Shown: positions 1 through 64,000 of the stretch, piece after piece
Layout: the number at the start of each line of letters is the position of its first letter
Numbering within the stretch: the first letter of the stretch is position 1
Assembly: GCA_951802195.1 (NCBI GenBank)
Contig: OX637626.1
Location: 1-64,000, forward strand
DNA length: 64,000 bases
Direction of reading: 5' to 3'
Source: Tausonia pullulans
Lineage: Eukaryota; Basidiomycota; Tremellomycetes; Cystofilobasidiales; Mrakiaceae
Position numbers and translations under genes: made by a program
Notes under the pieces: generated by a model
Databases searched by the model: none
Seen by the model: the letters and a program-made list of their open reading frames with translations, nothing else
Told to the model about the DNA's origin: nothing

Positions 1-250
1 ACCTACCGACCCAACCTACCGACCCAACCTACCGACCCAACCTACCGACCCAACCTACCGACCCAACCTACCGACCCAACCTACCGACCCAACCTACCGA
101 CCCAACCTACCGACCCAACCTACCGACCCAACCTACCGACCCAACCTACCGACCCAACCTACCGACCCAACCTACCGACCCAACCTACCGACCCAACCTA
201 CCGACCCAACCTACCGACCCAACCTACCGACCCAACCTACCGACCCAACC
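1..250. repeat. Telomere-like array of a 13-bp unit
   Basis: Perfect tandem array of acctaccgaccca, about 19.2 copies with no mismatch seen, stopping abruptly at position 250. The G-rich complement, tgggtcggtaggt, has three G-tracts per unit. The C-rich strand reads 5' to 3' inward and the array reaches base 1 in phase, as expected for a left chromosome end. The unit differs from the common fungal TTAGGG. That it is the telomere itself, rather than a subtelomeric satellite, is inference from position, orientation and homogeneity. Confidence 0.8.
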
Positions 251-585
251 AGAACTCCAGCACAGGTACTAGGAATCGGAGGAATTCGCCTGCGCTCACG
301 AGTGGGAGGGTTTGAGATGTACTTCACGATCTCGGAGGTCTATCACATCTCCGGGTTCGCAAACCTCATCAGCATTGGACAACTCGGCAACAAAGGAGTC
401 GAGACGAGATTCTCCAAGAGGGCGTTTAAGCACGAGATCGCTCGAATAAATATACTGAATACGCTAAACGGATGTGACCAGTAGTACAATTGTCCATGCC
501 GGCTCGGCTCGCACGCAAAGATGGACGATGAAACACAAAAAAAACGATGACAGCTATCCATGTGGAGGTGGTCCATTCCGACCCT
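251..585. other. Telomere-proximal spacer without a gene
   Basis: About 335 bp separate the array from the stop codon of the first gene. I see no convincing coding frame; the small open frames here lack support. It serves at least as the 3' flank of the calpain-like gene. Confidence 0.5.
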
Positions 586-2226
586 TCACAGCGACGCCAG
601 AGGCAACGGGTTCTCGACCCAGTACACCGCGCGGAGCATCGACACGAACACCCTCAACGAGAGCTCCAGCTGGGGTCCATTGTAGGTCGAGCAGTAGCCC
701 GACTGGTCCGAGTACTCGGGGTTGCACGACCAGGGGTTGAGGAGCTTGACGATCCCAGGGTAGGGAGTGGACAGGTAGTCGATGCCGTAGGCGTGCAAAC
801 CAATCATCTCGACCAGGTGGGAGCGACCTTCGGAGTTGAGGTTGTCAAAGTCGATAACGGTGTACGAGACCTCTTGCTTCCACTGCGAGTTGGAGGCCGC
901 CCAACCGGAGTCGCCAAGGAGGTGGACGACCCCAAACTCGTCTTTTGGGCCCATCCCGTCGAGCGAAGTGGGGTAGGTGTCGACGGCGCAGATGACGTCG
1001 TCTCGAATGCAGCGGAGGAGAGCGAGGATGATGGGAGCGGTGGATTCTAGGTCCCTGAACAAGCTGTTGGGCTGGCCGCCTGTGAATGAGGCGAGGGCGA
1101 CGTCGGGACGGATACCAGTGAGACCCAGGTAGCCGGTCCACCCTTTGTCCGTGGTGCTCTGCGAACGCAGCTCCGGGTAGGCGTCGATATACTTTGCAAA
1201 GGCCTTTTCGAGGAGGGGGACGAAAAAGACGTTGGTAGGAGGGTAATCGCCGTTGGGACCGGGCTCGACGGCATCGAGGGTGGGTTGGAAGCCAATGTAT
1301 CGACCGCAGGCTCCACTGGTGAGGATAGGCAGGGTGTCGTCGATCAAGACGGTCGCCTCTTTGCCTGGATACTTGAAGTTGAAGGCGAGCTTGCGGATGA
1401 GCTTTCCGTCGGCGCCGATATCGACGACGTTGTAGTCGATGGTCTCGACGAGGTACTTGGTCCAGCTTTCCGCTCCGATTCCTTGTGAGGCGAGGGACAG
1501 GATCGCGCTGCCCATCTGGGAGGGACGAGGTCAGCTGACGGCCGTGGTGCTTGTGGGAAATGGACTCACTCCACAATCACCAATGCTCCCCTGACGGACG
1601 TTGGCGGGAGTCAACCAGACGTAGCCCTCGAGCGCCCACAACCCTCCCTCGGCGGGAACAGACCCGTTGCCTCCACCCAGGACGGACTTGTACTCGTAGG
1701 TGCACCCATCTTTCTCCGGGAACGAAGGCTGGCTCTCGGGATCGCTCAGCGCTCCGAGGTAGTCGGTGGTGCCCGTAAACGAAAAGGCGACGGTGGTGTC
1801 CTGCTGGACGTCGGGCGCGTTTTCGTAGGTTCCCGGACGGAAGAACTCGGTGGGGCCATTAGTGGTGGTGCCGACGCTCACGGAAGAGTTGTCGGGAGTG
1901 GAAACGACTTGGGAGACGTCGCCGTTGTCGGGGGAGCCCGAGGTGGTGTTGACCGGAACGACGATCTCTCCTCCGTCCGGGGTAGACACGGTGGTATTGT
2001 CCGACTCGGGAGTGGGCAAGGTGGTGTTTTGCAGGACGGGAGGGACGGCTTCGGTCGAGTTGAGGACGACATCGGGGAGCTGGACGGGAGTGGTGGTCTC
2101 GATGGTGCTGGGGGAGGTGCCCTTGTCGTCTGGAGAGGGGTAGTTGTTGCGAGCTTTCCAGAGGGGAGAGGCCTGAGTGAGTGTGCCCGAGAGGAGGATG
2201 GCAAGGGGCAAGGCGGTGAGGAGCAT
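586..2226 (-). CDS. Secreted calpain-like cysteine protease (family C2)
   Basis: Two exons, 1570-2226 and 586-1515, give about 528 residues. The intron has a gtgagt donor and a cccag acceptor. The protein starts with a hydrophobic signal peptide (MLLTALPLAILLSGTLTQA). A Ser/Thr/Pro-rich stretch of roughly 120 residues follows, then a papain-like calpain core. The oxyanion Gln and catalytic Cys lie in QGSIGDC, split from the next residues by the intron. The His is probably in GLHAYGIDYL and the Asn in VKLLNPWS, so the C/H/N triad looks intact. The residue after the Cys is Gly where calpains usually have Trp. No EF-hand or C2 domain is visible. A secreted role outside the cell is inferred from the signal peptide. 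It is the gene nearest the telomere. Confidence 0.8.
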
Positions 2227-2931
2227 TGTGGGAGGTGTGGGTGGGGTGAGGGCTGGAAATAGGTGTTGGTAAGAGAGGAGATTGCGAGGTCGATGATGGG
2301 ACGTGAACCTTTTACTCCTCCTCTCAGGTGCGACAAGGCTGTATGAGTGCGGTGCTGATCCCGCTGACGTTGATCAGTTGCTCCGCATCATAATTCTTCC
2401 CGCTATGTTCCAAGTGATCTGCGGGACCAAAACCTTGCCTCGGCTGTGCGCAGGCAGCGGGAAGGGGAACGTGGACGAAATGCGGTTCGTGCTTGGCAAG
2501 CCCCCGCCCGCACCCGCGGGGAGGTGGCTGTATCCGATCATCTCTGCCCAGTGTGCCGTCTTCGTCTTTTTGGGCCTGTTCCAGAACGGTGACAGATTCG
2601 GGTTTAGTGGGGCGGAAGCATATTTGAGACACGCTGATCCTCCCGCGTGTGAGGAATGGATGACATGCTTTAACCGTTTCGACACGTGGCCTAAAAAGAG
2701 GCACTAAATCGGATCGCGAGACCCAGTTGCATGAGACTAAGTAGCCAATGGCGAAACAGGAGCGTGACCCTGACACAGCGGGTGAAGATGATGACGTGCA
2801 TGGCGTCCGAAGAGGAGATCATGCTATCCGTCGATCCTCAACAATGGGAACTAGGAGTCTTTCGACAGGGCAATCAAATGGACACGCCATTCCTGATTGA
2901 CATCCGTTACATGGACAATGCCGCTACATGA
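2227..2931. other. Intergenic, no supported gene
   Basis: About 700 bp between two minus-strand ORFs. It contains the promoter side of the calpain-like gene. Open frames on both strands (for example 2303-2707 plus) show no family signal and I leave them out. Confidence 0.4.
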
Positions 2932-3573
2932 TTAACGGGGAAATCGCCTAAGAAAGGAACCTACAACCAACAGTGGCAGACCGAGCAACAGCTTCTCGGG
3001 ACTGGCAAACGCCACCGCACCGCTGCCCATAGCAGTCGAAGTCGCAGTCGGTGCACTGCTGGTCCTTGTGACACTCTCGCTCAATGGCGTGACGCTGACA
3101 GCGTCCGACAGGGCAGGGGTGCCATCGTTCATCGAGACGGTCGCTGTCTCCTCCCACGTAGTGAGAGCTTCCTCGAATAACGTTGATTGTATGTCACCGT
3201 AGAGCTCATCCGAGGTGGCGATGGCAACTATCGACTCGGGGGGGGTCAAGAGCTGTCGAATCTCCTCGGCTGTGCCATTAACAGTAGACTTTGGCCCGAG
3301 CGACGCAGAGGCAGCTGCCAAAGCTGACTCGGAAACGTTATACAGGCCTTCCACCCCTGACACGGCTGCGGTAGTCTCAATATCGGGAGAATTGGTGTAG
3401 GAGCCGGGGACGATAGAGCTTTCTTCTTTCCCCGGCTCTGGTGTTAGGATTGGCCCAAGAGTCGATGGCAGAGAAGGTTGGGCAAAGAGAGGGGTGTTGG
3501 CGACGAAGTGTACTGAGAGTGGTGGCGGGTGATGAAAGGGAACTGAAGTGATGGAGGTGACACGGGCTCGCAT
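2932..3573 (-). CDS. Hypothetical Ser/Thr-rich protein, possibly a calpain-related or GPI-like fragment
   Basis: The first in-frame ATG is at 3573, although the frame stays open a little further upstream. The product is about 213 residues, Ser/Thr/Pro/Ala-rich, with no recognisable catalytic domain. A segment PGSYTNSPDI resembles PGTYENAPDV in the N-terminal region of the calpain-like protein next door (7 of 10 positions identical), so the two may share a pro-region. The C-terminus is hydrophobic (about LLLGLPLLVVGSFL) but ends in a short basic tail, so a GPI signal is only a possibility. No signal peptide is seen, so a missing upstream exon or a decayed gene is plausible. It may not be a real gene. 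Confidence 0.35.
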   Translation of the reverse strand: MRARVTSITSVPFHHPPPLSVHFVANTPLFAQPSLPSTLGPILTPEPGKEESSIVPGSYTNSPDIETTAAVSGVEGLYNVSESALAAASASLGPKSTVNGTAEEIRQLLTPPESIVAIATSDELYGDIQSTLFEEALTTWEETATVSMNDGTPALSDAVSVTPLSESVTRTSSAPTATSTAMGSGAVAFASPEKLLLGLPLLVVGSFLRRFPR

Positions 3574-3603
3574 AAGGGTCTTGGGCAGGTTTGTCGAATC
3601 CAA

Positions 3604-4668
3604 ATGGTAGTCAGAGTGCAGATCAAAAGGTACGATTAGCTGAGTGTCAGGATCTCACGCATTCACCACATAGGATCCGAGCCCATTGGCTGTGAGAACC
3701 TCGCGGATTCACCAATAGGCTACGCGCCTGTGTAGCATCTGTTGGAAGGAGCGATTCACGGAGACCTATAATCTAGTAATCTCCATCCCTTTGTCCTCGC
3801 TTTCTAGTACTTTCTACGCCACTCGGTCAACCATATATGAGCGGGTAGATTCGAGTAGCTGTATCAAATAAGCTTGCAACCACATTGGACCCCAGGGCGA
3901 ACATAGACCTGCAACAGCATCGCCCTTGTTGCTCGGCTCCCATATCTTCAGCCTCTCTTCAGCCCCACTATCCCACACTCTTTGTTTTCTCCTACGCCCC
4001 TCTTCTCACCCATCCCCCTCAGTCATTGCGCCTTGGGCCAATCCTAACAACAAGCCCGTCGCGACCCATCGACAGAAGATCTCGGGCGGGTGGTCATACT
4101 TACTTTGCCAGCCGAGTGTTTGACGGATAGACGACCATTATGAGACACCTCGAATCCGCCGGTATCACGACTCCAGAACCAGAATCCACACGATGCCAAG
4201 CTCAATCCACCTCGGAGAGTCTCCGCTATCGCCTCAAACGAGATCTCGCAGTCGCGTCCCCAGTGAACGGGGAGTCATTGTCTACCTGCTGTTGACGATC
4301 GAGCGAAGAGCGCCGCTTCTTCCTTGTCGACGACCTTCAAGATGGTCTCGAACACGAGCTTGCTGTCAGTGCGCGTATTAACTGTGCTCATCAGCGTCGG
4401 ATTCAAGCGGAGAGAAGACTATGCCTTCCCTGTGCATCTTCTATGGATCCGAGCTGTCAGGCCATTTGTCGTCGAGATATGGGACTCGCTCTCCAAAGTC
4501 CGGCCTCAGGGTATAGCACGGGCGCCGAAGCTCCCCCTTATGCTACTCCCTCTATGCCTTTTCACAATGTCAAACTCAAGTCGAGCTCAACAGGGTCTTC
4601 TTTCTCCGCTGATTCTGCCAAGCCCGTTCCCTTGGCTATGGTTTCGCTAGATAGTAGATAGGGACAGT

Positions 4669-4700
<32 letters not shown>

Positions 4701-4738
4701 CAATTAGATGACGAGGCATTCAGCTACTTTGAGTGAGC

Positions 4739-4769
<31 letters not shown>

Positions 4770-5044
4770 TTTGACGTTCTTCACTTTGACAATCACAGCA
4801 TTGGGCAGAAATCAAACTGCGTTAAAACCACTTTCTGGCCATCGCAATTCTATGTTTTAATCACACTCAGATGCCCCTTGTCCGGACCAGTTCTAAGTTG
4901 ATTGTTAATCGTACGCCGGACGCCGTGAGGCAAATGAAGCCGTTCACAGCAGTCCAGAGGCAGCTCGGCCAGGGTTGCCCCCAACCTACCGCCCAAAGTC
5001 CGCCCAACCTACCGACCCAACCTATATCTTTGGCGCGTCCGTGC
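3604..5044. other. Gene-poor subtelomeric stretch with short repeats
   Basis: About 1.4 kb with no gene I can support. It holds a copy (about 3995-4060) of a segment that recurs at 11050-11115, a 16-bp inverted match gttaggattggcccaa at 3443 and around 4033, and the interstitial telomere-like repeat at 4979-5026. Several overlapping plus-strand frames (3885-4661) lack any domain. Confidence 0.5.
4979..5026. repeat. Interstitial telomere-like repeat 1
   Basis: Contains ccaacctaccgcccaa followed, after a short gap, by cgcccaacctaccgaccca and caacct. This is one degenerate and about two good copies of the terminal 13-bp unit, in the same orientation as the end array. It begins 18 bp beyond the stop codon of the CHR transporter, i.e. 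on the telomere side of that gene. Confidence 0.8.
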
Positions 5045-7451
5045 TCAATGAGAGGTGACCCCATACCACGCCAATCCACCTACAAGTCCTCCCGCGATCC
5101 CTGCCGGCGCCGGCACGCCAAACCACTCGACGCCGACAAAAGTTGCTGCGACGATGGACACCCAAAAGCCGTCCGAATCGAGCGAACGATAAATGGCCGG
5201 GACGGACGGATCTGCATGCGAAGACGAGATGACGCCGACCCGAAAGAGGCGGTAGATGGCGGCAAAGATCTGAAGTGCACTCGAGGGGTCACAAGATTGT
5301 CAACCAGGAAACTTGGGGGTAAGTTCAGACCGCGCAAGGCGCGGGCGGGGAAGGAAGAGAGAGAACAAGAGACGCACAAGTCCGACAGCAGCCGCGTTGA
5401 GCCCCCTAAGCACGCTCCTCGTTACCCTGCTTGTTCGCCACTTCAGGTAAAACGGTAGGGTGCCGACTTTGAGGATTAACCCTGGGGAGAAGATGCCGAG
5501 AAGCGCGAGGACTGCGCCAATCAAAGGCTGAGATGGAAGTGCAAGGACACCGAGGAAGACAGCGAAGTTGAATACTGGGCCGGGCAGGGCCTGAATAACT
5601 GGCGACGGCGGATGAGGGAAAAAATGAAATATTAGTAATCGGCCCGGAGGGAGGGAGGGGAGAAGACGCCGTTGTGCGGGCGAACGGGCAAGACCGATCA
5701 GGAAGTCCCGCGCAAGGACCCTTTGCTCACAACGGAGTTCGAATCAGCATCTCTCAACTGGCAGAAGCGAACGCGGGCATTAGATGTGTACTTACCAGCC
5801 AGGATCGACCGTGTACCCCCTCAGCAAAGGGATGACAACCGGCCCTCCGCCAAAAATGAACGTCCCTGAGCCCGTAGACACTCTCGCCGTCAGTTTCTGA
5901 GCGCATTCCAAAGAGAGTGAGGAGGGACAGGACACACCAGCCATCAACACGTTGGTGAAGAAGTCAAGCGCACGGGTGGGGGTAACGGTAGCGCGCGCGA
6001 CGACGACGGCAACGAAGAAGGCGACAAAGGACGCGCACCTTACGGTCGGAGGACCCCGTCAAGAGTAAACAGAACGGTCGAGTGAGCAAAGCGGACGTCG
6101 AGGAGTAGAAGAGAGAAGACAGGGGGAGGAAGAGACGCACAGGATCAGCCCGCCCTTCACGCCCAATGTGAAATAGAGCGACTGGTGCAGGCCGTCCTCA
6201 TGCTCGCCGTCCTGCGCTTGCGCATGGGAAGGACTGGTCGTCATGATCGTCGGCGTTTCGTTGGACGCCGACGCAAGGGGCAGGGAGGGGACGTTGTCAA
6301 GCGGATTGTCCCGGGAGGAAGATGCAGGGGACGCGTCCTTGTCGTCCGGCGAGGAGGGCGCTGCGACTGGGGCGGCTGCAGGGGCAGACTCGACCCTTGT
6401 CTCCAGCTCCACTCCGCCGGCATCAGAGTCTTCGCCCCCCCTCCTGCCACCCTTCCTGCCTTTGATGTCTTTCCACTGCCTCCCCACGCGTCTGCGCACG
6501 CCCATCGACCGGTCCCATGCGAGCGTCAAACTCCCCCCGGCGACCATAATCACCGGGTACAGCCATTGACTCTCGTAGCAGCTCGCGACCGCCCCACTCG
6601 CCAGCACGATCAGGCGCGTCAGCGGGTCTGTGATAACCTTCCCGGAGAGCGTGTAGGCCGAATGCGCGATCAGGCCGACAGCGGCGCTGTTGAGCCCGGA
6701 GAAGAGGGCGTAGACAATGGGTGGAAGGGCAGGAGGGAGGGAAGAAACGGCGAAGCCGATGCCGAGCATCGCAAGTGCGCCTGGGCCGCTGTGGGGGGGA
6801 ACGGGGGGGCGGTAGTAAGTAGATACCCGCGAGGAGGAGGGTGTGTGGGTGCGGACGTGAGGAGTACAAAGGAGAGCAGAGCAGGTAGGATCCCTCCCCT
6901 CAAGAGCGAGATCGCGAACGCGAGCTGCAAACAATGCGCACCAGGTTCCTAAAACTCAGTCGCGTTCTCAACGAGTGCAATGTGCGCAGACAGCAGGACG
7001 GCACAGACCTGGCTGAACGCCGGCCCGGGCAGCGCGTTTCCCAAGGCAAAGAGGTCAACAAACGTCCGCTCGTCAACCCACTTGTGCTGGACGACAAAAA
7101 TCTATTCGAAGATCCGGGCGAGGCCCGCCAGCTGCGTCAGTAGTCGTGCGAAGAAGTGAGTTGGCGAGGACCGCGATGCGCACCTTGCGCAGCTGGACGA
7201 TGTTGGCTGCCGGACCTGCCAACTCAAATGTACCCAGACCATTGTCAGCAGATCGCCCATTCTCCAGGCTCCAGACGCGCATGGATAAAGCAAAGAGAGG
7301 GCGAACCACCGATGGCGAGGAAGCCGAACGGCCCAAAGTAGCGAATGACCTCAGCCATCCGGACTGCGAGCGACCGCCTGCGCTGCTCTGGCTCCAGCTC
7401 CTGTCCTCCCTGCGAGGAGGGCGTCTGTTCGTTCGCCGAGGATGAAGACAT
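5045..7451 (-). CDS. Chromate-type (CHR family) anion transporter, two CHR domains
   Basis: Multi-exon gene. The start is taken at the ATG at 7451 (MSSSSANEQ); the stop at 5045 follows GGLAWYGVTSH. The first CHR domain is recognisable from VIRYFGPFGFLAIGG, KWVDERTFVDLFALGNALPG, LLRGGILPALLSFV and ALFSGLNSAAVGLIAHSAY. A hydrophilic Ser/Ala/Asp-rich loop of roughly 100 residues (coded near 6190-6480) links it to a second domain with FIFGGGPVVIPLLRGYTVDP, GIFSPGLILKVGTLPFY, VLRGLNAAAVGLV and VEWFGVPAPAGIAGGL. Two homologous halves are typical of the long-chain CHR family, whose characterised members move chromate and sometimes sulfate; the substrate here is not shown by the sequence. It sits beside cystathionine gamma-lyase, which suggests, weakly, a link to sulfur metabolism. 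Exon borders in the middle are approximate. Confidence 0.85.
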
Positions 7452-7921
7452 GCTGGTTTGGGCGTTGCGGGCTCGAGAAAGTCCAATGTCATGACCTGCT
7501 TTAGACGGTTTGACGTAGGAGGGGGGTGGGTAGCGTGCCAAGGACTGTCGATCGCGCGGCCTGACCGGCGAGAGCAGGCTGAACGAACGTGCGTCTGCTG
7601 GAGGGGTCCGCTGTGTCAGGGCGAGCTACAAAGGAAGGAAAAAAGAGAGGGTGAACAGCTGGATGAGCCCGGTGAGGTTGTTTTGCTGGTGAGAGTAACG
7701 TCGGCGAAAGGAGACTATCAGACTTGTGTAAGCAGTACACCGTTAACCGATGCCCCTCCCCCTCTGCCAACTCGACCTTGCGCCTGGCGAACTCGGGGCC
7801 GGTGTAGCTTTTTCCTTGCTCACTCAGCATTTTCATTTCTTCGTTCCCTTGGTTTGTCTCATCTGTTCCACATTCCTTGCTCTCGGGTCCTTCCCATGCC
7901 TGCCCCCCCCCCGTTCTCATC

Positions 7922-8041
7922 CTTGTCCATAAAGCGCAGTTCATCGTAGATTTTTGCTCTGCACTCTGATTATCATTTGGATTCGACATACCTGCCCAAG
8001 ACCTTGAAGCAAGCATGTGCCATTGCCAGCACTTCAGTCCA
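7922..8041. repeat. Subtelomeric duplicated element, copy 1
   Basis: Shares a collinear stretch with 10892-11011. Anchors include gtccataaa, cagttcatcgtagattt, tatcatttgga and agcacttcagt/accacttcagt, with small indels. Identity looks like roughly four fifths by eye. Both copies lie in the same orientation, about 3 kb apart. Confidence 0.75.
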
Positions 8042-8047
8042 TTCCTC

Positions 8048-8072
8048 CACCGACCCAACCTACCGACCCAAC
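8048..8072. repeat. Interstitial telomere-like repeat 2
   Basis: ccaccgacccaacctaccga and the following cccaac give nearly two copies of the terminal 13-bp unit, in the same orientation as the end array and directly abutting copy 1 of the duplicated element. The other copy of that element has no telomere-like tail. Confidence 0.75.
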
Positions 8073-8219
8073 GCATTGCATTGTGTGCCGTTGATCAAAT
8101 GTCTCTTAAGATTGACCTCCTCAGTTTTTGTTTACGGTCTTTGAAACATCTCCACCTGAAACAGATTATATAGACCAGGAACATACATCCAAGGAATAAT
8201 CGTCGAATGGAAGGGAAGA

Positions 8220-10150
8220 TCAAGTTGAGGGCTCGGTAGCGGCCTTGAGAGCCTGGTCGAGATCGGCCATAAGGTCGTCGACGTCCTCGAGCCCAACGCT
8301 CATACGGATGAGGTTGGGTGTAATGCCTTGCTCCATGCGGGTTGCTTCAGGGACGCCCTGTGGAGGATTAAACGAGATATGGAAACGGGAGAAAAGGTCA
8401 GACAGATGAGAACACATTGCAGAGACAGTTGAAGGGAGGTCGAGGAGAGAAGGGGAGGGGACCGACTCGGTGGGTCATCTTGCAGGGCAGCTCAGCGAGG
8501 GTTTCGACGCCTCCGAGGGACTCAGCGAGCGAGATCAAGTTCATTGACAGGAGGAACTTCTCGGCTGTGGGAGGGAGGGGAAAGACGGTATTAAGAAAGA
8601 GGATAAACCAGACATGATTGTCAGGATTTGATGAGACAAAATGAATATCTCGAACTGAGAGTGGAGAGACCACCTTGAAAGAAAGAACAAACCTTCCTTA
8701 TCTCCACCCTTGATTCTGAAAGAGACCATTCCCCCGAACGGAATGCCCCCTTCCTTGACATCGTTCCAGTTCTGGCGAGCGAGAGCCCTGTTCATCTGAG
8801 GGCTCACGATCCGCTTTGCGAGCGAGAAGTGGGGATGCGACTCTAGACCCGGGTAGATGGTGTCTTGGACGCAAGGATGGGTAGAGAGGAATCGGGCGAG
8901 AATCAACGCGTTGGCGCTGAAGGCTAAGGTTCGAACGGAGAGAGTTTTGATGGATCGAAGGGCGAGGAAGCAGTCGAAGGGGGAGGGAACAGCGCCACTG
9001 GTTTGTTTATTAGATAATCGAGTAGAAAAGGTCAGTTTGGGAAGATGAAGGAGGTTAGGGTAGCAGGGAAGGAGCCTGAGCAAGAGAGGGGACTTGCATC
9101 TCTTTCTGGAGGAACCAGATGTCGTCCGCAAGTTTGGTGAGACCATGTCGGACGACGATGGCACCGCCGAGGACATCCGAATGACCACAAATTGACTTGG
9201 TGGTGGAGTGGATGATGACGTCGGCGCCAACAGTGAAAGGGTTCGAGATGAAGGGATTCAGAAAGGTCGAGTCGACGCTGACAAGAGGCTTCTGACCCTC
9301 AGGTCGGGTAGGAATGAGACTGGTGATGCGCTCAATGTCGACGAGCTTGAGTGTCGGATTGCTGATCTGCTCGAGGTGGACAAGTCGAGTTGCAGGAGTG
9401 AAAGCGGCTAGAAAGCCATCATCCGTGAAGGTCTCGAGGTCGAGGTAGGTGACAGTGACGTTCTGGATCTTCTGGCAAACGGTGGAAAGGAGCTCGTAGG
9501 TCCCGCAGTCTGTCATTCATGATGAACGAAGGGGAGGGGAGGGAAAGGCAGACGCGATGAGCGCTACCGAGCTGAGGGCTAGCCAGGATCACAAGAGACA
9601 CCGTGACTCACAGACATCGCTCACGCAGATGACATGAGCTCCATGGCCGAGAGTTTGGATTACCGTCGTCGTCGCTTTACAGGATTAACTACTGTCAGCT
9701 CTGGCACCAGGTGATAAGGGAGGGGGAGAACAGGATCATACCAGCACTTCCAGAGGCGAACGCGAACGCCCTCTCTCCTCCCTCCAGAGAAGCAAGAGAG
9801 AGTTCAAGGCCATCCCTGGTAGGGTTCGAGTCCCTACTGTACTCATAGCCCGAAGTGACTCCCACAGCTGCGTTGACGAAGGTTGTAGAGAGCGAAATGG
9901 GAGGGACAACGCTGGAATTGGAACGCGAACTGTGAGCTCAGGACGCTACCAGAAACAAGACGAGGGGACTCACGCGCTAGATCACAATCAGTCGCGATTG
10001 AAGGGACAATAGAGGATCATGATGAGCTAAGAGAAGGGGAAGGAATGGATGCTCAATGAAGAATGCGACCGCTCACTTGGTATGAGGATCAGGGGCGCTA
10101 CCGGCGTGAACAGCTCGGGAGTCGAAGTTGAGCTGAGTGTTTTTTCTCAT
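8220..10150 (-). CDS. CYS3: Cystathionine gamma-lyase (PLP-dependent, transsulfuration)
   Basis: Multi-exon gene from the ATG at 10150 (MRKNTQLNFDSRAVHAG) to the stop at 8220. It belongs to the Cys/Met-metabolism PLP enzymes. Diagnostic stretches are RAVHAGSAPDPHT at the N-terminus, VVPPISLSTTFVN, GYEYSRDSNPTRDGLE, AFAFASGSA, NPTLKLVDIERITSL, FISNPFTVGADVIIHSTTK with the pyridoxal-binding Lys, then GHSDVLGG, SHPHFSLAKR and IRMSVGLEDVDDL near the end. The order and wording match yeast Cys3, which splits cystathionine into cysteine, 2-oxobutyrate and ammonia in the cytosol. Cystathionine gamma-synthase is the main alternative, but the SVGLEDVDDLMADLDQAL ending favours the lyase. The pyridoxal-site aspartate is in SVDSTFL, with Ser where VDNTF is common. 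Confidence 0.9.
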
Positions 10151-10287
10151 CTTAGCAGCTGATCAAAGCAGTTTGCGAGAGAGGAGGTAATAGTTGCTAA
10201 GGAAAGAAGGGTCGACGTCGAGGTTGGAAACTTGATATTTCTAGCAGAATCAATCTCTTTGATCTAGGCGTTTCGACTTGCATATCG

Positions 10288-10335
10288 TTAAGCGCTCGTT
10301 TCATTAAGCGTTCGTTTCGTCAAGCGTTCGTTTCG
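10288..10335. repeat. Three tandem copies of a 16-bp unit
   Basis: Units ttaagcgctcgtttca, ttaagcgttcgtttcg and tcaagcgttcgtttcg lie back to back, about 140 bp upstream of the CYS3 start. They could be a short satellite or repeated protein-binding sites; the sequence alone does not decide. Confidence 0.8.
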
Positions 10336-10891
10336 CTACCGCGTTAGGACAGACAGACAGGTCCGAACCCCAAGTTTCTGAGGGCAAACGGCTCCAGGCA
10401 ATCGTCTCCTTGACTACTGCAAATGAAAAGTAAAAATAACCGGAATGTTTTGTTCTGTGCATATATATTCAGATAGGTCTCAGCTCTCTTCAAGTCGTAA
10501 TCTATGGCATTGAGCAGAAGTGGAAGCAAGAAACGATCGAAATCCTGAACAACAAGTCATTTTCGAAAGCTCGCGCTTTTCTCTCTCTCCAGGCTTCCAA
10601 TCGCGAGCTGATAGGACAAGATTTCTAAAGGCCGTACATTCTAGTATACACCATCGATCATCAGAGTATCAGCCACGTATCTGTGATGTACCATGATGAA
10701 AATCAGATTGACGAAAGCTTGATTGCATTTCCAGCTGTTGATTGTTCCATTCAATCTCTCTATTAACAATGTCTTGCAACATTTCCCTACACAAGAGGTA
10801 CTATGGGCAATATTGTACGCAATTGGGAACTGCATCATATATTTCGTATCAGAAGGTTTATGCACCCTGTTTCTGCTGACTCGACAGCCCT

Positions 10892-11011
10892 CGTCCATAA
10901 AACGCTCAGTTCATCGTAGATTTTGTTCTGCACCCTGACACTATCATTTGGACCCGACAAATCTGCTCAAGACATTGAAGCGAGCGTGTGTCACCTTCAC
11001 CACTTCAGTTT
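10892..11011. repeat. Subtelomeric duplicated element, copy 2
   Basis: Partner of 7922-8041. It is followed not by telomere-like repeats but by a C/G-rich segment leading into the 11050-11115 repeat. Confidence 0.75.
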
Positions 11012-11049
11012 CACGCCATCGCCCGCCATTGCTCTCAGTCCAGTCCGTC

Positions 11050-11115
11050 GCCAAACAGCCTCCTCCCCCATCCTCCCTTGCCCTTGATCCTTAGGCCAAT
11101 CCTAAACAACATGCC
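11050..11115. repeat. Short repeat shared with about 3995-4060
   Basis: Both places read, on the minus strand, approximately tgttgtttaggattggcc, then aagg, caa and ggatggg, with a few changes. At this copy the segment overlaps the stop codon and 3' end of the small membrane protein gene at 11102. Confidence 0.55.
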
Positions 11116-11548
11116 CTGAGATGTCCTTCCCCCTGGCAAGCCACTTGGTTTCGTCCGGCGCATACCCGGCAGTTTCAAGATCGGCAGCCTCTTTGTTGAA
11201 GCAGGCGTAGATGGTAGCAGCGAGGTCGAACCGCTCGACCGCAGCGCCGTCCTCCTTGAAGCCGAAGTACGGCCGGACGATATGCTCATCCCAAGCAACT
11301 GCGCATGTCGCCATCGCGTTCCAGTGGGACTCTACGTGCGTTTGACCCAGCGTACTCCATATACTCTTAACGACGACAAACACCGATACACCCAGGATCC
11401 CAAGGACTCTCAGGCCAGCGAGAGCACAAAAGCCGAGGCAGAAGCGGCGGGGGGTGACTTGCGACGCGCGAGGGCGACGGGAGCAAGGGGCGCCATCGAG
11501 ATCCAGGAGCGGCTGCTGTAATGTCGCAGTGGTCTTCTCGATGTTCAT
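11102..11548 (-). CDS. Hypothetical single-pass membrane protein
   Basis: A 148-residue frame from the ATG at 11548 (MNIEKTTATLQQPLLDLDG). A basic, Pro-containing N-terminus is followed by one hydrophobic helix of about 25 residues (around LGFCALAGLRVLGILGVSVFVVV), then a polar region with FDLAATIYACFNKEA, giving a likely type II topology. I do not recognise the family. The 3' end overlaps a repeat also found near 4 kb, so the C-terminus may be truncated or newly acquired, and a missed intron is possible. It lies downstream of the DUF3431 fusion gene on the same strand, 282 bp away. Confidence 0.45.
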   Translation of the reverse strand: MNIEKTTATLQQPLLDLDGAPCSRRPRASQVTPRRFCLGFCALAGLRVLGILGVSVFVVVKSIWSTLGQTHVESHWNAMATCAVAWDEHIVRPYFGFKEDGAAVERFDLAATIYACFNKEAADLETAGYAPDETKWLARGKDISGHVV

Positions 11549-11830
11549 GGCAAGCGACAGGATAGGGGAGAGAGAAACTGGTGATGGTTTGGTGTCTGGA
11601 GCTGCATGGGGACGAGGGCGAAGGGATCCGGCGAGCAAGGTTCACAGTCAAGTTCAAGTTCAGTGTTCAGTGGCAGAGACTGAGCCGGACGCGCGACCCC
11701 TCCCCTCGCCCGGCTGGCACAGGCTGCCGGCTCTCGTTGACCCGCGCGCAGCCAAGGCGGCCAGTCGTGGAAATACAGGCGTGCGCGCAGCAGCTCGCTC
11801 GCTTCCCTTGACAAAGCCGATTAGGAACAA

Positions 11831-14236
11831 TCATTTATTGAGATCCTCGCAATAACAGTGGTCCCACGTCTTTCCCTGCCAACAATCCGTCGGCTCAGGG
11901 TCGGTGCATTGGAAGATCTCCGTCCAGGCCCGCTCGAGCGAGTGACCGAAAAAGGGGTTGGCGACGCTGCAAGACGAGCAAGGTCAGACAAGCCAGTGCA
12001 CTCTATTTAACACGCAGACCCACCCCTGGTGGACGCCCTTATAGTCGAAAGATCCCGGCTCATGGTGAATCGGATCGTCGTCCGGAGCTTCGAGAATCTC
12101 GAGCAGACGCACGTACGTCTCCCGAGGGTGAGCGCGGATGCGCTCTCGTGAGACGCTAAGGGCAACCGAAAGGTGTCAGCATTCGTCGTCGTCGAGAGTT
12201 TCCTGAGCCACTGACCCGAATTGGCCGTGATAGGTCGTAAGGATCCGCGTCGTTGGGTACAACTCGTTTGGATAAAAGAGATCGTGGATGCGCTAGATCA
12301 AGGAGATGTCAGATTGAAAGTCAGAGAGATGAGGAGCGTTGTGAGACGGACCCTCATCTGCTCAAAATGCCCGTTGCCCCAGTCGTCGGTCCTGTTGGTC
12401 GTCGTGAGATAGTGGCCGAAGCTGCGGTGGGACAGGAGGAGCTAGTTAAGGGGTGAGCAGAAATGACGAAAGAGCCCAGACTGACCTCATAAAGCCGACG
12501 CCCTTACGGAGAAGTTTGAGCCGGTCCTCCCAGTAGTTGAACTCGGGGAAGCCCATGTGGCCTGCAAGCAAGTCAGCCGTCGAGCTCTCACTCTGCAAGA
12601 GACACGCCCGACGCACCCTGAAGAAAGATGGTGAAGTCCGCGAGCCGATCGTACGAATCGATGCTGCGCGATAGGTCAGCACTCCTCTTACACAAGGGAC
12701 TGGGACCTAAGGGAGAGGACCCACATCCAACGGAGATATGTCGCTCCTTCCCTCCCAATGTTGACCATCCCCCACTCATCATCGACCACTCTAAGCCTTC
12801 CGCCCTCGTTAACCTCCGCCACCCATTCCTTGAGCTCCTCCACGCTCTGAGGATCGGCAAGCCCTTTGTGACCAACACGGACCTGGAGGTCGTACCCGGA
12901 CCCGAGGAACTCGCTGCGCGCTGCAAGAACCATGTCGCGCAGGCCTATAAGGGGCTCATTGTAGTAGGCGAAGATGATGTCGATGTCCGGCGGAACCACC
13001 ACTGCCGTGCCCCAGATGGAAGAGTGAACGGCGTGGTGGGAGGAGAGGGCGACGAAGGCGTGAGGAAAGAGAAAGAGGGCGAGCGGGAGGAGGGCTACGA
13101 GGCGGGGCTTATCCGAGGACGGAAGAGACTCGGGGTGCACCTTGTCAGGGCCTGACAAGCGGGAGAGACTTGATGGGTGAGCGGTCCAAGAGACGACAAG
13201 GGGAATGGTGCGTCACAGAACGAAGGAACGTACCATCGAGGGATCCGAGCTCAAGCTCCTCCCCAGCACCGTCGACGGGCTCCGTGTTCAACCTCTCATT
13301 CCAAGCAAGGACACCGAGAGTGATGATGGCAAGTAAACTTAGCGACCGGCGACGGCCCTCGAGCGTGCCCCAGACACCCACGACAGTGAGGGCCGCGCAT
13401 GCCGAGGCTAGGCGGACGAAGCGTGCACGTGAGTGCGAAGTCGGCCCAGTCTCAAGGAGGAAAGCGCCCATGGAGGACAGCGAGGCGAGCAAACCAATCC
13501 GCACGATGGACCGGAGATGGAGGTCCGAGAGGGTCGCCGGGCCAAAGAGGTATCCACCGAGCGTGCCGGAGATGAGAGATACGCAAGCGACCTGCGCCAT
13601 CGCACGGGTGGGCGAGACGAGGAAGAACAACGAGGGCGAGGAGGAGGGAGAGGAGAGGGGCGCATACGGCGGCTGTTGCTGCGAAGAGGCCGCCCGTCCA
13701 TTGACTAGGCGGTCAAGGAGGAAGCTGGCTAATCCGAGAGCAAGTCCGAAGAGATTCGCTAGGACTCCCTCGGGCTCGAGGAAGGGCTGGACGGCAAGGA
13801 AGGTCAAGAGATACGGGACGTACGCCAGCCACCTCGAGAAGGCGGGGGCATCGCTGGGGCCTAAACGGGCGATGGGTGGAAGGAGGAGGGCGACGAGGAA
13901 GGCGGTCCCTGGACTGAGCCGACGGAAGGAGTAGAAGAGAAGGGTGTCCCTCGCTCCCTGGGCGACGCCCAGCACAATATCTCGGCTGCGAGAGACGGCA
14001 GGGATCTCACCGGCGGCTGCCGGGACCGACAGCCAGCCGAGGCTGCTGGCGAAAGGTAGCCGACCGAGGTAGCGGAGCACGGGGGGAAACGAGAGGAAGG
14101 CGACGGCATGGGCGAGAGGGAACCAGCGGTGGACGGCGAGGCGTTGATGCACGCTGACGGTTCGGACGAAGTCCACCCAGAAGACTGCGTGGAGGGCGAT
14201 GAGAAACCCCAGGCGGCGGCGGTTCATCGCAGACAT
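11831..14236 (-). CDS. Polytopic membrane domain fused to a DUF3431 domain
   Basis: Starts at the ATG at 14236 (MSAMNRRRLGFLIALHAVFW). The first exon codes about 335 residues with some eight to ten hydrophobic segments, reminiscent of drug/metabolite transporters (for example FYSFRRLSPGTAFLVALLLPP). A gtacgt donor after LELGSLDG and a gtcag acceptor near 13151 join it in frame to PDKVHPESLPSSDKP, another transmembrane helix, and a DUF3431 domain. DUF3431 features are IDIIFAYYNEPL, VGHKG, VNIGREGATYL, IIDSYDRLADFTIFLQG, a GHYLTT-like stretch and a Cys-rich end WDHCYCEDLNK. No ATG lies at the start of the DUF3431 part, only a TTG, which supports one gene. DUF3431 is an uncharacterised fungal family with glycosyltransferase-like features. 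Function is unknown. Two adjacent genes remain an alternative. Confidence 0.7.
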
Positions 14237-14661
14237 CGCCGCGAGAATTGACGGGCCGGCGGGCGAGAGGAAGAAGGCCCGAGGGAAGGGGAGAAGGAGA
14301 GAAGGAGAAGACGTTGACGGTCAACGACAAAACGAGCGAGACCATGCGGAGCCGAGGGTTACAAAATGCGAAACGCGGGGGAAGGGGGGGAAGGCATGGA
14401 GCCGGTTATCCTGTATTTGGCGCATGGAGATCGGCCTGCGTGGGCCGCTTCCTCCCCCCCCTCCCCACTCCACCTCCTCCCTGGCAATTCTTTCTTTTTC
14501 TGGTCTGAAAAATGTTCTCTTCCTTGACGATAAGTCGTTCCCTCGGCACTGCTCAGCAGATCACCCTCAAACGATCTTGCCTTTGCAGTCAACGACAAAC
14601 TCTCGTCGCACATATGTCTAAAGAGGTTCATTCTTTTCTCGTATCAATGGATTGGCCACGC
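14237..14661. other. Intergenic, GC-rich
   Basis: About 425 bp between the fusion gene start and the TIM13 stop, containing the upstream flank of the former. Purine-rich and C-rich tracts are present; no gene is seen. Confidence 0.5.
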
Positions 14662-15821
14662 TTAGAAGCCCGGAGCACCCGCCTGCGAGGCCTGCTTCTG
14701 GAGGAGCGTCGCGTACGACTTGGAGACGATGTCGACTAGGAAGCAGAACAGAGGGTGATCAGGCGAGCAAGAACGGGATCGGAGAAAAAGGTATTATGGA
14801 GCGCTTACAGGCCTGTGTATCAGAGGCGTGAGGGGCAGGTGCAGACGGATCAACGTTGTCAGGAGCGTGCGGGTGGGAACAGCAGCGCAGTAGCAGTTCT
14901 CGACGCACCTCAATGTACCGATCGGTGCAGGTGGCGACACAGGTCTAGGGAGTAAGGAACGGCGAGGTCAGTGAGACGATAGACGCGTAGACGCAGGGAA
15001 ACCTGGATCGACACCGGCAAGCGTGCGCGTGCGCGTGCACATGACGATTTCCGCCGTAGGCTCTTCGTAGAGAGGCCGCGAACGCCTTGGAGACACACAG
15101 GACCCAAGGATGCCCGCTTCGCGAACTCACCTCTTCAGACCGCGTGAGCATCGCGCCCGGCTTGGTGACGCACTTGGCGAAGCACTGACGAACGAGACGA
15201 CCCAGATAGTCAGCACGAGCTAGGAGCCAAAGATCCTTAGAGCTCTCCTTCTCCGTCATCAGAGACTCACCTTGTCACCCTGGAGAGGTGTGCGGCGAGA
15301 CATTGAGAGAACCCGTCAGCCGTCAATGAGACAGGAAGGGCGAGGGCGACGAAAGCGCGACTGACGATAGTAGAGATAAGTTGCTGCTGGGAGGCCAGCT
15401 GGAGCTGGGTCCGGACCTGCTGTTTGATCTCCTCCATCTTGGCCTGGGCCTCTGGAGGTGGCCGGACGACGAAAGGCGCGCGCGCGTCCGTCAAGGAGAC
15501 AGGTGGAGGGGGGGGGGGGGACAATGGTGGCGGACAGGACGGGCGAGAAGAATGACGCAAGCGCGCGCGGTGGAGGGGAAGGCGGGGTGGCCATTAAAAG
15601 TCGGCGAAGGAAGCGGAACGCCGAGCAAGAAGCAAGACGACGGCAGTAGCAGCGCGACAGAGCGAGAACGAAAGAGCGTGTGTATGTTGAGACGAGCGGG
15701 TCGAGAGGAGGAGCGAAAACGTCAGGGGTCTGTCGTCGACGAGAAGCGGGTGCCGCACGTGCACGCAGGACTGACCGGTCTGGGCCGGGGCGGCGGGCGA
15801 GCTCGAGCCAAAGAGGGCCAT
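14662..15821 (-). CDS. TIM13: Mitochondrial intermembrane-space chaperone Tim13
   Basis: Six exons: 15776-15821, 15366-15451, 15271-15279, 15131-15184, 14909-14944, 14809-14812 plus 14662-14735 as a final seventh piece. Together they total 309 nt, or 102 residues plus stop, with every phase consistent. The protein has MALFGSSSPAAPAQ at the start, MEEIKQQVRTQLQLASQQQL, then the twin CX3C motif of small Tims: CFAKC with VTKPGAML, and CVATC with TDRYIEAFDIVSKSY. With its Tim8 partner, Tim13 escorts hydrophobic precursors across the intermembrane space to TIM22/TIM23. The coding sequence needs a 9-nt exon (GGTGACAAG) and a 4-nt exon (GCCT), both with good GT/AG borders. It is divergent from delta-COP, with 192 bp between the starts. 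Confidence 0.9.
14809..14812 (-). other. TIM13: 4-nt exon of TIM13
   Basis: GCCT lies between a gatacacag acceptor and a gtaagc donor. It converts GAG|...|TCGAC into GAG-GCC-TTC-GAC, giving the conserved RYIEAFDIVSK wording; skipping it shifts the frame. Confidence 0.75.
15271..15279 (-). other. TIM13: 9-nt exon of TIM13
   Basis: GGTGACAAG lies between a ctccag acceptor and a gtgagt donor. It adds Gly-Asp-Lys just before the first CX3C motif, at the position where small Tims have a (N/D)(E/D)KC-type sequence. Confidence 0.78.
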
Positions 15822-16013
15822 GGTGAATTCAGAAAGGGAGGAGAGACGACGGGGAGGGGGTTGGCTGGTGGTTGGGTGCTGGTCGCGTTCTCGAGGGTCG
15901 GTCGTCGAGTCCAGCGAGCAGCGCCGGCTCAGCGGCGGCGGAATCTCATCTCGCGCCGCCTGGGGCTGCACCAACGACCACCTCACCTCCAGCCCAGCTC
16001 ATCCATCCACGCC
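15822..16013. promoter_or_regulatory. Shared TIM13/RET2 divergent promoter
   Basis: 192 bp between the two opposed ATGs must hold both upstream regions. It is GC-rich and I see no clear TATA box. Confidence 0.5.
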
Positions 16014-18596
16014 ATGGTCCGCTTCACTCTGACTCATCCTCCATGGGCCCCAGCTCACCCAGCCCCCTCCCAACAGGTCGTCCTCGCTGCATCCGTCGTC
16101 ACGAGGGGCGGCAAGCGTGAGTGCCATCTGCCCCCCCCCCCCCTTAGGCTCCTGCTCCTCTCGTCTGCCATGGCCTCATCTTCCCCCCGTATTCTTGGCC
16201 GCATCCCTGGTCGCTGACGCTGTCCCCTGTTGCTCTTCTCCTCGCTTCTTTCTCGCCCTCGTCTCTCTTGGCTCGCGCGTCGACTCGCTCGTCCCCCCTT
16301 CCGTGCTCCCCCACCCCCCCAACCCGTGTTCGACGCACGCGCGCTCGCCCCTCCTTCGCGTCTCGGCCTTGCCCTCGTCCCTCGCACGGTCGTTGGGCCA
16401 CTCGACGTCCTCGTCTCCCCTCCGCTCGACGTGGCCGCCAGCCGTCATCTCGCGCCAGTTCCTCGAGATGCCCCGGTCCCGGATCGAGGGTCTCCTCGCG
16501 TCCTTCCCCAAGCTCATCCCCGCCGGCTCTCAGCACACCACGATCGAGACCAACGACGTCCGGTTCCTCTGGCAGCCGATGGAGGATCTCTACGTGCTCA
16601 TCATCACAAACAAGGGCAGCAACATCCTCCAGGTGCGTTGCACTGGCGGGCGGACGAGCGAGACGCGCACCCAGGGGAGAAGACGACGAGCAGCGCGTGT
16701 GCCAGCAGACACAGGCTGAATGCCGCCGCAACCGCCCGCCTTTGCCTTGCGTGCTGCCGCGAGAGAGACAAGCGCGCCGCCTGGTGGCTCTCTTCGCTCG
16801 AGAGCGCCACGTGTCCTGCTGTCGTGTCCTGCGGTCGTGTCGTGGAAGCGTGACTCGCACCAGCTGGCTGATCTAGCTCCTCCACCAGGACATCTCCACG
16901 CTCTCCCTCATCACCCGGTGCATCTCGGACCTCCTCCGCTCGGCGTCGCCGGATGAGGCGACCATCCTCCACCACGCGTTTGACCTCATCGCAGCGTTCG
17001 ACGAGATCATCTCGCTCGGCTTCCGCGAAAACGTGACCGTGCAGCAGGTCCGGAGTGTCCTCGAGGCTGAGTCTCACGAGGAGAAGATCCAGGAGATCAT
17101 CGCTAGGGTGCGCTCGCTGCTTCCCATGCCACCGCCGCCGTCGTCTGCTGTTGACAGTCCACGCGTCCTCTCTTTTCACAGAACAAAGAGGCCGAGGCCA
17201 AGGAGGAGCTCAAGCGCCGGGCGAAGCAGCTCGAGATGCAGCGCCGGGAGACGGCTCGCGCCAACCAGGGTGCCGGCAGAAGCGGAGGCTTCGGTGGGGG
17301 CTCCGGAGGCTACGGTGGAGGAGGGGGCTACGCGCCTGTCCAGCAGCAGCAGCAGCGGTTCGAGTCGCCCGCGTCGACGCCTCGGTGAGGACGAGTCTCC
17401 CCCCTTTTTACTTTTGCATTCCTCACTCGCTGCTGACACGGCATTTTCGCCGCCCTCAAGTTCGTCGTCCCCTGCGACTGGCTCCAAGCCGGCATTCAAG
17501 GGCCCCGGCATGAAGCTCGGCAAGAAGCCCAAGCAGGCCGAGCTTCTCGACGCGCTCGGGAGTGAAGCTATCGTCCAGGAAGAGCCGGCGTACGTGCCGC
17601 CTCCAGTGGAGGAGAATGAGCCGACCGGCCCGGACACTGGCGTCCTCGAGCAGGTCGACCGCGAGAGGTGGGTGGTTGTGCGTGCCCTTGGCGCTACTTT
17701 CTCATCGCTGACCTTCGCCTTCACCTCCAGCGTTCACGTCTCGATCAAGGAGCAGCTCTCGCTCCAGCTTCTCCGGGACGGCGGCCTTAAGTCGCTCGAT
17801 CTCAAGGGAGAGCTCGAGCTCCTCGTCTCGGATGCTTCCCTCGCCCAGCTCCGCCTCAAACTCAAGGCTCCCTCCCACTCGGCCGATTTTGCCTCGGACA
17901 TCCAGTTTAAGCAGCACCCGCAGGTCTCCAGATTTTCTGGTGACTCCCGTGTTGTCGCCCTCAGGGATCCGAAGCGCGACTTCCCGGTCGGCAAGGGTCT
18001 CGGCGTCGTCAAGTGGAAGCTCAGCTCAACAAACGAGGCGATCGTCCCGCTGGCTAGTGAGTCAGGCGGGTGCCTCCCCTCATCCATCTCGCGCCACTTG
18101 ACTGACAGTCTATCCCCCCCCCAGTCAACTGCTGGCCGAGTCCCTCCAACACCGGCTGCGACGTCAACATCGAGTACGAGCTCGAGGCCAAGCATCTCAC
18201 CCTTCGAAGCACCGTCATCTCGATCCCGCTGCCGTGGGTGCTGCTCTCGATCTAGCCGCCTCTCACTTCACAGCGCTGACTCCCACTTCCTTCCCTAGGC
18301 CCGGCTCCTACCCGACTGTCTCATCGCACACAGGCGAGTGGTCCGTCAACTCGATGACGGGCAACCTCGACTGGTCGATCGACATCATTGATGCCGATGA
18401 GCCCTCGGGCACGCTCGAGTTTTCCATCGCGGGAGCCGAGGACCCGGACGACTTCTTCCCCATCGACGTCCGGTTCGTCTCGGCTGGGTCCCTTGCCGAG
18501 GTCGAGGTAGAGTCGGCGGTGCTTGTCGAGGGGGGCGAGGATGTCGTCTTCTCGCAGGAGACGATTCTTTTCACGGAGCAGTACCTCGTCGTGTAG
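16014..18596 (+). CDS. RET2: Coatomer subunit delta (delta-COP)
   Basis: Nine coding exons: 16014-16016, 16077-16116, 16442-16632, 16889-17107, 17182-17384, 17461-17667, 17731-18056, 18125-18233 and 18299-18596. They total 1596 nt (531 residues) with all phases closing. The N-terminal longin domain begins [20 protein letters not shown], continues [16 protein letters not shown], and includes LVRFLWQP-like and [11 protein letters not shown] stretches. A helical linker with [17 protein letters not shown] and a Gly/Gln-rich tract leads to a C-terminal mu-homology domain ([57 protein letters not shown]). Delta-COP is part of the COPI coat for Golgi-to-ER retrieval. The canonical N-terminus requires an intron directly after the ATG, leaving a 3-nt first coding exon. 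The second intron contains a run of 13 C. Confidence 0.93.
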
Positions 18597-18926
18597 AGTT
18601 GCGTGTGTATGCCGTGTGGGTTCGATATTTACAATGAGACTTTTTATGATAGCGCGGTCTCGAGCCATTCCATCGAGCCCTCGCCTGGAGAGATCGGTGA
18701 GATCTGCGTGTGCCCTTGCTTCAGTCAGGGAGAGAACAGCAGCTACTTTTGGTGAAGGTGACTGTCTAGAGAGCGAGCTTCAGTTTTCAAGTCGTTTTCT
18801 GTCCCACAGGGAACATCGCTCTCTCGAGCGCACTTACCCGGCGGTCTTGTGCGACCAGGGAAACGGGCGAGCGAGGAATGAACGGGCGGGCCCAACGGCT
18901 CGTGATTCATGCTCCATGCGCATGCA
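18597..18926. other. Convergent 3' flank, RET2 and GSKIP-like gene
   Basis: About 330 bp between two converging stop codons, holding both 3' ends. No gene is seen. Confidence 0.5.
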
Positions 18927-19314
18927 TCACTTTGTCTCATCCTCATCGCATTCCTGCTGAGCGATGTCTGCGAGCGAGGAGAAAAGCTTGCCGTCCCAAG
19001 CCTGCCGGTAGAGTGGCGAGACGGCCTTAAGGAGGTCTGGGAGGGTCGCGTAGAGTGTGGCGTCCGGCATCGCGGTCGTGACCTGATGAGGGGGCCGGTC
19101 AGCGCTCTGTCTCAGATATATTGCATGCCTTTCGTACACCGACCTGGTAGCCCTTGTCAGAAAGGGCGAGCCCAATGGAAGAGCCCTCGAGGAGGACGAT
19201 GGACGCGCTTGCGAGCGAGGACGTTGAGTCAGGCCGGATCGAATACGATTTTATGAAACCCTCGTCCATGTCTTCGCCTAGGGCGAGGGCGAGCTCAACG
19301 TGGGCAAAGTCCAT
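18927..19314 (-). CDS. GSKIP-domain protein
   Basis: Two exons, 19144-19314 and 18927-19082, giving 108 residues. The start is the ATG at 19314 (MDFAHVELALALGED). The order and length fit the small GSKIP fold: an N-terminal helix, then a beta region SIVLLEGSSIGLALSDKGYQ, a short VTTAMPDATLYATL stretch, and the conserved helical end LLKAVSPLYRQAWDGKLFSSL, which parallels the LLDTLSPAYREAF ending of animal GSKIP. In animals GSKIP binds GSK3 and protein kinase A; the same fold occurs near the N-terminus of Clu/Tif31 proteins. Its partner in this fungus is not shown by the sequence. It is divergent from EXO84 with 224 bp between starts. Confidence 0.7.
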
Positions 19315-19538
19315 GGCCGAGACTGGGGGTCGAGGTGGTGGTGGCTGTTCGGAGAGAGAGAGAGAGAGAAGGAAGTTGGGCGACGCGTCACGTCCCCTCA
19401 CTCGCGTCCTCCCTCCTGACCACCATCACCCGTACCCGCTCCTCCTCGAGGGTCTCTCTCCCGCGCACTGCCCCCTCACACACACACACGCCCACACGCC
19501 CACACGCACACACACACACCTACCAAGGGGTCCACGCC
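19315..19538. promoter_or_regulatory. Shared GSKIP-like/EXO84 divergent promoter
   Basis: 224 bp between opposed ATGs. It holds a (ga)n purine run near 19353-19372 and a CA-rich tract (about 19478-19521: cacacacacacg and related units). Such tracts are common in fungal promoters; no specific factor site is claimed. Confidence 0.5.
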
Positions 19539-22500
19539 ATGTCGCGGGTCAACTCATCGTCGGACAAGGGACCCTCGCTCCCCGGCGCCATCGCGTCCCT
19601 TCGGCGCAAGACATCCAACATCCCGGCGTCGTCCATGGTCTACACCACCCAGCGGAGGCCCGGCGCGGGAACCGCCTCTCAGGACTCCAAGGCCAAGGGT
19701 GCGGGCTAGTTGCTTCCAGGCGAGGGAGAGGGGAAGGGGTGGGAGAACGAAAGGCGCAACACACTGACCCCTTCATGTGTGCCCCATGATGTCCCCTCCG
19801 TCTGCCTGACCTCTTCAGACAAGCGAACGACGCGGCTGGTCTCGGACAAGCTCAAGAAGCGTCTCTCGATGCGTTACGCCGAGTCGGACGCTCCCCAGCT
19901 CCCGCCGCCCGCGCTGCCAACCGTCGTCGGAGGCGGTTTCGTCTCTCGCCGTCGTCCGACCATCAACGCCCAGGACTCAACGGCAGGCAGCTGGGGCGGT
20001 GGACCCATCCAAGAGGAGCCATATGAGTACTCGCGCCGCTCAATGGACGACGGCCCCGGCGAGATGGGGATCGTCGAGAGATCTGGAGGCGGGATGCGAC
20101 GCGACCCAGCCACGCTCGACATGGCGCTCATTGGCCAGGAGGGCTTTGATCCGGAGGCTTGTCAGTGTTGTTCTTTCTCATATTCTAGATGCTGCCCTAT
20201 GCTGACGCGTTGTGGAAATTTCTAGACGTCAAGTCTAAGCTCGCCGGCGCATCCGAGAGCGAGATCCAGGCGTTCTCGGCAGCGCTCGAGGCGAGCCAGG
20301 GCGCGACTGCAACCGACGTAAGTGCTCCCTCCTTGATCTCGGTGTCTTGCTCTCGTGTTCACCCTTTGCTCGTGATTTCCAGCTCCAACGAAACGTCTTC
20401 CAAAAGTTGGTCAATCAATGTGACTCGCGTCAATCTTAGCTGACATTGCGCCCGCTCTCTTTCGCAGCTATGCCGAGTTCGTCGTCATCTCCAAAGAGAT
20501 TGCAACACTCGAGAACGATATGCTCGAGCTCAAGGACCTCCTAGGCGAGTGGAAGGGCGTCCCAGAGGCGCTCGTCGGTCTCGAAGATCCGACTCTCGGA
20601 CGTGCGTGACCTCCTCATCCTGTTCCCTACCTCTCCCAACCCGCGGATCAGCTCACCCATTTACATTCATCATCCAGCGAACCGAAGACCTTTGGGTCCA
20701 GACTCCCTCTCTGTTTCGTCGTCCTCACTGGCGGCCAATCGGCGCTCCTCGGTCGCCGACCTTCAGTCCCTTTACCGCACACAAATCACCACCCTCTGGT
20801 CCAGCGTTTCCGGCTCGCAGAAGTTCGTGCCGCTCGTGCCCGGACGACATGTCGTGGCGGAGGCCTCGACCTTTGTCGAGCTCAACCCGGCGACGTACAA
20901 GGTCAAGAACCCCGTCCGCATCTTCCTACTTGAGTGTGTGCTCTGTTTCCCACGCCCGCGCTTGTTGCCCGCCATCTGATCGCGCCTTCGAGTCCAGCGA
21001 CCTCGTCCTCATCGCCGTGATCCGCAAGAATCGGATCCCTGGCAGCCTGAGCGACAAAGGGCGCGGCAACGCTGGAGACGGTTCCGAAGGCCGGGACGGG
21101 ACGCTCGTCGCGGACCGCTGCTACGTTTTGCAGGAGGTCACCGTCGTTGATATGAGGGACTCGGGAGGTGCAATCTGCTCTCCATCTCTCTCATCCCCTG
21201 TCATTCGCCTTCTGAACCCTTTCCCTTCTGCAGACCTCACGAGCGCCATAAAGATCCGCCGGGGCAAGGAGATCGCAATCTTTCGGACGGAGAAGAACGC
21301 CGATAAAAAGTCTTTATTGGCCTCCTTCCGGCAGGTCGCTGAGGCGCTAGCGAACAAGAAGCGCGGCCAGCTCGAAAAGGATCAGGAACGGCGGCGGAGC
21401 ATGTGGCAGGGTGACTTGGGAGTAAGTGCTCGCTGATCTCTTCACAGACCTCCCCCCCCCCCCTCCTTTCCGCTGACCACTCTCATGCCTCAGGCGAACA
21501 CGTCCGGCTCCCTTGCGCCTCCGCCCCTCCCTAACAGCCTTGGAGCGTCGCTCGTCTCGTCCATGCCCGGGTCCCGGAGTTCAGTCATGGCCTGGGAGAC
21601 AGGCGAAAGCTCGACGGACGCACAGGGCAGGAACCTGCGCTGGGTCGACGATCTCGGTGACGAACTCGCGGTCGCAATCGCTGTCCGAAGCTGGGACGAG
21701 GCCGTGGGTCTGGTGGAGAAAGGTAAGTGGAAAAGAGAGCCCGCGCTTGGCACGCAGACCACCTGCTGAATCTTCGCTGGCTCTCACAGCCAAGCTGCAG
21801 CTTGTCCAACTGGGCTCGGACCCTCCAACGGCCACCTTGCTCCGCCAGAAGCTCGCTCCGCTACAGGCGGCGCTCCAAGAGGCCTTATGCGACGACTTGT
21901 CGTCCTCGACCCTTCGTCGATCGGGTGCAATCCAGTTGGTCGCCTTCTTTTACCGACTAGGTCAGGCCGACGTCGCTCGGTCGACCTTTCTCAACGCCCG
22001 AACGGAGATCCTGCGCAGACGGACGCGAACGATCAAGTTTGAAGGCGACATCAGCCTCTACATCGGCGAGCTCGCCGTTGTCAGCTTCATGGGCGTCAAA
22101 AACACGGCCGACTGGTTCACGGCCGCATTCCGGGAGAACGGGATGGCGTCCTGTGCGTCCCCTCTCACCGTTCCGTATACCAAGCGATCGCCCCAAGCTG
22201 ACTCCCCTTTTCTCTCAGTCCTAGTCCAGTGGGCCAAAGAACAGGTTGAGACCTTCGCTTCTATGTTTCGTCGCCAAGTCTACGGCTCGGACGTAGACCC
22301 GGCCGTCGTCGAGGAATCACTAGAAGTGACCCGGATCCAAAGCAAGAAGGTCGGCCGCCTCTTCCCTTCCCTGCTCTTCGCTTCCTCCTCTGCCCGCAGC
22401 TGAACGTTCCTCGCGCGTGCACTCACAGCTGCTATATGACATCGGCCTCGACCTCTCCTTCCTCCTACGCGACCTCTTACAAGACCCTCGGTTCACCTCG

Positions 22501-22983
22501 GCCAATAACACCTCCTCTTCCTCTTCGACCTCGCGAAGCCGACCTTCTTCGCCAACAGTGCTCTCCCCGGGGACCGCCAGCAGCCCGTCGTCCTCTTTCG
22601 CCGCTCCGCCACCGCTGCCCATGCCTCCTCTTCCCACATCTCCGTCTAAACAGCCGATGACGGCCTCCTCGGCGGCGGCGACGTCTCGTCCTCCTCGAGC
22701 AGGGCAGCCCCCTCCTTTCGCTAGCCGGTCCGTCTCAACAACTTCCACCACCGCCGCGCCCACTGCTCCGGGCCCACCTTCGCCGTCGGACGTGGACGCT
22801 ACATCTACGCAGCCAACCTCCTCTTACCCCGTCAGCACGAGCAGTGCCTCAGGTGCAGCTTCGCCGCCCCCGAGGCCGCCCAGGAGAGATAGGCGGCTGA
22901 CGGAGAGTGGGCGTCGTCCACCGGCTCTGCCGGCGCCGACAAGGAAGGAGACGGGGCCACCGACGCTTGGGAGTGCGATCTGA
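19539..22983 (+). CDS. EXO84: Exocyst complex component Exo84
   Basis: Multi-exon gene from the ATG at 19539 (MSRVNSSSDKGPSLPGAIAS) to the stop at 22981-22983. Early exons are 19539-19698, 19819-20160, 20226-20320 and a 23-nt exon at 20383-20405. Family features include DKRTTRLVSDKLKKRLSMRYA, VKSKLAGASESEIQAF, LQRNVFQNYAEFVVISKEI with a heptad-type helix (ATLENDMLELKDLL), a PH-like middle domain (PLVPGRHVVAEA, RKNRIPGS), and helical C-terminal domains (LRWVDDLGDELAVAIAVRSW, DLSFLLRDLLQD). The protein ends in a long Ser/Pro-rich tail. Exo84 is a subunit of the exocyst, which tethers secretory vesicles to the plasma membrane. The name of the complex is certain from the pattern; some internal borders are approximate. 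Confidence 0.88.
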
Positions 22984-23142
22984 TTGATGTCGATTACACG
23001 AGGGAGAGGGACTTGATATGCACATCGGTTGCCGTATATAAAAAAGAGCGGAAAGGAAACCAGATGAAAAGGGGAAAGTCCGTCCGTCTAGACCTGCAGG
23101 TTGAAGAAACGGTCAGGTGATAGGAGGCAGCAGACGAAGAAA

Positions 23143-25370
23143 TCAGGGACGAACAAGGGTGTAGCCTCCATCGACGTTGAGGTTGACACCAGTGGTGAAA
23201 CTGGCCGAGAAAGGATTCCAAATCAGAAACATTCCGTGCTTGGGCAAGATGCAGGCAGGGACTTACGCGGCCGCGTCGGATGACAGGTAAATGATTGCGC
23301 CCTTGAGGTCCTCGGGCTCACCCATGCGGCCCTGAGGGGTAAGCGAGACCCAAGTGTCCTGAAAAACAGTATCAAAGTACGTCAGCGAAAGAAAGATGCC
23401 GTATGATTTAGAGGGTGAACGATACGCACCCGGAGGGCAGTGTCCTTGTCAAGAATCGTCTTGGTGAGCGAGGTGAGCATGTATCCCGGGCTCAGGCAGT
23501 TGACGCGCACGCCCTTTGTAGCAAGCTCAACAGCCATGCTGGAAGCAAGATGGCGGACGGCAGCCTCTGTGGAAAGGTGAAAGCGTGGGATGTTCAGCGA
23601 GCGAAGCAAAGTCGGGCAAAAGAAGAGATGCCAACTTACTAGAGGCGCTATGAAGAAAACGGACAAAATACGTCAGCGGATATCAATCAAGTCGTGGCAG
23701 ATCTAGCTAACTTGTAGGGCGCCTGCGCCTGACTTCAAGAGGCAGATGATAAACCAGACGATCAACAGACGTCAGCGGACGGTTCTAGCGGTAGATCAAT
23801 CTCGATCCGCACTCACGGAACGTTGACAATCGAAGAGCTCATCTGCGGAGATCGCTAGTGTCAACAGACAATCCTCAGGAGATGCGAAGGACCGACTCAC
23901 GGATCCGACCATGACGATGGCTCCTCCAGGCTTAGTATTGTCCGAGCTGATCATGTGCTTTGCGGCCTCACGAGCGCAGAAGTAGGTCTACAGAGAACCC
24001 GTCAGATAAAGCTAGAAAAACAGTCAATTGCCAAAGTACGCACGCCGTTGACGTTGACATCCCAGAGGAGGTTCAGCCGGTCCGTCGGGTAGTCAAGGCA
24101 TGAGAAATTCTCGACGATGCCAGCGCTAGAGGTGGGAAAAAAAAATGTCGTGAGTCCGCAGATAGGATAATCGAACTCGGAGTAGCAACACATACGCGGT
24201 GACGAGGACTAGAGGCGAGTTAGAACACAACGAGATGTCAGTGGCGCGCAAATGTTGCGCGTCCTGAGGCTCGCGTATAACGGAATAAAGCGAGCGTACC
24301 GTCAATGCGACCCCACTGAGCAAACAAAGGGGGACCGAGTTAATCAGAAAAGGTTGGGCCAATATCGGTAAGTCAGAGAGTGACAGACCTTTTTGACGAT
24401 CGCGTCCATGGCGTCCTTAACTCCCTGCTCCTTGGCGACGTTGACACCGAGTCCGATGCACTCAACCTCGCCCTTTTTGCATTCGAGGTGCTCGACTTCC
24501 AAGCAAGTGAGGTCAGCTGGAGCCCCGCCAGCATTTCGATAACTTTGTTGGCTTACCAGACCATTCGATGATGTCCTGAGCAGCCCGCTCCGAATCGTCC
24601 TTGTCCAGGTCGAGGATCGCCACCTTGTTGCTTCCTGACTCGACGAATGTCCGGGCGAACCTAGTGATGGACGGCAGCGTCAGAATATCAGCAATACGTT
24701 AGAATGTGCAGCTTACGGACATGTTTCCAAGGCCACGGGCGGCTCCAGTGATGACCTGTGAAGACGATGGAAGGGCAGTGAGAACAGTCGGACAGCCGGC
24801 GAGCGCGACAGAGAGTGCGACTCACAACGACCTTCCCCTCCATTGAGAGCGAGGCAAGGGTCCTCTGGTTGTGCCGTCCGTGGTTGGGTCCAGCGGTCTT
24901 GTGGCCGACTAAGGAGCGAGGGCGAAAGGAGAGCGACAGCAATCAGCCACGTCATCCCGCACATGGACGTCCTCCGGCCATCTCGCTGGTACGAACGGTC
25001 GTCTCCCAGCTCGTTGGGGTCGTATTCGAACTCGAAAGTCTCGTCCACGGTGGCGTGCGAGGGCTGACCCTGGGTCTATGGGAGGGGGAGACGGGGAAAG
25101 AGTTGGGCAGGCAGAAGATGGAACAGACGGACGTCAGCTTGGGGAGCAGCCCCAGATACAGGTAACGAGGTGGCAACATACAGCCTTGCGGTGAGCGTCA
25201 TACTGAGCAGCCCGCTCAGCGTCGGTCTCTGCCCAAGCAGAGCTGACAGAGAAGGAGCGACGATGAAGGGCGGCGAGGAGTGGAGAAGAGGAGACAGCTC
25301 GAGAGCTGAAGGCGGCCGGACGAATAGCACGCGCTAGGGCAGTGCGGGCGAGGTAGGAGGAGGGAGACAT
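23143..25370 (-). CDS. Short-chain dehydrogenase/reductase with N-terminal presequence
   Basis: Starts at the ATG at 25370 with an Arg/Ser/Ala-rich, acid-free leader (MSPSSYLARTALARAIRPAA, then a RRSFSVSSAW stretch) typical of mitochondrial targeting. A linker of roughly 60 residues follows. The Rossmann fold has VVVITGAARGLGNMFA as the cofactor loop and an ILDLDKDD strand end. The active site is the Ser in VGSMSSS, then Y-N-A-S-K in APYNASKAAVRHL, with RVNCLSPGYMLTSLTK and an end VNLNVDGGYTLVRP, stop at 23143. The family resembles fungal mannitol/arabitol dehydrogenase-type SDRs; substrate is not assigned. Exons around the active site are tiny: 26 nt (23817-23842), 21 nt (23712-23732) and 8 nt (23640-23647). 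Confidence 0.83.
23640..23647 (-). other. 8-nt exon of the SDR gene
   Basis: CGCCTCTA lies between a cttcatag acceptor and a gtaagt donor. Joined to TAC-AA upstream and AG-GCT downstream it gives Tyr-Asn-Ala-Ser-Lys, the SDR catalytic motif. Confidence 0.82.
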
Positions 25371-25960
25371 AACTCGGGGCAGAAGAAAAAGGGATGGGGG
25401 AGAGAGATGAGGTTGGGAGGTGAAATGCGAGCTGAATATTGGTGTTGTTCGTTCGCCCGCTCCCTCCATCCTCGGCTCGCGGTCCGATCATCCGAAGCTC
25501 CCAGCGTTCTTCTTCCATTCCAGCTGGATCCTTGACTGCATCATTCGCTTCTATGGCATCGAGACATCAAGAAGGCCGTGCCTCATGACTGAGGAAAGAC
25601 GTACTCCTCCCCTTGCTTGACGGCCATTCTCAGTTCCTCCGGGGCTCGGCTCCGCCCATCATTCATTTATTCATATATCGTGGGCCCCGGACTCCTACGT
25701 ACAAGACGCCATCCGTTCAGGTCCTCCTCCCCATGCCAACCACAAACTTAACCCCATCTTTCATGCTTGGCGGCAGCAACCTCCTCCTGCTCCTCCCGAG
25801 ATGAGATCATGCTCTCCCCGCTTGACTTGAAGAAGAATGAGAAGTCATGCGGTTTCCATGACGACAGCGTCCTCCGACTTTCCGGCGCGCCAGCCATGGA
25901 GCCACGCGAGCAACGCTGCTGCCTCCTGTCCTCCCTCTCCGAACCACCAAGAACGAGTGC
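25371..25960. promoter_or_regulatory. Divergent promoter region, SDR and HTS1
   Basis: About 590 bp between the SDR start and the first HTS1 ATG; contains both upstream regions. No other gene is supported. Confidence 0.45.
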
Positions 25961-28553
25961 ATGCACCAGAGCCTCCGCCCGCTCGCCCACGCTTCGACCC
26001 GACTCCAGCCGCTTACCCAGCCAGCCGTCGTCTCCCTCCTCTCGGCCCGCCGCCCCCTTCACTCCAGCTCCTCCCTCTTCTTCTCGTCCATGCCGTCGAC
26101 GGACCAGCTTGCCGCGGACATTGAGGCCCTTGGGTCCAAGATCCGGCAGATGAAGATCGACAAGGCCGACTGTACCGCCGAGATCACCGAACTCAAGGCC
26201 CTCAAGGCCAAGCTCCCGAAACCGGAGCCCTCGGCTGGTGCCGACGCCGCCAACTCAGGCGGGCCCAAGAAAGGCGAGAAGAAAGGCTCTGCCGCCCACG
26301 GCAAGCTTGTCCTCAAGGTCCCCAAGGTGCGTCGGGAGCAGGCTTGCCTTGTGCTAGCTCTCTAGAGAGCCAGAAGGCGCAGACGAGAAACTGGTACGCG
26401 CGCGCAGGATCCCTCTGACTCCTTGTTCACGGTCGACCGCAGGGCACGCGCGACTTTGCTCCCCAGGATACGACGCTTCGTAAGAAGATCTTCAGCACTC
26501 TCGAGTCTGTCTTTGTCGCCCATGGTGCTGCCACCATCGATACGCCCGTCTTTGAGCTCAAGGACATCCTTGCCGGAAAGTGAGGCCCGCTCGTTCTTTC
26601 CTTTACGCGCCTGTCACTTCTCGTCGCGCTGATACTGACTCTCTCACCTCCAAAGGTACGGAGAGGACTCGAAGCTCATCTACGACCTCCAGGACCAGGG
26701 AGGAGAGCTCTGCTCCCTCCGCTACGACCTCACTGTGCGTCACTTATAGTCGGAGTCGGGGGAAAGAGGCGTCGAGCCACGCGACTGACGCGCTCGCCCT
26801 CCTTTGCACACGCGCGCAACCTGGCAGGTCCCTTTCGCCCGTTACGTCGCGATGAATGGTATCCAGAGCATGAAGCGCTACCACATTGCCAAGGTTTACC
26901 GGCGTGATCAGCCTGTGATGAGCAAGGGTCGTCTACGCGAGTTTTACCAATGCGTTCGTCGTCGCGTCGTCGTGTCTCGATCGTTTTTTGTCGCCCGGTC
27001 GCCTTGAACAGATCTTGTACTCATCCTTGCAGGATTTCGACATCGCCGGGTCGTACGACTCGATGGTCCCTGACGCTGAGGTCCTTGCCGTCCTCTGCGA
27101 GAGCCTGACCAAGCTCGACATCGGCGATTTCACCGTCAAGGTTCGGCAAGCGCGAATCCCGCTTAAAATGCGTACACATCTAACCCCTGTCTCTCAACCT
27201 TCAGATCAACCACCGCAAGATTTTGGACGGTATCTTTGCCCTCTGCGGCGTTCCAGCCGCCTCGACGCGCGCCATCAGCTCTGCCGTCGACAAGCTTGAC
27301 AAGGTACATCCCATTTGCCTCTCATGGCTCGCCCTTGACTCAGGCTAATGCGCCCCACCGTCTGGTTACAGTCGCCCTGGGAGGTCGTCAAGAAGGAGAT
27401 GGTCGAGGAGAAGAACCTGGACCCAGCCGTAGCTGATAAGATCGGGGAGTACGTCAAGCTCAAGGGTGAGTCGTCGCCTTCCACGCGCCCTCTCCATCGC
27501 GTGTGTTATACTGACAAGCCGCCTTCCTTTATCCAGGCAAGGGCTTCGAACTCCTTGCCCAGCTTGAGGCAGACTCGGCCCTCACCGGCAACGCGACCGC
27601 CGCCGAGGGTCTTAAGGACATGCGGGTTCTTTTCGAGTATCTCGAGGTCTTCGACGTCCTCGACAAAATGTCGTTCGACCTCTCCCTCGCTCGCGGCCTC
27701 GACTACTATACGGGCATCATCTATGAGGCCGTCACAGAGGGTTCAGCCCCCCCGGCGTTCGCCGCTTCAGAGACGACCGCGCTCCCGGCGATGACTGAGA
27801 AGCCTAAGAAGAACAAAAGCAAGGACGCTGAGGGCGAGGAGGAGCTCGATGAGAACTCGGTCGGCGTCGGATCGATCGCGGCTGGAGGTCGGTACGACAA
27901 CCTCGTCGGCATGTTCGCTCAGTCAAGCGGAGGCGCCAAGCCGGGCAAGGGTCTCGTCCCTTGTGTTGGTGTCTCGGTCGGTGTTGAGAGGGTTTACTCG
28001 ATGTGAGTTGCTTTGCTCACGTCTCCCTTTTTCATACGTGATCTGACGAACCTCGCTCCAGTCTCCTCGCTCGCGAGGCCGAGAAGGAACGCCTGACAGG
28101 TAAGGCGCCCCGGGGCAAGGAGACCGAGGTCTACGTCGCCTCGGTCGGCGAGGGTCTCCTCAAGGAGCGCATGCAGATCTGCAAGGAGCTCTGGGCTGCC
28201 GGCATCAAGGTGAGGCGATGACTAGATCCCTTCTTTCTTCATCGGCGCACCCGACTGACGTCTCTGCCACGCTCACTGCCCGACAGGCCGAGTACATGTA
28301 CAAGGCCAAGCCCAAGAACATCAAGATCCAGTTCGATGTCATTGACCGCGACGCCGTCCCCTTTGCCGTCATCATCGGCGCGTCTGAGATTCGCGACGGC
28401 CAAGTCCGCGTTAAAGATCAGACGCGAACCAAGGAGGAGCTCGCCGCTGCCGAGGGCGTCAACGGTGGCGAGGGCGCGAGCCCCAACGGAGAGCTCGTAT
28501 CGAGAGGGGAGATGATTGCCTGGCTCAAGCAGAGGATTGCCAAGCTTGATTAG
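25961..28553 (+). CDS. HTS1: Histidyl-tRNA synthetase, probably cytosolic and mitochondrial
   Basis: Multi-exon class II synthetase. The upstream ATG at 25961 opens a 43-residue basic, Ser/Leu-rich leader ([20 protein letters not shown] and on) typical of mitochondrial import. A second in-frame ATG at 26090 begins [20 protein letters not shown], a WHEP-like helical region. The catalytic core shows [10 protein letters not shown], motif 2 in [20 protein letters not shown] followed by DFDIAG, and the histidine-binding [10 protein letters not shown]. The C-terminal anticodon-binding domain has [18 protein letters not shown] and [14 protein letters not shown] and ends at KLD. Yeast HTS1 makes both forms from alternative AUGs, so dual targeting is a reasonable inference. 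The stop is 28551-28553. Confidence 0.93.
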
Positions 28554-28933
28554 AGACGAACATGTGACTTTCACGGAGAAAAGGGATAAAGAAAGGAAAC
28601 GACGACAACCAGCGAACAACGCGTTCCTGGAACTGTGCGCGTCGTCGACCGACCAACCACCACCTGCCCTCGCATCTACTAGTCTGCTCAAGTGCTCGGG
28701 GAACATAGCTTTGTCGTCATCCTCGACAACTCTCGATTCTCCGGCGATCTCAGCAGTCGTGTCGTCCTCTCGCTCAGTCACACCCGCTTCTGCCGTCCCG
28801 CCGGCTGCTGCTGGGTCGTCGTCGAATAAGTCGACGGCCGACCCGGAGCTGGAGGCAGCGAAACCCAGGGTCGACTGGTCATCGCACTACTTCCCCGATC
28901 CTCCAGTCACTTATCGGTTCGTCTAGGCTATGA
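28554..28933. other. HTS1-RAD30 spacer with an ATG-less open frame
   Basis: About 380 bp. A plus-strand frame stays open from 28516 to 28926 without any ATG; through a possible gttcgt donor at 28917 it could be joined in frame to the RAD30 exon at 29005. It is either 5' UTR or an unrecognised 5' coding exon. Confidence 0.4.
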
Positions 28934-31772
28934 ATGGCGTTTGTTGCAAGCTACTGGCCACTAGGATCGAGAGTCATAATCCCGCCCTTGCGTCGCTCTC
29001 TCAGGCATGTCCTCTCGCCCCAGAGCTTGAACCCAGCGAACCCGCTTCGGGTTGTCGGTCACTGCGATGTCGATGGTGAGCCTGTTTGCCTGGAGGAATG
29101 CTCCTTGTCGGTCACATTTGACGTCGCTGCTCTCCATACGTGTTGAACCAGCCGCCTACGCCCGTACGCGTCTTGCTCTCGAGAGACCTCGATTAGACGC
29201 AGCTGAACGCCGCCTATCTGCCTCTTCTTCCAGAGTTCGAAGGCGTCCGTCTAGGTCTTGATAAGACAGTCCCTATCGCTGTCCAGCAATGGCAAGGCCT
29301 GGTGCGTCGAGTCCCTCCCTGCTCCAAGCGTAGTCGCGTCGGTCCCCCCCCCCTGACGACGTCTCACCTTTTCTCAGATTGCCGTCAACTACCCCGCCAG
29401 AGAGTTCGGCATTACCCGGCACATGGACATCAACGAGGCACGCAAGAAATGCCCGCAAATCATCGCGTGTCACGTCGCAACGCTCAAGGACGGCGAGAAC
29501 GAGCCGAGATACCACGACGACCCGGATTCACGGACTCACAAGGTTCGCCGTTGGTCACTTTTCACGGTCTCAAGCATCAGCTGCTGAAGGAACATCTCTT
29601 CGTCTTCCTCAGGTCAGCCTCGAGCCATATAGGCGGGAGAGCGTCAAGATCATCAAGGTTTTCCAGCGAGCATGCCCAACAGGGGAAGTCGGTGAGTTCT
29701 AATTGCCGCCATCTCCTCTGCACGCACCACTGAGCCGACCGTCTTTCTGCGATCGCCGCATGGAAAAGAAAAAGCTTCCATCGACGAAGCCTACCTCGAC
29801 CTCAGTCTCCCCGTTCGGAATCTCCTTCTCTCGCGCTACCCAGAGCTCGCCCAAGCCCCCGGTGGCGACCTCGACGCCTCACTCCCGCCTGCTCCGACCC
29901 TCGACTGGAAGGCCACTGAGTGGGGTATTATCCCCAACGGCGATGGACCTCATCGGGGCGGCTGGGCAGACGTCGCGCTCTGGTTGGGTGGGGAGATCAT
30001 GGAGCAGGTGAGGAAGGCCGTCGAGGATGAGCTAGGGTACACGACAAGTGCGGTGAGTGACTGTACTCTTGTATCTCTTTCGATGAAGAGCCATCTCTCA
30101 AACTCACCTCTCTGTCTCTTCCCGGCGTCAGGGTATTGCGCACAACAAGATCATGGCCAAGCTCTGCTCGTCGTTTAAAAAGCCCCGCGCTCAGACAATC
30201 CTTCGGACCTCAGCACTTCCTCACTTTCTGCCCGACACACAGTTCCGAAAGGTGAGTCATCTAGCCATCTGTCGTTTTGGCAAAGCTAACTCCTTTCTTT
30301 CGGTCTCAGATCCGGCTACTTGGGGGCAAACTCGGTGAGGCCATCGCGACCGATTTTGGCGCCAACCTCGTCAGCGATCTACTGTCAGCTCCTCTTTTTT
30401 TTCGCTCGTATCACACACAAACTTATCCCCACTCTGCTTAGACCGGTCTCGGTGGACGAGATGCAGCGCCGCCTTGGCGAGGACTCTCTCTGGATCTTCA
30501 ACATCCTTCGTGTGAGATGAGCTCTTCTCTCCTTTCACCTTCGCCAGCACACCACTGATTATCTCCCAGGGCATTGACCATGCTGAGGTCAAGGAAAAGT
30601 CTCTCGCCAAGTCGATGCTGGCCTCCAAGAATATGCGGCCGGCGCTGACCTCGCTCGAGCACTCGTTATCGTGGCTTCGGGTCCTCTGCGTCGAGCTCAC
30701 CGGCCGGCTCAGGGAGGCGCGAGAGCTCGACGGCGATGCTAACGGCGAGGGCGGTGTTTGGCCGAAGACACTCGTCCTCAGCTGGCGGGAGCGTGCGTAG
30801 GACGGTCGGATCCCTGGATAAGAGAGCGATGTGTGCCCGCGAGCTCATCTCCACTTGACCCTTGCCTCCACCAGCCGGATCCACTTACAGTCAGAGCAAG
30901 TCGAGACAGGCACCTTTCCCGTTCCATCGGCCGCTCGTCCCAGACGGAACGATCCTCAAGGTTGCGACCCGACTCTTGGCCGAGGTCTTCCAACCGAACC
31001 ACAAGCCCGGCGCTCCGGTCGTCAAGATCATCAGTGCGTTCCCGGTCTGCAGCGCTTCTTTCGTCCGCCCGCCCGCTCGGGATGTCTCTCTGACGTCGGG
31101 AAGCCCATCCTTCATCCTCACACACACAGACCTAGCTCTGAGCTTCACAGGCCTCGAACGCGCGGTGCGTTGTTTCTCCACTTGTTGCTGGCTGCCGGTG
31201 ACAGCTGTGGCTCATCTCGCTTCCTCTCTCTCTGTTCACCCTTCCTCCAGGAGGAAGGTCAACGTGGGATCGAGTCCTTCTTCAGAGTCGGTGTCCCCGG
31301 ACCCAGCGAGTCCTCCTCGTTGTTGCCCGCGGCGGCCGCAGGGCCCTCTCGACCCCGACCCCCGCCCCCTCCATCGCCAACGAAGCGCAAGCGTGTGCTC
31401 CCGGTGTCAGCAGCCTGGAAGGAGGAGGCCGAGGATGCCTCTGCTGGTCCAGGGACGGTCTCCCCCTCGCCGGCGACGTGGATCTGTCCACGGTGCAAGA
31501 AGCGGTTCGACGTCGAGCCGACGACGGCCCTTTGCGAGGAAGCGGCGGGGACGTCGATGCGCAGCGATCGACTCCCGCCGCTGCCGTCGCGGGTCCAGAC
31601 GGAGCACGAGGACTGGCACTTTGCGATGGACCTCAATGAGGAGACGGTCGGAGGTGGGAGCGAGAAGAAGAAGCCGAAGCGGACGGATCTGGGAGCCCGA
31701 GATGGGAGCCACCGCAAGGGGAGCGGTGGTGGCGGCGGCCTGGGAGGCTGGCTTGTCCGCAAGCCGGCGTGA
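28934..31772 (+). CDS. RAD30: DNA polymerase eta (Y family), translesion synthesis
   Basis: Start taken at the ATG at 28934 (MAFVASYWPLGSRV). First exons: 28934-29075, 29152-29163 (12 nt) and 29234-29301. Joined, they read through HCDVDAAYAQFEGVRLGLD, the metal-binding catalytic start of Y-family polymerases, then VPIAVQQWQGLIAVNYPARE, ASIDEAYLDL (second acidic motif), SAGIAHNKIMAKLCSSFKKP, FRKIRLLGGKLGEAI, and GVWPKTLVLSWR in the little-finger region. Near the C-terminus WICPRCKKRF and EHEDWHFAMDL form a C2H2 ubiquitin-binding zinc finger of the UBZ3 kind, and the protein ends KKKPKR..GGWLVRKPA. Pol eta copies past UV-induced dimers in the nucleus. An alternative 5' exon exists upstream. Confidence 0.88.
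29152..29163 (+). other. RAD30: 12-nt exon of RAD30
   Basis: ccgcctacgccc lies between an accag acceptor and a gtacgc donor. It restores the frame from GTC-GAT-G to AG-TTC-GAA, giving D-V-D-A-A-Y-A-Q-F-E, the standard catalytic wording. Confidence 0.8.
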
Positions 31773-32317
31773 GCGAGGGACACTGCGATGCCATGTGATG
31801 ACGAGGGAACGCTGGTGCAACGAGTGAGCCCGCCGGACTGATGGGCGATGTTGGTTGAAGGCCGGGGTGGTGGCATGAGAAAGAGGCTCCGACGGCCCGT
31901 CCAGAGTGAAGAACGTGCGTCCGCGAGGCGAGACGCGCGCGGAGCGCTCGGTTTCGGCCCCTCATCTTCGCTGGTCCCACACGCGCGCGTTCTCCGCTTC
32001 TCTGAGCGGGCGAGCCGGTCAGCTTCTCTCTTCCACCCAGACCGGCCGCGACATCGCACAACTCCTTCTACCAGCGAGCGAGCCAGCACCACCACCGTCT
32101 CTCGTCGCCTCGCCACGCAGTCTAGGCCAGGCCCGCCGCCCCCACTTGCGAACGTGCGTGCACCCTCTCGCGCTGGCCCCCGCACAGCCGACCAGGCCTC
32201 CGCCCCGCCCGCGTCCAACAACCACCGTCAGTCTCGTGCGACCCTGCCCGCCGCCGGGCTTCCATCCCCTCCAAACCTCCTAGCAGCCCAGCTCCCAAGA
32301 GCGGTCCCTTTCTCAAG
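31773..32317. other. Intergenic, RAD30 3' flank and PHO81 upstream region
   Basis: About 545 bp, GC-rich, no gene seen. The long minus-strand open frame across 31259-32221 is a codon-bias shadow. Confidence 0.5.
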
Positions 32318-35300
32318 ATGAAGGTTGGTTGCGTGTGCGCGGAGGGGTCGCTCGTCGATGCGCTCTCCCCCGCTGATGGCCGTTGTCGGCTACTTCGTCT
32401 CGTCTCCCTTAGTTTGGCAAGCAGATCCAGAGCCAGCAGATCCCGGGGTTTACGTCCTACTATCTCGACTACAAGGTCCGCCTGCTCGTCTGCCTGTCTG
32501 CCTGCCTGCCTGGGCTCCGCGTCGCGTCCTGACTCGCTCGACCGCGACCTCACTACTACAGTTCCTCAAGAAGGTCGGTGCTCGCCGAGACGATGGATGG
32601 CTCTCCATCGACGCCTCATCATCCTACTTTCTCTGGCTGGCGAGCTGACTGGTCTGACATGACCTTTCATTTCTCAACACCGCTGGCTACCCAGATCATC
32701 AACTCGCTCGATCGACCGGCGTCTGAGCTGGCCGCCCTCGCTGCTGGAATCCGGCCGGCCTCCGCGACACCGCTCCTCTCGTCGTCCTCTTCCGGCCACT
32801 CGACGGTTCATGATCCGCTGTCCGAGACGGCCCTTCCGCCGCCGTTCTCCCAACCGGATTCCAACGGCATCCTGCCCGCCGAGGAAGACGAGGGCCCCTT
32901 GCCGCCGAGCTCGACGCCCCCGACGCCTTCATTTGGCGCGAATCGGCGCGGCTCCCGCGACGGCTTCTTCACTACCGTCGGTGCCAACCACCCGAATGGC
33001 GTCAAGCAGGCAGAATCCGAGACGCTCCTCGCCCATCGGACCGTCTTCTTCTTCAAGCTCGAGCGTGAGATGGAAAAGGTGCGTTGACGTGAGGCAGCGT
33101 TGTTACACGACGCGCCGGGTGACACGCTATTAGTGAACTCAGCTGATGCTGATCCCCCTCACCCCCTCACCCCCCTCCCTGACCCCTCTCCCTCACAGAT
33201 CAACGCATTTTACCTTCAGAAGGAGCGAGACCTCCGGCTTCGGCTCCTCACCCTCATCTCGGCCCGGAAACGACTTCTCCGGTCCTCCCGAGGCGCCCTG
33301 CCGTCCGAAGGCGCGAGCGCTGCGTCTGGGAGTGGTCAGGTCGAGTGGAAGGCTCTCGAGGAGGGCTGGCGCGTCTTTGAGCGGGATCTTGGGAAGCTCC
33401 AGGTGCGCGGATCGAGGTTGCAAGGGGCAGGGTGGCATCGAGACGTGCTGACTTGACTGACTCCTCCGCCACCCTTTACCAGCAATTTATCGAGATCAAC
33501 GCTATCGGCTTCCGCAAGATTCTAAAAAAATGGGACAAGCGGAGCAAGAGCAGTACCAAGGAGCTCTACCTCCAGAGGCAGGTAGAGGTTCAGCCGTGTT
33601 TCAATCGCCAGGTTCGTTCCGCATGCACAGGCAAGCGCATGGCCGCGGCTGCTGACAGGTCGCTCGCTCGCTCGCTCTTCTGCCCCAGTTTATCGCGCGG
33701 CTCTCCGATATCGTCGCGGCCAATCTGCTCGACATTATAACGGACGACGACCTCCTAGGGACGGAGCTTGCGACCGATCTCCCGGACGATGCGCTCGACT
33801 CGCGGCTCAAGTTTGACATCTCGGCGGACGCCTCGCTGGACGCGCTCTCAGACCTGGACTCGGACCTCGCAGACGCCTTGTCAACGCGTGACCGGGAAAC
33901 GATCCTCCGAGCATTTGTCCAAGTGACAGAAGATTCGCGAGCTCTTTCGGACAACCGGGCCGAGGTTGAGCGCATCCTCTGGAAGGGCGTACTCGAAGTG
34001 GGTGAGGACATGGTCGATGCGGTCGTCGCCGTCATCGGCCCCGCGCTCGGTTGGCATGCTGTCGACGCGATCAATGGTCGGACGCTCCTCCACCAGGCGT
34101 CCATCACGGGCAGCCTTGGCTTTGCCCGACACTGCGTCGAGCGCGGCATTGACATCTCTCGTCGGGATTCTTACGACCGGACGGCACTTCATTACGCGAC
34201 GATGAACGGCCACGCCTCGCTCGTCTCGTTCCTCCTCTCCTCCCGGGCGGACCCTTCGGCCGTCGATATGGACGGCTACACTCCCCTGATCCACTCGATC
34301 GTCAACGGCCAAATCGACTGCGTCCGGATCCTTCTCGATCTGGCCTCTCCGACCATCATCGAGCCGACCGCTGTCTCCAACGACCTCATCCCGCTCTCGC
34401 TCGCCTGCCAGCACGGCCACCTCGAGGTGGCCCGTCTCCTCCTACGCAAGGGCGCCAAGACCCTTCCCAACTCCGAGGGTCTCTACCCGCAGCATCTTGC
34501 CGCCCGTGATGGCCACGACGATATCTGCGAGCTCCTCGTCCGTGAGGGCGGGCCTGCTGCCGGAGGCAAAGACCGCGCCGATAAGTACAATGAATGGGTG
34601 GGTGCAGTCGCTCAAGTCTATCTCACCACACCGCACTGACCCGAGTTCGCTTCAGACCCCACTCTTCCACGCTGCGACAGGAGACGCCCCAAGTCACGTG
34701 CGTTGCGTGCAAGTCCTCGTCGACGCCGGCTGCGACGTCAACGCCATCGACGAGTACGGCAAGACGTCGCTGTTCTACGCCGCCTACTATGGAGTACGTG
34801 ACGGTTCGGGCTTATGGAACATGCTCTCGTGCGCTCACACTCCTCCTTGCTCGTTCTCCAGCACGTCGGCTCAGTCGACATCCTCCTCCGCGCGGGCGCT
34901 GTCGTCACCGCCAACAAGCTCGGCTTTAACTCGCGAGGCAAGGCCGTCCCGCCCCCGCTGACCACGAGCATTGCCTCGCTCGAGAGCCAAACGACGAGCT
35001 TGTCGCCAGGCTCGGACCTCGATCCGTTGGATCTCGATGATCCGATGGACGGCGACGGTGATGGTGACCTCATCCCGAGCTTGTCGCTGCCTCCACCCAT
35101 CGTCCCTCTCCAGATCTACGGACACAATTAGTGCGTGCTCTGCCTGTGGTTCTAGTGCGCGGTCGCTCCATCTCTTCGCTGATATGTTGGAACTCTCACA
35201 TTAGTCTCGACAAGCGCTGCCTCGTTCAACTCTCGCTCGGGCACCCCTTCTCCCGCTCTGCCTCCCTCCACGGGCCCTCGCCGCCAGCTGTCAAACTCTA

Positions 35301-36712
35301 CGGCACCAGCGGTTCCAGTGGGCGCGGCCAGGCCAACTCGTGGTCCTCACTCAAGCTTGTCATGACCTCGAAGCCGGACGTAACATCCGTCCCGCACAGC
35401 GTCATTCTCCCGCTCGCCGATGAGCGAGAGGTCTTTGGCTTTCAGGTTGCCGCAGAGAGTCTCCCGCATTTCTCCCTCGACTTTTCACTCTACCCGACGT
35501 TCGGCTCCAAACTCATCGGCCGGGCGGTCCTTCTCGCGTCCTCGTTAGATAACATCAAGACCCACCAGCACTTTGTCATCCCGCTTATGGACCACCACCT
35601 CAAAATCATCGGCGAGGTCGCCTTTGAGCTCAGCGTCGTTCGGCCATTTGTTGGCGTCCAACTCGAGATCGGCGGTCGCGTCGAGACGTATTGGAAGTCG
35701 ACGACAGTCCCCTCCTTCTCCGGATTCTCCCAGGACCACGGTCGCCAGTTCCAGCCCCACCGCCCCCTCTCGATCTCGACGTCTTCGCCGCTCCTCACAG
35801 GCGCGCCGGGTCCGCCACCACCTGTCCTGGGCGGGGCGTCCGACAACGGGCTTGTGACATCGACCTCGCTCGCGGGTGAGTACGTCAACGTCATCGTCCA
35901 GGTGACGTCAGATCTCGTCCCCGTCGTGTACTACGACTGGGCGTTGCCCGTCGATGGCTTCCAGCTCGGCGTCGCCGACGTCAAGAGCGCCGACTTTGCG
36001 GGGCTTGCAAGTCGGACTGGACGGACGCTCCAGGCGCGGACAGAGATGCTCGACGATCAGTCATCTGCCGCGGACTGGTTCAAGGTGATGGAATCGTCTA
36101 TGGCGACGCTAGAGCAAGTCATGGCGGTGAGTGGGCCCTCTGTATACCGTACGAGAGTGGCTTAAGCTGAACCACATGTTGTCCCAGATCTTGCCCCTCA
36201 GTCTCGGCGTCAATCTCGAGCTCCGATACACGTCCTCGAACGATGCGCGCCGGCTAGGCTTGAGTAACGTCATCGAGATCAACGCCTTTGTCGACTCGAT
36301 CCTCCAGGTCGTTTACGAGGCGGGCAAGGCCTCCCCGCCCTCTTACCTCGCCCCATCCACGGCCTCGTCGTCGTCTTCGACGAGACGGAATCGCAAGATT
36401 GTTTTCTCGGCCTTCGATCCAAACGTCTCCTGTGCGTCGGACGCTTGCCCAGGTTTTTTCCCTAGAATCCTCACTGACGCGGCGTGTTTTCTCTCGCTCC
36501 AGCGTTCATCACCTTTAAACAGCCCAACTACGCCGTCTTCTTTGCGTCCCATTGCGGCCTCTCGCGCACGCGAGGCAAGGATGAGATCATCCCTCTACCT
36601 GCGGAGATTGACGAGGAGGACGACAAGCGGTGTATGTCTGTCCGGGAGGCGGTCAAGTTTGCCAAGGCCAACAGTCTGCTGGGCGTCATGCTCGACGCGG
36701 CGCTCCTCGTAC

Positions 36713-36748
<36 letters not shown>

Positions 36749-37085
36749 CTGCCCATCTTGTCGTTCTTGGGTAACACCATCATCTGACCGATCGGGGTCT
36801 ATTCTTCTCTGTAGGCCCAGGTCCCGCACCTCATCTACTCGGTCAAGGAGTCGGGCCTCCTCCTCGCGACCTTTGGCCGGGATCACGATGTGGCGCTCCT
36901 CGCATCAGGCCCAGGGATCGAGGGCGTCCCGACCGTGGACGCCTGCCTGAAGAACGGGTGTGTCTCTCTCCCTCCCTCCCTCCCTCCCTCGCTTGCTCCC
37001 CCACCCTCGACTGGCTGGCTGACGACCCAACCCACCTCTCTATGACCCTCGTCAAACCGACAGCGTGATAGTGTATTCGTTCTGA
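32318..37085 (+). CDS. PHO81: PHO81/NUC-2-like SPX-ankyrin-GDPD phosphate regulator
   Basis: Starts at the ATG at 32318; the first coding exon is only ATGAAG, then |TTTGGCAAGCAG. The SPX domain has MKFGKQIQSQQIPGF, SYYLDYK, FLKKIINSL, FFFKLEREMEKINAFYLQKE, and FIEINAIGFRKILKKWDKRS with the basic phosphate/inositol-polyphosphate surface. An ankyrin array follows, with at least five repeats (GRTLLHQASITGSLGFARHC, DRTALHYATMNGHASLVSFL, GYTPLIHSIVNGQIDCVRIL, LIPLSLACQHGHLEVARLLL, KTSLFYAAYYGHVGSVDILL). A C2/beta-rich region and a C-terminal GDPD-like domain (SFITFKQPNYAVFFASHCG, EAVKFAKANSLLGVMLDAAL) complete it; the end is NGVIVYSF. In yeast and Neurospora this architecture inhibits the Pho80-Pho85 kinase under phosphate starvation. 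Gde1 is the alternative; the weak GDPD part favours Pho81. A (ct)n tract fills an intron near 36714-36743. Confidence 0.87.
36714..36743. repeat. (CT)n microsatellite in a PHO81 intron
   Basis: About 15 uninterrupted ct units directly after a gtacgt-type donor. Intronic. Confidence 0.85.
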
Positions 37086-37306
37086 TGGCAGCTAGCAAAG
37101 AGGGGTCTATATAGTGTGTATTCATTCCGTCAACGTATGAGTTTGCCCTAGAACCGCAGTTGTTGTCTTCCGGGCTTGCACATGAGAGAGAGGAGGAGCT
37201 CATGGAGATCTTTGCAGAGGAGCACGGACGTTCGACCATGAGAGAATCAAAGAGAAATGTTAAGGAAGACCGAGGGAAAGAGGTGACAAAGGGAGACGAA
37301 AGAGAA

Positions 37307-37347
<41 letters not shown>

Positions 37348-37517
37348 GTGGAGGGGCAGGCAGTACAGACACACGGGAGGAGGGAAGAGAACAAGGAAGA
37401 GTAAAGGATCGGACGGATAGAGAAAGGAGACAGGGGAAGAGAGAAAGCACGAGAGAGAGAAAGCAAGAGGGAGAAACCGGGGAGAACACGATCAAGGAAA
37501 GGAGGGAGCGGCCCAGA
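37086..37517. other. Convergent 3' flank with a long polypurine tract
   Basis: About 430 bp between the PHO81 and SIN3 stop codons. From about 37170 to 37500 the plus strand is nearly all purine. It includes a (ga)n run at about 37311-37336 followed by a G run of about a dozen bases. No gene is supported. Confidence 0.7.
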
Positions 37518-40500
37518 TCAAGCACCACCGGCCTCGATCTTGGCGGTCGTCTCGCCATTCGCGATGACAGGAGCTGCCGTCGCCGGGGCGGTGCTGCTGC
37601 CACTGTTGTTGCTTATCGCCTCAGAGCCAACGCCAGCCCCACCGCCCGTCTTGCTCTCGAGCCACCTCTCCAGCTTCTCCTTGCTCTCCTTCCTCCGTCT
37701 CGCCACCTCCTCCGCCCGCTTCTCCTCCTCGGCGCGTGTCACGCGGCGCTTGTAGAAGTCCTCGGTGTTCTCAACGTAGAGCAGCTTATACGACCCGATG
37801 CAGACTTTGACCTCGAGCCCGGACTCGGCGATGAAGGATCCGGGCGAGGGCGCCGGCGGGAGCGGCTGCTTTGTCCGCTTGAGGAACGGGTGGGCAACGC
37901 GCGAGGGAAGGCCCTCGGTCGGGTGGGAGAGGATGAAGCTCTCGAGGTAAGTCTTCCACTTCTCTTCCGAGGTGATGCCCTCGTCGACCGTGAGATCGTC
38001 CGTGCCGAGGAGTTGGATGAGAAGCGACTTGCTCTTCTCAACCTGAGGGAGGCAAGTGTGGGGTCAGCACGCGAAACTTTTTTTTTTCCTTTCCTTGCTG
38101 GCACCACACTCACCCATTCAATTCGGTAGAGGTTCTCATCAGCGCCCGTGACCATCTCGGCCGTCTGGCGGTAGTGGATCTGCTGCCGGGCGTCCGTCGT
38201 CGTCCTCTCGCGGTCGGCCTCGAGGAGGCGAACGAGTTCTTGCGACTTGGAGTCCGAGGAGACGACAAGGACCTGGGAAGAGAATGAGAGCGGGTCAGGG
38301 GGATCGACACAAAGAAGCCGAGCCGCGTGCGCGACCCACCTGCTTGACGATGACCGCAACGAGCTTATCGAGCGTAAAGCTGACAAACGCCTGGGTTCCG
38401 AACATGTGACGCATCGTCTCCTCAAAGAATGCCTGATCAATCTCGTTGTCGAACAGCTTCTCGCACAGGTCGAGGAGGTGCTCGTAGAAATGCGTTGACG
38501 GGTTGACGCCCTCGGTGAGTAGAGGGGAGGGTCCACCGACGTCGTTAAGGCCGAGCTCGACGGCGAGCGGGTTGATGAGCTGGGCTTTTTGGGCCGAGAG
38601 CTGCTTGCCAATAAGCTTGAGGCTCTCGAGCCGGTTGTACAGCATCTACGAGCGAAGTCAAATCAATCGGAATGTGCTCTCTCTCTCATCTCATGACCGC
38701 TCGACTCACCTGGAGCAGCCGGAAGAGGCAATAGATCGGCGAGTTGGCAAACATGTTGATCTTGCGAGGCGCGGCCGGTTTGGCATCCTTAGTCTCGCCG
38801 TTGGTAGCAGCCTCCGCAGCAGCAACCGAAGCCGAGCGCGACGCTGCGACGCCGTTAGGGTCGGCCGGGCTCGCGACGCTCTCCTGCATGGCGATCCAGG
38901 TGCTCGCGCCGCCGTCGTTAGCAACCGGGGCAGCAGTCGAGGAGGACGATAAGGGCCCAACGGGCGCAGTGCCAGGAACGGTAGGGTCCGTAGAAGAGGC
39001 AGCTTTTGGGGAGGGGTCGACAGCCATGCCGTTGGGGTCCTCAGCGGCAGCGGCGGAAGAAACAGGCGTAAGGGCAGTCCCAGCGACAGCGCCCTCGGCG
39101 ACGGTAGTAGAGACAATGCCCTCCGTCGAAGCAGCGGCAAGCTGCTCGGCAGTCGTCGTAACCTCAGCGGAAGACGCCGAGGTCTCCGTGGCCTCCGTCG
39201 CGGCTGGGGTGGCAGGCGCGGCGCCGCCAGTAGCAGCAGCAGCCTCGGGCTCCGGAGTGTCGACCGCCATGGCGTCGTCCGCGACAGGCGTAACAGCGGG
39301 AGCGACAGCGGCAACAGCCGGCACGCTCGAGGGACCCGGAGTCGCCGAAGGTGAGTCACGGCCGCGACCGTTGGCTGAAGGCGTGACGGCGCCCTTGAGC
39401 AGCTTCTTGCGAAGGTCTCCGGCGGCCTTCTTGAGCTTACGGGCCGACGCCGATGAGTTGTCGTCTTCCTCCTCGCCCATGCCGCTCGCGGCATCGCTCA
39501 TGCCGTCAACGTCGCTCTCGCCGTCGCCGCTGCCCCCGGAGAGATTGGGGATCTCGAACGCAAGGTCAAATTCGTCCCGGTCGAAGAGGAAGAACGTTGG
39601 CACAAACTCTCGGAGGAACGCCTCGACGCCTTCGCGATCGCGAGTGGAGAGCCCTCCTGGCGCACGGTCAAGGTAGGAGAAGACGAGCTTGAGGCAGTCC
39701 TGGAGGACGGCGGTGTCCTCGATTGTGTACGAGTACTGGAACTTGTTGCGGAAGCTGAGCGTCGGGTCTAGGAGCGCCTCGCGCCGCTGAACCTGCTCCC
39801 GACGGAGGGCCTCGATCTCAGAGATGAGTGACTTGGTAGTGATGGCTTTCTTGTCGTTCGCCTTGAACGAGACGCCCTGGTGGTCGAGCGACTTGTAGAA
39901 ATTCTTGGCGTCAACCTCGCGCCAGACCTTGTTCCACTCCCGCTGGGCTTTCTTCCATTCTTCGTCCTTGAGCTTGAGCCGAGCAAGCACGACAGGGACG
40001 GCAACCGTCGGGTTGTCGTGGAGGGCACCGATGACCTCAAGTCCCGCATCCTTGCCATAGATCTTCTTGATGATCCGCTGGTAGATCGACTTGGATTGTC
40101 CGCCGAGCCCGGGCTTGAGCCGGAAGCCCTGCTTCTCCTCCGGCGACATCGTCTGGATCCGGCTAGCGATCGGCTCGAGCAAGGCGATCGTCCGGAGGTT
40201 GGCCTCAATGTGGTAGTCGTACTCATGGCGTTCCTCTTCGGCGCGGTGGAGGGCGTCCTCGTACATGTTCTTCTTGTGTGCTACAAACGGCGGGGCGTCC
40301 TCCGAGAGCGACGTCGGGTGCGAAACCCACTCGTCGTTGAGAACGTCCCAGCACATAGGGTCCCGACCGGAGCAAGAGAGGTTGACCTCCGACTTGGGGA
40401 GCTTGCGGTACGACGCCCCAAACGCCTTACAGCTATTGAGATCGACCCGAGGTCGGTCTGCCGCTGGGTTATTGTCGAGAACGCCATCAAGTCCAGCTCC

Positions 40501-43083
40501 AGCGCCGAGAATACCGCCGCTCCCGTTGAGGCCGTACTGTCCGCCGACACCGCGAATGCCACCCCTTCCTGCTTGGTCGTCGCCGACGAGGACGCGGAAT
40601 TGGTTCCAAATCTCGCCGGACTCGCCAATGAAGAGCGCCGCGCGCTCGACGAGGACTTTGCTGTCGATGATGTCCTGGACAAAGAGGTTGAGGAGCTTGA
40701 GGAACTCGTGGTACGTATTCTTGTCCTCGATGAACTTCTTGACTCGCTCGAAGAATGCGATCTCGTCGGGCGAGGCGAGCGAGCCGCCGGCGTTGTGGGC
40801 CGAGCTGAACGAGGGGAAATGCTGAACCGGCGCGGCCGGGTACTCCTCGACGGGTGGGGAAGCCTCGGCCTTGTGGTGATGCTTGGACTTCTTGGCCTGT
40901 GGATGGGGGGGGGGGGAAAGGCTCCGTCAGTGGCTGGTACCCATTGGAAGTGAACGAACGACGACGAGACGGGCGCACCTTGGTGCCCGCGGCCGTCTCC
41001 TTGACGTCCTTCGCCGCCTGTCTCTTCTTCTTCTCCACCTCCCTCTGAGCCTTGAGCTCCTGCTTTTCCTTCTTGCTCGGCGGGTAGTTCTGCGCACCAG
41101 CAGCACCACCCGCCGCGGCCGCTCCTCCTGCTCCTCCTCCAGCAGCACGCGCCGCGCCAGCCTTGTCAGCCGCCGCTTGCTGGCCGCCTTGCTGGCCCTT
41201 GCCAACCGCCGTCGCAGCTCCTGAGCCACTAGCGACAGATGCCTCAGGGACGCCAGCGCCGGAGCCAGACCCGGCCCCTCCAACAGCACTACCGCCGGCA
41301 GCCGCGCTGTTGAGGCCAATCTGGCCGAACGCGGCGAAGAGGCCAGTCGAGGGGGCAGCTCCGCCCGCCGAGGTGTCCGGGAGGAACTGGGAGAACTCGT
41401 CGAGGAGGTCGGGGGCGCTCTGGAAGAGCGTCGTGACAGCGGCGTAGACCTGGCGGAGGAGCGGGGGTCAGCCGAGGAAGTCGTGCAGTGCAAGTCGGAG
41501 GGAGACAACTCGCCTCGCGGATTGGCTTGTGGTCCTTCTGGTACGTCTGCAAAATCTCGAGGAACTGCTTGTACTTGTCTGGGTCCGAGTGGAACCGGTT
41601 CTTGATCTTGTTGACATAGGCGATCGCGTGGTTGAACTCGATCTGAGGCTGTTGGCGACCTCCCCGAGCGTCGGCGGTCGCTCCGCCCGCCCCTGCTGCC
41701 GACTGAGGGTCAACGACCGCAACACTGGGGTGAGAGGAAGCCGCCTGCTGCTGCTGAGAAGTGGCGGCCGCCGACTCGTCGTGCCCGCCAGCCGGACCCT
41801 TGACATCCTGCCCCTGCTCCGCTGCCGCGTTCGAAGCTGAGACGGCCGCGAGCCCCGCCGAGAACTGGCCCGCGATGTGGCTGATGGTTCCGTTGGGCGT
41901 GATGACGGTGATGAGGCCGCGCTCGTCGCCCTCGGCGCCCTGACATTCGATGCGGTAGCCGGGGGGGAGGAAGGTGTTGAACCCTTGGATGAGGAATGGA
42001 TGGCCTCGGAAGAGGGAGGACACGCGGTCGATGACGCCGGGGGTGTCGATGCTGATGAGAGAGAGGAGAGTGGTCAGGACATGGACAGGAATACAGGTGA
42101 CGTGCCGAGAAGACGGCCGAGCGAGACAGGAAGGGTGAGGGGCGACGCACATCTGGCCCTTGAACTCCTTCATGACGTCGAGGAACCGGTTGTAGACGTC
42201 CGGCTGGTCATGGAACTGGACCTGTGGGAGAGAGGAGGAGGGAGGAAGAGACGGCGACGTCAGACGGCTGAGCTGAAGAGAGAAGCAAAGCGAGCGATCC
42301 CGGGGAGGGGAGACTGGGGGAAAGAAGGGCTGCCTCGGAGAGAGCCGCCGCTAGGCGCCGGCTGGCAGCGGGGCGAGGTCGGCCGCTTCGCCTCCCCCCA
42401 CGCCCCTTCCTTCCCATGCGAAAGAGAGAGCAAGACAGCATCCAGCCGAGCAGGCGTCTGCCGGGGCTCGTCCTCCCACCGCCACGCACGACGGGGCGTG
42501 CCCGGGGTGAGGCCGCTCCAGCCAAACCCTCGCGCCCATCGGGCGGGCCGGCCAGCAGCTCCCCCACCGCCGCCTTCGCGGAGCGAGCCAGCGACCACGC
42601 GTCCTGCGAGCGACTCACCTTGACCTGGTCCAGATACGTGAGCGCATCCCTGCCATGGACAACCACCACGTTAGCCCTCGGTCACCCCACACATGCAACA
42701 AGCTTGACTCACCTGACGTTGAGCGGCCGGTAGGCACTCCCCGCCTCGGGCGGCGGCGGCTGCTGTTGCACCGGCGGCGGCGGCGGCGGCTGAGGCTGCT
42801 GATCGCGCTCGCCAAATATCTTGCCGCGCGACCGGGGGGCCGACGCACCTTGCTGCTGCTGCTGCATCTCCTGCGCCTCCTGCTGCTGCTGGGGAACGGC
42901 AGCCGCAGTGGGCGCTGGCGGGAGCGGGGGGGGCGGCGGCGGCGGTGGGGGAGCTTGCGGGTGGTTGGAATCGAGCTGCTGGTGCGGGTGGAGCGGGTGT
43001 TGCTGGTGGTGAAGCTGCTGCGGCTGGTGTTGCTGCTGCTGCTGATGGTGTGGATGCTGGGGGTGCGCCGGGGGTTCGGCCAT
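37518..43083 (-). CDS. SIN3: SIN3 transcriptional corepressor scaffold
   Basis: Start taken at the ATG at 43083 (MAEPPAHPQHPHHQQQ); an in-frame ATG at 43278 is also possible. The N-terminus is rich in Gln, His and Pro. PAH1 spans LNVRDALTYLDQVKVQFHDQ to GFNTFLPPGYRIECQG. PAH2 spans EFNHAIAYVNKIKNRFHSDP to DEFSQFLPDTS. PAH3 begins EIAFFERVKKFIEDKNTYHE. The HDAC-interaction domain has SCKAFGASYRKLPKSEVNLS, CWDVLNDEWVSHPTS and FVAHKKNMYEDALHRAEEER. A long Ala/Thr/Ser-rich acidic region (38750-39490) precedes the C-terminal part. The protein ends in a charged coil, EEKRAEEVARRRKESKEKLE and a Gly/Ser tail. Sin3 bridges DNA-bound repressors to the Rpd3 deacetylase in the nucleus. Introns are few and short. 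Confidence 0.92.
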
Positions 43084-43514
43084 GGCGAGGGGATGGGGGG
43101 AGGGGGATGACGGTCGATGTTGGTGAGAGGTGAAAGGGCGAGAGCGGCGGGCAGGCGGCGAGAAGGGTGATGCGATCCCAGGCAGCCGAACGGACCCCCT
43201 GGCTCCGTTGCCATCGCAACCGGCAAGTGCATCGATCTTCACCCTCTTCTTGCGCATCGGTCTATCAGCATATGACATGCCCTTCTGAGCTTTCGATTGC
43301 CCCGAAAGAAGAGAGCCAGATCGGCGGATGGCCACGCGTCTCCCTCTTCTCAGCGGGTCGCGCGACGGCGACGCCGGCCCTGGGCGCCCGTCTCTTCTCT
43401 TTCCCCTTGACCATCAGACCGCCCGCCGTCACTCTCCTCTCTTCGTCCCGGTCGCTTGTTCGCGTCTCTCTAGCCTTCGGATCCTCAGCCGCCCGGTTCT
43501 TTCAGCACACCAAC
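43084..43514. promoter_or_regulatory. SIN3/bL9m divergent promoter region
   Basis: About 430 bp between the chosen starts. Up to 195 bp of it could code an N-terminal extension of SIN3 if the ATG at 43278 is used (MSYADRPMRKKRVKIDALAG). Confidence 0.45.
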
Positions 43515-44556
43515 ATGGCGTCTCTCCTCCGAAGCCCGGCCTTCGGGGCCGCCGCGTCTTCCTCGGCTGGCTCCTCGTCTTCCTTCCTTTCCCTCACCCC
43601 GGCGCCGGTCCTCGTCGTGCGTGTCGTGTCGTCCCCCACGGACCCTGCCTTCTCTCGAGCTCTCTGTGTGCTATACTCAGGCTGAACCCTCTTCTCCCTG
43701 CCACGCCGCCTGGTCTCGCTCGCCTCCGACCTTCGATTTCTCGCTGCTCCTAGCGCTATCGGTCCAAGGCCCGGACGAAGAGGTCGGTCCCCTTCAAGGT
43801 CGTCAACCCAAGCAAGCTCGCGAACGACAAGCGGTCGATCCCCGTCCAGCTCATCCAGGACCACGAGAAGCTCGGTGACGTCGGTACGTCCGGGTCGCTC
43901 GCTCGCTTGCTTCTCCCTCGACGCGTTGCGTTGTGTCGTACGCGCGCGCGCGCGCGCACTTCTCGACTGACCACCCACCCTCTTCCCCCTGCCATCTTTC
44001 CTCCCCAGGCTCCATCGTGGCCGTCAACAAGACCCACGCGATGGAGACCCTCTACCGCTCCAACATCGCCGCCCCCATCGTCCGGGGTACCTCCGGCCAC
44101 CCGCTCCTGCCTGCCCCGCAAGCCCTCCCCATCCAGACAGCCCTCTACTCCGACCCATCCATCGCCTCGTTGCTCGAGCGGGGGTTCCCGGCGCTGGAGA
44201 TGGCGCGGGCTGGGGAGTGTGAGGTGTTGAGGAGGGGCCTGCCGTCCGGGTTCCAGGTGAAGGAGAGGCTGCGGAAGAGGGAGGTGAAGGCCGAGGTCAC
44301 ACGATGGCTCGCCCGGGAGCGGGGGATCGTCATCGAGTCGGAAGAGGACTGGGAGAGCGAGGAGGTGAGGCAGTACATGAAGGAGAGGGAGGCGGAGATG
44401 GACAGGAAGAAGATCGAGGTCGCTCTCAAGAAGGGAGGCAAGGGGCCGACGTCCGAGGAGCAGCAGGCGAGGGAGGAGAGGAAGGCGATCTACGAGGCAA
44501 GGGTCCAGGAGCGGGTGATGGTGCTTAGGGATCTGCATGGGGTGCTCGAGGCATGA
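43515..44556 (+). CDS. MRPL50: Mitochondrial large-subunit ribosomal protein bL9m
   Basis: Three exons, 43515-43616, 43754-43883 and 44009-44556, 780 nt in all (259 residues). The leader MASLLRSPAFGAAASSSAGS is a plausible mitochondrial presequence. The bL9 domain is visible as KRSVPFKVVNPS, then IPVQLIQDHEKLGDVGSIVA and VNKTHAMETLYRSNIAAPI, which align with the bacterial L9 start (a leucine-rich strand, then LG..G..V.V...YA...L.P...A). A charged helical C-terminal extension of about 120 residues (ERLRKREVKAEVTRWLARER, EVRQYMKEREAEMDRKKIEV) is beyond bacterial L9. The symbol follows the yeast bL9m name. Confidence 0.75.
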
Positions 44557-44960
44557 ACTTGATTCCTCTTTGATTCTTGCGTGGTCCTTGGGAAAGGTGG
44601 GGTTCCCTCTTGTGTACAACGACGCGCTGCTCACGAGGGAAAGCACGGAGGGCCTCCCTATACTGCGCTCATCATTGCCTATTCTAAGTGAGCCAGTAAG
44701 CGAGGAAGAATGACCTCCCATCAGCCTTGTTTCTCGAGTGGCCGAACGGGGCGAGGGGTGAAGCGAAGGGTAGAGTGTCAAGGACAGCGCGCGCTTTCGT
44801 CGAGGACTTGAGAAAGGAGGAGACACCCCTACTGCGTCCATCTAGACATGTAGGAAATCTAGCCCATGCATATAGAAGGATCCTCATATCAATGAAAGAA
44901 ATGAACCAGCGCTGCCCTGCTGATGTACCCATCAGCCTTGTGGCGACTCTAGGTCGTCCA
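44557..44960. other. Convergent 3' flank, no gene
   Basis: About 400 bp between the bL9m stop and the end of family member A. Nothing supported. Confidence 0.45.
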
Positions 44961-45841
44961 TCACCCAACCTCGTTAGGTCGTCCCCTGCCCCTCTCGCTG
45001 GTCCGCTTAATCTGGAGGTTGAGGCTGTGCCACATGGTTCGGGTCTGCTGCTGACGAGCAGAGGACGAGGGGGCTAGAAACTTGGCACTGGCAGTTGGGC
45101 CGGCGCCGGTGTAGGCTGGTGGTGGGAGAGCTCCGGCCGATGTGAGTTCGCTGACGGGCAGTCTAGATCAGCAGAAATCCCGCAGCGGTAGTTCGAAGGA
45201 GCAGAAGACTCACAAATGCGGGTCCCGCGCCAAGTATGGCGGCAAGTCCAGCTGCGCCTCCAGCTCGCTCGTCGACATCGTCGCCATCTCGCGAACGACA
45301 GGTGCAGCGGCTTCGGGGGACGAGTAGTAGCCTCGGACGGAGAAGGACGATCTAGGGAGGCCGAGTTGTTCGCGGACCGAGACGAAGTGGTTGCCGTGAC
45401 TTAGGTCTAGTCCGACAAAGACGTCAGCGGGATAGCGTGACAGAAAGTCCGGCACACCGGACGCACTGTTCATGGAGATCAAGGTCTGGGAAGTACCGGC
45501 GCAGAGCAAGTCAGCTGGCGCGGCCTTTCCCGAGAGAGACTCCAAGAACTGACCGACTCAAGCATATTGAGCTTCCTCGACGCAGGCATCAGGTCCTTGT
45601 TCCCCCTGCTCTTGGGCCGGAGCTTATATCTCGCGTACGTCAAAATGACCTCGCGGATATAAGCTGGGTCTTGCGCATCGGTGCAAGAGGATGTCAGGGC
45701 GATGAGGGCTTCGGAGTGGCGGGCGATATCTTTGAACAGACGGACGTCAGCGACTCTCGGCCCCTTGATGAAAAAGAGGGTGCGATGCGTACGGAGCTCA
45801 GAGGCGGTCGACGAGCAACCGACAAGGCAGTGGGACGACAT
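44961..45841 (-). CDS. Paralogue A of an unrecognised three-member family
   Basis: Starts at the ATG at 45841. First exon 45793-45841 (MSSHCLVGCSSTASEL), joined across gtacgc/caaag to HIARHSEALIALTSSCTDAQ, then DPAYIREVILTYARYKL, SRGNKDLMPASRKLNMLES. A 19-nt exon (45467-45485) codes TLISMN, and an exon ending at 45406 codes HGNHFVSVREQLGLPRSSFS, YYSSPEAAAPVVREMAT and LDLPPYLARDPH. A last exon (LTSAGALPPPAYTGAG to KRTSERGRGRPNEVG) ends at 44961; stopping instead at PHL* around 45210 is an alternative. The same ordered blocks and intron phases occur in B (52224-53304) and C (55289-58328). No domain is known to me. There is no signal peptide. A lacks the von Willebrand A part of C. Confidence 0.65.
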
Positions 45842-47600
45842 AGTGGTGGGGGTCGCGAGAGGTGAGTGGGGTGAAGATAGTAGCTGAGCGTCAACTGACA
45901 ATTGAGAGTAAGCTGGCAATTCCCCCGGATGTTCTGCAGGATATAGCGCGTAAGCACCAGAGGATGATCCGACCATATCTCTTAGGCAGGCGCCCCAACC
46001 GCGGAGTGCTAGCGCCCTAGCTAGAGGTGGTGATGAGAGAGAAGCTTCAGGGGCGCTTGCAGCGTCAGCGAAACCCCACTGGCGCCGCAAGCGCAGACTG
46101 TCAGACAGGCAGGCACAAGTGAATTTCCGAGGTAACGGCGCGCATCAGCGGCGGCAGGAGCGGATGACAAGCGCCGACTCTCGCACGCGCCAAGATCTAA
46201 TTTTCCGCACCTTTTGATCCAGGCGAATCATCCGAGATGCGGTCGTTAACTTATGGAGTCATCCATTTCCTCATGCAGTGATTGAGAGCAGATAAGAGGT
46301 TCAAAGGTGAAGGTCGCGCGCGTTCTTGCTGCTGAAGAGCTCGACCCAACCTGCGACAACATTCAGCCTCGCCGCCACTCTCTCAATGCACCGCAAGGAA
46401 AAATAACATCCGGAAAATGGAACACAAACCGTGAGATCAGGACACAATGCATGAAATCAGGCGCAGAATGAGGAAGGAGACAACCCAGAGACCGTTCGCA
46501 CGACAGACACGACTTCCACCAGACATGTCTTGAGGGTCGGGCAAGAGTTCGCGACGTGAAATTCGATTCAAGGGTCGGTCGACTGATAGCGAGAATAAAT
46601 GGCATCAGGCGACTGACCAACAAAGAAGGACGCATGCGGGATGGGACTGACAGGAGAGACTGGTGAAGGAAGCCTTTGAAGGTAGGCCGGACAGTTCGGC
46701 AGGCGGAGAGTGGCTGACTGAACCGAAGAAGTGGCGGCGAACTGAAGGCTTAGGATAACGACTTCGGCAGCTAGTCAGACGAGCCTTCGACGAGCAATAG
46801 CGAGAAATGCTAATGAAAAAGCGACTTACGATATATGAAGTGTGGCAGTTGAAACAGCAGGTTCGAGAGAACTCCAAGCAAGAGAGACGGAATGATTCGT
46901 CACCTTAGTCCAGGTTGAACAGCGATAGGTCGAAAAAGGAAACAATCACTTGTGGAAGAGCAAGTACCACTGCGTATCGGGCAGGCATGAGACCATCAAG
47001 CCACTTGTTATCAAGTACCCTACCCATTTCATCCGTAGAAAAGACACGGCGTGCGGAGCCGCCGAGTGGCTCGTGGCGTGAGAAGAAAGCCTGATGGCCG
47101 CATAATCCGGGTGAAGACAGCGGTGTTGAAAACGAGAGTGTGGCGGAGGCGCTCAGCCACCAGCGGACAGACTGTGTCGTGCAGCAGAGGCGATTCGCTT
47201 GGCCCAGGAGGGTAGACGAGCGCTGCGGCGGCAGCCAGATGGTCCACGCGACTGAGCAAGCGACGACAAGATGTAAAAAACTTCCTTGGCCCGACTGAGG
47301 TAGAGGAAGTAGGTGGTAGAAGCTTTGTGACGAACCCGAGCGCGAGAGCGAATCATGCGAGCGTAGGTCTGACATCCGGAAAGGAGGGTGAAGAGGGGGA
47401 AATGGTAAGCGAGCACAAAATGCAAGCGGCCTCATTTCGTTTTTGCTCTTCTGCTCTCAAACACATCGTTTCTGACAGCTCACCACACACAATGCCCCTC
47501 GGTCGACATTTGAATGTCGCGTATTTCAAAATAAGGGGCGTATATGGCATGGCGCAGTCATTTCCCAGCTCTCCCCTTCCTCTTTCTTCCGCCCTCCAAT
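45842..47600. other. Long gene-poor interval upstream of paralogue A
   Basis: About 1.76 kb, lower in GC than flanking genes. A minus-strand frame continues in phase upstream of A's ATG, with an extra ATG near 45974 (MVGSSSGAYALYPAEH), so A could start earlier. The other open frames here begin with non-ATG codons or show no pattern. No transposon signature was seen. Confidence 0.45.
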
Positions 47601-47674
47601 GGCCGACTGGCAAAATTGGTTATCGCGTCTGACTACGAATCAGGAGATTGTGGGTTCAAGTCCCACGTTGGTCT
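47601..47674 (+). tRNA. tRNA-Arg (anticodon ACG)
   Basis: Full cloverleaf without intron. The acceptor stem ggccgac pairs with gttggtc, with two G-U pairs. The D arm contains ttggtta. The anticodon stem tctga/tcagg encloses loop ctacgaa, with ACG at 34-36. The T arm is gtggg ttcaagt cccac. A five-T pol III stop follows at 47679-47683. In the fungal code ACG, read as ICG, serves Arg CGU/CGC/CGA. Confidence 0.93.
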
Positions 47675-47678
47675 AAGA

Positions 47679-47683
47679 TTTTT
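47679..47683 (+). terminator. RNA polymerase III terminator of the tRNA
   Basis: Run of five T residues five bases beyond the tRNA 3' end. Confidence 0.75.
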
Positions 47684-49321
47684 GTTCAAATTCTGGCGAT
47701 GAGAAGACCAGGAGGTTACACACCAGGCGTCTTTTGGTTTACTGCCACCTTCCGCTTGTCCCTTGATAGCCTACCTTCTTTGCAAGCCCCTTCCTCGGAT
47801 TCGGCCAGATCTTCATCTCGCTTTCAGCGTGTCGCCCGGGGACTTCACCCTCATCAGATTCCAGCTTGATCGATCTCTCTGGGTCGAGTTCACTCCATCT
47901 CAACCTCTGCAATCCTTCAGCAGTTCGTCACTCCTCCTTCTCTCTATGGTCTCTCAGGTGAACTTGTATGTTCCTCTTACCGCTCGTGAGTATCGACGCA
48001 CTTCTTCCTCTTCAAATCTCTGGCTGCCGAGGTTCAAGAGTTCGCTCCAAGGATCGTCGGTGTAGTCATCAAATTTCGTCCCGGCTCTCGACCTCCGACA
48101 ACCTTGCTCTTGACTTGACGCCTAGCGCTTTTGCTCCTCGCCAAATTCCACTTGAACTTCGGCTGGTGAAAGACGGCGCGCGACGAGCCACCTCCCTCCA
48201 AGATGGAGTGAAGGGAAGTCAGTCATCCGGCATGACGATGAAATTGAGAGTGGTCAGCGGCTGGATGAGGTTGAAGATGTACGCTGAGTGCTGCGTCTCA
48301 ACGGTCGGTCGAGGGCAAGGAAAGTCTTCGTGCAAAGACGGTTTTTGGCGGTGAGCATCTCTCTCAGCCGGCCCAAGTGGTAGGAGTCTGAACTGTCGTC
48401 TTCTTGGGGACGATCGGGTTCCACGCTAAAGGCACTTCATCCACGCTATTCAGAGAAGAACCAGGTGGGCTTTGGTACTTCTTGGAGTATCGAAAGCCAG
48501 TTGCAGCCAAAGCGCCCGGGTAGGTACGACTTCGGGTCCAACCCAACCCGGACATGGAGTAGAGGGGGGAAACTGAGGTGGCTCACGAGGGTTGTAAGGA
48601 GGCAGCCTTCCTCGGGAGACCACAGCGAGATCCCTTCGCTCTCGCTCTCGCGCCTGGAGGGAACCGAGATCGACGAGTAGAAGCTCGTGGGCTTAGGGCA
48701 ACGCAAAGGCGAGATTTGGAACCCATTCCCGACATCAATTCCGGTTTGGCATGGTCGCTGCACGCAGGCTGTGGAAGCTGAAGATCGACGATATATATTT
48801 CTTAAGCTGAATGATGGAAATTGAACGTCAAAAAGAAAGGGAGAGCGGCCTCTCGAAACGCGTGGGACGAGGAGGACAGTCAACATATCGGTGAGCAGGG
48901 TGATCATAAAGTGAGACGTCGACTGCTTATCGAGGGCTAACGCGTAGAAGAGGATGTGATTGCGAACCTTGGATGGAGGTCCGGGAGCGGCATGATCGGT
49001 GGTGTAGGTCGAGGAGAGGAACACACGTCGAGTCCATCGCTCTCCCCAGGTCGACAACACATGAAATTGGCGTGAGTGTGTGTGACATGCGAGTCACGTC
49101 AGAGGCCTTATCAGACGTCGGAAGCTCTCTTCCTGATGAGTTACCGTCCATCAGATTACGGCCTTAAAGCTTAAAGCGAAACGTTCGTGTGAGAAAAGGA
49201 AACAAGGGCTCCTCGACAAGCTGCTGTCGCCGGCTCTCTCGATCTCCCCAGTTGGTCGGCCAAGATAATTGCGTGCGTGTGATTGAATGCGTATGAAAAG
49301 AATCAACTATTTCCCCTCTCC
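47684..49321. other. Long gene-poor interval
   Basis: About 1.64 kb between the tRNA and the 3' end of DGA1. The longest frame (48446-49060 minus) opens at GTG, has no family features and is probably chance. I see no repeat or mobile element. Confidence 0.45.
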
Positions 49322-51946
49322 CTACTCGACCAGGGTGAGCTCCCTCGTCCGGTTCCGCGCATACACGTCCTTTTGATACAGTCAGTCAGCACTCCTCCCT
49401 TTCATCCCGCTGGAGCTCAAACGAACACACCTTGTAGGCATCCCAGACGCGCATAAGCTCGGCGATGTACCGGCCCTGGACCTCCTCCATCTGGTGGCTC
49501 GTTGGGTTATCGCTTTGCTCGACGGAGATGGGGCGGCCGACGACGGAGACGATCGGGTGGCGGTAGGGCATGAGTCCGAGAGAGTCTGAGTAGAGTCATG
49601 TGGGCCATCAGTGAGGTTTAGGAAGAAAGTAACCAAGAGAAAAGCCAGCAGAGCTCGGCGTACAGTTGAAGAGGCTGAGAAGGAGGAGCGAGCGAGCGAT
49701 CAGCGAAGCCGCTCAGCATCATCCCTCCAAAATGTGACTACGTACCCTCGGCCGTGGAACATTGGCAGCGTGAAGCCAAATAGTTTCTGAAAATGCTTCT
49801 GAATCGAATGAATAGTCGTCCCGCGCTCGTTCTGGAGCTGGTCGTAGATGTCATTCTCGCCAAACGAAAAGACAGGAACGAGATCCGCACTAGGATTGCA
49901 CCTTCAGAAAGGAGGCGGACTGGCGGGAAGAGAAAGGACGCACCCCTCGCGAATGGCGATCTTGATGAACCCCATCCGGCGTTTGAGCGTCAGGTCCGCC
50001 GTGCCAGGGTGAGCGCGTAGGGACTCGGTAGCGCCACCGATGACCTGCCGTGCGTGCCGTGCGTGCCTCATCGGCCGTGTCAGTATTGATAAGATTAGAG
50101 CCCGAACAGGGACGCACGATGACGATGGCCTCTCCCGGACCCTTGCGGAGGATATTGGAGCAAGACCGCTTGGAGACCGAGCAGACGCCGAGGAGAAGGA
50201 GAATGTCGCGGTAGACTGAGACGAAGCAAACTATCAGATAGGGCGAGAAACAGACAACGCAGAGATAGACAAACTCGGGATTTTGAAGTCTAAGATGCGT
50301 GCGCGGAAGCATCAGCGTCCGTAGCAATGGCGTTAGAGCTATGTGCTGGGCATCCCACTCACTTGCTGCCAAGGTGAGGAGGTGTGGCCTGATGCCGGGG
50401 AACAGCTTAGAGAAGCTCGTGCCTGGATGACAATAGAATCAAGTCAGGCGCCAGCCTGATTCGTCAAGGAAAGTGGAGTCAAGGCTGACCCTCGGTGGCA
50501 AAGCTGGGAACAATGTGGAGGGGGGAGGGAGAATCAGCGGCGACATCCAGATAGCAACGTTACGCGACGCTCTCGTACTTGGCGAATGCTGCAGGTGGAC
50601 GAACGGGAGGGATCAGTATCTCTGATCTGCCGTCGGGAGAGAAAACCTGCTCACCTCCCATGCCGATGACACCATGCGGGTGGTAGCCGAAACTAAGCGG
50701 TTGGGCGAGCGAGTGTCAGACTGGCAGGAACGGTCGTGTTCAGGGTTCGCCAATACGGACATGTAGCGGCGGTCTGGGGGTAGAGCGGCCTCCTGGACCA
50801 GCGAAACAGGGTAGTAGTTTGAAAAATGCCTAGGGGGAAAGGAGTAAGCGAACGAATGGCTGATCGACCCTAGGACACGGCGGCGTGCGCACCTCCAGAT
50901 CGGCAGCCGCTTGATCCATCGCTTCGGTCGACCTCCGTGGACCGCTGCCTTGTCGATAGCATTAATCCAGACGAGGTAGACAATGATCACTGGCCAGAGG
51001 CGTGGAAGAGAGCTGAGGGGGTACGTCTGTCAGATCGACATTTGAACAGGGCCATGCCATCATGTCGAAACGCACCAGCAGTAAAAGAACGCTGCTACGC
51101 AGATCCTGGAAGTCAAAAGTAACGTCAGGATTTCTCACATTCAATCAAGGGCGCTCGCCAAACGAACGGGAGAAGAGTCGACCAAAAGGCGACTTGAAGA
51201 CGAGTGACTGGTTAGTTCGACGAACTCTCACGACCGCGGCAAGACGCGCGTCTGTGTTTGAACACACCTGCGGCCGTCTGGAGTCGGCCTTAAAGAAGAC
51301 ACGCCCGAGGAGAAGAGGAAAAGGGCATCAGTCAATGCCTAGAGACGTGACAACGGAGGAAGCATGTGGGCCGTCTCTCTCTTGAAACCCCGGAGAGAGC
51401 AGTGAGACCCTTGCCGGGCAGGCTGGGGGAGGCGGGGGGGCGGGGAGTGGGGACAATGAGGGAGCGGGTGGAGACATACGGTTGCGAGGGACTGTAAGAT
51501 CGTGGACGGCGTCAGCAGGAATTGCATTTATATGGGTCTTTGAGAGATCATCTGTCAACTGACCCTTGAGTGGTGCAAATCTGGATGAAGCACACATGGT
51601 CAAGAGGACGGCGAGTCAGGCCTGATCACGCACGCCCACGCGCTCTCGGCACCAGGAAAGGGAGAGGGAAGCACTTGATTTCAATGCCCTTCGGGAGCCG
51701 CTTGGAGCCCTCCTCCTGGAGTTTGGTGATGCCAGTCGTGAGCGAGTCGCGAAGCTCGCTGATAGACGAGCTCAGCTCGAGCAGCGGCGAGCGAGGGGTC
51801 GGGGGAGCAGGGCCAGCAGGGGGCGACAATGGGGAGGCGATCGCGGGCGCCAGCGGAGGGGGGATGGTTGACGTTGTCAGCTCAGGCGACGGCGACGGCT
51901 CCAGCTCGGCGGGGAGGCCGACGTTTCGGGCACGGAGGGTGGACAT
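49322..51946 (-). CDS. DGA1: Type 2 diacylglycerol O-acyltransferase (DGAT2)
   Basis: Multi-exon gene from the ATG at 51946 (MSTLRARNVGLPAELEPSPS) to the stop at 49322 (VYARNRTRELTLVE). A Pro/Ser-rich N-terminus of about 70 residues and a helix (SSSISELRDSLTTGITKLQE) precede the membrane region with WPVIIVYLVWINAID. Active-site and family motifs are FSNYYPVSLVQ, FGYHPHGVIGMG (the HPHG motif), LRKGPGEAIVIV, IGGATESLRAHPG, LKRRMGFIKIAIREGADLVP, FSFGENDIYDQ, FHGRGLFNY and LMPYRHPIVSVVGRPI. The enzyme makes triacylglycerol from diacylglycerol and acyl-CoA at the ER and lipid droplets. It lies between family members A and B. Confidence 0.92.
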
Positions 51947-52223
51947 GCGCAAGAAGAGAGGGCTGGCTGCTGGATGTTGTGGAAGAGAGAGCAAGAACGA
52001 GAAACACAGCGAACGAAAGGACGCTCCGCCGGGCTTGGCCGGCAAGGAGACGAGAACCGGGGTCTCCTTCGCTTCCTTTCTCGGGACCAACGTCGACCTT
52101 CCCCCTCTGATCATCTCGACAGATCGTATATCAAGAGCATGGGCATCAAGGCTACTGGAACGTTCTTTTACTTGGGCACAGAAGAGCAAGAGTAAATAAA
52201 GCAAACAGAGCGTCCATAACTGT
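51947..52223. other. Spacer between paralogue B and DGA1
   Basis: 277 bp; the DGA1 upstream region must lie here and may extend into the 3' end of B, which is on the same strand. No gene seen. Confidence 0.4.
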
Positions 52224-53304
52224 TCAGGCCTGCCCGCCCTCGTCCGACGACACGGAGTGCGACTGCCACCGGCGGCGCAGGAGCGTCCGCCAGATGTTCC
52301 GTTTGGGCGAGGGAGCCGAAGGGTGCAGCGAGGAGACCGGCAGCCGCACGTTCAAGTCGCACGAGTCGGCGGGCATCTGAGCGGGAAGGTGGGGGATATC
52401 GCTGCAGGATGGCGCCGGTAGATGGTCAGTAACTGCAGGGCAGCAAATGAACAAAGGGTCATTCACTAGATGGCATCCCAACACTTGGCCTGAGGAAAGC
52501 CGTAGATGTCCCTGGTGGCCGTCGAGACGCGAGCGTCAGGAACCGCCTCCAACGTCGAGCGGAATTTCGGTCGCGCCGCAGGGTGGCTTGACTTGTTCGA
52601 CAACGACCAAGACGCCGTCCGCGGGGAGAGAACTGGGGTCGCGCACGGCTCCTCGAGAAAGTGTTTGGACTTGGGGAGCGAGTATTGCTCGCGGACCGCA
52701 ATGATTCTGGGGTTAGCCAAGAGAACGCGCCACCATCAGGCAGTGGCGCAACGGGGAAGACAGAAAGTGTGCGGAGCCGGATTTCTTATGAATGGCTTAC
52801 GCTGATCCATAGTCTGGGTCTGAGAGAGATGAGATAAAATTCTCAGCAAGAATTCATACTGGTTGTTCTGAGACGAACATGCTCACATTGTAGAGATATC
52901 AACGACTGATGAGGACGGACATCAACAAGATGCTTTTTGTGAAGGTTGGAACGATACGCAGGCTCACTGTTTCCACCTGCTCGAGCGAGTTGTCTACGCT
53001 CAGGTAGTCCTTGCCGCTAGCAAACTTCTTCTCCACATAGATGGTGAAGACTCGGCGGACATAAAGCACGTCGGGCTGGCATGCGTCGCCGTCGGGCTGT
53101 AAAAGGCGCGCTCCACATTACCGATCTTATCTGTTGGACCACAGACGAGACTCACCTCGAGGGCCTCAAGCAGGTCCGAAAACTTCTTCAGGCCTGGCAA
53201 CGGAAAAAGAGTGAGCAAGCATGCTGAAGGACGATGCGTAGCAGGTGACCATAAATATAAGCACGTAGGTCTCGGATGGGTCGTTTGGGGGTGTAAGAAG
53301 ACAT
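52224..53304 (-). CDS. Paralogue B of an unrecognised three-member family
   Basis: Seven exons: 53265-53304, 53156-53193, 52968-53096, 52887-52905, 52801-52819, 52485-52706 and 52224-52401. They sum to 645 nt, 214 residues plus stop, with all phases closing. The product begins MSSYTPKRPIRDL, then LKKFSDLLEALEPDG, DVLYVRRVFTIYVEKKFASG, YLSVDNSLEQVET, SLISLQYPDYGSAIIAVREQ, YSLPKSKHFLEEP, DIPHLPAQMPADSCDL and a basic end, RNIWRTLLRRRW, before a short acidic tail. The blocks match A and C in order. The two consecutive 19-nt exons match C exactly in length and phase. The last exon's W-x-x-L block resembles A's RTMWHSL. No known domain, signal peptide or membrane helix is evident. The 52485 donor (gtgttg) is the weakest junction. 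Confidence 0.68.
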
Positions 53305-54253
53305 GTTGTATTTGTGGAAGAGATGTAATGTGGTTTGGAGAGTTAACGGGAACCAGGGACAAGAGGGCAGTTTTAAACTACATGAGACCAGGCAACATGA
53401 CTGGCCGTAGTCTTGTCATCACCCGCGGGGCGTCTTGCGCTGACGAGGGTGAGCCACCACCGCGCGGCGGACCCGATTGATGAACGGGATGGCTGAAAGA
53501 TTGTGGCTCAAATCCCGGCTTTCATGGAAGGCAAAGGATGAGAAGCCACTTTGACTTACCACTCCTGTTCCTGCTCTCAACATACAGTGATGTCAACGCC
53601 TTTGAAGAGACTATCCTCATTCACGTTGTTTGACGACGGAACACAGCGCATACTGAATGAAGCACAGCGCACACTGAATGAAACGCCGTCGCTCGGACAG
53701 TCAAGTCTCAATCTCTTTGAGAAACGAGAGAGATGTAAAGCCAAGATATTGCCTATTCAATCATCTGATGACTTCGACGGGGATCATCACTCATGATCCG
53801 AGAGGAAAGGCGGGCTGAGCGAAACGGTGTGGCAGCGCTAGCGTTGAACACTCGACTCGTAGTCCGATGGCGGTCAAGGACGCTCGTCCACTTCTGCCTG
53901 TCAATAGGTCTGCATAGCAACGGGCGAAGGATCAAGAGAACAACTGGATTCTGAGAATCGAGCGCTGATGGTTAAACTTTCGAAGAGCGAGATTACTCCA
54001 GATTGAGAGCGAGTGCTTAGTTGGCGTGTCAGCTGCTTTGACATTCACCGGCGCTGGCGCACTTCATGGCATTTGGGAACGAAAGCAGACACTTACTGCT
54101 AGTGCTGACAAGCGTGCCCTTTCCGGTCTCCTGAGACCAACATCGATCTCGCCCGAGATGTAACGTAGCGACGCAGACCCTCGGACGTGCGTCAGAGCCA
54201 GAGAGCTAGCTTCCTCGCTCCTCGACGGCCACCACCACCTCCATCCTGCCACC
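53305..54253. other. Divergent intergenic region, paralogue B and TMEM170-like gene
   Basis: About 950 bp with the upstream regions of both genes. A short imperfect repeat, acacagcgca(t/c)actgaatga, occurs twice around 53641-53675. No gene supported. Confidence 0.45.
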
Positions 54254-55252
54254 ATGGGCAACGTTAGGAGCATTCTCGCGGCTCCAGACCAGGTAAGAGG
54301 TGCTGTCCGATCAATGCGATCTCATCATGTCTCTCTCTAACACTTCTGCACCTCCTCCAACCATCCGGACGTCCTTCCTCTTCACAGACGTTGGTAACCG
54401 TCCCCTTGGGTTACACACCCCCTCCCTTCCCTTCGCTCTACAGCCCCACGATCAATGGAAAGAATGCCATCTATCTCTACTATGCTGAGGGTCTGTCTAA
54501 GCGTTCTTCTCCCTCCCGAGTCTCCCGACGTCGCACGGTCCTTCCTCCCTCAGCCCGGGTCCTGACCTCAGTACCTCCCCAGACATGTGGCGCTTCACCT
54601 TCTTCTGGACAATCATCGTCTATGGCCTCATCTTTCTCGGATGTGGCCTTACGGGCGCGGTCGTCTTCTGTCGGCGGCACCCTGCCCTCGCCGTTCTTCT
54701 TCCGGTCGCTCTCGTTGCGGTGGGCACGATGATAGCGGTCATCTCGGGATCCATCGTTGGTAGGTCCCAGCTCAAAACTACAGGTGCTATCAGTTGTTCG
54801 CATGATCATCACGCTGACGAAAGGTCTCTGCTATCGCATTGTCCACCCCCCGTTTGACGCGCCGTTGTCGATGGACTCTCCCAGGTCTCGGTCTTGCCGC
54901 CGTCTGTGCGTCCTCTTCTTTCTTCATTTCAAGCAACTTCCCAAGCTGATTGAATATTCACTCTATTCAGACAATGCGGCTCATTTCAACATGGCAACGT
55001 GCGTGTCAGAGCCGTCGAGATATCACCGCGGGCATCCCTCCGAAGCTCACCCTCTCCCCTTGTCTTTTTTGATTCCCTCTTCCAGCTGGGTCCCCTTCCT
55101 CTACGCACTCATCCAAGCCCTGATCCTTGCCATCGGGTGCGATCTGCTCGCTCGCTCACTCATCGATCTGCGTGCCAGTCGCGCTGACTGCTGCACTTAC
55201 CCCCTTTCCGCAACAATCCAGGAGCTACAACACCATTTCCGCTATCATCTAG
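54254..55252 (+). CDS. TMEM170-like small integral membrane protein
   Basis: Seven exons: 54254-54292, 54388-54490, 54583-54759, 54885-54905 (21 nt), 54971-54998 (28 nt), 55086-55136 and 55222-55252. The sum is exactly 450 nt, 149 residues. The soluble start is MGNVRSILAAPDQTLVTVPL and a conserved-looking INGKNAIYLYYAEDMWRFTF precedes three hydrophobic segments (FFWTIIVYGLIFLGCGLTGA, ALAVLLPVALVAVGTMIAVI, FLYALIQALILAIG). The end is SYNTISAII. Length, three-helix plan, W-x-F before helix 1 and F-N-M-A-T-W before helix 3 fit the TMEM170 family, ER/nuclear-envelope shaping proteins in animals. The match is from memory. Its stop lies 36 bp from the stop of the convergent paralogue C. Confidence 0.7.
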
Positions 55253-55288
55253 ATCTAAACCTGAATGCCTTCCCATCCTTGCACCATT

Positions 55289-58200
55289 TTACCAATCTAT
55301 CCTGTCTATTCTCCGATTAATCCCCCCCAACAAGACCTTGCATGCGAGCCGCTTCACAAGCTCCTTCCTCGCCTCCTCGTCCGCTTGAGACAACAGTAAC
55401 CGTGTTGCCGCCTCGCCAAGGACCGCATGGTCAACCATATCCCGGCACCCGCAACGGCCGGCAAGATCGTCGTCCAGACCGCGGAGGAGGAGCGTCGTCT
55501 CTGGGTCGGCCTGGTGGGGGTTGCGCATTCTCATCAGTCACAACTAGATGATGTTAAAGGAGAGGTACATCAAGAGTCACGCACGTCGAGCTGGAGGAAC
55601 ATGACGCCAATCTGGGACAGCGGAAAGGAACCTCGGTCGAGTCGGCGGGCGGCGGCGACGAGGACGCTCTGCGGGTAGAGGAGATATCAGCGACGCGTAG
55701 AGGTCGAGCATGGTGGGAAGAATTCACTTCGAGGTCATCCTCGGGCATGCTGGATGGGCGGAGCGAAGGGGAGAACGAGGGAGGGAGAATCGATCAGTCT
55801 TGTATCACTATACATGCCTGCAATCGACCAAACAAAAACGCACCTCCTCGTTAAGACGATCTACGAAGAAGGACCAACTGTCAGCGTCGTTCCTTCATCA
55901 TCCCACCCTTACCCAAGACAAGTCTAGACTCACTAAGTTCAAAGGTCTCAGCTTGAAGTGTCTCCACCCCGCGCTTACACTCTGCGTCGTCGAGGACCGG
56001 CTCCGACCCATTGCCACCTGGTCCTGGATACTGACGGCAGGCTTTGCCTCACCAGATCCCGACGTCGCCGCCGCCTCTGCCAAAGCACTGCTACTAACAC
56101 TCTCCGAAGCAGTGGCGGCGAACGCCACCGCCGGCGCAAGAACTCCTTCAGCCGGAGCCACGCTCCCGTCTGCTTCCGCCCCTGCTGCCGCCCGTTCGCG
56201 CATCTCCTTCTCCTTCTCGAGATCGAGTCGCTCGAGATACTCAAGGAGGATGTCCTCGAGCGCGAGACCTAGGAAGCTTGGCGCTTCCTCTTCCTCCTCT
56301 GCATCGTTCTCCTGCTGGCCGGTAGCCCCCGCAACCTTCGTGAACAGCGCTCGGACGTCCGCCTCAGTACGGAGGCCGCCTTCTTCGTCGTTGTCTTCGC
56401 CGTTATCAGTCCGGCACCGCCGAACTCGGGAATGGAGAAAATGAACGGAGGAGCCTCGTGGGTCATGTGCCGAAACGAGGGGGATGAGTTGAGTGAGGAG
56501 GGCAAGGGCGGGGTCTGGGGTTCGAGCCTGAGACGACGGGAGGGAGAGTCGGACCGAATCGTCGATGAGGAAGGAGGTGTGGTATGTTGAGAGGAGGGAA
56601 AGCGAGGCGGATAGGGAGCTGCTTCGAGATCGTGCGTTGGAGTGGGTCATCGTTGTCGATGGCGGAGGCGCCCTGACGGCCATGGCCGGAGGTGCGTACG
56701 CCGGGACTGGTGGCATTGCGGGATTGGCATTGGCCGTCGGCGATGACGAGGTAGCGACGTGACGAAGAGTGGCAGATGCCACTGAGGGCAGCGAGCTCGA
56801 GAGAGTCCCGAGGTCGATCTCGCTAGTATTCTCCGGCGGAGAGGAAGGGATTGGGCGAGACCCAGAGGTACTTGCATGGATGGTGCTGGTCCTCGACTCG
56901 TTTCGATAGATATCTGAAACGAGTGAAGCTCTCGTCGTCGCCTGAGATCGGCTCAAGCTCCTCGCGACCGTCGAGACGGCCGCGCGAAGATCATTCGGGA
57001 GCGAGCCAAAGACCATGCCGCCGCTGCCACTGCCGCTCGACTCGTCGTTGGGAGGCGAAGAGGAGCTGAGCGGAGCGAGGAGGCCAGGGAGATAGGTTGA
57101 GGAGCTGGCTCGAGTTGAAGTCGCTCCGGACGAGCGGGAAGAGCTATAAAAGAGGGCTGTCGAGTCGCCGGCGGCGAGACGATGGGCGCGTTCGGCGTAT
57201 GTATCTTGGGCACCACTGTCTGGGGAAGATTGCCGACGAGGGTGCGGAGCTCGCTGGAGCGAGGCGAAGGTGGCAGCGAAGAGGTCGGGGTCGCTGCATG
57301 TCATGGGGCAATCAGCAGGCGCTCGGGAGATAGAAAATATCTCGACAACCAGAGCTCACGAAAGAGGATCCTGCTGCTGGTAAGGAGGGAGCTCGGCCAG
57401 ATCTCCCTGAGAAGTCGAGGCTTCGGGCTCACGAACGACGGGCGCATTCGAGGACGAATAGGTCGTCCAACGGGCCGACGAGGCCATCACTCTTCCACGA
57501 AGGAAGGCATGGCCAGGAGCGCAAGGCCTACCCTCGAAATCGTAGGTGCTCTCTGGTCGTGGGTAGAACGGCGACATGGGAAGAAGGAGCTCCCTACGGA
57601 TGGAGATGATTCTAGTGAGCGAGCCAATCAGCAGTGAAAAACGGTGACATTGGGCGCTCGCTGCGGGGCTCACTGGCCACCAAAATCGGGGTCTGCGGGC
57701 GGAGTTGTCAGTACAGCAGCTATTTTATTAGCATGCCGAACACTACTCACAATTCAAGGACACCATCGTCTATAAGAGCGAGGGAGCAGGCGTTGTCAGC
57801 GCGCGTCAACACGTATATCTCCATTGGGAAGTACGGACCGATTCGAGTCCATTGAGCGTGCGCGACGTCTCCATGGGCGGCTTACCCTGAGGGAGTGGGC
57901 ATGTCAGGACCGGCAGAATCCTTCAACATAGGCCGAGAACATAGTACCTTGAGGAGCTTGCCGTTGGTATACGCAAAGAGGATCTGCCGGACGTAGACTG
58001 GGTCCCGGGCCGCGCGTTCGTCCTGTATCGGGAGCATCAGTCAGCGTTGGCTCGTGAGCTTCCAGTGTTCACGCGAGGCGTACTGCGAGGGCGCTGAGTG
58101 CTTCCGACCGCCTGTCGATGTCTGGCAAGGGGTAGTGATCATGAAAGCGAAGAAGCGAGGCGCCAAGTCAATTCTCACTCGCGTTCGTTCGCCCGGCCAG

Positions 58201-58328
58201 CTTCGCCCGGCCAGCTCCGAGGGATAGCAGCATGGAGAGGCAAGGCACGTACGGAACTCGCGTCCGTACGATCCCCGGCGGGACACCCGGGAGGACGAGG
58301 ACTCGGCGTGGCGAGGGCTTGTGGCCAT
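55289..58328 (-). CDS. Paralogue C: family module plus von Willebrand A-like domain
   Basis: Starts at the ATG at 58328; first exon 58253-58328 ([20 protein letters not shown]). The N-terminal module matches A and B: HIDRRSEALSALA, AARDPVYVRQILFAYTNGK, PMETSRTLNGLES, two 19-nt exons (57751-57769 and 57674-57692) coding TMVSLN and YPDFGG, then QIISIRRELLLPMSPFY and LAELPPYQQQDPLS. A gtgagc/tgcag intron joins it in frame at 57293 to a Ser-rich linker of about 250 residues. The vWA-like domain follows: YHTSFLIDDSVRLS, LLTQLIPLVSAHDPRGSSVH, EADVRALFTKVAGATGQ, LALEDILLEYLERLD, LRPLNLIVLT, SVLVAAARRLDRGSFPLSQI, VMFLQLD and DDDLAGRCGCRDMVDHAVLG. It ends at 55289. Metal-site residues look altered. 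Two separate genes are the alternative. Confidence 0.65.
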
Positions 58329-59380
58329 GACTTGGGAAAGGATGGTGGTTGATGGGGAAAAGGGAAGTGGTTTGTCGAGCGAGAAACGTAAACGGGAATT
58401 CAAGTGGTCGACCCGGCGGTATCTTGACTCTTTCATCCGGGGGGGAAGGGCGGGCCTCCGATCTGTCCGTCCATAGGGAATGCAGACAGGACAGCTTGCC
58501 GAGACTTTGGATCGCCACTGACTTGCTCTTTCTCCTCCGAGTGAGAGTCTCGGTTCAGCTCGCGGAAATCGTCGGCAGCCGGCAGGCAGACGTTGTGGCT
58601 AATGGCAGAGGGACGTAGAGGCTCAGAACACTGAGCACTTCAGGCCAGAGGTACAATCAACGTCCGGGATAACCCTGTGTCGTCGTTCGAGAGCGAGCGG
58701 TGGAGAAATCCTTTTGCGATTTGACGGACAGGGAATGGAGTGAATGAGTGAAGACACAGACGGAGCCAGCCCACGCGAGAGGTCGGCTCGGGCCGAACCT
58801 CCGGTTTCTCTTGCTTCGCTCCCTCGCAGCCTCGCCTGCCACAGGTTCCGCCTGTCTTGCTTGTTCACTGGTTCTGCAATCCGCTTGCGTGCTGCCGAGT
58901 GAAAACCAGAGGCAGGCTGATGGATGGCAAAGCCACCCAAGTCCACTCGAGACAACACGCAGCAGCCATCAGCAGCCCACAGCACACGGACGGCTAAGGA
59001 CCGCTTCAGGTACTTCTCCACAAACCACCTCGCTCTCACACGAGTGAAGCAGCGCTTCCTGTCTCCCTCCCGGGAAGAGGCCGGCGCGACGCAGCCGTCG
59101 ATGGGGCCTGGTTCACCCCAAGCGTCCTCACCGAGGGATGGGCCCCTCTGGCTGAAGCTAAAAGCAGCACGGTGCATGCCTGCCCAAGCTGCCCTGGGCA
59201 GACCTCAGGCGCGCAACGCCGGTCCGGAGCTGCCGTCGGCCGGAGGCGCCGGTCCGGCATCGCAACGCAAAGAGGTCTCTCGCTCTCAGCCTTCCCTCGA
59301 AAGAGAATCATCTTGTGTTTTTACTCCCAACCAACACATCCTCCTCCCTCTTCTCCTCCATCCCCCTTCTCCTTCGCATC
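58329..59380. promoter_or_regulatory. Divergent intergenic region, paralogue C and L-fuconate dehydratase
   Basis: About 1.05 kb containing both upstream regions. Open frames on either strand (for example 58623-59177 minus) have no recognisable content. Confidence 0.45.
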
Positions 59381-61589
59381 ATGTCCGACCTCACCATCAC
59401 CGACTTCTCCATCCACGACATCCGCTTCCCGACGAACGCGGACGCCAGCGGTACCGATGCTGTTGGTGCCCGACTCGCTCGCCCTCGTTCTCCCAGCAGC
59501 TCCCGCTGACATGGCTGGCTCCTCCAGATGAACACCGAGTGCGACTACTCGGCCGCCTTCATCATCCTCAAGACGGAGGGCGACCTCACCGGCCAGGGAA
59601 TGACCTTCACGTGCGTCATCCGCTCCTCGCGAGCCCGAGTCCGGGCAGCCCCTCCACATCCATTCCACTCCGTCGGGCCTGGACTGACGACCGCTCGCTC
59701 CTTACCCTGTCTGCTATCCAGTATTGGCCGCGGTAACGAGATCGTGAGCCCTGCCTCCTGTCCCTAGTGCTTATCTTGCCGCTGCTCACACGAACACCCC
59801 ACTGGTGTATCTCAGGTCTGCTCGGCCATCAACCTCATCGCGGAGCGAATCAAGGGCAAGAAGATCGAGGATCTCTTCGAGAACATGGGCAAGACCTGGG
59901 ACTTCCTCGTCTCGGACCCCCAGCTCCGCTGGATCGGGCCCGAGAAGGGTGTCATTTCCATCGCCACCGGTGCTGTTTCCAACGCCATCTGGGACCTCTA
60001 CGCTCGTGCCCGTGGAAAGCCCCTCTGGAAGCTCATCGTCGACTTCACTCCTGTGGGTCGCCTCGCTTTCTCCGGCCATTGCCGCCGAGACCTCGTTCTC
60101 TCTCTGACCCGTGTCCCGCTCTCAACCTGGTTCCGTTTCCGTCCTGTAGGAGGAGTTTGTCAAGTCGACTTGCTTCCGGTGAGTGATCGGCGACCTTGCG
60201 CTTCCGTCCGCCTCGTTCGACTGTCTTGGCCTGACCTCGCCTCTCCACCCCCTCCTCCAGCTACATCACCGATGCCATCACCCCCGACGAGGCTCTCGCC
60301 CTCCTCAAGGCCAAGGAGGCCGGCAAGAAGGAGCGCGAGGCCAATGTCATCAAGACGGGATACCCGGCGTGAGTCCCCCTCCTCCACCTTCCCATCGGCT
60401 GCGCCTCCGCTGCCGATCTTTCGCCGATGAGCCCGGGCTCATCTCCCTCCGTCGCGTCGTCTCTCTCCTCCTCGCCTCGCAGCTACACCACCTCCGTCGG
60501 ATGGCTCGGTTACGATGACGACAAGGTCCGCCGCCTCACCAAGGAGTCCCTCGAGCAGGGCTTCAACCGTGAGTGTCGCGTGCTCTTCGCCTTCTTCGCT
60601 CTTCTATCGGCACTGCTAATTTCACCAAACTCCACCTCGCAGACTTCAAGCTCAAGGTCGGAGCGAACGTCGAGGACGACCTCCGCCGCGGTCGCATTAT
60701 CCGCGAGATCATTGACGACCCCAAAAACCTTCCCGAGTGGCGCGAGAAGATTGCCCCGGAGACCATCGAGGGCAAGAACGCCGGACCCGCTGGCTGTGTT
60801 CTCATGGTCGACGCCAACCAGGTCTGGGACGTCGCTCAGGCTGTCGACTACATGAAGCAGCTCAAGCCTCTCAACCCTTGGTTCATTGAGGAGCCCACCG
60901 CCCCGGACGACATCTCCGGCCATGCCCAGATCCGCAAGGCCCTCAAGCCCCACGGCATCGGAGTCGCCACGGGAGAGCACGCCCACAACCGGATGATTTT
61001 CAAGCAGCTCCTCCAGGCCGAGGCCATCGACGTCGTCCAGATCGACTCGTGCCGTCTTGCCGGTGTCAACGAGGTTCTCTCCGTCCTTCTCATGTCGGCG
61101 AAGTTCGGCATCCCCGTCTGCCCGCACGCTGGAGGTGTCGGTCTCTGCGAGTATGTCATCCACCGTGAGTACCAGCCATCCCTGATCCCTCTTCAGTTGT
61201 CTGTTCGTCAATCTGATACATCTGCCCTCCTCAGTCTCCCTCATTGACTACATCGCTGTCTCGGGCTCGTACGACCGCAACGTCCTCGAGTTCGTCGACC
61301 ACCTTCACGAGCACTTCAAGTACCCCGTTTCGATCAACAAGGCCGGTCGTTACAACGTCCCGCTCGAGGCCACCGGTGGCTACTCGATCGAGATGTTCCC
61401 TCAGTCGATTGAGGACTACTCGTGGCGTGCGTCCTTGACTTTCTCATTCTTCTTCCATTCAAACCCTAGCTGACTTCTTGCTTTTCTTCATCTCTCTCTC
61501 TAGCTGGAGGACCTGATGGCTACTGGCAGGCGGCGAAGGTCGGCAAGGAGGCCGAGTGGAACGCCAAGAAGGGTGTTGTCCCTCACTGA
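59381..61589 (+). CDS. Enolase-superfamily dehydratase, L-fuconate dehydratase/ENOSF1 type
   Basis: Multi-exon gene from the ATG at 59381 ([20 protein letters not shown]) to the stop at 61587-61589. The capping domain has [30 protein letters not shown], and [20 protein letters not shown]. The barrel contains [40 protein letters not shown] with the KxK-type base, MVDANQVWD and [11 protein letters not shown] (metal ligands), [23 protein letters not shown] and [14 protein letters not shown] with the likely catalytic His. These are hallmarks of the mandelate-racemase branch, and the wording fits human ENOSF1 and fungal L-fuconate dehydratases, which remove water from L-fuconate to give 2-keto-3-deoxy-L-fuconate. 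Substrate is inferred. The end, [10 protein letters not shown], is complete. Confidence 0.88.
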
Positions 61590-61853
61590 AGGGGGGAGTG
61601 ATATTTGGGCATTTTAGTTTTCTTTTCTCATCTTTCTCTTCATCAGTTGCAATCATAGAGTGTTTTTAAGCATGATTTCTGGTTAACTCTGGGCTGATGG
61701 CGCAACGCACGGCGAAGGAAGAGGAGAAAGAAGACAGGCGCGTCGAACGAAGCACTGTCCTCCCCCGGACCTTCTCGCTCGTCTCGTCTCGTCGTCTCTT
61801 GCTTTGCCCAACCAGGCTCCACTCCAAACCACCACCATCACCAGCTCCTCACC
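61590..61853. other. Spacer before the coiled-coil gene
   Basis: 264 bp, 3' flank of one gene and upstream region of the next. Nothing further seen. Confidence 0.4.
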
Positions 61854-63068
61854 ATGCGTCGCCAATCCTCCATCGGCCTCCCCGCCTCTTCCACCACCTC
61901 ATCAGCGCGCTCCTCCCTGTCCGGCATCACCGAATCTCTCCCCTCGGCCCCCGACTCCTCCTCCTCCGTCTCCTCCTCAGCAACGTTCAATCGTCGCCGC
62001 ACAGCCGATGCCCTCTCCCTCGGCCTCCTTTCGGACAGCGGAGGGGGACTTGACCTCCTCGCTCAGCTGGGCCAGAGGGAGCGGGACGTCGAGAGATTGC
62101 AGGATGAGGTGGAGAAGCTGAGGAGGGAGTTGATCGGGAGGCCCGCGAGGGGGGAAGTCGCCCAGATGAGGGAGGATCTTAAGTGAGGCCTGGATCTTTT
62201 GAGAGGCAACTGAGATTGAAGGAGGGAGAGGGGGGAGGGGACGAGGAACGAGAGCACGACGGCTGAATGAAGCGGGACGAAACGCGTCGCCGCATCGTGT
62301 TCTCCTATCCACCCTCTTGCCTGCCGATGGATCTGCAAGGAAGCTGACACGCCTCTCGTTCTCAGAATGAGCGACACCCTCCTCCAGCAGACTCAGCGGG
62401 AGAACGAGCGCGTGATGCGCGAGCATGAGCGCACCAAGCGGTACGTTTTGGAGCTCGAGGAGATGATCGCCAAGCACGAGGGCCCCAACTGGAAGGAGTT
62501 CACCGACCTGGGTGAGTGTCTTTCCCCCCCCCCCCCCTCTCTCTCTATTGCTCTATGCCAGCAGAGGGCAAGCGAGCTGAACAAAATCTCTCTCTTCCTA
62601 GCCTCGTCCCCATCCGTCACTCACGCGATAACAACCCATGCCTCTCGGTCCGAGCCGACCCCGATCCGGTCCTCCCCTGTCCTCCGTGCGCTCGCCACCA
62701 ACAACGCCGGCAGTGGCGGCAGCGCCCACCCCCCTCATCAGCCGACGACTCCCACATCCATGTCGACATCGTTCTCCAACGCCGACGATGCTGGACCGTC
62801 GTCGGTGGCCCCGGGGGACGCCTTTGCCCCCGTCGCGAGAATGACCAGCGTGTCCCGGGAGGAGCTTGGGGAGCTTCGAGGCGAGATCGAGGGCGTGAGG
62901 GGGTTGATCCTCAGCCAGGAACGAAGGTTGCTGGAGCGCAAAGAAGAACTGAGACGGACGATCGAGATGGTGAGCGAGGAAGGCCGTCGTCTACCAAGTG
63001 ACGCGTGGCTGATCCTTCCATGTGTGTAGGCCCAGAAGGAGAGCTTGCGATGGGCAGAGGTGGCGTGA
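61854..63068 (+). CDS. Coiled-coil protein of unknown function
   Basis: Start at the ATG at 61854 (MRRQSSIGLPASSTTSSARS); about four exons, ending at 63068 with AQKESLRWAEVA. The first 60 residues are Ser-rich. A heptad region follows (LAQLGQRERDVERLQDEVEK, LRRELIGR) and, after an intron with gtgagg donor, a second coil (MSDTLLQQTQRENERVMREH, KRYVLELEEMI). After the motif GPNWKEFTDL comes a Ser/Pro/Ala-rich, presumably disordered stretch with a third coil near the C-terminus (ELRGEIEGVRGLILSQERRL, RKEELRRTIEM). I do not recognise the family. A run of about 13 C occupies the intron near 62523. The spacing suggests a scaffold or adaptor, but this is not shown. Confidence 0.7.
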
Positions 63069-63161
63069 CGTAGGAGGAGGACAGGGAACACGAAACGACT
63101 ACGATCACCCGACACGACGGCCACACGAGATTGAATGATAACGACTTGCATCCGATCTCCC

Positions 63162-63967
63162 TCAGAATCCTCCAAGTCCACTCAGGAACGAGTCGTACCC
63201 GTCCTTGTCCTCTTTCTTCTTCTTCTCCGCCGCCTGCTGAACCGCCGCCGCTGCGCCAACTGCGCTCCCAGCCAAGACACCCTTCAAGCTCCCCATGAGC
63301 GCGCTCTCCTCGATCCTCGCCCGCTTTGGAACGACCTCCCCGACCTCCCTCACTGGACCCGTCGCGTCCCTGTCCGGAGCAGCGTCGACCTTGGGTGCGT
63401 TGAGAGCGGCGGCTTTGGCTTTCCGCTTGACAGCCGCGGGAACAAACGCAGCGCTCTCCTTGCGGAAGTCTCGAAGGACCGGAGCGGCCGAGATAGTTGG
63501 CGCCGCTGCCAGAGGAGGAGTGGACGAGGCTGCAGGGGCGGCGCCGGCGAGCATCGGGTTCTGCGGAAGCCCGGCAGAAGCAGGCGGCGGTGGCGGCCGG
63601 TTCCGATGCGCGAACTCCCGACCCTGGAACGTCTCGTGCGGCGCGTCCGAGACCGAGAGAGGATCGAACTGAACGTTTGGAGGTGGCCGAAAGCGGTGGT
63701 CTGGCCGGAAGGGCGGTCGTCCCTGCATTCGCCCGAACTGGGTCTGATTCGGGAAGAACCCAGGAGGCGGGGGTCCTCCTTGGTGGAAGCCTGGAGTAGG
63801 AGGGAAGGGAGGGGGGTAGTGGCCGCCCATTTGAGGTGGAGGGGGAGGTCGGAAGCCCGGGCCGGGCGGTGGGAAGCCCGAGTGAAACATGGCAGGAGGG
63901 GGGAACGGAGGGTACATCTGCTGAGAGCCAGGAGGTGGTGGAGGGCCAGGAGGGAGTGGCGGATTCT
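63162..63967 (-). CDS. Proline-rich protein, 3' exon only (WBP11-like?)
   Basis: Last exon of a minus-strand gene running off the window. The exon's 5' border is a ccctcag acceptor at 63967, and the stop is at 63162. It codes a Pro/Gly/Phe-rich stretch (PPGPPPPPGSQQMYPPFPPP, then HSGFPPPGPGFRPPPPPQMG), followed by FRKESAAFVPAAVKRKAKAA, a Lys/Arg-rich patch VVPKRARIEES, and an end KKKEDKDGYDSFLSGLGGF. Long PPGPP runs plus a FVPxAxKRK motif near the C-terminus recall WBP11-type splicing factors, which bind WW domains. The N-terminal part, which would decide this, lies outside the window. Confidence 0.5.
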
Positions 63968-64000
63968 CTGAGGGGGAATCAGTATGGTAGCGGCTAGGGT

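Follow-up and report, generated by a model that had tools for sequence, protein, structure and literature searches.

The window analysed here, a stretch of 64,000 nucleotides, corresponds to C7:1-64000, so that the tandem array with which it opens lies at a contig end (Table 1). On window positions 1-250, TRF gave a period of 13 with 100% matches and no indels, which confirms the approximately 19 perfect 13-bp copies read there by an earlier note on this DNA. The unit is TTGGGTCGGTAGG on the G-strand, and the exact string TGGGTCGGTAGGT, searched as one rotation on one strand, was not found in the literature. Further inside the window, an LSU rRNA pseudo-fragment is followed by a short interstitial telomeric stretch and then by a second, separate telomeric match. 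A chromate-transporter gene on the minus strand (PF02417 within 5300-5743 and 6059-6955) lies between these two telomeric pieces, as if segments had been added onto former chromosome ends. The GC content of the window is 52-67% per 2 kb, and genes of the assembly are broken up into short exons.

Table 1. Telomeric and rRNA-derived features of the window and internal matches to the 13-nt unit elsewhere in the assembly.
Feature	Location	Strand	Remarks
Terminal telomeric array, 19.2 perfect copies of ACCTACCGACCCA (C-strand)	window 1-250	+	left telomere, contig C7
First unique bases beside the array	window 251-262	+	12-base flanks different at 33 of 33 capped ends
LSU rRNA pseudo-fragment	window 4456-4979	-	87% identical copies at C16:796815-797399 and C13:25079-25615
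Interstitial telomeric stretch (exact matches of 12 nt and 22 nt, 11 nt apart)	window 4980-5024	+	fused to the LSU fragment; orientation as in the terminal array
Internal unit match, 22 nt	window 5003-5024	+	part of the 4980-5024 stretch
Exact unit match, 24 nt	window 8049-8072	+	orientation as in the terminal array
Internal unit match, 23 nt	C3:504267-504289	+	outside the subtelomeres
Internal unit match, 18 nt	C5:945347-945364	-	outside the subtelomeres; exactly four whole modules
Internal unit match, 24 nt	C1:2168229-2168252	+	9.9 kb away from the right end; reversed relative to the terminal orientation
Internal unit match, 25 nt	C16:796815-796839	-	4.1 kb from the right end

The host encodes a type I FAS beta subunit, whose PDB relatives are ten fungal-type FAS beta or dehydratase sequences, and is therefore a fungus. 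The Sin3 protein of the window scored 362 bits against Moniliophthora roreri with BLASTP and 270-271 bits against the best PDB SIN3 with phmmer, these being scores of one protein from two different programs, and it has a 99% identical counterpart in a metagenome. As far as these sequences go, they weakly suggest that the host is probably a basidiomycete; an SSU rRNA fragment might point to Pucciniomycotina. The assembly has 23,855,473 bases in 21 contigs, 20 of which are of chromosome size; the remaining one, C21 (18.8 kb, 50% GC), carries bacterial-type rRNAs and many tRNAs and is the mitochondrial contig.

We then examined the ends of the chromosome contigs, fetching 3 kb from each. Of the 40 ends, 38 of which are readable, 33 terminate in the 13-nt unit, in arrays of 152-278 bp (mean 221); left ends show the C-rich strand reading inward, and right ends the G-rich strand reading outward. 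An exact 26-mer made of two units occurs 205 times in forward and 243 times in reverse orientation in the whole genome, and the 40 end loci hold exactly these matches (205 at left ends, 243 at right ends, none in the wrong orientation), so that all 448 are located in terminal caps and none is internal. This count would register any perfect internal run of at least 38 nt, and the longest internal exact match to the unit that we found was 25 nt. The same 26-mer read backwards had no match on either strand of the assembly, and the double unit had none in the viral (viral_contigs) or prokaryotic (genome_contigs) collections. Three consecutive TTAGGG units were not found anywhere in the readable assembly, and two consecutive units were absent from the 40 end loci, which thus do not carry canonical TTAGGG telomeres. 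Hence the left-telomere orientation proposed in the earlier note, and its expectation that the unit should cap most contig ends, are borne out, and neither of the two observations that it had named as fatal, TTAGGG at the other ends or a mainly internal location of the 13-mer arrays, was made. In summary, the repeat is terminal, its G-strand runs outward and it forms no internal arrays, as is the case for a telomere repeat.

The array is absent from the left ends of C3, C5 and C11 and from the right ends of C8 and C9; the outer 3 kb of the left ends of C17 and C20 consist of N throughout. Subtelomeres share dispersed pieces, with similarity in 138 of the 703 pairs formed by the 38 readable ends when the outermost 300 bases are set aside at every end. 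Three of the five uncapped ends (C11 left, C9 right and C5 left) terminate within such common pieces, C11 left being 96.7% identical to C9 right over 2.1 kb and 97.6% identical to C5 left over 0.64 kb, and C3 left has an SSU rRNA fragment 1.9 kb from its end. Because these four ends lie in common pieces or near an rRNA fragment, their missing caps may reflect the limits of the assembly, an explanation that does not extend to C8 right.

A profile search for the telomerase reverse transcriptase gave a Telomerase_RBD (PF12009) match at C11:1159315-1159581 on the minus strand (E 2.2e-17, 67.4 bits, cut-off 25), which covers profile positions 14-99 of 133 and is interrupted by one in-frame stop that we attribute to an intron. 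The open frames around it carry TQFYVTESAAF, GIPQGSNLSTHLCSFFYAHMEKKHLGF and LVDDFLLVTT, which we take to be the TERT motifs T, B' and C. Taken singly, the frames of this region score below the cut-offs (PF12009 17.8 bits, RVT_1 13.1 bits), and a comparison of the single frames with the PDB found no telomerase. A TERT gene is present in the genome. The POT1 profile had no match here, nor in any of the control genomes, so it is uninformative about the end-binding proteins.

On the G-strand, the arrays can be split into three modules, TTGGG, TCGG and TAGG, with only 74 of 7,223 array bases left unparsed, mostly as partial modules at the tips. Among 1,612 steps from one module to the next, 1,583 are regular and 29 (about 1.8%) are irregular: TCGG to TTGGG (10), TCGG to TCGG (8), TTGGG to TTGGG (4), TAGG to TCGG (4), TAGG to TAGG (2) and TTGGG to TAGG (1). 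When the register is scored instead of the modules, 39 junctions are out of the 13-nt phase, and excluding the seven that lie no more than 12 nt from a contig tip leaves 32 register breaks, three of which (around TCGGG, TCG and TTGG) are not module steps. At least one register break is found at 19 of the 33 ends, and so the perfect homogeneity stressed in the earlier note holds for the array of the window and fails for the arrays of the genome as a whole. Of the 32 breaks, 29 switch right after GGT. An overlap of 3 nt (GGT) between the old and the new register is seen in 28 of the 32, compared to 6 of 102 possible jump types, an excess with p of about 1e-30 if jump types are equally likely, from which the true odds may differ. 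The breaks are also concentrated in the inner half of the array (29 of 32; by thirds from the inside 21, 10 and 1). Misalignment of telomerase at GGT, together with renewal of the tip, would be expected to leave such a record. The irregular units fit a realignment of a primer with a GGT 3' end on a template that has three ACC sites, and this pattern strengthens the templated synthesis that had been proposed from the homogeneity of the array.

We also looked for a preferred register of synthesis. The first whole module beside unique DNA is TTGGG in 20, TCGG in 9 and TAGG in 4 of the 33 arrays (p 0.002 with equal odds, 0.018 when weighted by module length), and the irregular steps land before TTGGG in 14, before TCGG in 12 and before TAGG in 3 of 29 cases (p 0.03). 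Array starts and slip landings together suggest, from small numbers, that the usual register puts the primer just before TTGGG. The exits of the slips are biased as well, since 18 of the 29 irregular steps leave TCGG, as against an expected one in three (p 0.0014).

We conclude that the array is a working, telomerase-made and non-canonical telomere of this fungus, with a probability of about 0.94, because of its location and orientation, the absence of internal arrays, the 33 different flanks at 33 ends, the absence of three consecutive TTAGGG units, the presence of TERT and the slips at GGT. Counting against it are the five ends that carry no array, the in-frame stop in the TERT match with its weak single frames, and register clues that point to different telomerase RNA candidates. 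In the mechanism that we propose, a telomerase RNA template no shorter than 14 nt, and likely of 18-24 nt, would direct the synthesis of TTGGG-TCGG-TAGG, and the DNA 3' end would be realigned on it after each round or after an early release. As every module ends in GG and the next one begins with T, a GGT 3' end could pair at three places on the template, and pairing in the wrong place, in about 1.8% of the recorded steps, would lead to modules being skipped or repeated. Renewal would keep the tips regular, while slips would be retained in the older, inner part of the array.

Maintenance that relies mostly on recombination (or on copying by rolling circle) and not on telomerase, which the pieces common to many subtelomere pairs could favour, is very improbable given that slips are inner and tips regular, that TERT is present and that no multi-slip pattern recurs between ends when the module strings are compared by eye. 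We give equally little credence to a subtelomeric 13-bp satellite at which the assembly stops, with the true telomere lying beyond it: the arrays are indeed short and the contigs do end within them, but this reading, like that of an assembly artefact, is rejected by the terminal location, the single strict orientation, the different flanks and the lack of any internal array in the genome, and the satellite also by the missing TTAGGG runs, the TERT gene and the slips at GGT.

The earlier note had called for a telomerase RNA whose template spans 1.2 units or more. We searched for it with five template patterns, each requiring a mismatched flanking base so as to exclude the arrays, and by reading the fetched loci; by our own estimate the patterns have a chance of about 25% of missing a given template (about 6% with a second set), and they are blind to templates shorter than about 15 nt or with a mismatch. 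The search returned the internal matches of 18-25 nt listed in Table 1, as well as shorter matches of 13-15 nt on C4 and C14, at C7:328.5k and in a repeated stretch on C6, C13 and C15. No telomerase family was found in Rfam, either at the gathering threshold (C3, C5 and C1 loci, the window and the 40 end loci) or at E up to 10 (C3, C5, C1 and C16 loci and window 7400-9000). A home-made, unvalidated pseudoknot scan of the 450 nt downstream of six candidates, with 120 segments as background, gave scores for C3 and C1 that are reached by 15% and 14% of the background, respectively, and zero for the other four. Local folds were not better than shuffles for three of the six (C3, z -0.25; C5, z 1.01). 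Internal matches of this length are present in the genome, but none has the support of Rfam, folding or the pseudoknot scan, and the register clues disagree among the candidates.

It is quite possible, though short of probable, that one of the subtelomeric matches provides the template (window 8049-8072, window 5003-5024 or its C16 copy, or the C1 match), or that a shorter or imperfect match missed by the patterns does so. The 24-nt match of the window would have a template ending at TCGG, the exit of most slips, but it predicts the register before TAGG, the rarest among both starts and landings; the window 5003 and C16 matches are copies of a single LSU fusion, and Rfam recognised no telomerase RNA in the subtelomeric candidates. 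Window 8049-8072 is less likely to be a template than a relic of a former end. The C3 match, which lies outside the subtelomeres, is a tentative candidate; in its usual register the primer would end directly ahead of TTGGG, the commonest array start and landing. Against it, a 275-aa frame has its stop 5 bases before the match begins, and the final 227 codons of this frame align gap-free, at 96%, with one metagenome protein that has the same end; the locus lacks a fold, pseudoknot or Rfam signal, the exit bias of the slips points elsewhere, and the match may be a telomeric insertion. The C5 match is a doubtful candidate. It consists of whole modules only, an 18-nt match in any register being expected by chance about 0.01 times per genome (our own estimate), and it is preceded on its own strand, at a distance of 785 nt, by the stop of a formate-tetrahydrofolate ligase (C1-THF synthase) gene, a location past a protein gene that resembles those described for Ustilago ter1 and a putative Malassezia gene in the available parts of the reports (PMC10035886, PMC12506658). 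However, the register that it implies, with the primer ending before TCGG, comes only second among both starts and landings, and the match too has no fold, pseudoknot or Rfam signal in its favour.

A more comprehensive reading can be put forward only tentatively. A basidiomycete lineage would have wholly dropped TTAGGG for a composite 13-nt telomere, the three diverged T-N-GG(G) modules of which would serve as interchangeable landing sites, with realignment on as little as GGT; the register of healing, the slips and the 22-25-nt insertions would then define a template, at C3 or C5, that lies away from the subtelomeres and next to a protein-coding gene, like those of Ustilago and Malassezia. 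The exit bias of the slips, which fits neither C3 nor C5, makes this reading less probable.

The four subtelomeric matches (C1, C16, window 5003 and window 8049) are most readily explained as relics of former ends or of repair, and the interstitial stretch next to the LSU fragment of the window would be such a relic. The telomere-LSU fusion of the window is also found at C16:796815-797399, and a third LSU copy, at C13:25079-25615, reads GGATTGGGTACGTCGGGG at the expected place of the telomeric stretch, which we presume to be LSU-like. We speculate that a telomeric 3' end once joined a telomere-like site in rDNA, the product then spreading between ends. Diverged LSU fragments are located at window 4456-5024, C16:796815-797399, C13:25079-25615 and C13:970275-971006; all five matches of the LSU search lie at most 26 kb from contig ends, and two copies are fused to telomeric units at an identical point. 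At C6:29.8 kb, C13:32.3 kb and C15:9.4 kb, a similar stretch ending in CCCTTTGTG precedes a telomere-like match of 13-15 nt, and C6:1238.1 kb has in common with these three only the match and a few preceding bases. The rRNA pieces in the fetched loci are partial copies. The sole 5.8S rRNA match found in the assembly, at C8:1294449-1294568 (120 bases, 72.6 bits), has no SSU or LSU match beside it within the 9.9 kb read, and the assembly may lack the working rDNA array.

A 13-nt unit in what is probably a basidiomycete would imply an independent replacement of the telomere, and so a change in the telomerase RNA and perhaps in the end-binding proteins. With a unit of this length, pattern searches can locate the telomerase RNA, and a unit of three modules leaves a readable record of telomerase realignment, from which the template becomes predictable from DNA. 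According to the available parts of the literature, TTAGGG is widely kept in Basidiomycota, while it is the budding and fission yeasts whose telomeres have undergone runaway change (PMC7952879, PMC6341069). In the portion of the TelFinder report at hand, 21 Basidiomycota have mostly TTAGGG, with the variants TTAGGA, TTGGA, TTAGTG and TTAGGGGG, that is, motifs of 5-8 nt (PMC10100673), and TTAGGG is also the unit described in Microbotryum lychnidis-dioicae, Rhodotorula pacifica and R. taiwanensis; the accessible TeloBase text does not mention basidiomycetes. The telomere described here is like these in being a terminal G-rich repeat with one unit per species, probably in the same phylum, but its unit has 13 nt and does not contain TTAGGG. 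Long units are described in the accessible text on Ascomycota, with TTNNNNAGGG in Yarrowia (10 nt), TTAGGGTCAACA in Aspergillus (12 nt), CCGTTGCTGTTG in Drechmeria (12 nt) and units of up to about 34 nt in budding yeasts (PMC6746865, PMC10100673, PMC6341069). They are likewise long, mostly homogeneous and copied from a longer template, but they belong to what is probably another phylum, and the unit of this fungus is made of three T-N-GG(G) modules that are respected by the slips. In Allium, the available excerpt describes a 12-nt telomere, TTATGGGCTCGG, the RNA of which was found by searching for the unit plus 1 nt (PMC12133305); this is an independent swap of a short repeat for a long one, as here, but in a plant and with a proven RNA, compared to the candidates proposed above. 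The telomerase RNA genes of Ustilago and, putatively, Malassezia, which the excerpts place downstream of a protein gene as in the case of candidate C5, serve short repeats instead of a 13-nt one, and C5 is a putative gene at most. Hence, relative to the repeats covered by these partial sources, the 13-nt unit is probably a variant new to the reported basidiomycete telomeres, long fungal units being already known elsewhere.
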